This document shows, piece by piece, positions 1-44,385 of a stretch of DNA of 44,385 bases (positions are counted from its first letter, which is position 1; every line of letters begins with the position of its first letter). The notes under the pieces were generated by a model that saw only the letters and a program-made list of their open reading frames with translations, was not told the DNA's origin and made no database searches. The DNA comes from Anaerostipes sp. GTDB lineage: Bacteria; Bacillota; Clostridia; Lachnospirales; Lachnospiraceae. The translations under genes were made by a program, and so were the position numbers. The stretch lies in assembly GCA_028697725.1 (NCBI GenBank), contig JAQVEG010000021.1:1-44385 (forward strand), given 5' to 3'.

Positions 1-1223
1 TCTGATGTCTGCTTTCGATCATGAAACTCTAAGACAATCAAGTTGTTCTCATAATCAATCCAATCATCCAATTCTATATTTTCTTGATTGATATGACTGC
101 CTTTTAAGAATTCATTTTCCTTACCATCTGTATAATCAGCACCATCATAAGATAATGGATTTAAATAAACTCTTACCCTATGCTTTCTTTTCACTACATG
201 GTGTATTTGAAGTTTTGTATGATTGCTAATACTGACAACCTCATTCTTTGTAAGTTTCAATGATACAAATTGGTCTTTAGTCTCTACGTCTTTTGTTGGC
301 GTCAATTTTAATGACTTAAGCTTCTTTGCATCTGCAAAAAAATTGCAATAGGAATTAAGATTTTCACCAAGAGAATCCACTTTATAAAATAAATATCTTC
401 CCTTTTCGTCTTGTAATACAAATTGTCGATTCTTGTATCCGTTTTTAATCTCTAGTATATTTCCAAGTGGTGATAATACCGTAGATTCTATTACATTCTG
501 ATGATGATTCTTCCTTATACTTTCATCCGTTATACCTTCTCGATTCACAAGTAAATGAATATCCCAAGTTCCATTTATATCCCATATGTTTTTTATTTCT
601 AAGTCAACTGTGACACGTTGCTTTAAATGTCTGGAGATACTTTGTCGAAAGACTCCCCTTACCTTTTTTGAATTCACTTGATATATCTCATTGGAAACTG
701 GCATATTTTCATATTCTTCACCATCGATGGTAATTAACCCATTTGAAAATATTTGATTTAATCTGCTTCTTGTTGACTCCCATGCTTCTCCTGGTAGTAT
801 TCTCTTCGTCTTTGTTTGAATGGTATAATAGATAATAAGGTTTCCTTGATCAATTCCTATATTGTCCACTTTAAATACAATATCCTTACACTTTGTAGAT
901 ACATTTACTTGACCATTATTTTTCTTTATTTCTTTTAGATTCACCATTTTTTGAAATTTCTTTGTACCTTGTGATATGTCTAATTTACCTCGACCAAGGT
1001 TAATCAATATAACACCTGCAACTACAGTTCCAGTAGATACAATAATTGTTAACACTATCATTGCAGCCATTTTTAATATTTTAAATCCAGTTTTACGATT
1101 TGGATTGTGTGTTGTTTGTTCTGGTAGTTTTTCTAATAATTGGTCAATGCGTTCTTCATAGCCTTGTGGAATTTCAATAGATTCTAAATTTGTTATCTTT
1201 TTAATATCATCATCCATTTTCAT
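1..1223 (-). CDS. DUF4179-type anti-sigma factor, partial (C-terminus outside window)
   Basis: The frame is open from an ATG at 1223 to the window edge, about 407 codons. It reads MKMDDDIKKI, then a cytoplasmic N-terminal segment of about 50 residues, one hydrophobic segment (around residues 53-73, rich in I, V, T and G), and a long extracytoplasmic part of mixed beta-type sequence. This is the layout of the DUF4179/DUF5643 membrane proteins encoded directly after ECF sigma factors in Firmicutes. The likely role is to hold the neighbouring sigma factor at the membrane until a signal arrives. The start is well supported: GGGAGGTG lies just ahead of it, and the ATG overlaps the sigma stop at 1210 by 14 bases, which suggests translational coupling. 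The protein is cut by the window, so its C-terminus and any downstream gene cannot be judged. The family call rests on layout and position, not on a search. Confidence 0.75.
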   Translation of the reverse strand, partial: MKMDDDIKKITNLESIEIPQGYEERIDQLLEKLPEQTTHNPNRKTGFKILKMAAMIVLTIIVSTGTVVAGVILINLGRGKLDISQGTKKFQKMVNLKEIKKNNGQVNVSTKCKDIVFKVDNIGIDQGNLIIYYTIQTKTKRILPGEAWESTRSRLNQIFSNGLITIDGEEYENMPVSNEIYQVNSKKVRGVFRQSISRHLKQRVTVDLEIKNIWDINGTWDIHLLVNREGITDESIRKNHHQNVIESTVLSPLGNILEIKNGYKNRQFVLQDEKGRYLFYKVDSLGENLNSYCNFFADAKKLKSLKLTPTKDVETKDQFVSLKLTKNEVVSISNHTKLQIHHVVKRKHRVRVYLNPLSYDGADYTDGKENEFLKGSHINQENIELDDWIDYENNLIVLEFHDRKQTS

Positions 1224-1710
1224 AAGAACACCTCCCATTTAGTTTTAAAAGATTCTTTATTTTACTACGTCCACGAGATAATCTTGATTTGACAGTTCCA
1301 TTAGGGATTTTTAGTATTTTAGAAATCTCTGAAACGCTAAATTCCTCATAATAGTATAAGATCAAGACTTCCCTATATTCTTCTTTTATATTTAGAAGAT
1401 ATAATGATAAATCTTCATCACATTCCATTTTATCATCAGGTACCACTTGTTCAGGTACAATTCCGTCATTCGTTAGGCCTTGTTTGTTTTTTTGCTTTAT
1501 TATTTTCAAGCATTCGTTTCTTAAAATTTGGAAAAACCATGATTTGAATTTACTTTTAAATCGTAAGGTATCTAATTTTTCATATGCTTTTAAAATACTT
1601 TCTGAAACAGCATCTTCAGCATCCTGCGTATTTTTTGTCATGCTAAAAGCAAAACGAAAAAAATCAATCTGATATTGCTTTATGTAACTGCAAAACTCTT
1701 CCTTTTTCAT
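1210..1710 (-). CDS. ECF-type RNA polymerase sigma factor
   Basis: A 166-residue sigma-70 family protein of extracytoplasmic function type. Region 2 spans about residues 10-75 (DFFRFAFSMTKNTQDAEDAV, then a FKSWFFQILRN segment). Region 4 spans about 105-155, with a helix-turn-helix around FSVSEISKILKIPNGTVKSR. There is no region 1 or 3, as usual for ECF factors. It directs RNA polymerase to a small set of promoters and is probably held by the overlapping anti-sigma factor. It lies 66 bases after the ABC-2 permease gene and on the same strand, so it may be read with the whole 5122-1 operon. The start ATG at 1708-1710 follows GAGAGGTG. An ECF-like promoter ahead of 5122 suggests that the operon is its own target, but this is inference. 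Confidence 0.9.
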   Translation of the reverse strand: MKKEEFCSYIKQYQIDFFRFAFSMTKNTQDAEDAVSESILKAYEKLDTLRFKSKFKSWFFQILRNECLKIIKQKNKQGLTNDGIVPEQVVPDDKMECDEDLSLYLLNIKEEYREVLILYYYEEFSVSEISKILKIPNGTVKSRLSRGRSKIKNLLKLNGRCSYENG

Positions 1711-1776
1711 CTAGTCACCTCTCTTAGCTATATATAGAATAACATAGTTTTATGAAATCTTCACCTAACTGTAAAG

Positions 1777-2583
1777 CTATAATTCATCTCTTTTTATGCT
1801 ATATATATATCCAACAATTATACAAATACAACTGGTACCAAGAAAGCATAAAATCGCCGGAATTATATATGGTAAATCATACTCTATAAATGGTTGTGTC
1901 GCATAAGTAATACTATTTGGGGCAATAATCTGTAAGTACCAGATTAGAAAACATCCCAGATATAGGTATCGATATTGCCTTAAAAAACAAGATAGTCCAA
2001 TGGAAAACATAGAAATTCCGCCTGATATAATTGACATAACAATGATATAAATACTATATGCAATATATGGATGTTTCATAGAAAAAGCAAACACAAGATG
2101 ATCTGGAAAATCTGATAATGTCGCTCCATAAAAATCTTTTCCACCATAAAAGAAAAAAATGGATACAATGTAGTTTAATATTAATGGAATTAACATCACT
2201 ATGAAACCAATGAAAAATGCAATTATATATTTTGAAATAATGACCCACTTTTTTCCGCTTTTTAACAGCAACAGATTATAATAACCTGATTTTCTTTCAT
2301 GTATGATATGATCTCCATAGATATATAATATATATATTGGGAGTAACCATTCTATAATCATTTGAGCAATATGGCCAATAGAGGTCGCAGATAAATATGA
2401 TACATGTGCTGGATGTCCCAATTGTAAGAGATTCGTATAATCTCTTCTAGAATGAAGATCTATCGCCTCAAAATAACTCCAATGATTCAATGATAAATCA
2501 TACATCATAAGTGTAATAAATAATAATAATACTATATAAAATCTTTTATCTTTTAATACTACTTTTAGTTCATACTTAATCAT
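1777..2583 (-). CDS. ABC-2 type transporter permease subunit
   Basis: About 268 residues with roughly six hydrophobic segments, beginning MIKYELKVVLKDKRFYIVLL, a cytoplasmic helix followed by the first membrane span as in ABC-2 permeases. I chose the ATG at 2583 rather than the upstream in-frame one at 2616 because AAGGAGTTCCC sits at the right distance before 2583. The sequence between helices contains IIHERKSGYYNLLL, resembling the cytoplasmic loop of ABC-2 permeases that contacts the ATPase. It follows the secreted DUF2712-like gene by 42 bases and is probably a membrane subunit working with the ATPase encoded at 3053-3689. The substrate is unknown. Export of the secreted protein, or self-protection against it, is the natural guess from context. 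Confidence 0.75.
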   Translation of the reverse strand: MIKYELKVVLKDKRFYIVLLLFITLMMYDLSLNHWSYFEAIDLHSRRDYTNLLQLGHPAHVSYLSATSIGHIAQMIIEWLLPIYILYIYGDHIIHERKSGYYNLLLLKSGKKWVIISKYIIAFFIGFIVMLIPLILNYIVSIFFFYGGKDFYGATLSDFPDHLVFAFSMKHPYIAYSIYIIVMSIISGGISMFSIGLSCFLRQYRYLYLGCFLIWYLQIIAPNSITYATQPFIEYDLPYIIPAILCFLGTSCICIIVGYIYSIKRDEL

Positions 2584-2625
2584 ATAGGGAACTCCTTTCG
2601 TGAATAAGGTATACACATTACTTAA

Positions 2626-3042
2626 TTACCAAGTCTCCTCATCCCAATAGCCACTTACAGTATATGCACTTCCATTTTTGTTATTATTTTCTGCAGTTAA
2701 GTATACTGTAGTTTCTGAAGCACTGCTATAAGCATTCGTATAATACACTGGTCCATTACACTTAGCATGTCTTACTGTAGATACATTTTTCCCAGAACTT
2801 TTTTCCAACCAAAAATCTGAATATGTTCCAGCTCCCTCTCCAGATTTATTAAAATCCAATTTCCATGGATTATCAGTATGCCTTGTCTGGCGATATCTAC
2901 CTTTCTCTTCTTGTCCGTTGCTTCCTGTTCCACCAGGAATATGAAAACTGAATCCAAAGTTGTTATCAGCTGCGAAAACATAACTTGATGCTGGAATCAT
3001 TAACATAATTAATAATAAAATTGAAATACTTAATCTTCTCAT
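2626..3042 (-). CDS. Secreted DUF2712-like protein
   Basis: A 138-residue protein with a clear Sec signal peptide: MRR, a hydrophobic core LSISILLLIMLMI, and a likely cut after VFA-A near residue 25. The mature part is small and rich in Gly, Ser, Asn, Thr and aromatic residues. It contains KGRYRQTRHTDNPWKL, GEGAGTYSDFWL, a run of Asn, and ends SGYWDEETW. This matches my memory of the DUF2712 family of small secreted Firmicute proteins, whose function is unknown. It has a single cysteine (in AKCNG), so no disulfide is expected. GTGAGGTAGC precedes the ATG. It lies between ABC transporter genes in an ECF-sigma operon, much like bacteriocin-immunity or cell-envelope-stress loci. It is not lactococcin 972: the size and motifs differ. 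Confidence 0.65.
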   Translation of the reverse strand: MRRLSISILLLIMLMIPASSYVFAADNNFGFSFHIPGGTGSNGQEEKGRYRQTRHTDNPWKLDFNKSGEGAGTYSDFWLEKSSGKNVSTVRHAKCNGPVYYTNAYSSASETTVYLTAENNNKNGSAYTVSGYWDEETW

Positions 3043-3052
3043 AAGCGCTACC

Positions 3053-3689
3053 TCACTTTTCTAATATTTTTCCATGATTCATGTAAATAATTTCATCTGC
3101 TAAAATACCTAAATCTTCTTTATTATGACTTGCTAGTATAATAATGCACCCCCCTATCCTTCATTTCTAGCAAGAGTTCCCTTATCTTCAATACGCCATC
3201 TTCATCTAGCCCATTGGTAGGTTCATCTAATAGTAATACCTCAGGATTTTCCATGATTGCTTGTGCAATTGCAAGTTTTTGACGCATCCCTAGTGAATAG
3301 TGCTTGACTTTCTTTTTATTTCCTGCATCTAATCCAATTCTATTTAGAACATCTATGATTTCTTCATCAGTTATTATGTTTTTTATTTCTGCTAATAGTT
3401 TTAGATTTGTGAATCCATCAAACTGACCTAATAAATCAACATTTTCTATGACTATTCCTATACTTTCTGGAAAATCAATATCTTTATGTATTACTTGCCC
3501 GTCATAACTAATATCTCCTTCGTTCAGAAAAATCAATCCAGCTAACGCTCGTAATAACATTGTTTTCCCGCAACCATTTCGTCCACTTAATCCATATATT
3601 TTCCCATTTTCAAAAGTGTAGTTAATATTATCCAAAATTATTTTTTTTCGAATTTCTTTTGTAGCATTTTTAACTATTATCTTTTCCAT
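3053..3689 (-). pseudogene. ABC transporter ATP-binding protein, frameshifted at a G6 tract
   Basis: The uninterrupted frame (3123-3689, 188 residues) begins MEKIIVKN after TAAGGAGG. It carries the Walker A motif GLSGRNGCGKT, an ABC signature YSLGMRQKL and Walker B VLLLDEPTNGLD. It then hits a run of six G (3149-3154 on the plus strand as C6) and ends in the unrelated tail VHYYTSKS. Removing one G restores a frame that continues CIIILASHNKEDL, with the missing H-loop histidine, and ends at a TGA at 3053-3055. This gives 211 residues, the normal length for such ATPases, and leaves 10 bases before the next gene. Without the shift the protein lacks the H-loop and its C-terminal helix. The cause could be a sequencing error, a real mutation, phase variation, or slippage that still makes some full-length protein. 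Confidence 0.85.
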
Positions 3690-3708
3690 TCTTAAATCCT
3701 CCTTAAAA

Positions 3709-4413
3709 TTATGCTATAAAATCTTTCTTTTTTAAATGAAAATACAAGATACTCTCTAACAACAGAATCTTTAAAAGCATCAACATAACTATGATAATAT
3801 TATTGATTCCTAACCAAAGATACCTTAGATGCATCGTCAAGTTACTAGATGCTAATAATATTATTTTCTTAGAAAAGCCATGATAATAAATGTAATCGCC
3901 AATAAAGATTCCAAACAATCCGACCATAAATATAAGAATAAAGGCTACTGTGGATGAGAATAAACTCTCGAAGTAAATTTGTAATAAACATACGAAATAC
4001 ATAATCACCATCATTCGAATACAAGCACCTAAAATATGAATGTCAATATGAAAACTTTTAAAAGGCCGTAGTAGAAATAAGCATCCACAATAACAAGTTA
4101 ATTTCACAACTTCCATCTTGATAATAGATAGCATCAACTCCTTATTTAATGCTCTTAATATACTTGGGTGACTCTTGCTTCTTACTAAGTAGTAAATGCC
4201 ACCTTCACTAAATTTTCTTTCTACTATTCCCATACATGGCCACGTATAAAGTAAGTAAATTGAAAGAAACCATAAGTATCCCGCAGGTCTTGAAAGGAAA
4301 CGAATCCCTATATAAATATCTAGTAACTCCTTTGGTTGATACACTTGATACCATACAAATGTTGAAATAATAGCAATGAAAAAAATGTATTTTATATTGT
4401 TATAGTACTTCAT
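3709..4413 (-). CDS. Polytopic membrane protein, probable ABC-associated subunit
   Basis: 234 residues with about six hydrophobic segments, starting MKYYNNIKYIFFIAIISTFVW and ending in a basic tail (HLKKKDFIA). I do not recognise a catalytic motif. Between the second and third spans is a charged stretch, VERKFSEGGIYYLVRSKS, that could contact an ATPase. The gene overlaps its upstream neighbour by 14 bases and lies 19 bases ahead of the ABC ATPase gene, so it is most likely a membrane subunit of the same transporter. Small membrane proteins of this kind (such as DUF2705) accompany secreted bacteriocin-like proteins in Firmicutes. That family assignment is only a guess. Confidence 0.6.
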   Translation of the reverse strand: MKYYNNIKYIFFIAIISTFVWYQVYQPKELLDIYIGIRFLSRPAGYLWFLSIYLLYTWPCMGIVERKFSEGGIYYLVRSKSHPSILRALNKELMLSIIKMEVVKLTCYCGCLFLLRPFKSFHIDIHILGACIRMMVIMYFVCLLQIYFESLFSSTVAFILIFMVGLFGIFIGDYIYYHGFSKKIILLASSNLTMHLRYLWLGINNIIIVMLMLLKILLLESILYFHLKKKDFIA

Positions 4414-5122
4414 TCATAATCACATCTTTTCTTAAAAATAATTCTTCTGCTATTACCTGTAGCAAAAAGATAAGAACAATATTAAATAAAACTCTTCTGG
4501 CATATGTAAAAACTAATATACCATTTCTGTAATACGACATATCAAACACATCTAAAGATTGAAACGGAGTAGGACAATCCGTATAATAAAATAAACATAG
4601 AACACAAATAGCTATTATAATTGTAACGATAATAGCTTTCCACCGACCTTCAATCACACAGTTGATACAAAAAAACAATTCTCCAAATAAGGCATAAAAG
4701 GAAGCTAACGCAATTATGTATAATATTAGCTTTATAAAATATCCATTCTGTATCAAAAATATAATCGATGAAATTGAACTTAAACAAATTGTATACGTAA
4801 GTCCAAATATTGCCACAAAAAATAATGAGAATATTATATTCATAGCTTGAACAGATTTTATATATCCTTTTCTTCCTTCTCGATACAATGAATATAACTG
4901 CTTTCCATTCAAATGAAATATCAATAGTAATAAGTAAATCAACAAAAAAGATGAAGCAACAAGAAATGGTGTTTGCAATCCTACAGAGGAACTCGTATAG
5001 TCAAATAAATCATTTTCGTTTTTTATTTCATGAAAAGTTTTCCCATAAAGTGTATTCCAAAAAAAGATTATAACAAAAGACCAGACACAACCACTAATTA
5101 TAAGTTTTCTTAGTTTTACCAA
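4400..5122 (-). CDS. Polytopic membrane protein, first gene of the sigma/ABC operon
   Basis: 240 residues with six or so hydrophobic segments. There is an N-terminal span (LIISGCVWSFVIIFF), an extracytoplasmic loop (KTFHEIKNENDLFDYTSSS), then closely spaced helices, and a C-terminal span ahead of the charged tail. No known domain is recognised. The start codon is TTG at 5122, supported by GGAAGGAGGGG six bases earlier; no ATG is better placed. It overlaps the next gene by 14 bases. By size and position it pairs with the 3709-4413 product as a two-part membrane domain for the neighbouring ATPase. The region ahead holds an ECF-like promoter. Confidence 0.6.
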   Translation of the reverse strand: MVKLRKLIISGCVWSFVIIFFWNTLYGKTFHEIKNENDLFDYTSSSVGLQTPFLVASSFLLIYLLLLIFHLNGKQLYSLYREGRKGYIKSVQAMNIIFSLFFVAIFGLTYTICLSSISSIIFLIQNGYFIKLILYIIALASFYALFGELFFCINCVIEGRWKAIIVTIIIAICVLCLFYYTDCPTPFQSLDVFDMSYYRNGILVFTYARRVLFNIVLIFLLQVIAEELFLRKDVIMNEVL

Positions 5123-5162
5123 TTTGCCCCTCCTTCCTTTTTATGCTTTTGTTATTTATATA

Positions 5163-5191
5163 GTAGATACTTTTGATATAAAAAAGGTTCC
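5163..5191 (-). promoter_or_regulatory. Possible ECF-sigma promoter of the secreted-protein/ABC operon
   Basis: On the minus strand GGAACC (5191-5186) is followed after 15 bases by GTATCTAC (5170-5163), with a T-rich stretch just after the -35 element. This is the general form of ECF promoters (an AAC-type -35 and a GTA/GTC-type -10). It sits about 40 bases ahead of the TTG start at 5122. No good sigma-A promoter is seen here. A perfect 8-base inverted repeat with a single central base (5192-5208) touches its upstream edge. Confidence 0.35.
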
Positions 5192-5209
5192 CATATTTTA
5201 AAAATATGC

Positions 5210-5250
5210 AAAAAAAAAGCTTCATACACAATGAAATGTGTATAAAACTC
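5210..5250 (-). terminator. Intrinsic terminator of the aroE-like gene
   Basis: Read on the minus strand, GAGTTTTATACACA pairs with TGTGTATGAAGC around a short TTTCA loop, with two G-T pairs. It is followed by nine T. It lies 17 bases after the stop codon of the dehydrogenase gene. Confidence 0.8.
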
Positions 5251-5266
5251 TTTTTGTAATTTATGA

Positions 5267-6121
5267 TTATTCTGAAATGATTTCTAATAACTTATTCTTC
5301 ATTGCATCAATTGGAGGTTCTTTTCCTGTCCATAATTCGATTTGTGCTGCTCCTTGATATAAAGACATTCCTAAACCGTTTAGAATCTCTGCTCCCTTTG
5401 CTTCGGCATCAAGTAAGAACTGAGTCTTAGCTGGGTTGTAACATGCATCAAAGTATAACTGATCTGCTTTAATATATTCTGTAGGCATTGGATTCTCTCC
5501 TAAATGAGATTCCATACCAATTCCACTGGCATTCATTACAATCGTTGCATCTGCCACTTTGGAGAAATCTCCACATGGAACAAATTCAGCAACTGGTGCA
5601 AAGTTTTCATTGATATCTTCTACTAATGACTTGCTAGATGCTTCAAATGCATCTGTGATATAAATTTTCTTAGCTCCGTAATAAGCAAGTGCAGAACACA
5701 TAGCACGTCCAGCTCCACCACTTCCAATACAGAAATATACATTCTCATCTACTTTAACATCTGCGTCCTTTTCAATAGAACGAACGAATCCGATTCCATC
5801 TGTATTGTATCCAATTAATTTTCCTTCTGGTGTTTTAACTACAGTGTTACTTGCACCCATCTTTTTGCACAATGGATCTAATTCATCTAAGTAATCAAGA
5901 ACTGCAACTTTGTTAGGTTTTGTTACTGCAAATCCAGCAAAATTCATGTAACGAAGTCCGTTTACTACATCTTCAAGGTGGTCGTTGTTTACTTCTGTAT
6001 AAAAGTAAAGCATATTCAACCCTTCAGCTTCATATCCACAGTTTTGCATTTGTGCTGCAAAAGATTGTTTTAATGGATCACCAAGCAATGTAACCATCTT
6101 TGTATTATAATCTACTGTCAT
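5267..6121 (-). CDS. aroE: Shikimate dehydrogenase family protein (AroE-like)
   Basis: 284 residues. The family reduces 3-dehydroshikimate to shikimate with NADPH in the aromatic amino acid pathway; some members act on quinate. Visible motifs: GFAVTKPNK (the NVTxPHK loop), GASNTVV (GAxNT), GYNTDG (substrate and catalytic Asp), and the dinucleotide loop GSGGAGRAMCSAL. The N-terminal substrate motif, usually SxSxxxHN, is here KQSFAAQMQN, so the first serine and the histidine are replaced. That makes the substrate uncertain. I chose the ATG at 6121 because AGAAGGAGATATC precedes it; an in-frame start 14 codons earlier has no such site. It is a single-gene unit with its own promoter and terminator, not near other aromatic genes. 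Confidence 0.8.
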   Translation of the reverse strand: MTVDYNTKMVTLLGDPLKQSFAAQMQNCGYEAEGLNMLYFYTEVNNDHLEDVVNGLRYMNFAGFAVTKPNKVAVLDYLDELDPLCKKMGASNTVVKTPEGKLIGYNTDGIGFVRSIEKDADVKVDENVYFCIGSGGAGRAMCSALAYYGAKKIYITDAFEASSKSLVEDINENFAPVAEFVPCGDFSKVADATIVMNASGIGMESHLGENPMPTEYIKADQLYFDACYNPAKTQFLLDAEAKGAEILNGLGMSLYQGAAQIELWTGKEPPIDAMKNKLLEIISE

Positions 6122-6171
6122 TTTGATATCTCCTTCTATTATGATATATTCTCTTATTTTCAACTAGTTAA

Positions 6172-6201
6172 ATTCTATCATAATTAAGGGGTGGGTATCA
6201 A
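6172..6201 (-). promoter_or_regulatory. Sigma-A promoter of the aroE-like gene
   Basis: On the minus strand TTGATA (6201-6196), an 18-base spacer, and TAGAAT (6177-6172). The start codon is about 50 bases downstream. Confidence 0.6.
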
Positions 6202-6241
6202 TTATGCTGACATACTGTATCTATAGTTTCAATCTATGAGT

Positions 6242-7993
6242 TTACAAAATAAGTAAAATATCATAAATGGCTGCCTGATAATTTAGGGGATTTCGATGTT
6301 GATAATCAAATAATATATATGTTTCTTGTTCTAGTAAATCAATATTCTCTTTATTCTTATACTTTGTCACATTATATTTAAATTTCTCCAAATGTGTCAT
6401 TTTACGAAGCTGTCTACGATCATATTCATCATAATCCTTTAAATAGTTATGCTCTTTGGATTCTTTATCATAAAACATATGAAGTTGATCTTTTGTAACA
6501 CTGTATGGTAAAAGAAAATCTGGTCGATTTTTTAGATTTTCTCGTAAATATAAATCATATGCTAATAATTCTTTATACATCTCGTATTTATCCTCAGAGA
6601 CACATGTTTGAATGAACTCTAATAATATTTTATATCTGGATATTCTTGTATGTTTTATCATGTGATATCCATTTTCTTCGTAAAACTTACCTAATTCAAG
6701 GTATAGCTGGAACTTAGATTCGTATTCTTGTCCAAGGGTAAAGATGGTTGCTTCAAATTGACGGCTATTATAATAAACCTCCACCATCTCTTCTACTCCC
6801 TTTAACAAAAGGACATCCTCATAGGAGAGCCATTTTGTGTAAAGAACTTCGTAGGGAGGCTGACTTTGAAAGACCATACCGTAAGAATCCTTCATCTCTT
6901 CCATATAAGAACCCTTTAGCACCTTTAAAAATCCAAGCTGTAACTGTTCTGGTTCCACAGCGTAAACATCGTCAAAGGAACACTGAAAGCTTTTCATATC
7001 TTCGTATGGAAGTCCAGCAATTAAATCTAAATGCTGATGTACATTTTCTCCAGCATTGATTCTTTTTACAACACTTGCTACATGATGAAAATCCATTTTC
7101 CTTTGAATCTCATCAATGGTTTTAAGGTTTGTTGATTGGACACCGATTTCTAACTGAATACAGCCTGGACGCATTTTTTCAATGAGATTTAATTCTTCTT
7201 CATTTAGCAAATCTGCCGCAACTTCAAAATGAAAGTTGGTAATACCGTTGTCATGATCTAAAATAAACTGAAAGATATCAATGCAGCGCTGATGGTTACA
7301 GTTAAAGGTACGATCTACAAACTTTACTTGTGGAATCTTTGCATCTAAGAAAAACTTAAGTTCCCTTTTTACAAGATCCAAATCTCGAAAACGTAGACAC
7401 TTATCTACAGATGATAGGCAGTAGCTACATGAAAATGGGCAACCTCGGCTAGATTCATAATAAATAATTTTGTTCTTAAACTTTTCTAAGTCTTGGTATA
7501 CAAATGGAACTTCACTTAAATCCATTACCTCACGCCATGGATTTTCTTGAATGCCATTTTCTGTTCGATAGGTGATTCCTTTCACATTCGAAAGGGATGC
7601 AACTTTGCCATGATAGTAATCTAAGACTTCTACAAATGTCTTTTCACCCTCTCCCATCATGACTCCAGTTACCTCTGGGAGTTCTTCTAGAACCTTTTTT
7701 GCATCATAAGAAACCTCGGGACCTCCAAGCCAGATAGGAATATCCTTATATAGCTTTCTGATTTCCCGAAGTATACTCTTTACATAGGTTATATTCCAGA
7801 TATAACAAGAAAAACATAAAATATCTGGTTTCTTTTTATATAAATCCATTAAAATATCATCGGTCTGCTGGTTGATGGTATATTCTGTAATCACAATCTG
7901 ATCAAGATATTCTTTTGCATAAGCCTTTAATGAATAAACAGCTAAATTTGAATGGATATATTTTGCATTTATTGCAGTTAAAATAATGTTCAT
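6242..7993 (-). CDS. B12-binding-domain radical SAM protein with DUF4080
   Basis: 583 residues. The N-terminal 150 residues look like a cobalamin-binding-type Rossmann domain (MNIILTAINAKYIHSNLA, then LGGPEVS and GEGE). The radical SAM core carries the CxxxCxxC iron-sulfur motif at Cys185, Cys189 and Cys192 (RGCPFSCSYC). It is followed by a TIM-barrel part with DLIAGLPYED, and a C-terminal region of the DUF4080 type (about residues 400-583). The usual DxHxxG cobalamin motif is not visible, so B12 binding is doubtful. Members are common in Clostridia and their substrate is unknown. It appears to be monocistronic; AAGGAGATTATC precedes the ATG. Confidence is high for the family and low for any specific reaction. 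Confidence 0.88.
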   Translation of the reverse strand: MNIILTAINAKYIHSNLAVYSLKAYAKEYLDQIVITEYTINQQTDDILMDLYKKKPDILCFSCYIWNITYVKSILREIRKLYKDIPIWLGGPEVSYDAKKVLEELPEVTGVMMGEGEKTFVEVLDYYHGKVASLSNVKGITYRTENGIQENPWREVMDLSEVPFVYQDLEKFKNKIIYYESSRGCPFSCSYCLSSVDKCLRFRDLDLVKRELKFFLDAKIPQVKFVDRTFNCNHQRCIDIFQFILDHDNGITNFHFEVAADLLNEEELNLIEKMRPGCIQLEIGVQSTNLKTIDEIQRKMDFHHVASVVKRINAGENVHQHLDLIAGLPYEDMKSFQCSFDDVYAVEPEQLQLGFLKVLKGSYMEEMKDSYGMVFQSQPPYEVLYTKWLSYEDVLLLKGVEEMVEVYYNSRQFEATIFTLGQEYESKFQLYLELGKFYEENGYHMIKHTRISRYKILLEFIQTCVSEDKYEMYKELLAYDLYLRENLKNRPDFLLPYSVTKDQLHMFYDKESKEHNYLKDYDEYDRRQLRKMTHLEKFKYNVTKYKNKENIDLLEQETYILFDYQHRNPLNYQAAIYDILLIL

Positions 7994-8035
7994 GATAATC
8001 TCCTTAATAAGAATATCATATCATAAAATATTTCA

Positions 8036-8063
8036 TTTTTCTATTTTTCTATTTTTCTATTTC
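8036..8063. repeat. Short tandem repeat over the rhodanese gene's end
   Basis: The 8-base unit CTATTTTT occurs about three times in a row, with a partial copy on each side. The stop codon of the rhodanese lipoprotein (TAG, 8049-8051) lies inside it, so gain or loss of a unit would change the protein's last residues. Confidence 0.6.
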
Positions 8064-8444
8064 ATAGGGCCAATCTATAATCCCGCCAAAATCTTTTACA
8101 TTGGTATAGCCAAGTTTCACTAACTTTTTTGCTGCCTGATTGCTTCTGTTTCCACTTCGGCAATAAACTAAGATTAATTGATCTTTGTCTGTCAGTTTAT
8201 CGGATGCTTTTTTGTCAATCGTTCCAAGTGGAAGTAAAACTGCATTTGGAACATGTCCTTCTTCATATTCGCTTTCTTCTCGTACATCAAGAATTACATA
8301 ATTATCTTGGTCGTCCATGAGTTTCTTTGCTTCTTTTGCTGTAATTGTCTCAAACTTTTTGCCAGACGATTTTGAAGAACACGCAGTTATACTCAAAAGA
8401 GTCATACTAAGTACCATGATAATTAATTTTTTGATATTTTTCAT
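8049..8444 (-). CDS. Rhodanese-domain lipoprotein
   Basis: 131 residues. A basic N-terminus and hydrophobic core are followed by the lipobox LSITAC with Cys22, so the protein should be lipid-anchored outside the membrane. The rest is one rhodanese domain with ILDVREESEYEEGHVPNA and the active-site loop CRSGNRS (Cys95). Single-domain rhodaneses carry sulfane sulfur or reduce thiol compounds; the substrate here is not known. The gene follows the diguanylate cyclase gene by 42 bases, with AAAAAAGGAG ahead of its ATG, so the two are probably co-transcribed. Confidence 0.85.
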   Translation of the reverse strand: MKNIKKLIIMVLSMTLLSITACSSKSSGKKFETITAKEAKKLMDDQDNYVILDVREESEYEEGHVPNAVLLPLGTIDKKASDKLTDKDQLILVYCRSGNRSNQAAKKLVKLGYTNVKDFGGIIDWPYEIEK

Positions 8445-8486
8445 GAAATCTCCTTTTTTATGAGAGCTGCATCTCTTGTTGATATT

Positions 8487-9590
8487 TTAATAGAAAACGA
8501 TGCTTTTTCCTTTCTTTTTCCCTTTCGCTTTTGCCCGATACAATGCTTGGTCTGCACAATTCATAAGTTCTTCTTTTGTTGTTCCTTTTGTATATTTTGC
8601 AATTCCAATACTTAAACTTACTTTATAATCATCCTTTGTCTTATCTTCTAAATCTTTTTGAATTCGCTTAGCAAGTTTGATGATTCCATCCTCAGTTACG
8701 GAAAAACACATAACACTAAATTCATCTCCACCAAAACGAAATGCAATATCATCTTGGCGAATCCTCTGATTTAGAATGTTTCCAATAAGGGTTAAGACAT
8801 AATCTCCATACAAATGTCCTTTTGTATCATTCAGCTGTTTAAAATTGTCAACATCGATCATCATAAGGTAGCATGTATATTCCCTGCTTGATTCTAATTG
8901 TTGAAAACATTTATCATAAATTGCTTTATTATAGACGCCTGTAAGCTGGTCACGAATTAGTTCTTCTTCTAATTGTAACTGACGAGAATGATAGGATAAT
9001 ACCAGTTCTCGTTTGCGAACCTCAAATCGTATTATAGTAATGGAAAGAAGCCATACTCCAACTAAGATAAGTTCTCCAATAAATAAATCAAGATAAACAT
9101 TATTTACATAATCTCTTGCATTGTCATACCTAAAAAGATAAGAGCCTATAAATGAAAGTCCTGATAACACTAAAATAAGTGTTGTTAATCTCCAGTCTTC
9201 ATATACAATTGTCATAAGAATTGCAACAATAAAAGCCCCAAATACAGGGGAGAAAAATCCATGAACTGTAGCTAAAGAAAAACACATAATTGTGAATAGA
9301 ACAGATAAAATTATGGCCTTTGCTTGTTCGGAAAATATGGATATTCTCAGTGAAACTGCTCCAACCACAGATGCTGCAAGGTTAATTCCTGACGGTATTA
9401 GAAGATATTTGACAATATATGTAGGAATGCTGCATGCAAGTAATTCATGACTGTCTAAATAAAATACCATACAGATTTCTAATAAGAATATAAAGGCTGT
9501 CAATATAAACATAAAATGCATATGTGTATGCTGCCAACGTTCCTTCAATTCTCCATAATCTTTAATTGATAAAATTGATTCGGTTTTCAT
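8487..9590 (-). CDS. Membrane-bound diguanylate cyclase (GGDEF)
   Basis: 367 residues. The first ~205 residues hold about seven or eight membrane spans without a recognised sensor domain. A full GGDEF domain follows. The catalytic motif RFGGDEF (GGDEF at 287-291) is intact, and RQDD at 278-281 sits five residues upstream, matching the RxxD inhibitory site for c-di-GMP feedback. It should make c-di-GMP from two GTP. There is no EAL domain. The ATG follows GAGGTGAG, and a consensus-like promoter lies just upstream. The rhodanese lipoprotein gene follows in the same unit. Confidence 0.92.
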   Translation of the reverse strand: MKTESILSIKDYGELKERWQHTHMHFMFILTAFIFLLEICMVFYLDSHELLACSIPTYIVKYLLIPSGINLAASVVGAVSLRISIFSEQAKAIILSVLFTIMCFSLATVHGFFSPVFGAFIVAILMTIVYEDWRLTTLILVLSGLSFIGSYLFRYDNARDYVNNVYLDLFIGELILVGVWLLSITIIRFEVRKRELVLSYHSRQLQLEEELIRDQLTGVYNKAIYDKCFQQLESSREYTCYLMMIDVDNFKQLNDTKGHLYGDYVLTLIGNILNQRIRQDDIAFRFGGDEFSVMCFSVTEDGIIKLAKRIQKDLEDKTKDDYKVSLSIGIAKYTKGTTKEELMNCADQALYRAKAKGKKKGKSIVFY

Positions 9591-9610
9591 AAATTCTCAC
9601 CTCATCCCTT

Positions 9611-9639
9611 ATTATACAAAGACTTTCAATTTTTTACAA
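9611..9639 (-). promoter_or_regulatory. Sigma-A promoter of the GGDEF gene
   Basis: On the minus strand TTGTAA (9639-9634), a 17-base spacer, and a perfect TATAAT (9616-9611), about 20 bases ahead of the ATG. Confidence 0.7.
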
Positions 9640-9655
9640 CTGATTTTTATTGGTA

Positions 9656-11479
9656 TTAATGTTTGCTTTGAAAATATATAAATTCATCAATTGCTTTGAA
9701 AATATCTTCAAAGTCTTCTTTTGGTGCGGTTTCTATATATTTTTCTAGTATATATTTTTCTTTTTTACGATAAGGACCATAGAATAAATCAAATAAATTG
9801 TGCCCGCGAACATAAATTTTGATATCCTCCATGTGTGCTTTCATCTCTTCTTTGGAATCAAAATTTTTACCCATTATTTCAATGAGATGTTTTCCACTTT
9901 TAATTCGATGGAGATATTCGTTCCATGCACTCCAAAGTCGATTGTAAAATGCTTCTTCACTATCTACAATTCCAAGCTTTGTCATAACAATGGGATTTAA
10001 AAAATAATTTTCAAAAGAATAATATTTTAAAATAAGCACGTTCTTTCTTGTGACTTTTGGAAGCTGGTCAATATCCTCTAGATTTCTCTGATCATAATAT
10101 TTACACAATGATAATCCTAATTCTTCAGGATTCTTTCCATCTCCATCTCGAATCATAAGAAATTGGTGTTTTAAATAAATTTGATTCATATATTTTAAGT
10201 TTGCATAGGTCTTAATATTAGTACAGCTATTAGTTGTAATAATTGCGATTCTCATTTCTGTATAATATCGATTTAATAATAATGGGAGCCTGTTTTTATC
10301 TTGCTTGCCTTCCACAATAAATACAAATTCCACATTTAAAAGATCATTTGCAGTATAGCCTAAATCATCTAAAATCATACCTAAATCCGTCTTTTCTTGT
10401 ACTTGTGATTCACAGTTTCTATTTAGTACAATCTGACGAATTTGACGCTGATTAAAATTAAATAAAAGGTTTGGTGAATGAGTGGAGAATATTACTTGAT
10501 TCTTCCTAGATAATCGATATAACACTTCGCTGGCTATCTTTTGAAGTTCTGGATGTAGAAATAGTTCTGGTTCTTCCACCATAACAATACATGGAATGGT
10601 ACTTGGCTCATTAATGTAAGCCTCTAGCAAAGAAAGCATATAAATACTTCGCATACCTTTTCCCAAGTGTTCTACTGGGATTGCTACATCTCGTTCTTTA
10701 TTGTACGCTTCTGCTTTTACTTTCAGCATTTCATTAATGTCATAATCCATATAAAATGAAATGGTATCATATCCTCCATTTCTACGAAAACTATCATTGA
10801 CTCGCTTTTCAAATTGGTCAATATTCATAAGATAGAGTTTATACTCAAACAACTTTGAGGCCTCAAATGCATTTAACTCTTCAGGAGTTTTTTGGTGAAT
10901 TAAACCAATACAATTAAAGCAATGAGTACATACCTTAGTTCTATCAAACATACAGCAGTTGGTTCGCATAAGTTTAAATAATTCATCTTCTTGAATTAGC
11001 AGCAAATCATTTTGCATCTGCTCCATCTTTCGTTCAGAATTAATGACATAGGTTGTCGGAAATACCTCTGGAATATAGCGGTTATTCTTCTGAAAACCAT
11101 CTTGAAACCTAGCCGTTCCCTCTTTGTTACATACAAAGGTAAATGTCAATTCTTCTTCAAGATAAGAAGGAAGTTTTTTGCAGAAATCTTTATACCACAA
11201 ATCATATTTTTTATATTGGCTTACAATTCCATTTTCATGAAGCAATGATAGATCATCTTTTGTTATATGTAGTGAAATAGATATCTCGATATTTTTCCCA
11301 AGTTCATCAAAATCATTTTCATTGATTTGGTAATGACCACTAACAGAATTGAGTGCCTGTAAAAGAGATGTCTTTCCTGCATTATTCTTTCCAACAAAAA
11401 TGAGAGCATTTTGAATGTTCTTGATTTCAAGGTTTTTGATAGACTTAAAATTCTGGACATGTAAATAAGTAATCTGCAC
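9656..11479 (-). CDS. OLD-family ATP-dependent endonuclease (AAA ATPase plus TOPRIM)
   Basis: 607 residues. An N-terminal SMC/RecF-like ATPase has Walker A GKNNAGKT at residues 30-37, a signature-like LGKGMRSIYML, Walker B IVMVEEPELFLHPE near 300 and the switch STHSP. A TOPRIM domain begins near 390 (VEFVFIVEGKQDK, then IRDGDG). This is the layout of OLD nucleases, some of which act in phage defence. A cluster of cysteines (175, 176, 184, 187, 190; CC-x7-CxxCxxC) in the ATPase domain is an unusual insert that could bind zinc or an iron-sulfur cluster. The start is the GTG at 11479, since AGGAGG lies 8 bases ahead; an earlier in-frame GTG at 11488 touches that site and cannot use it. No GajB/UvrD-like helicase or reverse transcriptase is next to it, so it is a class 1-like solitary gene. 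Confidence 0.85.
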   Translation of the reverse strand: MQITYLHVQNFKSIKNLEIKNIQNALIFVGKNNAGKTSLLQALNSVSGHYQINENDFDELGKNIEISISLHITKDDLSLLHENGIVSQYKKYDLWYKDFCKKLPSYLEEELTFTFVCNKEGTARFQDGFQKNNRYIPEVFPTTYVINSERKMEQMQNDLLLIQEDELFKLMRTNCCMFDRTKVCTHCFNCIGLIHQKTPEELNAFEASKLFEYKLYLMNIDQFEKRVNDSFRRNGGYDTISFYMDYDINEMLKVKAEAYNKERDVAIPVEHLGKGMRSIYMLSLLEAYINEPSTIPCIVMVEEPELFLHPELQKIASEVLYRLSRKNQVIFSTHSPNLLFNFNQRQIRQIVLNRNCESQVQEKTDLGMILDDLGYTANDLLNVEFVFIVEGKQDKNRLPLLLNRYYTEMRIAIITTNSCTNIKTYANLKYMNQIYLKHQFLMIRDGDGKNPEELGLSLCKYYDQRNLEDIDQLPKVTRKNVLILKYYSFENYFLNPIVMTKLGIVDSEEAFYNRLWSAWNEYLHRIKSGKHLIEIMGKNFDSKEEMKAHMEDIKIYVRGHNLFDLFYGPYRKKEKYILEKYIETAPKEDFEDIFKAIDEFIYFQSKH

Positions 11480-11541
11480 TTGTGACACCTCCTGATATTA
11501 TAAAAATACATCCATAGATTTCCTTTTCAGATAATAGTTTT

Positions 11542-11570
11542 ATTATAGATGAAAAAGGTTGTTTTCACAA
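11542..11570 (-). promoter_or_regulatory. Sigma-A promoter of the OLD nuclease gene
   Basis: On the minus strand TTGTGA (11570-11565), a 17-base spacer, and TATAAT (11547-11542), about 60 bases ahead of the GTG start. A small GTTGT-GAAA-ACAAC hairpin overlaps the -35 and could be a weak terminator for the MFS gene. Confidence 0.6.
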
Positions 11571-11599
11571 CAAAAAGCTGAGTTATTGCAAGGGCTGCA

Positions 11600-12820
11600 C
11601 TAGTCTGAATAAATATAAAAGGGAATTGATAATAGTTGTGCAAGTACAGAAACAATTATCATTGCAGGAATACTCATATCATATAGGACACCTAATAACC
11701 AGCTTCCAAGAAACCAAAAAACTCCAAATGAGCATTCAAAGATACCATACCCAGTTGCTCTGCTCGCTTTTGGAACCATTGTTGTCACAGCAGCTTTTAA
11801 AATAGATTCCTGTGCACCCATGCCGACTCCCCATAAGACAATTCCAATCAAAACCAATGGCACCGAATGAAATGCAAAAATAAATATTGCAAATGGAGAT
11901 GAAATTAAGGTACTAACAACCAATGCTTTTACCCCGCGTTTATCATACATATATCCAAATATAAGTGCAGCAATGGCATCTACAAGCATGGCACCTGCAT
12001 AAAGAAGCGGGACTGTTCCACTGTTAATAATAGAAGATGTTTCAGCAAGACCTGATGCAAGGGATGTATAGTTTTTAGAAATATGCATAAGTACAATGGA
12101 ATAGTCGATAAATCCAAATGCAAATAGACTGATACCAGCAATATATTGCACAAAAGATTTTTTCATCTTAAAAGGAACATACTCTTTTGGTTCTGGTTCA
12201 AAATGCTCTGGATTTGGAAATCGATACCTTGTTAAAAGAAGCATAATCAGCGTAATAATTCCTGGAATTGCAAGAACTGCAAAACAAAAAGAATAAATCT
12301 GAAAAGTTGTTCCATTGGTTCTCATAAGCATAACTAGATATAACAAGACAGGTCCTAAAAATGCTCCAATTTGATCTAGTAATTCTTGAATACCAAAACT
12401 CTTTCCAACCCCTTCTTGAGATGCAGCAAAGGACATAATCGTATCTTTTGCTGGTTTTTTAATTGCTTTTCCCATTCGCTGAATAACCAGAAGAATACAG
12501 GCCGCAATCCAGCCATTTTCCCCTACAAGTGCCAGTAATGGAACGGCAAGGATGTCTAAAATATATCCGCAAATTGTCATAGGCCAGTATCTTTTTGTTT
12601 TATCTGTGATTTTCCCGAATAAATACCTCATAGAATATCCAATGAGTTCACCTAATCCAGAAATAAATCCTATGGTTCCTGCAGATGCACCAAGAATGGT
12701 TAAATATGCTCCACGGATACTAGATGCCCCTTCGTGAGTCATATCAGAAAATAAACTTACAATGCCAAACAGGATAATAAATAACAAAGCATGTGATATT
12801 TTTTTATGATTGTTTTTCAT
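11600..12820 (-). CDS. MFS transporter
   Basis: 406 residues with about twelve membrane spans. It shows the major facilitator loop-2/3 type motif (YLFGKITDKTKR), repeated in weaker form in the second half (FGYMYDKRGVKAL). The N-terminal FGIVSLFSDMTHEGASSIRG and AIKKPAKDTIMS are typical of a poorly studied group of MFS proteins sometimes labelled as drug or organic acid exporters. The substrate cannot be told from sequence. It is a single-gene unit with its own promoter; AAAAGGAG precedes the ATG. It is separated from the PTS operon by that operon's terminator. Confidence 0.85.
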   Translation of the reverse strand: MKNNHKKISHALLFIILFGIVSLFSDMTHEGASSIRGAYLTILGASAGTIGFISGLGELIGYSMRYLFGKITDKTKRYWPMTICGYILDILAVPLLALVGENGWIAACILLVIQRMGKAIKKPAKDTIMSFAASQEGVGKSFGIQELLDQIGAFLGPVLLYLVMLMRTNGTTFQIYSFCFAVLAIPGIITLIMLLLTRYRFPNPEHFEPEPKEYVPFKMKKSFVQYIAGISLFAFGFIDYSIVLMHISKNYTSLASGLAETSSIINSGTVPLLYAGAMLVDAIAALIFGYMYDKRGVKALVVSTLISSPFAIFIFAFHSVPLVLIGIVLWGVGMGAQESILKAAVTTMVPKASRATGYGIFECSFGVFWFLGSWLLGVLYDMSIPAMIIVSVLAQLLSIPFYIYSD

Positions 12821-12838
12821 GTTACTCCTTTTGTATCA

Positions 12839-12867
12839 TATATATTATTCTTATCTTTTTAAATCAA
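12839..12867 (-). promoter_or_regulatory. Probable promoter of the MFS gene
   Basis: On the minus strand TTGATT (12867-12862), a 17-base spacer and TATATA (12844-12839), about 19 bases ahead of the start codon. The AT-rich context makes chance matches likely. Confidence 0.45.
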
Positions 12868-12892
12868 ATATAACATTTTTTAGTAGTAGTGT

Positions 12893-12942
12893 ATACAATA
12901 AAAAGAAGCAATTTAAACGAAATGTCTAAACTGCTTCTTTTC
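12893..12942 (-). terminator. Intrinsic terminator of the glycyl-radical/PTS operon
   Basis: On the minus strand AAAGAAGCA-GTTTAGAC pairs with GTTTAAATT-GCTTCTTT, about 17 base pairs with one or two mismatches and a short ATTTC loop. It is followed by TTTTT-ATT. It lies just after the EIIBC stop at 12949. Confidence 0.85.
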
Positions 12943-12948
12943 AGTGTG

Positions 12949-14424
12949 TTATTTACAAAGCTTTCTAAATTCTTCAGTAACAAAATCTACTTTTGTTCCT
13001 ATCACAACTTGAAGATTTTTCTTGTCTGGGTGAATAACTCCTGTTATTCCAGAAGATTTAATTATCTTATCATCCACCAATTCATTGTTTTTAATCACAA
13101 GACGTAGTCTGGTAATACAATTATCAATATTTTCAACATTGTCTTTTCCACCAACACCTTCTAAAATAATTCTTGCTATTTCTGTAAAATCATTGTTTGC
13201 AAGAATCGTTTTTGTCTCGTCGGTTATTTCATCCTCATCTTCTCTTCCTGGGGTCTTTAAATTAAATTTGAGAATAGCAACTTTGAATGAAATATAGAAA
13301 GTAGCGAATGCCGCCAACCCCAAAGGAATAATCATCCATGTATTGTTTGCCGCTGGCAGTGATGATGAAAAAATCAAATCTGTTGCACCTGCTGAAAAGC
13401 AAAACCCAGCACGAAAGCCAATCAATGTAGTGATAACTCCGAAGATACCATAAAGTGCTGCATATAATACATACAATCCTGGAGCTAAAAACATAAATCC
13501 GAATTCAAATGGTTCTGTTACCCCACAAACAAAAGAACAAATAGCTGCAGAGGCTACCAATCCAATGGCCGCTTTTTTTCTATTATCCTTTGCACAGTGA
13601 ATCATGGCAAGTGCTGCTCCTGGAATTCCAAACATCATACACGGGAAAAATCCTGACATATACTCACCTAAACTCCATGCTACATCTGATGAAGTTTTTC
13701 CAGCCCAGAAGTTAGTCAAATCTCCGATTCCAATAGTGTCAAACCAGAATACATTATTAAGTGCATGATGGAGTCCTGTTGGAATTAATAAACGATTCAA
13801 GAATCCATAAATACCAACACCGACAGCACCTAATCCTGAAATCCATTCTCCAAGTGAAATCAATCCTCCAAATACCAATGGCCAGATAAATAGTAAAACA
13901 ACGGATACTATAATTGAGGTAACTCCAGCTACAATTGCGACGCAACGTTTTCCGCTAAAGAATGACAACCAATCTGGTAACTGTGTGTCTTTAAATTTAT
14001 TATAGCAGACAGCTCCTATAATTCCTGCTAAGATTCCGATAAAAGGATTCTCGATTTTATCAAAGGCAAGTACAGAATTTGCATTTTTAGCAACTGCAGG
14101 CATAATTGTTTTCACAAAATCTGTTGATAACAATGTGGTAATCATTAACCAAGATGCCAAAGAAGCCAATGCTCCAGTTCCGTTGTTGTCTTTCGACATA
14201 CCCATTCCAACACCAATTACAAATAATAGTGCAATATGATCGATTAATGCAGAGCCTGCTTTTACTAAGAATAATCCGATTAACGGGGCAGTTCCTGTTA
14301 CATTACCACCTTGCATTGCTGCGGGACAAAGGAAGTATCCAATTCCCATAAGCAATCCACAAATAGGAAGACAAGCAACTGGTAAAATCAATGCTTTCCC
14401 TAAATTTTGTATATGTTTCATCAT
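12949..14424 (-). CDS. nagE: PTS EIIBC component, GlcNAc type
   Basis: 491 residues. The EIIC membrane domain (about residues 1-390) has the glucose-superfamily signatures GLHHALNNVFWF and GVTEPFEFGFMFLAPGLY; these fit the N-acetylglucosamine (NagE) branch better than the glucose branch. A charged linker (GREDEDEITDET) leads to an EIIB domain with the phosphorylated cysteine in NIDNCITRLRL (about Cys436). It imports and phosphorylates a hexose derivative at C6, taking phosphate from the EIIA made by the preceding gene. It is last in a seven-gene operon with NagA-like, NagB-like, aldolase and glycyl-radical enzymes, so the sugar may be GlcNAc or a modified amino sugar. The gene symbol reflects family only. 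Confidence 0.9.
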   Translation of the reverse strand: MMKHIQNLGKALILPVACLPICGLLMGIGYFLCPAAMQGGNVTGTAPLIGLFLVKAGSALIDHIALLFVIGVGMGMSKDNNGTGALASLASWLMITTLLSTDFVKTIMPAVAKNANSVLAFDKIENPFIGILAGIIGAVCYNKFKDTQLPDWLSFFSGKRCVAIVAGVTSIIVSVVLLFIWPLVFGGLISLGEWISGLGAVGVGIYGFLNRLLIPTGLHHALNNVFWFDTIGIGDLTNFWAGKTSSDVAWSLGEYMSGFFPCMMFGIPGAALAMIHCAKDNRKKAAIGLVASAAICSFVCGVTEPFEFGFMFLAPGLYVLYAALYGIFGVITTLIGFRAGFCFSAGATDLIFSSSLPAANNTWMIIPLGLAAFATFYISFKVAILKFNLKTPGREDEDEITDETKTILANNDFTEIARIILEGVGGKDNVENIDNCITRLRLVIKNNELVDDKIIKSSGITGVIHPDKKNLQVVIGTKVDFVTEEFRKLCK

Positions 14425-14446
14425 AACAATTCTCCTTTTCTACTTC

Positions 14447-14941
14447 TTATCTCTTCTTTTCAATAAGTGTCAAAATTGTATCTCCCGCATTTACAGATTG
14501 TTCATTTATTGAAATAAATTTTTCATAATCTGATATATTACAGACAATTACGGGTGTCACTGTCTGAAATCCTGCATCTTCAATTGCTTTTAAATCTACA
14601 GTCAATAATAAATCCCCTCTTTTTACCGTATCATCATTCTTTACATGTGGTGTGAACGGACCTCCGTTCATTTTAACGCTGTCAAGTCCTACATGAACAA
14701 TCAATTCAGCACCAAAATCTGTTATCATACTTATTGCATGCAAAGTATCAATCACTTGAATAATCTTTCCATCTGCAGGTGCATATATTTTACCTTCTAA
14801 TGGCTGAACTGCAATACCTTCTCCAAGCATTTTTGTACTAAATAAAGGATCAGGTACTTTCTCTAAAGGTACAATTATTCCAGTTGCAGGGGATGCCAGT
14901 GTATACTCTTTTCTCTTCTTGTTTTCAAATAATTGAAACAT
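14447..14941 (-). CDS. PTS EIIA component, glucose family
   Basis: 164 residues, a stand-alone EIIA of the glucose (Crr-like) family. The phosphorylated histidine is His83 in LIVHVGLDSVKMNG; the partner histidine is His68 in IDTLHAISM. The usual VKRGDLL segment is present. It passes phosphate from HPr to the EIIB domain encoded next (22 bases downstream). Its start codon overlaps the last base of the NagA-like gene, so the two are probably translationally coupled. In Firmicutes the EIIA domain is often fused to EIIBC; here it is separate. Confidence 0.92.
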   Translation of the reverse strand: MFQLFENKKRKEYTLASPATGIIVPLEKVPDPLFSTKMLGEGIAVQPLEGKIYAPADGKIIQVIDTLHAISMITDFGAELIVHVGLDSVKMNGGPFTPHVKNDDTVKRGDLLLTVDLKAIEDAGFQTVTPVIVCNISDYEKFISINEQSVNAGDTILTLIEKKR

Positions 14942-16065
14942 TAATAATTTCCTCCTACGATTACATGTTTGATTGAAATATCTTTATCAAATAAAACAAG
15001 ATCAGCATCATACCCTTTTCGTATTAATCCTTTTTTATGGGATATTCCACAATATTGTGCGGGATTATAAGTTGCCATTTTTACAATCTTGTAAAGAGGA
15101 TATTTGGTTTCACGACTTAAGTTGCGAATCGCTTCATCCAGTGTTAATAAAGTCCCGGCAAAAGTTCCGTCTTTTAATTTCGCTGTTCCATTTTTTAGAC
15201 GAACTGGTTGTCCACCAAGTTCATATATCCCTTCTGGCATAGTGCATCCCATCATGGCATCTGTAATTAAAATTATTTTATCTGTACCCTTTTGTTTTAG
15301 TGCAATTCTTAAAGCTGCATATTCAATATGAATCCCATCTGCAATAAATTCTGTTGTAATATCACTGTCAAAAACAGCTCCTACTACTCCTGGGTTTCGA
15401 TGTATAAAAGGTGTCATTGCATTATAGAGATGAGTTGCATGACATACACCATCTTGAATTGCATTGATTGCAGTTTGATAATCAGCCATAGTATGTCCCA
15501 TTGATGCATGAATTCCATTATTCTTCAAATACTGGATTAATTTTGTACTTCCCGGCATTTCCGGAGCAAGTGTTACTGTAATTACATCCGATTCATAACC
15601 ATCTATCATTTTTTTGATGGCGGCTACCGAAGGTTCTAATACAAACTCTGGATTTTGTGCTCCCAATCTATCTGGATTCACAAATGGACCTTCTAAATGC
15701 ACTCCGATTATATTAGCACCATCTGTTTTCTCATGTTTCATTTGATGTACTAACATAACAACTTTTTGAATGGAGGGTATATCCATTGTCATTGTTGTAG
15801 GAACAAATGATGTGGTTCCATGCTTCACAATGGATTTTGCAATTACATTCAATGCTTCTTTTGTTCCTTCCATGGTATCTCTGCCACCAGCACCATGAAT
15901 ATGAATATCTATAAATCCTGGTGATAAATATAAACCTTGAGCATCTATCACATGGGTATCATTCATATCTGTTGGATTTATTTCTGTAATTTTATCATTT
16001 ACTACTCGGACAGAACCTTTTTGAATTCCATCCGGGTAAATTATATTGGCATTTTTGATTAACAT
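14941..16065 (-). CDS. nagA: NagA-like N-acetylglucosamine-6-phosphate deacetylase with a substituted active-site His
   Basis: 374 residues of the amidohydrolase fold. NagA removes acetate from GlcNAc-6-phosphate. Seen: the HxH motif DIHIHGAGGRD (about 54-62), the metal-binding Glu125 in GVHLEGPF, His191 (MGHT), His212 (THLYNAM), His246 (DGIH) and the catalytic Asp269 in LITDAM. The loop after LEGPF, normally KGAH or KGTH, is LGAQ here (Gln137), so the histidine thought to help polarise the substrate carbonyl is lost. The protein is full length and probably a deacetylase, but perhaps on a different N-acyl sugar phosphate. It lies 18 bases after the NagB-like gene and shares one base with the EIIA gene. 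Confidence 0.88.
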   Translation of the reverse strand: MLIKNANIIYPDGIQKGSVRVVNDKITEINPTDMNDTHVIDAQGLYLSPGFIDIHIHGAGGRDTMEGTKEALNVIAKSIVKHGTTSFVPTTMTMDIPSIQKVVMLVHQMKHEKTDGANIIGVHLEGPFVNPDRLGAQNPEFVLEPSVAAIKKMIDGYESDVITVTLAPEMPGSTKLIQYLKNNGIHASMGHTMADYQTAINAIQDGVCHATHLYNAMTPFIHRNPGVVGAVFDSDITTEFIADGIHIEYAALRIALKQKGTDKIILITDAMMGCTMPEGIYELGGQPVRLKNGTAKLKDGTFAGTLLTLDEAIRNLSRETKYPLYKIVKMATYNPAQYCGISHKKGLIRKGYDADLVLFDKDISIKHVIVGGNY

Positions 16066-16083
16066 TTAAGCACCTCTTTATGA

Positions 16084-16815
16084 TTAAGAAAGATCTTGTG
16101 CAGCAGCCTTATCTACGATTACTGTAATATCTTTATGTAATTTTAGTAATGTAGCTGGTACATCTGTTCTCAGCGTTTCACTATGGATAAATTTAGCAAT
16201 AATCTCGCTCTTTGAATCACCACTTGCTACAAGAACAATTTTTTTACTTTTAAAAATATTTTCAATTCCAATAGTCATTGCTTCTACAGGCACTTGATTC
16301 ACATCGTCAAAAAATCTTGAATTATCCTTGATGGTAGCTTTTGATAATTTTTGAATATGGGTTGCCAGGCTTAATTCATTGGATGGCATATTAAATGCAA
16401 TATGTCCATCTCTCCCAATACCTAACAAAATAAGATCGATACCACCCTCGTCTTTGATTTTTTGATCAAAGTCTAATGCTGCCTGATTCAAATTCTGATT
16501 CACAGCATCTGGTCCAAATGTATTTTTTGTATCAATGTTTACATGTTGATATAAATAATGGTTCATAAAATAGTTGTATCCTTGTGGATGGTTTTTATCT
16601 AATCCTATGTATTCATCCATGTTCAAGGATCTAATTTGACGAAAATCCAAACCTTCCTCTTTATGGAGACGAATCATTTCTTCATATGTTCCCATAGGGG
16701 ATGATCCTGTAGAGAGGGCAAGGAGTGCCTGTGGATTTTCTTTTATTTCTTTAGCAATCAATGCTGCTGCCTGTGAACTCATCTCTTTGTAGTCTTTTGT
16801 TACAATTATCTTCAT
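16084..16815 (-). CDS. nagB: NagB-like glucosamine-6-phosphate deaminase family protein with a substituted catalytic Glu
   Basis: 243 residues, the usual length for Firmicute NagB (isomerising deaminase, GlcN-6-P to fructose-6-P and ammonia). Seen: the phosphate loop LSTGSSPMGTY, the acid-base Asp67 in NMDEYIGL, and Asp136/His138 in GIGRDGHIAF. The conserved continuation FNEPG is FNMPS here: Met143 replaces the glutamate that, with the Asp and His, forms the ring-opening triad in E. coli NagB. The next segment SNELSLATHIQKL also lacks the Arg-rich SRTR pattern. An altered substrate or loss of ring-opening activity is therefore possible. It lies between the aldolase gene and the NagA-like gene in the operon. 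Confidence 0.85.
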   Translation of the reverse strand: MKIIVTKDYKEMSSQAAALIAKEIKENPQALLALSTGSSPMGTYEEMIRLHKEEGLDFRQIRSLNMDEYIGLDKNHPQGYNYFMNHYLYQHVNIDTKNTFGPDAVNQNLNQAALDFDQKIKDEGGIDLILLGIGRDGHIAFNMPSNELSLATHIQKLSKATIKDNSRFFDDVNQVPVEAMTIGIENIFKSKKIVLVASGDSKSEIIAKFIHSETLRTDVPATLLKLHKDITVIVDKAAAQDLS

Positions 16816-16828
16816 CTTCTCTACCTGC

Positions 16829-17509
16829 CTATAAATCTAAAAATGTTTTATTTTTACCTACTAATCCCTCAAAATCACTGTTGAATTTATCAATGGCTGC
16901 ATCTACAACTTCATTTTTCATAAATGCTTCCCATACTTCTACATTAATTGCTGCGGCTTCAATTCCGTATTTTGCTAATTCAATCACTTGTTTTGTTGTT
17001 TTAAAGCTTGCAGAGGAAATGCCTGTTGGAAGATGATACGCATTTAAAATATCTTGAATATCCTTTGCAACCTGAATTCCATCTCCGCCTAGATTATCAA
17101 TACGATTGATATATGGTGCTACAAGATCAGCTCCTGCTTGTGCAGCCAAGAATCCTTGAGCTACTGTATAAATACCTGTTGCACAAATTTGATATCCTTC
17201 TTTTTTCAAAGTTTTAATTGCTTTTAATCCCTGTGGATTTGCAGGTACTTTTACATATGTATTTTCCTTTCCAATAGCATCTGTAATTACCTTTGCTTCT
17301 GCAATCATTCCTTCTGCATTTGTTGATACAACCTGAGTCATTAATGTCTTATTAGAACCAATGAATTCTCGTATTTCCTTTAATACTTCCAAAGGTTGTC
17401 GTCCTGTTTTACTTAAAATCGTAGGATTACTTGTTACTCCATCGACTGGATATAAATCCCATAGTTCTTTTACTTTTTCAATGTCTAAATCATCAATAAA
17501 TAATTTCAT
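16829..17509 (-). CDS. fsa: Fructose-6-phosphate aldolase-type transaldolase (FSA/TalC family)
   Basis: 226 residues, the size of E. coli FsaA (220). The Schiff-base lysine is Lys87 in TYVKVPANPQGL. Gln59 (LMTQVVS) and Tyr133 (VAPYINRID) are the residues that mark FSA rather than true transaldolase, where Glu and Phe are found. FSA enzymes cleave fructose-6-phosphate or 1-deoxy-fructose-6-phosphate to glyceraldehyde-3-phosphate and dihydroxyacetone or hydroxyacetone. In E. coli, FsaA and FsaB work with the glycyl-radical enzymes YbiW and PflD, and the same pairing is found here. It lies 29 bases after the activase gene. Confidence 0.88.
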   Translation of the reverse strand: MKLFIDDLDIEKVKELWDLYPVDGVTSNPTILSKTGRQPLEVLKEIREFIGSNKTLMTQVVSTNAEGMIAEAKVITDAIGKENTYVKVPANPQGLKAIKTLKKEGYQICATGIYTVAQGFLAAQAGADLVAPYINRIDNLGGDGIQVAKDIQDILNAYHLPTGISSASFKTTKQVIELAKYGIEAAAINVEVWEAFMKNEVVDAAIDKFNSDFEGLVGKNKTFLDL

Positions 17510-17538
17510 TTTTCTCTCCTTTAATCTTGGTTTTCATG

Positions 17539-18459
17539 TTAAATTTTTGAATGGATTACTTGTTTTGTTGTAAATGACTGGATTTCTTTTACCCATTCAT
17601 CCACTGTTTTAGCTAACGGAACTTCTTTGGAATGATATGGCATTTTCATATCAAGGAGAGCCGCTTTCGATAAGCCCAATGGATGATAAGGCAGTACCTC
17701 CAAATACTCTACATGTGTTAATTGGTTTGCAAGTTCGCCAACTTTGCAGAAATGTTCTTGTGTATCGTTGATGCATGGAATCACAGGAAGCCGGAGGACA
17801 ATGGCTTTTCCTATCTTGTCTAGTTGCTTTAAATTATCAAGAATAATTTTATTATCAACCTGTGTAATTTCCTTATGTATGTTAGAATTCATATGTTTGC
17901 AGTCATACAAAAACAAATCTACATATGGTGCTATTTCAAGTAACGTTTCTGTGTTTGTAAATCCACTGGTTTCCATACAAGTGTGGATTCCAGCGTCTTT
18001 TGCACTCTTTAATAATAATTTTGTGAATTCTGGCTGATATAATGCCTCACCGCCAGATACAGTTAAACCACCTCCCGATGTTTTATAAAATGATTGATCT
18101 CTTACTACTGTTTTCATAATCTGATGGACTGTCATCCTTTGTCCAATTTGAGTTAGGGAATCATACTCACAAACATTTGTACATTTCCCACAAGCAATAC
18201 AATTTTCGCGATGAAATATATGTCCCTTGTTGTTAAATTCATGGCAATGATTAGGACAGACTCTGGCACACGCCATACAAGAAACACATTTGTTTTTCTC
18301 AAATCCTATTTGTATTTCTTTACTATTAGATTCTGGATTATGACACCATGCACATCGAAGTGGACAGCCTTTTAAATACACTGTGGTTCTTATGCCCGGT
18401 CCGTCATCTAAACAATATCTTGAAATATCAAACACTGTTCCTTCTATCATTTTTTTCAC
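17539..18459 (-). CDS. Glycyl-radical enzyme activating enzyme (radical SAM)
   Basis: 306 residues. The radical SAM motif CxxxCxxC is in YLKGCPLRCAWCHNPES near residue 30. An inserted pair of ferredoxin-type clusters follows (CVSCMACARVCP and CIACGKCTNVCEY), as in the activases of dehydratase-type and decarboxylase-type glycyl-radical enzymes but not in PflA itself. SGGEAL and METSGF are the usual SAM-binding segments. It makes the glycyl radical on the partner enzyme encoded two bases upstream. The start is GTG at 18459 after GAGGATTAAAG; an ATG three codons later (18450) is equally possible. Confidence 0.93.
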   Translation of the reverse strand: MKKMIEGTVFDISRYCLDDGPGIRTTVYLKGCPLRCAWCHNPESNSKEIQIGFEKNKCVSCMACARVCPNHCHEFNNKGHIFHRENCIACGKCTNVCEYDSLTQIGQRMTVHQIMKTVVRDQSFYKTSGGGLTVSGGEALYQPEFTKLLLKSAKDAGIHTCMETSGFTNTETLLEIAPYVDLFLYDCKHMNSNIHKEITQVDNKIILDNLKQLDKIGKAIVLRLPVIPCINDTQEHFCKVGELANQLTHVEYLEVLPYHPLGLSKAALLDMKMPYHSKEVPLAKTVDEWVKEIQSFTTKQVIHSKI

Positions 18460-18461
18460 CT

Positions 18462-20450
18462 TTAATCCTCATGTAATGTTCTTTCAATGATGACTTGTTT
18501 TAAATCAGGAGTTAAGCGATTAAAATATTCTGAGTATCCCCCAACTCGGACAACCAAATCATCATGTTTCTCTGGATGTACCATTGCATCTAGTAAATCT
18601 TCCTTTGAAGTAATGGTAATCTGCACCATTGCACCATTCTCTTCCATATATCCTTTTAATAATGCTTCCAACGAATTCTTGGCAAACTTTTTGTTGATTG
18701 ATAAATTAAGAGCATTCATTCCGTAAATATCCTTTTGATCAATTTTTGAAGCACTTAACATCATTGCTGTTGGTCCGTTGGTTGCTTTACCACTTAATGC
18801 ACCAATAGAATCATTGAGGGATTCACCTCTTAATCGGCCATCTGGAGTTGGACCAACTTTTTTTCCTTCTTTGGGATGTCGATTATATTGATGAGATGTT
18901 GGGCAACATTTTCCACCTCTATAACATTTCTTATCTTTATATAGTCCATAAAAATATGTAGTAAAATCATGAGCCAGTTGATCACAATCTTCATCATCTA
19001 CTCCATAATGAGGACATTTTTTTAGGAGTTCATATAAATGTTTATCTCCCAAATCCATTAATCTTAAAAATTCATCTGGTAAAAATCGTTGTTTATCAAA
19101 AATCAAATGTTTAATTGACAACATTGAATCAATAACATTAATCATTCCCGTCTCACTTGTAACGGCTGCGTTATATCTTGCTCCGCCGTTATTATAGTCA
19201 AGACCTGTATCAATACAATCATCAATGGTCAAAGAACGCATAGGATTTGGAAGATATTTTGCACGTTGTTCATGATTCCTCCAAATATCAGACAAGAATA
19301 AATTTACACCCTTTCTCACCTCATCTAAGTATCCATCATAAAATTCTTGAAATGTGGCTGCTTTTGGTAGCTGTTCCTGCATATAATTTTCAAAAATCAT
19401 TGCTAGATTTATATTTCCATCAATACCACCTGTATTTGTCATTCCAGCAATACATGTTTCTGTACAGCCTACAGGACAATATCGTTGTAAATCTTCCTTT
19501 GTGATTCCAGGGAATCCTTCTGGCAGCATAGTTTGAATCATCTCTTCATTATAGTAAGAAGGATTTCCACAACCACTGTAATTTGCCTCTAACGCAAGAT
19601 CCCAAATTTCCTGCGGCATATCTTTTGTTACACGTAAATTCATCTGTGGTCTGCGAAGTCCAGCTCCCTCTTTTAAACATATTTTTGTAATTTCGTTATA
19701 CTCAGGTCCAAGACAGCAATTCCATTTACCATTATCATTTACATTTTCAAATAACTCTCTGATTTCTTTTGAAATGTCTTCGCCCTTATAATATGGTGCC
19801 AAACCTGAATCTATCATTCCTACATTATCAACACCTTCAAGATACATAACATAATTCCAACAGACAATGGCTTCATATACGTTTCTTGCTGGTTGAAATG
19901 GCACTTGTTCTAAAGCTTCAATTAATTCTGAATCAGCGTCTATACTTTTTAAATAAGCAAGACCTCTGCTATGATAATTCCGAATACCTTCCAAAAGATC
20001 CAGTAGTCCTTCTCTCATATCTACATCTTTGATTTTTTTAATTCTTTCAATATATGAGTCAAACCCTTCTTTCAATATTCTTTCGTAGTGTGGTGTAGAG
20101 TGTGTATACCCACTAACCGTTATATATGCAGCACTTGGAACAACTGTAAAATTCGATTTATCCCTAACTTCCTTCATGATTTTAGCCCCTTGGGGACTCT
20201 TTTCATAAAGTGGAACATAATAATCTGGATTAAACGTCTTTGCACATTCTGGATACACTGCATATCCAGCATAATTAAGTACCCCGCTTGGGTATAATCG
20301 TTTGCCTCGATAATCATCGACTGGTCGACTTTCAAAATAACGTCTTTGTGCTCTTGAAAATCGAGAGAACAAACCTTTGTTTTCTTCTTCAAAAAAACCT
20401 GCTGCATAAGGTTCATTAATATCTAAAAACAATTGAACTTTTTCATTCAT
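18462..20450 (-). CDS. Glycyl-radical enzyme (PFL-like superfamily), short divergent type
   Basis: 662 residues, about 100 shorter than most family members. The glycyl-radical motif near the C-terminus is VVRVGGYSEYF with radical Gly638. The thiyl-radical site is CPVGCTETC, with Cys329 and the acid-base Glu331 (C-x-E); most eliminating members have GCVEP here. The Cys-Cys pair of pyruvate formate-lyase is absent, so a lyase or dehydratase reaction on a polyol-like substrate is more likely than formate production. The start ATG has AAGGAGG ahead of it, so the short N-terminus is real. It is the first gene of an operon with an activase, FSA-type aldolase, NagB-like, NagA-like and PTS genes. By analogy to E. 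coli YbiW/PflD, it may open a 1,5-anhydro ring of a sugar phosphate. This reaction is inference. Confidence 0.9.
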   Translation of the reverse strand: MNEKVQLFLDINEPYAAGFFEEENKGLFSRFSRAQRRYFESRPVDDYRGKRLYPSGVLNYAGYAVYPECAKTFNPDYYVPLYEKSPQGAKIMKEVRDKSNFTVVPSAAYITVSGYTHSTPHYERILKEGFDSYIERIKKIKDVDMREGLLDLLEGIRNYHSRGLAYLKSIDADSELIEALEQVPFQPARNVYEAIVCWNYVMYLEGVDNVGMIDSGLAPYYKGEDISKEIRELFENVNDNGKWNCCLGPEYNEITKICLKEGAGLRRPQMNLRVTKDMPQEIWDLALEANYSGCGNPSYYNEEMIQTMLPEGFPGITKEDLQRYCPVGCTETCIAGMTNTGGIDGNINLAMIFENYMQEQLPKAATFQEFYDGYLDEVRKGVNLFLSDIWRNHEQRAKYLPNPMRSLTIDDCIDTGLDYNNGGARYNAAVTSETGMINVIDSMLSIKHLIFDKQRFLPDEFLRLMDLGDKHLYELLKKCPHYGVDDEDCDQLAHDFTTYFYGLYKDKKCYRGGKCCPTSHQYNRHPKEGKKVGPTPDGRLRGESLNDSIGALSGKATNGPTAMMLSASKIDQKDIYGMNALNLSINKKFAKNSLEALLKGYMEENGAMVQITITSKEDLLDAMVHPEKHDDLVVRVGGYSEYFNRLTPDLKQVIIERTLHED

Positions 20451-20492
20451 TAGAAAACCTCCTTTTTCTAATTGTTATTGTTTAACAACTTA

Positions 20493-20576
20493 TCGCAATT
20501 ATATACCTTGCGATTAGTTGCTGTCAATAGTTTTTTCGCAACTATTTTAAATGTTTTATCTTGCGATACTTTGCGA
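20493..20576. promoter_or_regulatory. Operator array: five TTGCGA/TCGCAA hexamers
   Basis: TCGCAA or its complement TTGCGA occurs at 20493-20498, 20508-20513, 20536-20541, 20561-20566 and 20571-20576, within 84 bases between the divergent glycyl-radical operon and the DeoR-type gene. One copy abuts the -10 box and one lies in the promoter spacer. This arrangement fits repressor sites for the adjacent DeoR-family protein. Confidence 0.75.
20498..20527 (-). promoter_or_regulatory. Consensus sigma-A promoter of the glycyl-radical/PTS operon
   Basis: On the minus strand a perfect TTGACA (20527-20522), an 18-base spacer and a perfect TATAAT (20503-20498). The start codon of the glycyl-radical gene is about 48 bases further on. 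Operator hexamers overlap the spacer and the start region, so a strong but repressed promoter is expected. Confidence 0.88.
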
Positions 20577-20706
20577 TTAAGTGAAAAATCAAAAAGAACA
20601 CAAGAAAAAAGGGTATAAATTCACAATTTATTTTAAATTGAGACTCTTTTATTCCCAAGTTCTCTATGTTATAGTATAGTCAAATCATTTTTATAAGGAG
20701 TATCGT

Positions 20707-21468
20707 ATGTCAAAACAATTAACAGCCGATCGAAGAAATCAATTGGCTCAAATATTATTATCCAATGGAAGTATAAAAGTAGGGGATGCTTCAAAAGAAT
20801 TTGGCGTTTCCACTGAAACAATTAGAAAAGATATTATCTTTTTAGAAAAAGAAGGAATTGCCATCAAAAGCCATGGTGGAGCAACCATTGCATCTTCTAT
20901 GCTAGAACGCCCTGTAGAAAAAAAGAAAACGGAGAACAAAGATTCCAAGACAAGGATTGCAATTGAAGCACTTGCCCATATTCCACCCAAAAGTACCATT
21001 ATTTTAGATGCAGGTTCTACCAACTATACATTGGCAAAACTTTTGTCTTTAGAAAAAGATTTAACTATTTTCACTAATTCTATTATTGCTTTGCAGCTGC
21101 TAGTTAAGTCTGAGAATCATATATTTTCATTTGGAGGATTAGCACGTCCAAGTAGTTTTGGAATTATCGGAAAATGGGCGAATGAAGAACTCCGTTCCAT
21201 CCATGCTGATGTTTCTTTTATTGGAACTGATGGATTTTTGGATTTAGAGGGACCTGCAACAGCCTCCTATGAAGAAGCTGAATTTAAGAAAAACATTGTG
21301 GATGCCAGTGAAACATCCTTTATTCTTTCAGACAGTACAAAATTCCATAGTCGAACTCTATTTGAATTTTGCCACTGGTCAGAAATTGACTATTTAATTA
21401 CAGATAATCAAGCACCTAAGACTGCGGTAGAAAAGATACAAAATAATACAAATGTTATTATGGTATAA
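20707..21468 (+). CDS. DeoR-family transcriptional regulator
   Basis: 253 residues. The N-terminal DeoR helix-turn-helix is seen in RRNQLAQILLSNGSIKVGDA, then FGVSTETIRKDI and EGIAIKSHGGA. The C-terminal sensor domain (about 75-235) has the usual DAGSTNYTLAKLL and FTNS segments that bind a sugar phosphate. It is transcribed away from the glycyl-radical operon, and the space between holds five hexamer repeats. A repressor released by a phosphorylated pathway intermediate is the family pattern. The ATG follows ATAAGGAG. The tyrosine recombinase gene follows 21 bases later and may share its transcript. Confidence 0.93.
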   Translation: MSKQLTADRRNQLAQILLSNGSIKVGDASKEFGVSTETIRKDIIFLEKEGIAIKSHGGATIASSMLERPVEKKKTENKDSKTRIAIEALAHIPPKSTIILDAGSTNYTLAKLLSLEKDLTIFTNSIIALQLLVKSENHIFSFGGLARPSSFGIIGKWANEELRSIHADVSFIGTDGFLDLEGPATASYEEAEFKKNIVDASETSFILSDSTKFHSRTLFEFCHWSEIDYLITDNQAPKTAVEKIQNNTNVIMV

Positions 21469-21489
21469 ATACACAAAGGAGCCTATATC

Positions 21490-22557
21490 ATGAAAACCCA
21501 ATCATATTATGATGATTTAACAGCAGAACAAACCATTAAATTAAGAGATTTAATTAAGAGACTGCCTCCTTTTTGCAAGGAATTTTTTCGAGCCATTGAT
21601 TCAAAAACCCAAGTAAGAACAAGAATTGCTTATGCATATGATTTACATGTATTTTTTGAATATTTGAGATCTGAGAATCCTGTTTATAAAAACTTTACGA
21701 TGCAAGATTTTAAACCGGAAGATTTAGATAAGATTGAATCTGTTGATTTAGAAGAATATATGGAATATCTAAAGATTTATCACAATGATGAAAAGCGAAT
21801 GCACAATACCGAAACAGGGGTATTTCGGAAGATGTCTGCTCTCCGAAGCTTTTATGCATATTACTATAAACGTCAGGTGATTAAGACCAATCCCACGTTA
21901 CTTGTAGATATGCCAAAGATTAGAGAACATGATATTATCCGTTTAGAAGCTGATGAGGTTGCTAAGTTATTAGACCATATTGAAAATGGAGGCAATCAAC
22001 TCACTGGACAGAGAAGAACCTTTTATGAAAAGACAAAGGAACGAGATTTTGCAATTATTACTCTCCTTCTTGGAACTGGAATTCGTGTATCTGAATTAGT
22101 TGGTTTAGATATTACAGATGTCGATTTTAATAATTACGGAATCCATATTATTCGGAAAGGACGCAAGGAAATGACAGTCTATTTTGGAGATGAAGTCGCC
22201 GATGCACTCGAAGGATATATAAATGGAACTAGAGCCAAAATCATACCAAAAGAAGGGCATGAAAACGCTCTCTTCTACTCTCTTCAAAGAAAACGAATTG
22301 GAGTGAAAGCAGTTCAGAATTTAGTAAAAAAATATGCAAAAGAGGTAACACCACTAAAACGAATTACTCCTCATAAGTTACGAAGTACCTATGGTACTGC
22401 TTTATACCAGGAAACAGATGATATTTACCTTGTGGCTGAAGTATTAGGTCATTCTGATGTAAATACAACGAGAAAGCACTATGCAGCTATGTCAGATACA
22501 AGAAGAAGACAGGCAGCAACCAAAGTTCGACTTAGGGAAAAGCACGATGATACATAA
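21490..22557 (+). CDS. Tyrosine recombinase, XerC/XerD-like
   Basis: 355 residues. The N-terminal SAM-like core-binding domain covers about 20-140 (RTRIAYAYDLHVFFEYL). The catalytic domain carries Arg in LGTGIRVSELVGL, Lys in RKGRKEM, the H-x-x-R box in PHKLRSTYG, then GHSDVNTTRKHY with the final His and the nucleophilic Tyr. All catalytic residues are present, so it should be active. It looks like the chromosomal XerD-like recombinases of Lachnospiraceae, not a phage integrase: no att repeats, excisionase or mobile genes are nearby. It lies 21 bases after the DeoR-type gene, with AAAGGAG ahead of its start, and ends in a strong terminator. Confidence 0.9.
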   Translation: MKTQSYYDDLTAEQTIKLRDLIKRLPPFCKEFFRAIDSKTQVRTRIAYAYDLHVFFEYLRSENPVYKNFTMQDFKPEDLDKIESVDLEEYMEYLKIYHNDEKRMHNTETGVFRKMSALRSFYAYYYKRQVIKTNPTLLVDMPKIREHDIIRLEADEVAKLLDHIENGGNQLTGQRRTFYEKTKERDFAIITLLLGTGIRVSELVGLDITDVDFNNYGIHIIRKGRKEMTVYFGDEVADALEGYINGTRAKIIPKEGHENALFYSLQRKRIGVKAVQNLVKKYAKEVTPLKRITPHKLRSTYGTALYQETDDIYLVAEVLGHSDVNTTRKHYAAMSDTRRRQAATKVRLREKHDDT

Positions 22558-22600
22558 AAAGAACGAAAGCTAGATGTAAAATCAAGCTTTCGTTCTTTTT
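22556..22600. terminator. Bidirectional intrinsic terminator
   Basis: AAAAAGAACGAAAGCT and AGCTTTCGTTCTTTTT are perfect 16-base arms around a 13-base loop, with T or A runs at the ends. It sits between the converging recombinase gene (plus) and the cytidylate-kinase-like gene (minus) and can serve both. Confidence 0.92.
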
Positions 22601-22607
22601 ATGTATT

Positions 22608-23246
22608 CTATGATTCTGCGTTGTCTTTGGCTTCTTTACGATTAATAATATCCTTAATCAATTCCACAGTATCATCAATTCCAAGGAACTGGCTGTCTAG
22701 TGAGAAATCATAAGATTTAGCATCTCCCCACTTATTAGAACTGTAATAGTTATAATAGCTGGCACGCTGTTTATCCTTTTTAATAAGTGCTTCTTTGCTC
22801 TTGTTCTCTGGCACACCATACTCTTCTTGAATTCGCTTGATTCTTGCCTCAAATGGTGCATGAATAAACACACTGACGCAATTATCAAAATCTTCTAAAG
22901 CATAATCTGCACATCGTCCAACAATAACACAAGGTCCTTTTGATGCGATATCCTTAATGGTATCAAATGCTGCCAAAAATACTTTGTGATTCAATGGCAA
23001 ATCAAATGAATTAGAATTGTATCCTAAAGAATAGGGATCCATTACGAGGGAATAAAGAAAACTTGTTGTTGGCTTTTCGTCGAAGCTTTCAAATATCTCT
23101 TCGCAGATTCCACTTTCTTTTGCTGCAACTTTAAGTAATTCACTATCATAGAATGGAATATCAAGTTCCTCGGCTAATTTCTTACCGATTAAATGTCCAC
23201 CGCTACCATATTGTCTTCCGATTGTAATAACTGTCTTTGTACTCAT
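22608..23246 (-). CDS. Cytidylate kinase-like family protein
   Basis: 212 residues. It starts TKTVITIGRQYGSGGHLIGKKLAEEL, a P-loop variant (GRQYGSGG) typical of the cytidylate-kinase-like group in Clostridia, followed by FYDSELLKVAAKESG. Further on are CVIVGRCADYAL and FIHAPFEARIKRI, matching the nucleotide-kinase fold. It is not the essential Cmk proper, and its true substrate is not known. It seems to be a single-gene unit; AAGGGAGCG precedes the ATG, and a TATAAT (23285-23290) lies upstream. Confidence 0.85.
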   Translation of the reverse strand: MSTKTVITIGRQYGSGGHLIGKKLAEELDIPFYDSELLKVAAKESGICEEIFESFDEKPTTSFLYSLVMDPYSLGYNSNSFDLPLNHKVFLAAFDTIKDIASKGPCVIVGRCADYALEDFDNCVSVFIHAPFEARIKRIQEEYGVPENKSKEALIKKDKQRASYYNYYSSNKWGDAKSYDFSLDSQFLGIDDTVELIKDIINRKEAKDNAES

Positions 23247-23296
23247 AACAATCGCTCCCTTCTATCTGTCTATAAGTTATCTCTATTATAACCTAT

Positions 23297-24223
23297 TTAG
23301 AAGTTTTGTTCTATATATTTTTTTGCAAACAAAATATCTTGATTCATTTGATTTCCTAAATCTTCAAGTGAGTCAAATTTCATTTCTGGACGCTTAAAAT
23401 GTAGTAGTTCTACTACTATTTTCTTGTGATAAATATCCCTGTCAAAATCTATAATAAAAGTTTCAATTCCCATGTGTTTCTTGCCTTCAATTGTAGGTTT
23501 ATATCCAATATTGCTTACTCCATAGTAAACATGTTCTTTGATTCTAATTCTGGAAATATAAACGCCATTTGGCGGCAATAACTTTTCTGGATTTGGAACT
23601 TGATTGGCTGTTGGAATTCCAAGAACCTGCTTTCCAAGATTATTTCCATGGACAACTGGACCGGCAACCAAAAATGGACCAGGCATTAGGTCATTGGCTT
23701 CTTCAATTTTTCCTTCGTTTAATAGATTACGAATTCTTGTACTTGAAATAATATCACCGTTTAATTTTAATTTTGGAATTACGATTAATTTAAAATCATA
23801 TTCCTTTGATAATTTTTGCAATACTTGAACATTTCCACGTCTTTTATATCCAAATCCACAGTCATCTCCTACAACTAATACTTTCATTCCAACTTTTTGA
23901 ATCAAAATCTTGATGACAAAATCTTCAGGAGATAAATGTGAAAATCCTTTGGTAAATGGATGCTCAATTAAAACATCAATACCTATTTGAGTTAAAATTT
24001 TTGCTTTTTCTTCTTTTGTGTAAATGACACGATAATTTTCTGATTTTAGTGTCTCTACAGGGGGACGATCAAATGAAAATACAACTGATTTTAATCCCTG
24101 TCTTTTATAAGCTAACAGCTCATCAAAAATCAGTTGATGCCCTTTATGTAAACCATCAAATTTACCTAAGGCAACTACGGTATTTTCAAATTTAAAGTCT
24201 TCCGTTTGATGTACATATTCCAT
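23297..24223 (-). CDS. ribF: Bifunctional riboflavin kinase / FAD synthetase
   Basis: About 308 residues. The N-terminal FAD synthetase domain has the nucleotidyltransferase motif ALGKFDGLHKGHQ and ends near ISSTRIRNLLNEG. The C-terminal flavokinase domain has GIPTANQ and NGVYISRI. It converts riboflavin to FMN and FAD. I chose the ATG at 24223 (MEYVHQ), which has AAAGGAAC about ten bases ahead; an upstream in-frame TTG at 24247 has a poor site. It is last in the rimP-to-ribF operon, 30 bases after truB, the usual Firmicute order. Confidence 0.93.
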   Translation of the reverse strand: MEYVHQTEDFKFENTVVALGKFDGLHKGHQLIFDELLAYKRQGLKSVVFSFDRPPVETLKSENYRVIYTKEEKAKILTQIGIDVLIEHPFTKGFSHLSPEDFVIKILIQKVGMKVLVVGDDCGFGYKRRGNVQVLQKLSKEYDFKLIVIPKLKLNGDIISSTRIRNLLNEGKIEEANDLMPGPFLVAGPVVHGNNLGKQVLGIPTANQVPNPEKLLPPNGVYISRIRIKEHVYYGVSNIGYKPTIEGKKHMGIETFIIDFDRDIYHKKIVVELLHFKRPEMKFDSLEDLGNQMNQDILFAKKYIEQNF

Positions 24224-24253
24224 AGTACACAGTTCCTTTCTCGTCAACGTTCT

Positions 24254-25156
24254 CTAATTCATCTCATAGAATATTTTTTCAGGAAAAAACATTTTCTTTC
24301 CATCTTTCCATTCATAAATACCAATAAAATGTTCTTCTTCGTCGTATATTCTAAGTCGTTTTCTTTTATTTATATTACTTTCTTTTAGATGTTCTTCCTT
24401 TAATGGATTTCCATTGTAAAGAAGTTTATAGAACTCTTTTTTTGCTGTGGCTTTTGGCTCATCTTGAAACATATCATCCACTGGAATAATATATTGATCT
24501 ATAGTTCCATTTTTAACGGCTTCTTCTACCTGTGAAAGCGTAATACTATCTTTTATATCAAATCCACTGGTACAAGTGCGTTCTAAGGATGTCATAGTCG
24601 CTCCAGTTCCAAGTTTTAAGCCAATATCTCTACACAAACTACGAATATAAGTTCCTTTGCTGCAAAGTACAGTCATTGAAATATCAGGAAGCTGTATATC
24701 TAAATCATAGATTGCAAGGATTCTGACCTTTTTAGGTTTTCTTTCAATAACCTTTCCTTCTCTTGCAAGTTCGTAGAGCTTTTTTCCATCTACTTTTCTT
24801 GCAGAATACATGGGTGGAATCTGCTCATAATCTCCACAAAAAGAGATAATGGTTTTCATACAAATACCACAATCTAAATCTACTGGTGTTTCCTTTAAAA
24901 CGTTGCCCCAGATATCTTCTGTATCTGTCTCAATTCCAAGGCGAAAAGTGACTTTATATTCTTTATTGCTATCTGTAAGCATATCACAAAGCTTGGTTCC
25001 TCGTCCAAGACAAATAGGCAATACACCTGTTGCCTCTGGATCAAGGGTTCCTGTATGGCCAATCTTCTTTTGTTTTAAGATTCCACGAAGCTTTGCGACT
25101 ACATCATGGGATGTAAAATCTGCTTCTTTTCTTATATTCATAATACCATGTATCAT
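24254..25156 (-). CDS. truB: tRNA pseudouridine(55) synthase
   Basis: 300 residues. The catalytic aspartate is in GHTGTLDPEATGVLP near residue 40. Other family segments are YSARKVDGKKLYELAREG and CSKGTYIRSLCRDIG. It makes pseudouridine 55 in the T arm of tRNA. The C-terminal part (from about 235) is a short PUA-like segment ending in EWKDGKKMF. Its ATG follows GAGGTAGAT directly after the nrnA stop, so coupling is likely. The next gene is ribF. Confidence 0.95.
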   Translation of the reverse strand: MIHGIMNIRKEADFTSHDVVAKLRGILKQKKIGHTGTLDPEATGVLPICLGRGTKLCDMLTDSNKEYKVTFRLGIETDTEDIWGNVLKETPVDLDCGICMKTIISFCGDYEQIPPMYSARKVDGKKLYELAREGKVIERKPKKVRILAIYDLDIQLPDISMTVLCSKGTYIRSLCRDIGLKLGTGATMTSLERTCTSGFDIKDSITLSQVEEAVKNGTIDQYIIPVDDMFQDEPKATAKKEFYKLLYNGNPLKEEHLKESNINKRKRLRIYDEEEHFIGIYEWKDGKKMFFPEKIFYEMN

Positions 25157-25164
25157 ATCTACCT

Positions 25165-26094
25165 CTATAAATCTTTTAATATGTTAGTTAAAACATCTTC
25201 ATAATTATCTTTTGTGCTAAATCCAGCAGCGCGAATATGTCCTCCGCCACCAAACTTTTGGGCAATCTTGGCTACATTTGCCCCATTAGAGCGCATACTA
25301 AACTTGTATGTGTCATCTCCTAAATCATAAATAAAGATGGCAACTTCCACACCTTCTGTAATACGAAGCTGGTCAATAATCCCGTTGGTATCGCTGGTTT
25401 TTGCTCCAAACTTCTTCATATCATCTTGTGAAATATAAGAAGTGATAACATGTCCCTTATGATATGTCTTACTCTGTAATAGAGCCTGTCCTAATAATTT
25501 ATTTTGTATCAATGTCTTTTGATAAAATGTATGGTCTATTACCATAGATGTATCAATTCCTTTTTCAATTAAATTACCAGCATAAATCATAGTATTCTTA
25601 CTTGTATTTGAATGCTTAAATACGCCAGTATCATGAACAATACCAGTATAAAGGCAATAGGCACAGTCTAGGGTTATTTTATTATTTTCAAATAATTCAT
25701 ATAAAACTTCACAAGTTGCACTGGCAGTAGGACGAACAATTTGTGTATCTCCCAATCCATCATTACTAATATGGTGATCAATGCAAAATGTCTTTTTTGC
25801 AGCCTCAAACATTGTCGAAAATGGTTCTATGCGATCTAGACTGCTACAATCTAAGAGAAAGAATAAATCATATGATTCTTTGGACGACTCAAATAAAACC
25901 TGGTCTGCACCTGAAAGAAAATCAAATTCAGGTGGAACAGATTCTAAGTAAACATCTACTTTTTTTTCGTTATAATGATCTAAAATATATTGTCTTAATC
26001 CAAGACAACTGCCAATACAATCACCGTCTGGATGAATATGTCCTGTGATTGCAATGGTTTGTGCCTTTTCAATTGCAGAAATAAAATTCTTCAT
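25165..26094 (-). CDS. nrnA: DHH/DHHA1 phosphoesterase, NrnA-like oligoribonuclease/pAp phosphatase
   Basis: 309 residues. Metal-binding motifs of the DHH family are seen: GHIHPDGDCIGS, LLDCSS and CIDHHISNDGLG. The DHHA1 domain near the C-terminus has KFGGGGHIRAAGF. NrnA degrades short RNAs and dephosphorylates pAp. It lies between rbfA and truB, the usual Firmicute order, 14 bases after rbfA, with AGGAGATAAG ahead of its ATG. Confidence 0.92.
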   Translation of the reverse strand: MKNFISAIEKAQTIAITGHIHPDGDCIGSCLGLRQYILDHYNEKKVDVYLESVPPEFDFLSGADQVLFESSKESYDLFFLLDCSSLDRIEPFSTMFEAAKKTFCIDHHISNDGLGDTQIVRPTASATCEVLYELFENNKITLDCAYCLYTGIVHDTGVFKHSNTSKNTMIYAGNLIEKGIDTSMVIDHTFYQKTLIQNKLLGQALLQSKTYHKGHVITSYISQDDMKKFGAKTSDTNGIIDQLRITEGVEVAIFIYDLGDDTYKFSMRSNGANVAKIAQKFGGGGHIRAAGFSTKDNYEDVLTNILKDL

Positions 26095-26108
26095 TCTATA
26101 CTTATCTC

Positions 26109-26474
26109 CTATTGATTTAATTCATCAATTTTCTTTGACATATTAACTCCATATTCAATGGAATCATCTAGAATAAATGTAATTTCAGGTGTATTTCTTA
26201 AGTTAATTGTATGTGCCAATTCTCTTCTAATATATCCTACAGCACTTTTTAATCCTGCCATAGTATCATCTTTTGCCTCTTGGTCACCGAGAACACTAAT
26301 ATATGCCTTACATTGTTTCAAATCAGATGTAACCACAACATCTATGACAGATGTCATAGGTGCAATTCGTGGATCCTTGATGTCTCTGCTGATAATACGG
26401 CTTAATTCTCTTTGAACTTCACCGTTTATTCTTGTATTCTTAATGCTGTTTTTTCTCATTTTATTCACCAACAA
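26109..26474 (-). CDS. rbfA: Ribosome-binding factor A
   Basis: 121 residues, the usual size, with the family segments RISGEVQ-like INGEVQRELSRIISRDIKDPRI, TSVIDVVVTSDLKQCKAYISVLG and NLRNTPEITFILDDSIEYG. It is a KH-like RNA-binding protein needed for maturation of the 30S subunit (16S rRNA 5' end). It follows infB with a gap of three bases, so the two are tightly coupled. Confidence 0.95.
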   Translation of the reverse strand: MLVNKMRKNSIKNTRINGEVQRELSRIISRDIKDPRIAPMTSVIDVVVTSDLKQCKAYISVLGDQEAKDDTMAGLKSAVGYIRRELAHTINLRNTPEITFILDDSIEYGVNMSKKIDELNQ

Positions 26475-26477
26475 ATC

Positions 26478-28712
26478 TTAGCGAGGAATTTCAACCATAA
26501 TATAAGCTTCGATTTGATCCCCTTCTTTAATGTCGTTATAGTTTTCAAATACAATACCACATTCATATCCAGTTTTAACTTCTTTTACATCGTCATTGAA
26601 TCGACGAATAGAAGCTAAAGGTCCTTCATGAACTACGATACCGTCACGAACGATACGTGCAGTAGATCCTCTTTGAATATCTCCATCTAACACATAAGAA
26701 CCAGCAATTGTTCCAACTCCAGAAGCCTTAAATGTCTGGCGAACTTCTGCGTGTCCTGTTACTTTTTCTTCAAATTCAGGTTCTAACATACCCTTCATAG
26801 CTGCTTCAATATCATCAATTGCAGTATAGATAACACGATATAATCTTAAATCAACCTTGTCACGTTCTGCAGCAGATTTTGCTGTTGGATCTGGACGAAC
26901 ATTAAATCCAATAATAATTGCATTGGATGCAGATGCAAGCATAACATCAGATTCTGTTACGGCTCCAACACCACCATGAATTACTTTAACTGCAACTTCG
27001 TCATTTGATAATTTAGACAAACTTTGTTTTACCGCTTCCACAGATCCTTGTACATCAGCTTTTACGATAATATTTAATTCTTTTACACTTCCTGCCTGAA
27101 TCTGATCAAACAAGTCATCAAGAGATAATTGTGATTTTGTTTCAGAAAGCATCTTTTCTCTTCCGTAAGCAATAAATGTTTCTGCAGTAGCTCTCGCTTC
27201 TTTTTCACTTTCCATTGCCATACAAATCTCACCTGCAAATGGAACTTCACTTAATCCAAGAATTTCAACTGGAGTGGATGGTCCTGCAACTTTAACTCGT
27301 TTCCCTTTATCATCAATCATTGCACGAACTTTTCCAAAGGCATTTCCAATAGCGATTGCATCTCCAACGTGTAAAGTTCCTTTTTGAACTAATACAGTTG
27401 CAACTGGTCCTCGACCTTTATCAAGCTGTGCTTCAATAACAATACCACGTGCATTACGTTCAGGATTAGCTTTTAATTCAAGAACCTCAGCTGTTAATGA
27501 AATCATATCTAGTAACTCTGCGATTCCTTCTTGTGTATGTGCTGAAACTGGACAGAAAATAGTTGATCCTCCCCAATCCTCAGGAATTAATTCGTATTCT
27601 GTTAATTCTTGTTTTACACGTTCTATATTTGCATTTTCTTTGTCAATTTTATTGACAGCAACAATAATTTCAACTCCTGCAGCCTTTGCATGGTTAATTG
27701 CTTCGATTGTTTGAGGCATAACTCCATCATCTGCGGCAACAACTAAAACTGCGATATCTGTAGATTGAGCCCCTCTCATACGCATAGACGTAAAGGCCTC
27801 ATGTCCTGGTGTATCCAAAAATGTAATCTTTCCGTTGCTTGTTGGTACCATATACGCACCAATATGCTGTGTAATTCCACCGGCTTCTCCAGTTGTAACA
27901 CTTGATTTACGAATGGCATCAAGAAGAGAAGTTTTACCATGGTCAACGTGACCCATAACACAGACAACGGGTGGTCTTGTTACTAATTTAGATTCATCTT
28001 CCTCTTCTTCTTCTTTTAGAATTTCTTCAATGACATCTACTTTTTCTTCTAATTCAACTAGTCGATCATATTCTATTGCAATTTCTTCTGCACGTTCAAA
28101 GTCTAACTCTGTATTAAGATTAACTAATCCACCGCCTGAAATTAAAAGTTTTTTAATAATATCATTTGCAGGGATTGAAAGTGCATCTGCAAAATCCTTT
28201 AATGTAAGAATCTCAGGAATCTTTACTGGAAGATTTGGATCTACTTCAACTTTTTTTACTGGTTCTGGCTTAATAAATGCACCTGGTCCAGTTGTTTTTT
28301 TCTTTCTAGTATCCTTTTGTTTCTTCTTTCCGTTGTAACGGTTGTTATTATTAAACTTTCCATTATTGTTACGGTTATTGTTGTTATTATTGTTATTACT
28401 ATTTCCACCTGTTTTATTCTTTTTGTTAAATTTTTGAGAATTCTGTGGATTTTCTTTTTTTAGAATTTTATGTTCCTTTGCTGGAGCGTTATTCTTTGGT
28501 GCTTCTTTTTTAGGAGCATTATTTTTAGGAGCTTCTTTTTTAGGAGCAGCCGTTTTAACATTTAATGTTTTTTCAATAATACGAACACCTACATCATCGA
28601 TTGTACTCATGTGATTTTTAACATCAATCTGGTTGTCTGTTAAAATTTTTATAATATCTTTACTTGATTTGTTAAATTTCTTTGCTATTTCATGGACTCT
28701 GATTTTTCCCAT
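26478..28712 (-). CDS. infB: Translation initiation factor IF-2
   Basis: 744 residues. The N-terminus (about 1-50) holds the IF2N helix region ([18 protein letters not shown]). A low-complexity linker follows, with repeated KKEAPKNNA and long runs of Asn, then a second IF2N domain. The GTPase domain has [14 protein letters not shown] (G1), DTPGHEAF (G3) and NKID (G4); domains II to IV follow. It places initiator fMet-tRNA in the 30S P site. The Asn tract (28331-28410) is encoded by near-perfect AAC/AAT triplets. The gene sits between ylxQ and rbfA as in most Firmicutes. Confidence 0.97.
28331..28410. repeat. AAT/AAC triplet tract in infB
   Basis: A trinucleotide-rich stretch (ATT/GTT on the plus strand) encodes runs of four to eight asparagines, broken by Arg, Gly and Lys, in the disordered linker of IF-2. 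It could vary in length between strains without shifting the frame. Confidence 0.7.
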
Positions 28713-28726
28713 ATATTACACCTCCG

Positions 28727-29035
28727 TTATCGGTTATTATCTAGTTTCGTACGAATTGAATTGGCAAAGCCTTCATCCTCTACTGCTACTGCAACTCGGA
28801 AGTCTTTTCCAATGGCATGACCTAATTCATCTTTTTGGCTATAAAAGTACAATGGAACTTTGTAAAAATTACACATATTTGTGTACTGCTTTTTTGCATT
28901 ATCTGAGGCATCTTTGGCAACAATTACAAGTTTCCCTTTTCCTGCTTTCACAGATGCTTCTACACTGAACTCACCACTGACTAAATGTCTTGATCTTGTT
29001 GCCAGTCCTAAGAGAGATAACACTTTATCGTTCAT
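28727..29035 (-). CDS. ylxQ: L7Ae/YlxQ-family RNA-binding protein
   Basis: 102 residues of the ribosomal L7Ae/L30e fold, with the segment GKLVIVAKDASDNAKKQ. Members bind kink-turn RNAs; the exact role of YlxQ is not settled. The start overlaps the ylxR end by 11 bases, and infB follows after 14 bases. This nusA-ylxR-ylxQ-infB order is fixed in Firmicutes. Confidence 0.92.
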   Translation of the reverse strand: MNDKVLSLLGLATRSRHLVSGEFSVEASVKAGKGKLVIVAKDASDNAKKQYTNMCNFYKVPLYFYSQKDELGHAIGKDFRVAVAVEDEGFANSIRTKLDNNR

Positions 29036-29294
29036 AATCTATCATCTCCTTTTTTACTTGTTCGTAAACTTCTTCTGGTATTTCCATCTTAAATGCACGA
29101 TTTAAGCCTTTGCTTTTCATGGCTTTCTCCAAACATTCTGATGAATTGCATATATATGCACCTCTTCCATTCTTTTTTCCTGTTGGATCAAATGAAATAT
29201 CACCATTCTTTTCTTTCACAATACGAACAAGTTCTTTTTTATCTTTTGATTCATGACATCCAATACATTGTCTTTTGGGTGTTTTTTGACTCAT
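29025..29294 (-). CDS. ylxR: YlxR family protein (DUF448, RnpM)
   Basis: 89 residues. It contains RQCIGCHESKDKKELVRIVK, the CxGC-like start of the family, and GRGAYICNSSECLEKAMKS in the middle. In Bacillus the protein binds RNase P RNA and modulates its activity (RnpM). It lies between nusA (23 bases upstream) and ylxQ (overlapping by 11 bases). Confidence 0.92.
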   Translation of the reverse strand: MSQKTPKRQCIGCHESKDKKELVRIVKEKNGDISFDPTGKKNGRGAYICNSSECLEKAMKSKGLNRAFKMEIPEEVYEQVKKEMIDYER

Positions 29295-29317
29295 ATAACC
29301 ACTTCCTATAATTTATT

Positions 29318-30424
29318 CTATTCTTCTACGATATCTTCTATCTCAGCATCTAAATCGATAACTTTTTCTTCAGGCGCAAGATAGTCTTCTTGTTCTGCCT
29401 GTGTCTCACTCTTAATATCAATCTTGAATCCTGTTAATCTAGCTGCAAGACGTGCATTTTGTCCTTCTTTACCAATTGCAAGAGATAATTGATAATCTGG
29501 AACTACAACTCTTGCACTCTTTTCTTCCACATCAACGGCTACAGATACAACCTTTGATGGACTTAATGCATTCTCAATAAAAATACAAGGATCTTCATCC
29601 CAATTAATAATATCGATTTTTTCTCCTCGTAGGTCATTTACAATGGCGTTTACTCTGGCACCATTCATACCAACACATGCTCCTACAGGATCTACATTAG
29701 AATCATTTGACCATACAGCAAGCTTTGTTCTTGAACCTGCTTCACGAACAATACTCTTAATCTCAACTGTTCCGTCTTGAATCTCAGCAACTTCTTTCTC
29801 AAATAGACGTTTTACAAGCTCTGGATGAGTTCTTGAAACTAAAATTCTTGGTCCTTTATTTGTATCTTTTACTTCAACAATATATAACTTGATTCGTTCT
29901 GTTGGTGTAAATACTTCTCCCTTGATTTGTTCAGATTTCATTAGAAGCGCATCTGTTTTGTCATCAAGACTTACACTTACGTTTTCTCCAACATATCGTT
30001 GAACAACACCAGTTACAATGTCTTTTTCTTTGCAGTAGAAATGATCAAATACAACTCTTCTTTCTTCTTCTTTAATCTTTTGTACAATAACACTTCTTGC
30101 GTGCATTGCCGCAATACGTCCAAAATCTTTTGGTGTAATTTCAATTGGAACTACATCACCTAATTCATACTTTGTATTAATTGCTTTTGCCTTTGCAAGA
30201 CTAATTTGAAGTGCATCGTCTTCCACTTCTTCTACCACATCTTTGTTTGCATATACTTCAATATCACCTGTTGTACGATCCATATTGACTACAACATTGT
30301 CAGCATTCCCAAAATCACGTTTACAGGCAGCAACTAAAGAATTCTCAATTGCCTCCATAATTACTTCTTTTTTTATGTTTTTCTCTTTTTCCAATTGGTT
30401 TAATGCATCGATTAATTCACTCAT
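29318..30424 (-). CDS. nusA: Transcription termination/antitermination factor NusA
   Basis: 368 residues, the Bacillus length without the C-terminal acidic repeats of E. coli. In order: the RNA-polymerase-binding N-terminal domain (about 1-125), S1 domain ([15 protein letters not shown]), then two KH domains ([14 protein letters not shown] and [15 protein letters not shown]). It affects pausing and intrinsic termination. It is second in the rimP operon, which has a terminator-like hairpin in its leader, so NusA may influence its own expression. That link is inference. Confidence 0.97.
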
Positions 30425-30440
30425 TTTTCATTCTCCTCCT

Positions 30441-30905
30441 TTAAAAATCTAGTGACAGACGAACACTTGCTATGTCCTTTGTCTCGAATGTCTTATCTTC
30501 ATCATCTATGTGAACCACAAGGGTTGAACCTGTATATTCTTTCAAAATCCCTGTGAACTCTTTTTGTTTATTGATTGCTCTGTAAAGTTTAAAATCAATA
30601 GACTCTCCAATACTTCGGACAAAATCTCTTTCTTTCTTTAAGGCTCTTCCTAACCCCGGAGAACTAACTTCTAAAATATATGCATCTTCAATAAAATCAT
30701 CTGCATCTAGCTTTTCTTCTAATGCACGACTAATAAATACACAATCATCAATATTAATTCCACCTTCTTTATCTGCATATACACGCAAATACCAGTTAGC
30801 ACCTTCCTTTACATATTCAACATCTACAAGTTCAAACTGATTCTCTTCAATAATTGGTGTAACGATTGCTTCTACTTTTTCTTCAATCACTGCTTTATTT
30901 GCCAA
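30441..30905 (-). CDS. rimP: Ribosome maturation factor RimP
   Basis: 154 residues, matching the Bacillus protein (156). Family segments: FELVDVEYVKEGANWYLRVY, GGINIDDCVFISRALEE and LEVSSPGLGRALKKERDF. It aids 30S assembly. The start is TTG at 30905, because AAAGGAGG lies 8 bases ahead. The ATG 12 codons upstream has no ribosome binding site and lies in the U-tract of the leader hairpin. It is the first gene of the rimP-to-ribF operon. Confidence 0.93.
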   Translation of the reverse strand: MANKAVIEEKVEAIVTPIIEENQFELVDVEYVKEGANWYLRVYADKEGGINIDDCVFISRALEEKLDADDFIEDAYILEVSSPGLGRALKKERDFVRSIGESIDFKLYRAINKQKEFTGILKEYTGSTLVVHIDDEDKTFETKDIASVRLSLDF

Positions 30906-30929
30906 GTTATGTTCCTCCTTTGAATTGTC

Positions 30930-30971
30930 ATATAAAAACAAACAATAAGAGTGGACTTCCGTCCACTCTTA
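30930..30971 (-). terminator. Terminator hairpin after polC, in the rimP leader
   Basis: On the minus strand TAAGAGTGGAC-GGAA-GTCCACTCTTA, a perfect 11-base stem with a four-base loop (30971-30946), is followed by TTGTTTGTTTTTATA. It ends about 25 bases before the TTG start of rimP. It also lies downstream of a promoter at 30993-31021, so it terminates polC and may attenuate the rimP operon. Confidence 0.88.
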
Positions 30972-30992
30972 AGTAATTTTTATGCTTTATAC

Positions 30993-31021
30993 ATTGTATC
31001 ACATAATTATTGGATGTGCAA
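30993..31021 (-). promoter_or_regulatory. Promoter of the rimP-nusA-infB operon
   Basis: On the minus strand TTGCAC (31021-31016), a 17-base spacer and TACAAT (30998-30993). It lies after the polC stop and before the leader hairpin. Confidence 0.7.
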
Positions 31022-31066
31022 GGAGCTTCTAAAGATATGTAAGTTATTAAGAACTTTTTTAATTCT

Positions 31067-34000
31067 TTACATATCAAACTGGAATTGTAATTGGTCTGTT
31101 TCCTCTAAATCACCCATAATTCCAAGCTCACTCATTAGATCAATAACAGCCTTTGGTGCTTTGGTTCGATTTCTAAAGTTCTCCAACGAAGTATAAGGTT
31201 CTCCCTTACCTGCCTCTTCGGCTGCTCTTGCCGCCTTTTCACCCATACCATCCAAACTTGAAAATGCTGGCATTAATTTTCCATCCATCACCTGAAAATC
31301 TACTGCTTTTGCTTTATAAATGTCAAGGGGCATAAATTCAAATCCACGTGCATACATTTCATCTGCAATTTTCATTTCACGAAGAAGGTCAAGGTCTGCA
31401 GGTTTTGCCTGTTCTTTTGGAACAGAAGTAATTTCTTTCATTCGCTCCATAAGATGCTCTTTTCCCATACACATATCTGCATAGGAAAATGACTTGGCAC
31501 GAATACTAAAGTATGCTGCATAGTAAGCCAGTGGATGAAAAACTTTAAACCAGGCAATCCGCCATGCCATCATAACATAGGCAACTGCATGGGCTTTTGG
31601 GAACATATACTTAATTTGCTTGCATGACCAAATGTACCAGTCTGGAACACCCTTTTCTTTCATGGCTTCTTCCATCTCTGGTTTCAGCCCTTTTCCTTTA
31701 CGAACTGCTTCCATAGTAGTAAAGGACAACGCTTCATCTAATCCTTGATTAATCAAGTAAACCATAATATCATCACGAGTACAAATAGCTGTAGATATTT
31801 CACATTCGCCATTTTGAATCAGTGTCTGTGCGTTATCAAGCCAAACATTGGTGCCATGAGATAATCCTGAAATACGAACTAAATCTGAAAAGCTTTGTGG
31901 ATTGGTATCTTGAAGCATTTGGATAACAAAGTCTGTTCCAAACTCTGGAACTCCAAGAGAGCCAAGAGGGGTTCCTCCAATATCTTCTGGTGTAATTCCA
32001 AGAATTTTTGTTCCATGAAACAGTTCCATAACCGATGGGTCATCTAAAGGAATATCCGCTGCATTTACTCCTGTAATATCTTCCATTCTACGAATCATAG
32101 ATGGATCATCATGTCCAAGAATATCAAGTTTCAATAAATTCTGGTCAATGGAATGGTACTCAAAATGTGTGGTAATAATTGGTGTTTTCATATCATTTGC
32201 AGGATGCTGAATGGCGGTAAAATCATATATTTCTTTATCGTGGGGAACTACAATAATTCCACCTGGATGCTGTCCCGTTGTTCTTTTGACCCCTGTACAT
32301 CCCATGGCCAATCGTTCGATTTCGCACTTTCGCTTGGAAATTCCACGTTCTTCTAAATATTTTAATACATATCCATAAGCCGTTTTTTCCGCCAAAGTTC
32401 CAATGGTTCCTGCACGAAAAGCTTTACCCTTTCCAAAGATAACCTCAACATAAGCATGGGCTTTCCCTTGGTATTCTCCTGAGAAATTAAGATCAATATC
32501 CGGTTCTTTATCCCCTTTAAATCCAAGGAATGTTTCAAATGGAATATCATGTCCCTCTTTACGAAGAGGCTTTCCACATTTGGGGCAGACAGCATCTGGC
32601 ATATCATATCCAGACATACCTTTGGATGCATATTCTTTTACTTGGTCCGAATCAAAATCAACATAATAACAATTTGGACAAATATAATGTGCTGGCAGTG
32701 GATTCACCTCTGTAATTCCTGACATAGTTGCTGCAAAGGAAGAACCTACAGATCCTCTGGAACCAACTAAATATCCATGGTCATTAGAATCCCATACTAA
32801 TTTTTGTGCAATAATATACATAACTGCATAACCATTTCCAATGATAGAATCCAGCTCTCTGTCTAATCGTTTTGTTACTCTTTCTGGAAGATTAGGACCA
32901 TAAATTTCATGGGCACGATTGTAACAAATATCTCTTAAATCTCTGTCTGAATTTTCAATAACTGGCGGACACTTATCTGGGTGGATTGGCGAAATATTCT
33001 CTATCATCTCGTTGATTTTATTTGGATTGGTAATTACCACTTCTCTTGCTTTGTCACTTCCTAAATAAGCAAACTCATCAAGCATTTCTTCCGTTGTTCT
33101 AAAATATAAAGGAGGCTGATCATCTGCATCCTTAAATCCTTTTCCAGCCATTAAAATGGCACGATAAATAGAATCGTCTGGATCTAAAAAATGTACATCA
33201 CAAGTTGCTACCACTGGTTTATGATAGATTTCTCCTAACTCTACAATTCGTCGATTAATAGCTTCCACATCATCCATGGAATTAATATTTTCATATCGAT
33301 TGGATTCAATCATAAATTTATTATTCCCAAGGGGTTGAATCTCAAGATAATCATAAAATTCTACAATTTTTGCAATCTCCTCGTCTGAACGCCTGTCAAC
33401 AATAGCTCGGTACAACTCCCCTGCTTCACAGGCAGAACCCAAAATCAAGCCTTCTCGATATTTGTTAATCAAAGACTTTGGCATTCTAGGTCTTCGGTTA
33501 AAGTAATGAATATGAGCTTCAGAAACTAAACGGTTTAAATTGACTCTTCCAATATTATTTTTCACTAAAATAATTCCATGATAAGACATACTCTTTTTAA
33601 TAAAATCTTCTGAATTAGACACAAAGTCATTCACCTTAGATAAATTGTCTAGTTCTCTTCGATTTAACATTTCAATGAACTTCACAAAAATCTTACCTGT
33701 TGCCGTTGCATCATCTACTGCCCGGTGATGGGTTTCTAATTTAATATTCAAATTCTTACAAATATTATCTAAAGTGAATTTTCCTAAATGAGGAAGGAGA
33801 CATCGTCCTAATCCCAATGTATCCACTGATGTATAATCATAGGTTAAATTTAGCCTTTTGGCATTTTCCTTAATAAATCCAATGTCAAAGTTTGCATTAT
33901 GTGCAACTAAGATAGAACCTTTAGAAAACTCAAAGAAACGTGGTAGAACTTCACTAATTGTATCTGCATCTATTACCATTTGGTCTGTAATTGTAGTCAG

Positions 34001-35476
34001 TTGTGTAATTCGGAAAGGAATTGGAATCTGTGGATTTACAAACTCGCTAAATGTCTCAGTTATCTTTCCTTCTATTACTTTTACAGCGCCAATTTCAATG
34101 ATACGGTCTTCTTGATTGTTAAATCCAGTGGTTTCAATATCAAAGACAACATAACTATCGTCTAGGGATTGTCCATGGTCATTTTGAACCAAATCTCCCA
34201 AATCATCTACAAAATATCCTTCCACTCCATAAATAATCTTAAAGGGATCATCTTCTTCTAATCTTAAATCTTCATAGGCATGTCTTGCAATTGGAAAGGC
34301 CTGAAGCACCCCATGGTCAGTAATTGCAAGTGCCTTATGTCCCCAGTCATGGGCTCTTTGTACAATTTCTTTGATTTGAACAACACTATCATTGTCACTC
34401 ATAACCGTATGCATATGAAGTTCCACTCTCTTGTCCATCATATTATCCTGACGTTTTTGTCTAAAATCTGAAATCATCTTAATTCCAATTACCGAAGATA
34501 GAGTAATCTCATGGTCAAACTTATCATAAATTGCCATCCCTTTGATTCGTATGAATTTACCCTTTGCAATGCCTGATAATACATCTGGTAATTGTTCGTT
34601 TTTTACAAATATTTTGCACCGAATACTATCTGTAAAGTCAGTGACACTAAACATAATAATTGATTTTTCGTTCCGAATTTCTCTTGTTTCTATCTCAAAA
34701 ATCTGTCCACGAACAACAATTTCACCAATTTCATCAAAAACTTCCTTGATTTCCATTAAGTCACCTTCTACGTTTCGACCGTAAAGTAACGTTGGATCAT
34801 CCTCAATTCGTTTTTTTGCATACTTCTTGTTGTAATCAAAAGTTTCCTTTTTCTTTGCTGCTTTTTGGTCGTTTTCGTGTTCTTTGGCAACTTGATCTGC
34901 CTGCTCGACGATCTCCTCAATTTCTTTTTGAAGTTTATACTGGCTTTCTTTCTTTAATGCATTGTCAATCTTATCTGTAAAATGAAAGCCTACTTTTACT
35001 TCTCGTTGAAACCTATCTTGAAAAACAGATTCAAAATATTCCTTAATGTCCACAGATTTACTGCGATTAATAAAGGTATCTTCCAAAGTGATATTAATAA
35101 TATTCTCATTCACTTCGATATTACTCTTTCGGACAACGTTAAAAATAACTTCCCCTTGACCTTTCAAATCAAAGAGGAAGCTTTTTATATAATTATTTAC
35201 AATATGCTCTGTATTGTATTGATCTGACAATTGAAAAGCTTCATGAAAACGTACTTTTACAAACCGTTTAGAAAACAACTGTTCCCGAATCTGTTTTGCC
35301 ATCTTCCATGTATCAATTCTTGAAATAATATGTTCACAATGAAAATGAATGCATAGTGTATTGCTCTTCTTTTGGTATACAACCTCATCTATCAATACAT
35401 TTTCAAAGATTTGTTTCATATTATCTGAAACTTTTAAATCAGGAAAAACAATAAAAAACGATTTTGCTTGCGCCAT
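31067..35476 (-). CDS. polC: DNA polymerase III alpha subunit, Gram-positive PolC type
   Basis: 1469 residues, typical length. In order: an N-terminal domain, an OB domain (VVRGQIFEIETREI, about 255), the PHP domain split around the exonuclease (VELHMHTVMSDND), the proofreading exonuclease with DIETTGF and HHRAVDDATATG (DEDDh type), and the polymerase core with GSRGSVGSSFAATM and PDIDLNFSGE. A zinc site is formed by CPNC and CPKCGK. It is the main replicative polymerase of low-GC Gram-positives, with built-in proofreading. It begins one base after the ispG stop and ends in a strong terminator. Confidence 0.98.
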   Translation of the reverse strand: MAQAKSFFIVFPDLKVSDNMKQIFENVLIDEVVYQKKSNTLCIHFHCEHIISRIDTWKMAKQIREQLFSKRFVKVRFHEAFQLSDQYNTEHIVNNYIKSFLFDLKGQGEVIFNVVRKSNIEVNENIINITLEDTFINRSKSVDIKEYFESVFQDRFQREVKVGFHFTDKIDNALKKESQYKLQKEIEEIVEQADQVAKEHENDQKAAKKKETFDYNKKYAKKRIEDDPTLLYGRNVEGDLMEIKEVFDEIGEIVVRGQIFEIETREIRNEKSIIMFSVTDFTDSIRCKIFVKNEQLPDVLSGIAKGKFIRIKGMAIYDKFDHEITLSSVIGIKMISDFRQKRQDNMMDKRVELHMHTVMSDNDSVVQIKEIVQRAHDWGHKALAITDHGVLQAFPIARHAYEDLRLEEDDPFKIIYGVEGYFVDDLGDLVQNDHGQSLDDSYVVFDIETTGFNNQEDRIIEIGAVKVIEGKITETFSEFVNPQIPIPFRITQLTTITDQMVIDADTISEVLPRFFEFSKGSILVAHNANFDIGFIKENAKRLNLTYDYTSVDTLGLGRCLLPHLGKFTLDNICKNLNIKLETHHRAVDDATATGKIFVKFIEMLNRRELDNLSKVNDFVSNSEDFIKKSMSYHGIILVKNNIGRVNLNRLVSEAHIHYFNRRPRMPKSLINKYREGLILGSACEAGELYRAIVDRRSDEEIAKIVEFYDYLEIQPLGNNKFMIESNRYENINSMDDVEAINRRIVELGEIYHKPVVATCDVHFLDPDDSIYRAILMAGKGFKDADDQPPLYFRTTEEMLDEFAYLGSDKAREVVITNPNKINEMIENISPIHPDKCPPVIENSDRDLRDICYNRAHEIYGPNLPERVTKRLDRELDSIIGNGYAVMYIIAQKLVWDSNDHGYLVGSRGSVGSSFAATMSGITEVNPLPAHYICPNCYYVDFDSDQVKEYASKGMSGYDMPDAVCPKCGKPLRKEGHDIPFETFLGFKGDKEPDIDLNFSGEYQGKAHAYVEVIFGKGKAFRAGTIGTLAEKTAYGYVLKYLEERGISKRKCEIERLAMGCTGVKRTTGQHPGGIIVVPHDKEIYDFTAIQHPANDMKTPIITTHFEYHSIDQNLLKLDILGHDDPSMIRRMEDITGVNAADIPLDDPSVMELFHGTKILGITPEDIGGTPLGSLGVPEFGTDFVIQMLQDTNPQSFSDLVRISGLSHGTNVWLDNAQTLIQNGECEISTAICTRDDIMVYLINQGLDEALSFTTMEAVRKGKGLKPEMEEAMKEKGVPDWYIWSCKQIKYMFPKAHAVAYVMMAWRIAWFKVFHPLAYYAAYFSIRAKSFSYADMCMGKEHLMERMKEITSVPKEQAKPADLDLLREMKIADEMYARGFEFMPLDIYKAKAVDFQVMDGKLMPAFSSLDGMGEKAARAAEEAGKGEPYTSLENFRNRTKAPKAVIDLMSELGIMGDLEETDQLQFQFDM

Positions 35477-36541
35477 TTAAATCTCTCCCCAATGTTCTAA
35501 TTCATACCGTAAGGTGTCTAATAATTGATCTTCTGGTACTTTTCGGATAATTTCTCCTTTTTTCATTAGAAGACCTTCTCCTATGCCGCCAGCAATTCCA
35601 ATGTCTGCTTCTTTTGCTTCCCCTGGACCATTGACTACGCATCCCATAACTGCAACCTTAATATTTAAGTTCTCGAAATTTGCAGCCATAGTTTCTACTT
35701 GATTTGCAAGACCAATTAAATCAATATTTGTTCTTCCACAAGTAGGGCAAGATACTACTTCTATTCCACCCTTACGAAGACCAAGTGTTTTTAAAATCAG
35801 TTTTGCACTTGCGATTTCGTTCAATGGATCTCCAGTCAAAGAAACTCGAATGGTGTCTCCAATTCCTTTGTTTAAAATTAATCCAAGTCCAATGGCAGAT
35901 TTAATATTTCCACTAAAGACAGTTCCTGACTCTGTAATTCCAACGTGTAAAGGATAGTTACTTTTTTCTGCAAATAACTCATAAGCTTTTTCACACATTA
36001 AAACATCAGATGACTTAATACTTACCACCATATTATCATAACCAAACTGTTCAATCATAGCGACTTTATCTAAAGCACTTTCAACTAATCCTTCTGCAGT
36101 TACTCCATGGTATTGTTCCACTAAATGCTTTTCTAAAGAACCACTATTTACACCAACTCGAATTGGAATCTTACGTTCTTTTGCACAATCTACAACTGCT
36201 TTAATTTTCTCGTCAGATCCAATGTTTCCAGGATTGATTCGGATTTTGTCTGCACCATATTCCATCGCTGCAATGGCTAGTTCATAATTAAAATGAATAT
36301 CTGCTACAAGAGGAATATGAATTTGTTTTTTTATTTGTTTCAATGCTTTTGCTGCTTCTATACTAGGAACGGTACTTCGAACAATATCACAGCCTGCCTG
36401 TTCTAATGCTAAAATCTGAGCAACGGTTGCCTCTACATCTTCGGTTTTTGTATTTGTCATAGATTGAATCAAAACAGGATTTCCTCCTCCAATGACTCGA
36501 TTTCCTATCTGAACTTTTCTTGTATTCTCTCTTGTATACAT
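35477..36541 (-). CDS. ispG: 4-hydroxy-3-methylbut-2-en-1-yl diphosphate synthase
   Basis: 354 residues. The [4Fe-4S] cysteines are in VSCPTCGRTNIDL and MGCVVNGPGEA. The TIM-barrel part starts near VQIGNRVIGGGNPVLIQSMTNT. It carries out the penultimate step of the MEP isoprenoid pathway. The gene lies between rseP (11 bases upstream) and polC (no gap) and shares the operon with dxr, so two MEP steps are together. Confidence 0.97.
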   Translation of the reverse strand: MYTRENTRKVQIGNRVIGGGNPVLIQSMTNTKTEDVEATVAQILALEQAGCDIVRSTVPSIEAAKALKQIKKQIHIPLVADIHFNYELAIAAMEYGADKIRINPGNIGSDEKIKAVVDCAKERKIPIRVGVNSGSLEKHLVEQYHGVTAEGLVESALDKVAMIEQFGYDNMVVSIKSSDVLMCEKAYELFAEKSNYPLHVGITESGTVFSGNIKSAIGLGLILNKGIGDTIRVSLTGDPLNEIASAKLILKTLGLRKGGIEVVSCPTCGRTNIDLIGLANQVETMAANFENLNIKVAVMGCVVNGPGEAKEADIGIAGGIGEGLLMKKGEIIRKVPEDQLLDTLRYELEHWGEI

Positions 36542-36552
36542 AGGCTTCTCCT

Positions 36553-37581
36553 TTAAAATATCTTTAGAACATCCTGATACATTACAAATATCATAAGAGC
36601 TAACAACAGTATTAATCCAGCACCGTGAACGTATGCCTCAATTTCTTGTTTTATAGGTTTTCCTCGAAGTGCTTCAAGGATTAAAAAACATAATCGTCCA
36701 CCATCTAATGCTGGCAGTGGAAGCAGGTTCATAACACCTAAATTGGCACTAATTAAAACGGCAATACTGAGCATGGTACTAATCAATGCTTTTAACCCAA
36801 ATGGTATCACTGAGTTATAGGTATCTCCTACTTGTTTTACGATTCCAACAGGTCCAGATAAATCTTTCATTGACAGCTGTCCAGTTACAAGTTTTGCAAC
36901 ACTTTTAAGAGTCACTCGAATTTGTAATGAAACTTCATGGAATGAGTATTCTATTGTTTGAAGGGGACCCACTTTTTCATATCCCTTCCATGTTACACCT
37001 ACAAGATATCTTTTTTGCTGTTTATCATATTTTGGGGTCACGGATATGATTTTTTCTTTTCCATTATGCTCAATGGTCAAAGGCAGTGAGCCACCTTTAT
37101 AATTTAACATAAAATAGTAAGATAATTCTCGATAATTGTATATCCTCTTTCCGTCAATTTCTTTCAAAATATCACCGGATTTCACTCCGGCTTCTTGTAT
37201 TGGAGAGTTTTTTTCCGTTTGATATACTTTAGGAATATCAGCACCAGACATTGCTATCATAATGAAAGAGAGAACAAAAGCTAAAATAAAGTTAAAAAGA
37301 GGACCTCCAAAGATAACTGCCATTCTTGCATAAACTGATTTGTTGTTAAATGCATCTGGTTCATCTCTTTCCTCGTCTTCTCCCATCATACAAGCTCCTC
37401 CAAAAGGAAGTAGCCTTAGGGCATACTCTGTCTCTCCAAATTTCTTTCCAATAATCTTTGGTCCAAGACCTACGCAAAATTCATCCACTCGGATTCCATT
37501 TTTCTTTGCAATTAAAAAATGTCCCAGCTCATGAATAATAATTATGATTCCAAAGATTAAAATAGCGATGATTATATTCAA
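36553..37581 (-). CDS. rseP: RIP zinc metalloprotease (RseP/RasP)
   Basis: 342 residues, with the zinc motif HELGHF in the first membrane span, a central PDZ domain (GVKSGDILKEIDG) and the second catalytic motif NLLPLPALDGGRL near the C-terminus. It cuts membrane-embedded proteins, including anti-sigma factors and signal-peptide remnants. The window also holds an ECF sigma/anti-sigma pair (1-1710) that could be a client, but nothing in the sequence shows this. It lies 4 bases after dxr. Confidence 0.96.
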   Translation of the reverse strand: MNIIIAILIFGIIIIIHELGHFLIAKKNGIRVDEFCVGLGPKIIGKKFGETEYALRLLPFGGACMMGEDEERDEPDAFNNKSVYARMAVIFGGPLFNFILAFVLSFIMIAMSGADIPKVYQTEKNSPIQEAGVKSGDILKEIDGKRIYNYRELSYYFMLNYKGGSLPLTIEHNGKEKIISVTPKYDKQQKRYLVGVTWKGYEKVGPLQTIEYSFHEVSLQIRVTLKSVAKLVTGQLSMKDLSGPVGIVKQVGDTYNSVIPFGLKALISTMLSIAVLISANLGVMNLLPLPALDGGRLCFLILEALRGKPIKQEIEAYVHGAGLILLLALMIFVMYQDVLKIF

Positions 37582-37585
37582 GTTG

Positions 37586-38725
37586 TTACCTGCTTTCTAT
37601 AAAGTCATAGACCCACTGTTCTGTTTCCAGAATTTCTTCCAAAGAAGGATTTTCAATTACAGTATGGGCATTTATAGCATCTTCAATGATACGATAAATA
37701 TCTAAAAATTGTATCTTTTCATTTAAAAATAAAGAAACTGCTTTTTCATTTGCGGCATTTAAAACCGTAGTCATAGACCCACCAATTCTTCCTGCATCAT
37801 ATGCATATTTTAATCCTTTTAGAACATCTATTGGAGGTTCTTCAAAAGTAAGGCTTCCGATTTGGGCAAAATTTAATCGCTCTCCACCTAAAGAACGTCT
37901 ATGAGGATAGTATAATGCATATTGAATTGGCAGTTTCATGTCTGGAGTTCCCAGTTGTGCCATGACTCCCCCATCTAAAAATTGAACCATAGAATGGATA
38001 ATACTCTTTGGTTGTACCACTACGTTTATTTGGTCAAAATCAACACCAAAGAGCCATTTTGCTTCAATGACTTCAAGTCCTTTATTTACAAGAGTTGCTG
38101 AATCAATGGTTATCTTAGAACCCATAGACCAGTTTGGGTGATTCAATGCATCTGCTACTGTTACATGCTCCAAGTCTTTCAAGGTGTATTTTCTAAATGG
38201 ACCGCCAGAAGCGGTAATAATAAGAGAATCAATTTCTCGCATTTCCTCTCCCTGTAAACACTGAAAGATTGCAGAATGTTCACTGTCTACTGGATATAAA
38301 TTCACACCCTTTTCTTTTACCATAGGCATAATCAAATGTCCTGCGGTGACTAAAGTTTCTTTATTGGCAAGTGCAATATCTTTTCCAGCTTGAATTGCGG
38401 AAATGGTAGGACGAATTCCTATCATGCCAACAACTGCAGTTACAACAATAGAACTTTTTTCTTGAACAGCCACTTCAATTAAACCGTCCATTCCAGATAC
38501 TACTTTAATATTGGTATCCTTTAAGCGATTCTTTAATTCAGCAGCCTTTTCTTCTACAAATACACCAACGATAAATGGTTTAAATTCTCTTGCCTGTTTC
38601 TCTAATAACTCAATATTGCTTCCAGCTGCTAAAGCAGAAACTTTAAAATCTCCTTGCTCTCGTATCACTTCTAGTGTCTGTGTTCCAATGGAGCCTGTGG
38701 AACCAATAATTGAAACATATCTCAC
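37586..38725 (-). CDS. dxr: 1-deoxy-D-xylulose-5-phosphate reductoisomerase
   Basis: 379 residues. NADPH-binding loop GSTGSIGTQTLEVI at the start, the metal and substrate segment VDSEHSAIFQCL, SGGPFR, and NHPNWSMGSKITIDSATLVNKG. It makes 2-C-methyl-erythritol 4-phosphate, the first committed step of the MEP pathway. Its start overlaps the cdsA stop by one base, and rseP follows, the usual clostridial order. Confidence 0.97.
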   Translation of the reverse strand: MRYVSIIGSTGSIGTQTLEVIREQGDFKVSALAAGSNIELLEKQAREFKPFIVGVFVEEKAAELKNRLKDTNIKVVSGMDGLIEVAVQEKSSIVVTAVVGMIGIRPTISAIQAGKDIALANKETLVTAGHLIMPMVKEKGVNLYPVDSEHSAIFQCLQGEEMREIDSLIITASGGPFRKYTLKDLEHVTVADALNHPNWSMGSKITIDSATLVNKGLEVIEAKWLFGVDFDQINVVVQPKSIIHSMVQFLDGGVMAQLGTPDMKLPIQYALYYPHRRSLGGERLNFAQIGSLTFEEPPIDVLKGLKYAYDAGRIGGSMTTVLNAANEKAVSLFLNEKIQFLDIYRIIEDAINAHTVIENPSLEEILETEQWVYDFIESR

Positions 38726-39549
38726 TATACTGCGCCTCCTGAAAGCATCAATGTCAAGTAATATATAACTGGTGCTATCAAAATAATACTGTCAAAACGA
38801 TCTAAAATTCCACCATGTCCTGGAATCAATGTACCATAATCCTTAATGTTAGAATCACGTTTAATAGCGGATGCAGCTAAATCTCCAATAACAGAAATCG
38901 CTGCTCCAATTCCACATATCATGGCGAATACAATAATAGGATTGAAACTAAATCGAACAATTGTCTTTAGATAACCTCCATAAATAGCTCCTAAAATAGC
39001 AGCCCCAACAATTCCACCAATTAAACCTTCAATACTTTTCTTAGGGCTTAAGGAAGGAGTCATTTTGTGATTACCAATTGTTTTTCCAGTCAACTTTCCA
39101 ACACAGTATGCCAATGTGTCATTTCCCCATGCAGCTAAAAATATTAATAAGATAAACTCTCCACCATTTTGTGCAACTCTTAACTGATATACATAAGATA
39201 ACATAATACTTACATATACAAATCCAAAGAAGCATCCAAATACTTGATTCATATGATACTTAGGAAAACGAATGACATAACATCCTAAAATGAAAATCAT
39301 AAATAAGATAATAATTGCTGTTGACCAAGTCTCTAAACCAAAGAATAGTGATCCATAATAAAGAATGGTTCCTGTATATCCTAATACAGCTAAAGATGAT
39401 TTGTCGATGTCAAAAATCTTTAACAATTCATTGTATCCAATCAATGCAACAATTGCTATCATAGCTAGTGTGACAAATCCTCCCATATATAATCCAGCAG
39501 CGGCAATTACAACTAATACAATCCCGCTTAATAATCTTTGCTTAAACAT
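38725..39549 (-). CDS. cdsA: Phosphatidate cytidylyltransferase
   Basis: 274 residues with about seven or eight membrane spans and the CDP-diglyceride synthetase signature near the C-terminus (SPKKSIEGLIGG, then KDYGTLIPGHGGILDRFDS). It makes CDP-diacylglycerol from phosphatidate and CTP. The ATG at 39549 is preferred over the one at 39597: it lies four bases after the uppS stop with TTGGAGG ahead. The longer form would overlap uppS by 44 bases. Confidence 0.95.
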   Translation of the reverse strand: MFKQRLLSGIVLVVIAAAGLYMGGFVTLAMIAIVALIGYNELLKIFDIDKSSLAVLGYTGTILYYGSLFFGLETWSTAIIILFMIFILGCYVIRFPKYHMNQVFGCFFGFVYVSIMLSYVYQLRVAQNGGEFILLIFLAAWGNDTLAYCVGKLTGKTIGNHKMTPSLSPKKSIEGLIGGIVGAAILGAIYGGYLKTIVRFSFNPIIVFAMICGIGAAISVIGDLAASAIKRDSNIKDYGTLIPGHGGILDRFDSIILIAPVIYYLTLMLSGGAV

Positions 39550-39553
39550 AAGT

Positions 39554-40261
39554 CTATATTCCTCCAAATCTTCTGTCTCGACCATTATAATATTCAATTG
39601 CTTTTTTTAACTCTTTTTTATTGAAATCTGGCCATAATACATCTGTAAAGTAAAATTCAGTATATGCTAATTGCCATAGTAAGAAATTAGATAATCTCTC
39701 TTCCCCACTTGTGCGAATCAACAAATCTGGATCAGGCAAATCTTTTGTATCCAAATACTTCTCATAAGTTGTTTCTGTAATCTCATCTTCTGACAAGATA
39801 CCCTTTTGAAGATCCTGATACATAGCCTTTGTAGCTCGAATCATCTCGTCTCTGCTTCCATAATTTAACGCAATAGAAAAGTTGATTCCAGTATTGGTTT
39901 TTGATACTTCTTCGAGTTCTTCAATCTTATCTCTTAAATCCTGATCTAATCTTGTTATGTCTCCAATCACACGAACACGCATATTGTTCTTGTTTGCACG
40001 CTTAATACATGTCTTAAGATAGTCTCGCAACAACTTCATCAATGCATCGACTTCGTCTTGTGGGCGTGTCCAGTTCTCTGTAGAAAAGGCATATACAGTG
40101 AGGTACTTTACTCCCAGGTTATGTGCATCTTCAATAATCTTCTCTACAGTTTTACTGCCTTGTGCATGTCCAACATTACGTGGCAAATGCCGCTTTTTTG
40201 CCCAGCGACCATTTCCATCTAAAATAATAGCAATATGATTTGGTACATTCAACTGCTCCAT
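39554..40261 (-). CDS. uppS: Undecaprenyl diphosphate synthase (isoprenyl transferase)
   Basis: 235 residues. The family motif HIAIILDGNGRWAKKR is at the start (catalytic Asp in ILDGNGRW), then FSTENW, and the C-terminal RTSGEERLSNFLLWQ. It builds the C55 lipid carrier for the cell wall. A terminator-like hairpin sits just before its ribosome binding site, between frr and uppS. Confidence 0.97.
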   Translation of the reverse strand: MEQLNVPNHIAIILDGNGRWAKKRHLPRNVGHAQGSKTVEKIIEDAHNLGVKYLTVYAFSTENWTRPQDEVDALMKLLRDYLKTCIKRANKNNMRVRVIGDITRLDQDLRDKIEELEEVSKTNTGINFSIALNYGSRDEMIRATKAMYQDLQKGILSEDEITETTYEKYLDTKDLPDPDLLIRTSGEERLSNFLLWQLAYTEFYFTDVLWPDFNKKELKKAIEYYNGRDRRFGGI

Positions 40262-40278
40262 AAATTGACCTCCATTTT

Positions 40279-40314
40279 ACAAAAGAAACAGGGTTGTCAT
40301 ATTCACAACCCTGT
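40279..40314 (-). terminator. Terminator hairpin between frr and uppS
   Basis: On the minus strand ACAGGGTTGT pairs with ACAACCCTGT around GAATATG, followed by TTCTTTT. It ends less than 20 bases before the uppS start, with no room for a promoter in between, so it may be a partial terminator that sets the frr to uppS expression ratio. Confidence 0.82.
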
Positions 40315-40322
40315 ATCAAAGA

Positions 40323-40868
40323 CTAAACAGTCATTATTTCATCTGATTTTTTAGCAACAGCGTCATCAATCTTCTTAATGTAACGATCGGTTAAATCTTG
40401 TACATCGGATTCATAATCCTTCAATTGATCATCGTTTAATTCATTTGCTTTATTCTTTTTCTTTAAGTCATCATTGGCATCGCGGCGAATGTTACGAACT
40501 GCAACTTTTGTTGCTTCTCCACGTTTTTTAATATCCTTTGCTAGTTCTTTTCTTCTTTCCTCTGTTAAATCTGGGAAATTCAAACGAATTGCTGTTCCAT
40601 CATTGTTTGGTGTAATTCCAATATCAGCAATCATAATGGCTTTTTCAATATCTCCTAGAAGACTCTTATCCCAAGGTTGAATCAAAATAGTTCTTGCTTC
40701 TGGGATTGTAACATTTCCTACTTGTTGAAGTGGTGTAGGTGTTCCATAATATTCCACTGTCACATTATCTAATATGTGTGGATTGGCACGACCTGCACGA
40801 ATTGTTAAAAAATCGCTTGTCATGCTTTCGTAAGATTTTTGCATCTTGTCTTCAAATTGCTTTAACAT
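40323..40868 (-). CDS. frr: Ribosome recycling factor
   Basis: 181 residues, the usual size, with TIRAGRANPHILDNVTVEYYG near the N-terminus and VAVRNIRRDANDDLKK in the last third. It splits the post-termination ribosome together with EF-G. It follows pyrH by nine bases. Confidence 0.97.
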   Translation of the reverse strand: MLKQFEDKMQKSYESMTSDFLTIRAGRANPHILDNVTVEYYGTPTPLQQVGNVTIPEARTILIQPWDKSLLGDIEKAIMIADIGITPNNDGTAIRLNFPDLTEERRKELAKDIKKRGEATKVAVRNIRRDANDDLKKKNKANELNDDQLKDYESDVQDLTDRYIKKIDDAVAKKSDEIMTV

Positions 40869-40877
40869 AATTTCCTC

Positions 40878-41597
40878 CTATTTTGAAACGGTAACGTAGG
40901 TACCGTTAAATTTACCTTTCATTAAATTTGAAATACTTCCAGTTTCATTTAATCCAAAGACTGCAAGTGGCATATGATTCTCCTGGCACATAACAGTCGC
41001 TGTTAAATCTACAACAGCAAGTTTTTGTTCTAATACTTCATCTAAAGAAATACTGTCATACTTTTTAGCTGCTGGGTTAATTGCTGGATCACTATCATAA
41101 ACTCCATCAATAGACTTGGCAAGTAGAATTGCTTCTGCCTCAATCTCAATTGCACGAAGTGCAGTTGCTGTATCTGTTGAAAAATATGGATGTCCTGTTC
41201 CACCTGCAAAAAATACAACTTTTCCTGCTTCCAAATCCTTAACTGCTTTATCTTTTGAGAATAAGTCTGCAAATGAACCACATGTAAACGGTGTATACAC
41301 ACTTGTATCTAATCCGACTCTGCGAAAGGCATCTGCAACATAGATACAATTCATAACTGTTGCAAGCATTCCAATCTGATCTGCTTTCGTTCGTTCCATA
41401 TGTTCACTTGTACGTCCACGCCAGAAGTTACCTCCACCAATGACAATAGATACCTGAATTCCAGCATCCACTAATTCTTTGACTTGACCTGCAACATCCA
41501 TACATGTAGCATCATCAAATCCGGTTCCTTTATCTCCTGCTAGTGCTTCACCACTTAACTTAAGAAGTACACGTTTCATATCCTTTACACTTTTCAT
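40878..41597 (-). CDS. pyrH: UMP kinase
   Basis: 239 residues. Amino-acid-kinase fold motifs: VLLKLSGEALAGDKGTGFD, VIGGGNFWRG and GGTGHPYFSTDTAT. It converts UMP to UDP. The ATG at 41597 follows AGAGGTAATTAG; an internal ATG six codons later is too close to its upstream AAAGGA. In many Firmicutes rpsB-tsf precede pyrH; here a small membrane protein gene does. Confidence 0.96.
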   Translation of the reverse strand: MKSVKDMKRVLLKLSGEALAGDKGTGFDDATCMDVAGQVKELVDAGIQVSIVIGGGNFWRGRTSEHMERTKADQIGMLATVMNCIYVADAFRRVGLDTSVYTPFTCGSFADLFSKDKAVKDLEAGKVVFFAGGTGHPYFSTDTATALRAIEIEAEAILLAKSIDGVYDSDPAINPAAKKYDSISLDEVLEQKLAVVDLTATVMCQENHMPLAVFGLNETGSISNLMKGKFNGTYVTVSK

Positions 41598-41609
41598 CTA
41601 ATTACCTCT

Positions 41610-41993
41610 TTATCTGCATAATTTTATAAGTACAACATAAATTACAGGATATACAAATCCAGATAAGCTCTGTACTGTAAATATATTACCAAAATACAAA
41701 ATGGTAAGAACCACAGCTTCCATCACAATCATTGCAATTCCTGATTTAAAACAAATTCCTCTGTATTCAGGCCTTTGGTACGCCCTGTATGCATTAATTC
41801 CTGCTAGAAACTCAACAATTCCAAAGATTAAACATGCCACTGTATATCCATAAAATAATCCAGTGGGCAGGTTAATATCAGATGTATTGATACCGCTGAC
41901 AATATAAATAACGGCAGATACTGTGTTGATCAGACCTAGAAGGATTGTTGCAACTCCAAGAATTCTAAATGCTAAAACTCCTTTTTGCTTCAT
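41610..41993 (-). CDS. Small four-span membrane protein, unknown function
   Basis: 127 residues with four hydrophobic segments (ILGVATILLGLINTVSAVIYIV; LFYGYTVACLIFGIVEFLAG; IAMIVMEAVVLTILYFG; FVYPVIYVVLI) and short charged loops (RAYQRPEYRG). No known motif. The ATG at 41993 has ATGGAGG five bases ahead, so the shorter start is chosen. It is the first gene behind a near-consensus promoter and lies 12 bases ahead of pyrH, so it heads the pyrH-to-polC operon. Confidence 0.65.
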   Translation of the reverse strand: MKQKGVLAFRILGVATILLGLINTVSAVIYIVSGINTSDINLPTGLFYGYTVACLIFGIVEFLAGINAYRAYQRPEYRGICFKSGIAMIVMEAVVLTILYFGNIFTVQSLSGFVYPVIYVVLIKLCR

Positions 41994-42026
41994 AGCAACC
42001 TCCATATGATATATTAAACTTGTTGT

Positions 42027-42055
42027 ATTATACCATTCTCAAAGAGATGTTGCAA
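42027..42055 (-). promoter_or_regulatory. Promoter of the small membrane protein-pyrH-frr operon
   Basis: On the minus strand TTGCAA (42055-42050), a 17-base spacer and a perfect TATAAT (42032-42027), about 34 bases ahead of the 41993 start. Confidence 0.8.
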
Positions 42056-42070
42056 ATAAAAGAACAGGAT

Positions 42071-42415
42071 TTAAGCTAATTTTAATGCCTCCACTACTTC
42101 AATATATTGAGCTTTTAATTTCTTAAACTGTTGGCTTGCATCCTCAATATTCTCTACTCGTAAACTTTCTACAACATCATGTAATGTGTGAAAAAAATCA
42201 TCGATACTTAAGTTCCCTACAATTCCCTTTAATGTATGTGCATACGTAAAAGCATCCTTATAATTTTCTGTTTTCAATGCATGTTCAAGATTTGCAAAGT
42301 TAGGATCCTCTGGGAATTTTCTTAAGTACTTTTCATATAATTGGTTGTTACCCATGAAACGTTTTAATCCATCATCGTAATTAATTCCATGTGTTTTCAG
42401 GTATTCAATCTCCAT
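42071..42415 (-). CDS. Orphan Hpt (histidine phosphotransfer) protein
   Basis: 114 residues, a four-helix Hpt domain with the phosphorylated histidine in YAHTLKGIVGNLSIDDF. It can pass phosphate between a sensor kinase and a response regulator. No kinase or regulator is encoded nearby, so its partners are elsewhere. It has its own promoter with a palindrome over the -10 box. Confidence 0.85.
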   Translation of the reverse strand: MEIEYLKTHGINYDDGLKRFMGNNQLYEKYLRKFPEDPNFANLEHALKTENYKDAFTYAHTLKGIVGNLSIDDFFHTLHDVVESLRVENIEDASQQFKKLKAQYIEVVEALKLA

Positions 42416-42447
42416 CTTTTATATACCCCTTTCCATTTCTCACTATA

Positions 42448-42481
42448 GTAAATATTATAACATATTTACCATGTGGAACAA
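42448..42481 (-). promoter_or_regulatory. Promoter and palindrome ahead of the Hpt gene
   Basis: On the minus strand TTGTTC (42481-42476), a 16-base spacer and TATAAT (42459-42454). The perfect inverted repeat GTAAATAT-N6-ATATTTAC (42448-42469) covers the -10 box, the form expected for a repressor site. Confidence 0.6.
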
Positions 42482-42490
42482 AATATTATT

Positions 42491-43798
42491 CTATTCTATA
42501 GTTCCAAGGACATAGTTCACAAATTGCTGTGCTGTTCGCCCTGAAATACCGCCATGGCTTAGTTCCCATTTGTTCGCTTCTTTACGAAGATCTTCCTCTG
42601 ACATGGTAATACCAGCTTTTTTTGCAAGTTCAATTACAATATGGAAATATTCTTTCTGTGATGGTTTTGAGTAATTAATTGTAACACCAAAACGGTTGGC
42701 AAGAGAAAGTTTTTCTTCCATGGTATCTGACTTGTGAATTCCGTTAGTATTTTCCACATCATCTCTATCTTTCCAAGTCTCTTTAATAAGGTGACGTCGA
42801 TTAGATGTAGCATAAATAAGAATATTGTCTGGTCTTGTCTCAACTCCACCTTCAATGACTGCTTTTAGAAACTTGTATTCTACTTCAAATTCTTCAAATG
42901 ATAAATCATCCATATAAATAATAAACTTATAATTACGATTTTTAATCTGACTAATTACATTGGATAAGTCCTTAAACTGATGTTTATAAATTTCGATCAT
43001 GCGAAGACCATCTTCATAAAATTCATTGACAATTGCTTTAATACTTGTAGATTTACCTGTTCCACTATCTCCAAATAACAATACGTTATTGGCTTTTTTA
43101 CCATCTACAAATGCCTTTGTGTTGTCTACTAGCTTTTTCTTTTGAATCTCATAACCAATTAAATCATCTAACATAACTTTATCCATGTTATTAATTGGAA
43201 TAATCTCCACATCGTTGCTACTAGACTCTTTTAGACGAAATGCCTTGTTAAGACCAAACATTCCAACACCATATGCTTTATAAAAATTAGTGACACATTC
43301 AAAAAAATCATGTTCATTGGCTGTATGTTCAAGTTGTTCACTTAGCACCTGTACTTTTTCACTTACATTGTGATTGTACATAAGTTCACTTTTTCCAATG
43401 GCTTTGTAATTAGAAATCCGAGTAAAACAATCTGTGTCCAGGGCTTTTTCAATATGGCTAAAATCATATTCAAACAATTCACGAAATGCACTAAAATCAT
43501 TTTTCGCAAAATAATTTACACTTCCATCGTTGGCTCCAACTTTTTCACAAGTAATACTAAATGGATTTTCATTTGTAATAATCAAAAAAGTCAAGTAATT
43601 ATGCCACAGATTTTTATCAAAACCAAATTCTGTTGCAACTTCTAGAATTCGCTTTACCTCCTGATATACTCGCAGTCTTAGTTCACTTTTTGATGTGATG
43701 TTTTCACGTTCCTCTTTGAAAATCTCGCTTAATTTCATTAAAATTGAATCCTCTGGGATTGCTCCATACATAATTAATTTTGATACTATATAATCCAT
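42491..43798 (-). CDS. DUF815 AAA ATPase
   Basis: 435 residues. The N-terminal half has no clear motif. The ATPase domain starts near LDDLIGYEIQKKKLVDNT and has Walker A FGDSGTGKSTS, Walker B FIIYMDDLSFE and sensor-1 ATSNRRHL. This matches DUF815, a family of predicted AAA+ proteins of unknown substrate. I chose the ATG at 43798 because GAAGGAGAG precedes it; an in-frame start six codons upstream lies within that site's upstream sequence. Confidence 0.88.
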   Translation of the reverse strand: MDYIVSKLIMYGAIPEDSILMKLSEIFKEERENITSKSELRLRVYQEVKRILEVATEFGFDKNLWHNYLTFLIITNENPFSITCEKVGANDGSVNYFAKNDFSAFRELFEYDFSHIEKALDTDCFTRISNYKAIGKSELMYNHNVSEKVQVLSEQLEHTANEHDFFECVTNFYKAYGVGMFGLNKAFRLKESSSNDVEIIPINNMDKVMLDDLIGYEIQKKKLVDNTKAFVDGKKANNVLLFGDSGTGKSTSIKAIVNEFYEDGLRMIEIYKHQFKDLSNVISQIKNRNYKFIIYMDDLSFEEFEVEYKFLKAVIEGGVETRPDNILIYATSNRRHLIKETWKDRDDVENTNGIHKSDTMEEKLSLANRFGVTINYSKPSQKEYFHIVIELAKKAGITMSEEDLRKEANKWELSHGGISGRTAQQFVNYVLGTIE

Positions 43799-43815
43799 TC
43801 TTGTTCTCTCCTTCA

Positions 43816-43851
43816 TTTAAAAGAGCCACTAAGAGTATCTTAGTAGCTCGA
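43816..43851 (-). terminator. Terminator hairpin between ilvH and the DUF815 gene
   Basis: On the minus strand GAGCTACTAAGA pairs with TCTTAGTGGCTC around TAC, with one G-T pair, followed by TTTT. It sits directly ahead of the DUF815 ribosome binding site. Confidence 0.7.
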
Positions 43852-43861
43852 GGGTTATCAT

Positions 43862-44362
43862 TTATTTCAAAGTATTTGAAACCACTTCTCCACGTCCAAG
43901 TCCAGTTAAACCTGTACGTACCAATTCAATGATGTCATATCCTTGTAGTAAATTAATAAAAGCTTCGATCTTATTCACATTGCCAGTAAGTTCTATCATC
44001 AATGTATCTTTTGAAACATCAACTATTTTCGCTCGGAAAATATCAGCAATTGAAATAATATCTTGTTTTTCTGATTTATTTGCAAAAACTTTAACCAAAA
44101 TCAATTCTCTACATACAGATTCTACTGCTTCTAATTCAATAATCTTAACAACGTCTTCAAGCTTAGATAATTGATTCTTAATTTGATTGAGAATATGGTC
44201 ATCACCTCTTACTGCAATGGTCATTCGCGTAAACTTTTCATCTTGTGTTTTGCTTGCTGTAATACTGTCAATGTTAAATCCACGTCTTGTAAATAAACCA
44301 GATACTCTACTTAGCACCCCGGGTGCATTTTCAACCAATATTGATAGCACTATCTGCTTCAT
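43862..44362 (-). CDS. ilvH: Acetolactate synthase small (regulatory) subunit
   Basis: 166 residues: an N-terminal ACT domain (SILVENAPGVLSRVSGLFTRRGFNIDS) and a C-terminal regulatory domain (ANKSEKQDIISIADIFRAKIVDVS). It binds valine for feedback control of the catalytic IlvB in branched-chain amino acid synthesis. The large subunit is not in the window. AGGAGGAG precedes the start; the region ahead is cut by the window edge. Confidence 0.96.
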   Translation of the reverse strand: MKQIVLSILVENAPGVLSRVSGLFTRRGFNIDSITASKTQDEKFTRMTIAVRGDDHILNQIKNQLSKLEDVVKIIELEAVESVCRELILVKVFANKSEKQDIISIADIFRAKIVDVSKDTLMIELTGNVNKIEAFINLLQGYDIIELVRTGLTGLGRGEVVSNTLK

Positions 44363-44385
44363 ATAGTCTCCTCCTATTCAATATA

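Follow-up and report, generated by a model that had tools for sequence, protein, structure and literature searches.

In the pathway of Escherichia coli YbiW and PflD, 1-deoxyfructose 6-phosphate is cleaved by aldolases of the fructose-6-phosphate aldolase (FSA) type; the glycyl-radical enzyme (GRE) HypD, trans-4-hydroxy-L-proline dehydratase, performs radical chemistry at a carbon adjoining nitrogen, and the GRE CutC catalyses amine elimination. Ordinary catabolism of N-acetylglucosamine (GlcNAc) employs NagE, NagA and NagB. According to an excerpt of a review, YbiW and PflD serve the pathway of 1,5-anhydroglucitol and 1,5-anhydromannitol 6-phosphates (Ma et al., as described in PMC12441222), a known scheme for 1,5-anhydro-hexitols with a PTS and a GRE.

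Here we analysed a window of 44,385 nucleotides (the whole stretch of DNA examined) from Anaerostipes sp., a bacterium of gut type, in which one operon resembles the YbiW/PflD pathway in its predicted PTS uptake with C6 phosphorylation, its GRE with an activase and, as proposed below, FSA cleavage of 1-deoxyfructose 6-phosphate, but differs in that its GRE falls in another clade and that dedicated NagA and NagB-like genes have been added. Its GRE has HypD as best sequence match among solved GRE structures, but lies outside the HypD clade, scores below the HypD cut-off and sits in a sugar operon. With ordinary GlcNAc catabolism the operon shares NagA, a NagB-family protein and a Nag-type EIIBC, whereas it adds the GRE, activase and FSA, and Met replaces Glu148 of NagB.

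A locally regulated operon shared by two genera

Seven close-set minus-strand genes encode, in order, the GRE, its activase, an FSA aldolase, a NagB-like protein, NagA, EIIA and EIIBC. Their set and operon structure, together with conservation, active-site residues and paralogues, were read from the sequences. The preliminary description had reported one promoter, minimal gaps and one terminator for these genes, and all seven genes were recovered where it had placed them; domain and family models likewise returned the gene families it had named. The features are as follows.

20707..21468, plus strand: divergent DeoR/AgaR-type regulator (PF00455 and PF08220; 75% identical in the relative)
20561..20577, plus strand: paired operator TTGCGAT-N3-TTGCGAT, candidate site of the divergent regulator
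20498..20527, minus strand: operon promoter TTGACA-18-TATAAT (12/12 matches), 5′ of the GRE gene
18462..20450, minus strand: GRE, 662 aa (PF02901 and PF01228; His117, Cys329, Glu331, Asp344, Gly638)
17539..18459, minus strand: GRE activase, radical SAM (PF04055) with 4Fe-4S ferredoxin motifs (Fer4); TIGR02494 331.5 bits, cut-off 174.35
16829..17509, minus strand: FSA-type aldolase, 226 aa (best PDB match an FSA, E 1.9e-46)
16084..16815, minus strand: NagB-like protein (TIGR00502 254.2 bits, cut-off 236.9; Met143 codon at 16387-16389)
14941..16065, minus strand: NagA, N-acetylglucosamine-6-phosphate deacetylase (TIGR00221 360.5 bits, cut-off 225.65)
14447..14941, minus strand: PTS EIIA, glucose family (PF00358 159 bits)
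12949..14424, minus strand: PTS EIIBC, nearest the GlcNAc type (TIGR01998 543.3 bits)
about 12899..12944, minus strand: intrinsic terminator hairpin (-25.7 kcal/mol, z -7.4)

The span given in the preliminary description, 12949..21468, also takes in the divergent regulator at 20707..21468.

Successive operon genes are spaced by 2, 29, 13, 18, -1 (an overlap) and 22 bases. The consensus scan yielded 43 promoter-like sites against 44.8 expected in shuffles, and weight is therefore placed only on the perfect promoter, the single 12/12 site among them; the relative (L039) has the identical TTGACA-18-TATAAT arrangement. The terminator hairpin is absent from the output of that scan, and none of 200 shuffles folded equally well. 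The paired operator is likely the site of the divergent regulator, whose score against the AgaR model (180.8 bits) is below the cut-off of 260. The operator TTGCRATNNNTTGCGAT occurs once per genome in both operon genomes, each time within the operon control region, while the backward-read pattern has no occurrence in either genome searched.

A search for the seven-gene neighbourhood, advocated in the preliminary description, returned a six-gene module in a second genus (regulator, GRE, activase, FSA, NagB and NagA in the same set); the PTS part did not recur, a mannose-family PTS being in its place. Between the two genera the GRE is 84% identical (dN 0.098) and so the most strongly conserved among the six genes that the operons share; over these six, pN is 0.09-0.22 and pS saturated at 0.77-0.92. 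Because the set recurs in a second genus with pN well under pS, it is beyond chance. In both operons the GRE gene precedes those for the activase and FSA. Both genomes also carry further NagA and NagB genes outside the operon that score above the cut-offs, which in the window's genome form an adjacent ordinary pair.

The GRE belongs to a separate subfamily

The GRE combines an RVxGY loop (RVGGYSEYF, with Gly638), a catalytic Cys (Cys329, in the motif GCTE) and a cognate radical-SAM activase gene 2 bases downstream, as expected of the GRE superfamily. Cys329-Thr330-Glu331 (GCxE), His117 and Asp344 further assign it to the dehydratase/lyase type, and we take GCxE, His and Asp to correspond to the glycerol-dehydratase site, although the alignment places Asp344 one column away from the Asp of PflD, so that the equivalence of these two positions is not certain.

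No NCBIfam model reached its cut-off on the window GRE. Pyruvate formate-lyase identity was rejected (pyr_form_ly_1, 74.1 bits against 994.2), the CutC model gave 119.1 against 1050, and identity with HypD was rejected both by score (glycl_HYPD, 181.3 bits against 1100) and by exclusion from the HypD clade (AU p 5.3e-7). Identity to YbiW and PflD is 22-23%, and placement within either clade was rejected with 35 rows (AU p 1.4e-14 for PflD, 4.5e-79 for YbiW), as in 27-row tests (p 0.00018 and 0.00023, respectively). Extension of the YbiW/PflD scheme, as the preliminary description had it, thus fails at the level of the clade; equally, it had named membership of the GRE in a characterised family with a different function as telling against its reading, and tests against YbiW, PflD and HypD showed no such membership, the GRE lying outside all three clades.

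Judged from its phylogeny, the GRE is a member of a separate, unnamed subfamily of short GREs that forms one clade (support 100/99). The subfamily was compared over 12 rows, comprising the two operon GREs and ten other fetched members (L113-L122) from other genomes of the class, which are 34-45% identical to the GRE and have the GCTE motif and the His and Asp positions in common with it; His117, Cys329, Thr330, Glu331, Asp344 and Gly638 are invariant in 12/12. No FSA, NagA, NagB or PTS homologue was found beside the GRE in any of these ten members, and four of them have Gfo/Idh-type oxidoreductase genes nearby. Unlike them, the operon GREs have FSA, NagA, NagB and PTS partners and share 102 residues present in 0/10 of the other aligned members, among them His121, Asn271, Pro326, Val327, Cys333, Ala428, Glu433 and Lys527; this is consistent with a changed pocket, although shared ancestry by itself also yields such residues. 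Given a separate subfamily whose ten other members occur in other contexts, the substrate is not readable from homology.

A GTDB contig scan with the GRE returned one relative, and order and phylum samples (392 and 398 genomes) held no GRE as close. In the class sample of 331 genomes, however, 9 others encoded full-length relatives, ruling out a two-genome protein. The contig scan depends on exact short peptides and therefore missed these relatives, so that "two genomes" applies to the operon as sampled and not to the GRE subfamily. Matches on plasmids were all below 60% identity (140 records), and viral contigs gave one GRE fragment across four scans. In a first tree, which carried a warning of long branches, GREs beside NanE appeared to be close kin; a later tree and the AU test separate them, and the warning disappeared once subfamily rows were added. 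L006 and L037 are among the GREs that did not pass the motif filter for the GRE set; a quick tree including both kept the 12-row subfamily intact (SH-aLRT 100).

Active sites of the partner proteins

Aligned with FsaA, the aldolase retains the catalytic Lys85 as well as Gln59, Tyr131 and Arg134, which we take to be the known FSA-type positions; its score is below the TIGR00875 equivalog cut-off (201.5 against 245.95), as is that of the relative's copy (193.8). NagA has a NagA as best PDB match (2vhl, E 7e-76) and contains the motifs LEGP, GHT, THLYNAM and TDAM, presumably its metal site. EIIBC is just below the GlcNAc-specific TIGR01998 cut-off of 553.2, and its transport specificity is a prediction.

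The relative's operon NagB-like protein is, like that of the window, above the TIGR00502 cut-off (246.8). The NagB-like active site is changed: both operon copies have Met at the position of E. coli Glu148, where 4/4 other aligned NagB-family proteins have Glu. Among 397 family genomes searched, the Met motif turned up in 2, precisely the pair that carry the operon; 30 of 60 genomes had the Glu motif. The positions equivalent to Asp72, Asp141, His143, Arg172 and Lys208 are kept; the roles and numbering of 72, 172 and 208 are as we assume them for NagB. The copy in the window also has a weak 6-phosphogluconolactonase match (82 bits). Glu148 of E. coli NagB interacts with the catalytic His143 when the enzyme is in its R form (excerpt of PMC4008608). 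Since a Giardia deaminase keeps just 4/7 of the E. coli activator-site residues, Glu148 being among the seven (excerpt of PMC4281351), its loss does not prove a new reaction.

Proposed pathway and its alternatives

From gene families and chemistry we infer the substrate and all of the reactions. The amino-sugar character claimed for the operon gained support from a second, dedicated NagA/NagB-like set besides the ordinary one, FSA, an importer that would phosphorylate its sugar and a GRE of the Cys-x-Glu kind, all in a conserved and locally regulated arrangement. Our leading reading, which we put a little short of probable, is anaerobic breakdown of a C1-deoxygenated N-acetylhexosamine, most likely 2-acetamido-1,5-anhydro-2-deoxy-D-glucitol (1-deoxy-GlcNAc) or its manno form. 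The PTS would import the sugar and phosphorylate C6, and NagA would take off the acetyl group to leave a free amine at C2. With the radical placed on Gly638 by the activase, Cys329 would become a thiyl radical and abstract hydrogen from C2 beside the amine, and the C1-O5 bond would be cleaved to give a C2 imine with a C1 methyl (1-deoxyfructosimine 6-phosphate). The NagB-like protein, in which the Glu in contact with the catalytic His of E. coli NagB is missing, would receive the imine with its ring already open and hydrolyse it, releasing ammonia and 1-deoxyfructose 6-phosphate, and FSA would split the latter into glyceraldehyde 3-phosphate and hydroxyacetone. More tentatively, the GRE may be a new amino-sugar lyase that opens a 1,5-anhydro-hexosamine phosphate to a ketimine from its free-amine carbon, with a NagB derivative turned from deaminase into imine hydrolase; together they would make up a complete branch of amino-sugar catabolism based on radical chemistry. 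We set a galactosamine substrate aside, as FSA is known to act on the D-fructose, not the tagatose, configuration.

In favour of this proposal are the conserved operon with a swapped PTS, the operator found once per genome, the separate NagA and NagB, Met for Glu148, a GRE with a dehydratase/lyase-type site and the PTS-GRE precedent among 1,5-anhydro-hexitols. Against it stand the position of the GRE outside the YbiW and PflD clades, the ten other subfamily members without such neighbours, and operon NagB-like proteins still above the cut-off for glucosamine-6-phosphate deaminase. The operon has no gene for hydroxyacetone use. The natural occurrence of 1,5-anhydro-GlcNAc found support in an excerpt reporting 1-deoxy-GlcNAc as a natural product isolated from a bacterium, a deep-sea Virgibacillus (PMC5852480); no report of it from guts was found in open-licence PMC papers.

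An open-chain N-acetylhexosaminitol such as N-acetylglucosaminitol would draw on the identical enzyme set and account equally well for the loss of Glu148: after phosphorylation and deacetylation, the GRE would act like trans-4-hydroxyproline dehydratase, removing hydrogen from C2 and water from C1 of the 2-amino-1-ol to give the same 1-deoxyfructosimine 6-phosphate as the anhydro route. The match to HypD fits such chemistry, and the compound is entered in faecal and urine metabolome tables (PMC10820811 and PMC11259003, respectively), but those entries are annotations of putative chemical identity and, in our judgement, a dehydrogenase could manage this substrate without radicals; we regard it as unlikely. 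Somewhat less likely still is plain GlcNAc, for which NagA and the NagB-like protein, above curated cut-offs in both genomes, would convert GlcNAc-6-P to fructose 6-phosphate, whose cleavage gave FSA its name, to yield dihydroxyacetone and glyceraldehyde 3-phosphate. The GRE would then be a passenger, or act on a side product or second sugar, yet it is the best conserved shared gene and precedes the activase and FSA, the two operons alike have a modified NagB-like active site, and both genomes have other NagA and NagB genes. The preliminary description had named service to plain GlcNAc only as what would overturn its reading, a prospect that the ordinary NagA-NagB pair elsewhere in the genome makes less likely without removing it. 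Direct elimination of the C2 amine of a 2-amino sugar phosphate, in the manner of choline lyase, appears improbable: it has a precedent in CutC, and the NagB-like protein could supply an isomerase or lactonase-type step, its family also including the 6-phosphogluconolactonases that it weakly matches, but the products that can be drawn are not ketoses cleavable by an FSA-type aldolase, and the CutC score is far below its cut-off.

Implications for amino-sugar catabolism

Among the matches listed in open-licence PMC, no paper dealt with a GRE alongside NagA/NagB or with the ring opening of an amino sugar. The terms "glycyl radical enzyme" and "glucosamine-6-phosphate deaminase" occur together in one listed paper, PMC12628686, which was judged by its title. 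If true, breakdown of 1-deoxy-GlcNAc or its manno form by this operon would add amino sugars to the anhydro-hexitols as substrates of radical-mediated breakdown. It would also provide the first function within a GRE subfamily whose member in the window stays below the cut-off of every NCBIfam model, show how the NagB scaffold may change when coupled to a radical enzyme, and predict reduced amino sugars such as 1-deoxy-GlcNAc as nutrients for anaerobes.

Operon structure and control

The window is part of a 2.9 Mb draft genome (G000, contig C28), and ORF calls with family matches placed the glycyl-radical enzyme (GRE) operon and its divergent regulator as follows:

12949-14424, minus strand, EIIBC
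14447-14941, minus strand, EIIA
14941-16065, minus strand, NagA
16084-16815, minus strand, NagB-like protein
16829-17509, minus strand, FSA aldolase
17539-18459, minus strand, activase
18462-20450, minus strand, GRE
20707-21468, plus strand, divergent regulator

From the GRE gene to EIIBC, the intergenic gaps are 2, 29, 13, 18, -1 and 22 bases; the promoter scan found a 12-of-12 promoter at 20527-20498 (minus strand), the sole such site in the scanned region, and folding placed a hairpin of -25.7 kcal/mol at the operon end. These results confirmed the gene set, single promoter, close packing and end terminator given in the preliminary description. The paired operator TTGCRATNNNTTGCGAT occurs once per draft genome in the window genome and in G184, a genome of a second genus, each time in the operon control region, while the reversed pattern, used as a control, had no match in either genome. 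Such a single site at the operon control region points to a dedicated local regulator.

The window also encodes a XerS/XerC-like tyrosine recombinase after the regulator on the same strand (21490-22557; XerS model 198 bits, below the cut-off of 267), a B12-binding radical SAM protein with DUF4080 (6242-7993) and an AAA_15/AAA_21 ATPase, OLD-like by eye (9656-11488).

Conservation in a second genus

When 200 genomes of the family were searched at protein level, one close GRE relative beyond the window emerged, in G184 (85% identical), the remaining listed matches being far lower; its contig, from Lachnospiraceae bacterium isolate Mgla_MAG_15-bin_10, was also recovered by the GTDB contig scan. 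The gene order there is a divergent DeoR-type regulator, mannose-family EIIB-C-D-A, GRE, activase, FSA, NagB-like and NagA, and comparison of the two orders indicates that the catabolic module and regulator persisted while the importer family was swapped. Protein identities are 84% (GRE), 65% (activase), 78% (FSA), 67% (NagB-like), 70% (NagA) and 75% (regulator). Across these six common genes, pN is 0.09-0.22 against a saturated pS of 0.77-0.92, which indicates that each is under purifying selection.

Phylogenetic position of the GRE

The window GRE carries the glycine loop RVGGYSEYF and the GCTE motif, and all named NCBIfam GRE models scored it below their cut-offs. Its best solved-structure matches were HypD, diol dehydratases, glycerol dehydratases and PflD, with the best stretches starting at residue 249 or beyond, and it is 22% identical to PflD and 23% to YbiW. 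Full-length relatives were present in 9 other genomes of a 331-genome class sample (E 1e-80 or better). Ten fetched loci, 34-45% identical to the window GRE, were aligned with the window and G184 enzymes, and these 12 rows formed a single clade (support 100/99, 35-row tree) separate from the PflD, YbiW, HypD-group and NanE-linked clades, as also in a quick 37-row tree. Grouping with a characterised family, a check suggested in the preliminary description, was rejected by AU tests for the PflD clade (p 1.4e-14), the YbiW clade (p 4.5e-79) and the HypD group (p 5.3e-7; of its members L011, L012, L018 and L051, the two that were scanned, L011 and L012, pass the HypD cut-off). His117, Cys329, Thr330, Glu331, Asp344 and Gly638 are invariant in all 12 rows, and, by glycerol dehydratase numbering, the His, Cys, Glu and, less certainly, the Asp correspond to the active-site set of that enzyme. 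By sequence, the window GRE belongs to a subfamily without assigned function.

ORFs of at least 90 aa in the ten subfamily stretches, some of which end at contig ends (L113, L115), were compared by blast with 23 reference proteins (E 1e-6), and no FSA, NagA, NagB or PTS homologue was found in these stretches, L113 and L115 being limited by their contig ends. The amino-sugar set was therefore observed beside the two operon GREs alone. An activase immediately adjoins the GRE in four stretches (L115, L116, L117, L121) and lies one gene apart in L122; a Gfo/Idh-type gene occurs in L115, L117, L121 and L122. Given these other contexts, the relatives leave the substrate of the operon GRE undisclosed. 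In the 12-row alignment, 102 residues are common to the two operon GREs and absent from all ten others, among them Pro326, Val327 and Cys333 near the catalytic Cys, His121, where all ten have Asn, and Ala428, where they have Trp, Tyr or Phe. We read these residues as a putative re-specialised pocket, common descent of the pair adding such residues too.

Other GREs encountered

A different uncharacterised GRE type adjoins an activase and a gene of the family of NanE, the N-acetylmannosamine-6-phosphate epimerase (L083:6632-10671, contig C100 of the window genome; L099:6770-10763; L101:4066-10763, preceded by a mannose-family PTS). In L084 and L100, the distance between such a GRE and a NanE homologue is about 3 kb and 6 kb, respectively, so that one is nearby in all five loci fetched for GREs of 54% identity or more; a sixth match, G138:C2, is outside this set. 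The window genome also encodes PflD-clade and YbiW-clade GREs (L087:5381-7741, C50; L086:7648-10065, C54) and may therefore also use 1,5-anhydro-hexitols. Its contig C44 (L060:4169-10221) carries a further GRE of 800 aa (L006) and an activase, preceded by genes resembling a mannose-family PTS by eye; in the quick tree L006 stands alone, outside the named clades. At L053:8238-12368 and L054:1049-5151, a 724-aa GRE is accompanied by an activase and by an aldo-keto reductase (nearest model YdjG, 383.6 and 394.6 bits, below the cut-off of 550); in the 35-row tree, no other outside group stands closer to the short GREs. A viral-collection contig (L106:2501-4215) encodes an activase and the C-terminal part of a GRE, with an adjoining 618-aa ORF without Pfam match.

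NagA and NagB-like proteins

Additional NagA and NagB genes above curated cut-offs are present in both the window genome, as an adjacent pair on contig C75, and G184. The window NagB-like protein is 39-40% identical to the two of these NagBs that are above the cut-off, and 27% to another that is below it. At the positions of E. coli Asp72, Asp141, His143, Arg172 and Lys208 its residues are conserved, but it has Met at the position of Glu148, which contacts the catalytic His143 in the E. coli R structure (PMC4008608). Among six aligned NagB-family proteins, this position is Met in both operon copies and Glu in the other four; among 397 genomes of the family the motif GHI[GA]FNMP was confined to the two operons, and the Glu form GHI[GA]FNEP occurred in 30 of 60 genomes searched. 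Met for Glu148 alone is no proof of a new reaction, since both operon copies pass the NagB cut-off and since, of the seven activator-site residues, which include Glu148, a Giardia deaminase keeps only four (PMC4281351).

Proposed pathway and substrate

Ordinary NagB catalysis passes through a fructosimine intermediate, a free amine helps the radical in HypD, and the 1,5-anhydro-hexitol scheme includes an FSA step downstream of 1-deoxyfructose 6-phosphate. For the window operon, we infer the following step order and substrate. NagA would act before the GRE, because a free amine would help the radical as in HypD; the GRE would then open a C2-amine analogue by anhydro-hexitol chemistry to a ketimine that would be the 1-deoxy counterpart of the NagB fructosimine. 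Such a product would account for a NagB relative in the operon, and for one with no need of the residue near the ring-opening His. FSA, in which the alignment shows equivalents of Lys85, Gln59, Tyr131 and Arg134, should cleave the resulting 1-deoxyfructose 6-phosphate.

The known system, as described in PMC12441222, consists of PTS uptake of 1,5-anhydro-hexitols and GRE opening to 1-deoxyfructose 6-phosphate; an amine at C2 is proposed here. The sugar proposed as substrate, 2-acetamido-1,5-anhydro-2-deoxy-D-glucitol, does occur in nature: Virgibacillus dokdonensis yielded it, for the first time from a natural source according to the authors (PMC5852480). An open-chain hexosaminitol as substrate, the main rival, fits almost as well and is favoured by N-acetylglucosaminitol entries, with annotation-based identities, in tables of faecal (PMC10820811) and urine (PMC11259003) metabolomes. 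The earlier proposal that a YbiW/PflD-type scheme extends to an amino sugar holds in part: the dedicated operon stands, but the GRE lies outside the YbiW and PflD clades, in a subfamily of no assigned function. Judged from its genes, the operon probably serves a modified amino sugar and not plain GlcNAc, through the predicted GRE reaction. No comparable pathway appeared among the matches listed from the open-licence literature, and the predicted one would be a new form of sugar breakdown by radical chemistry.
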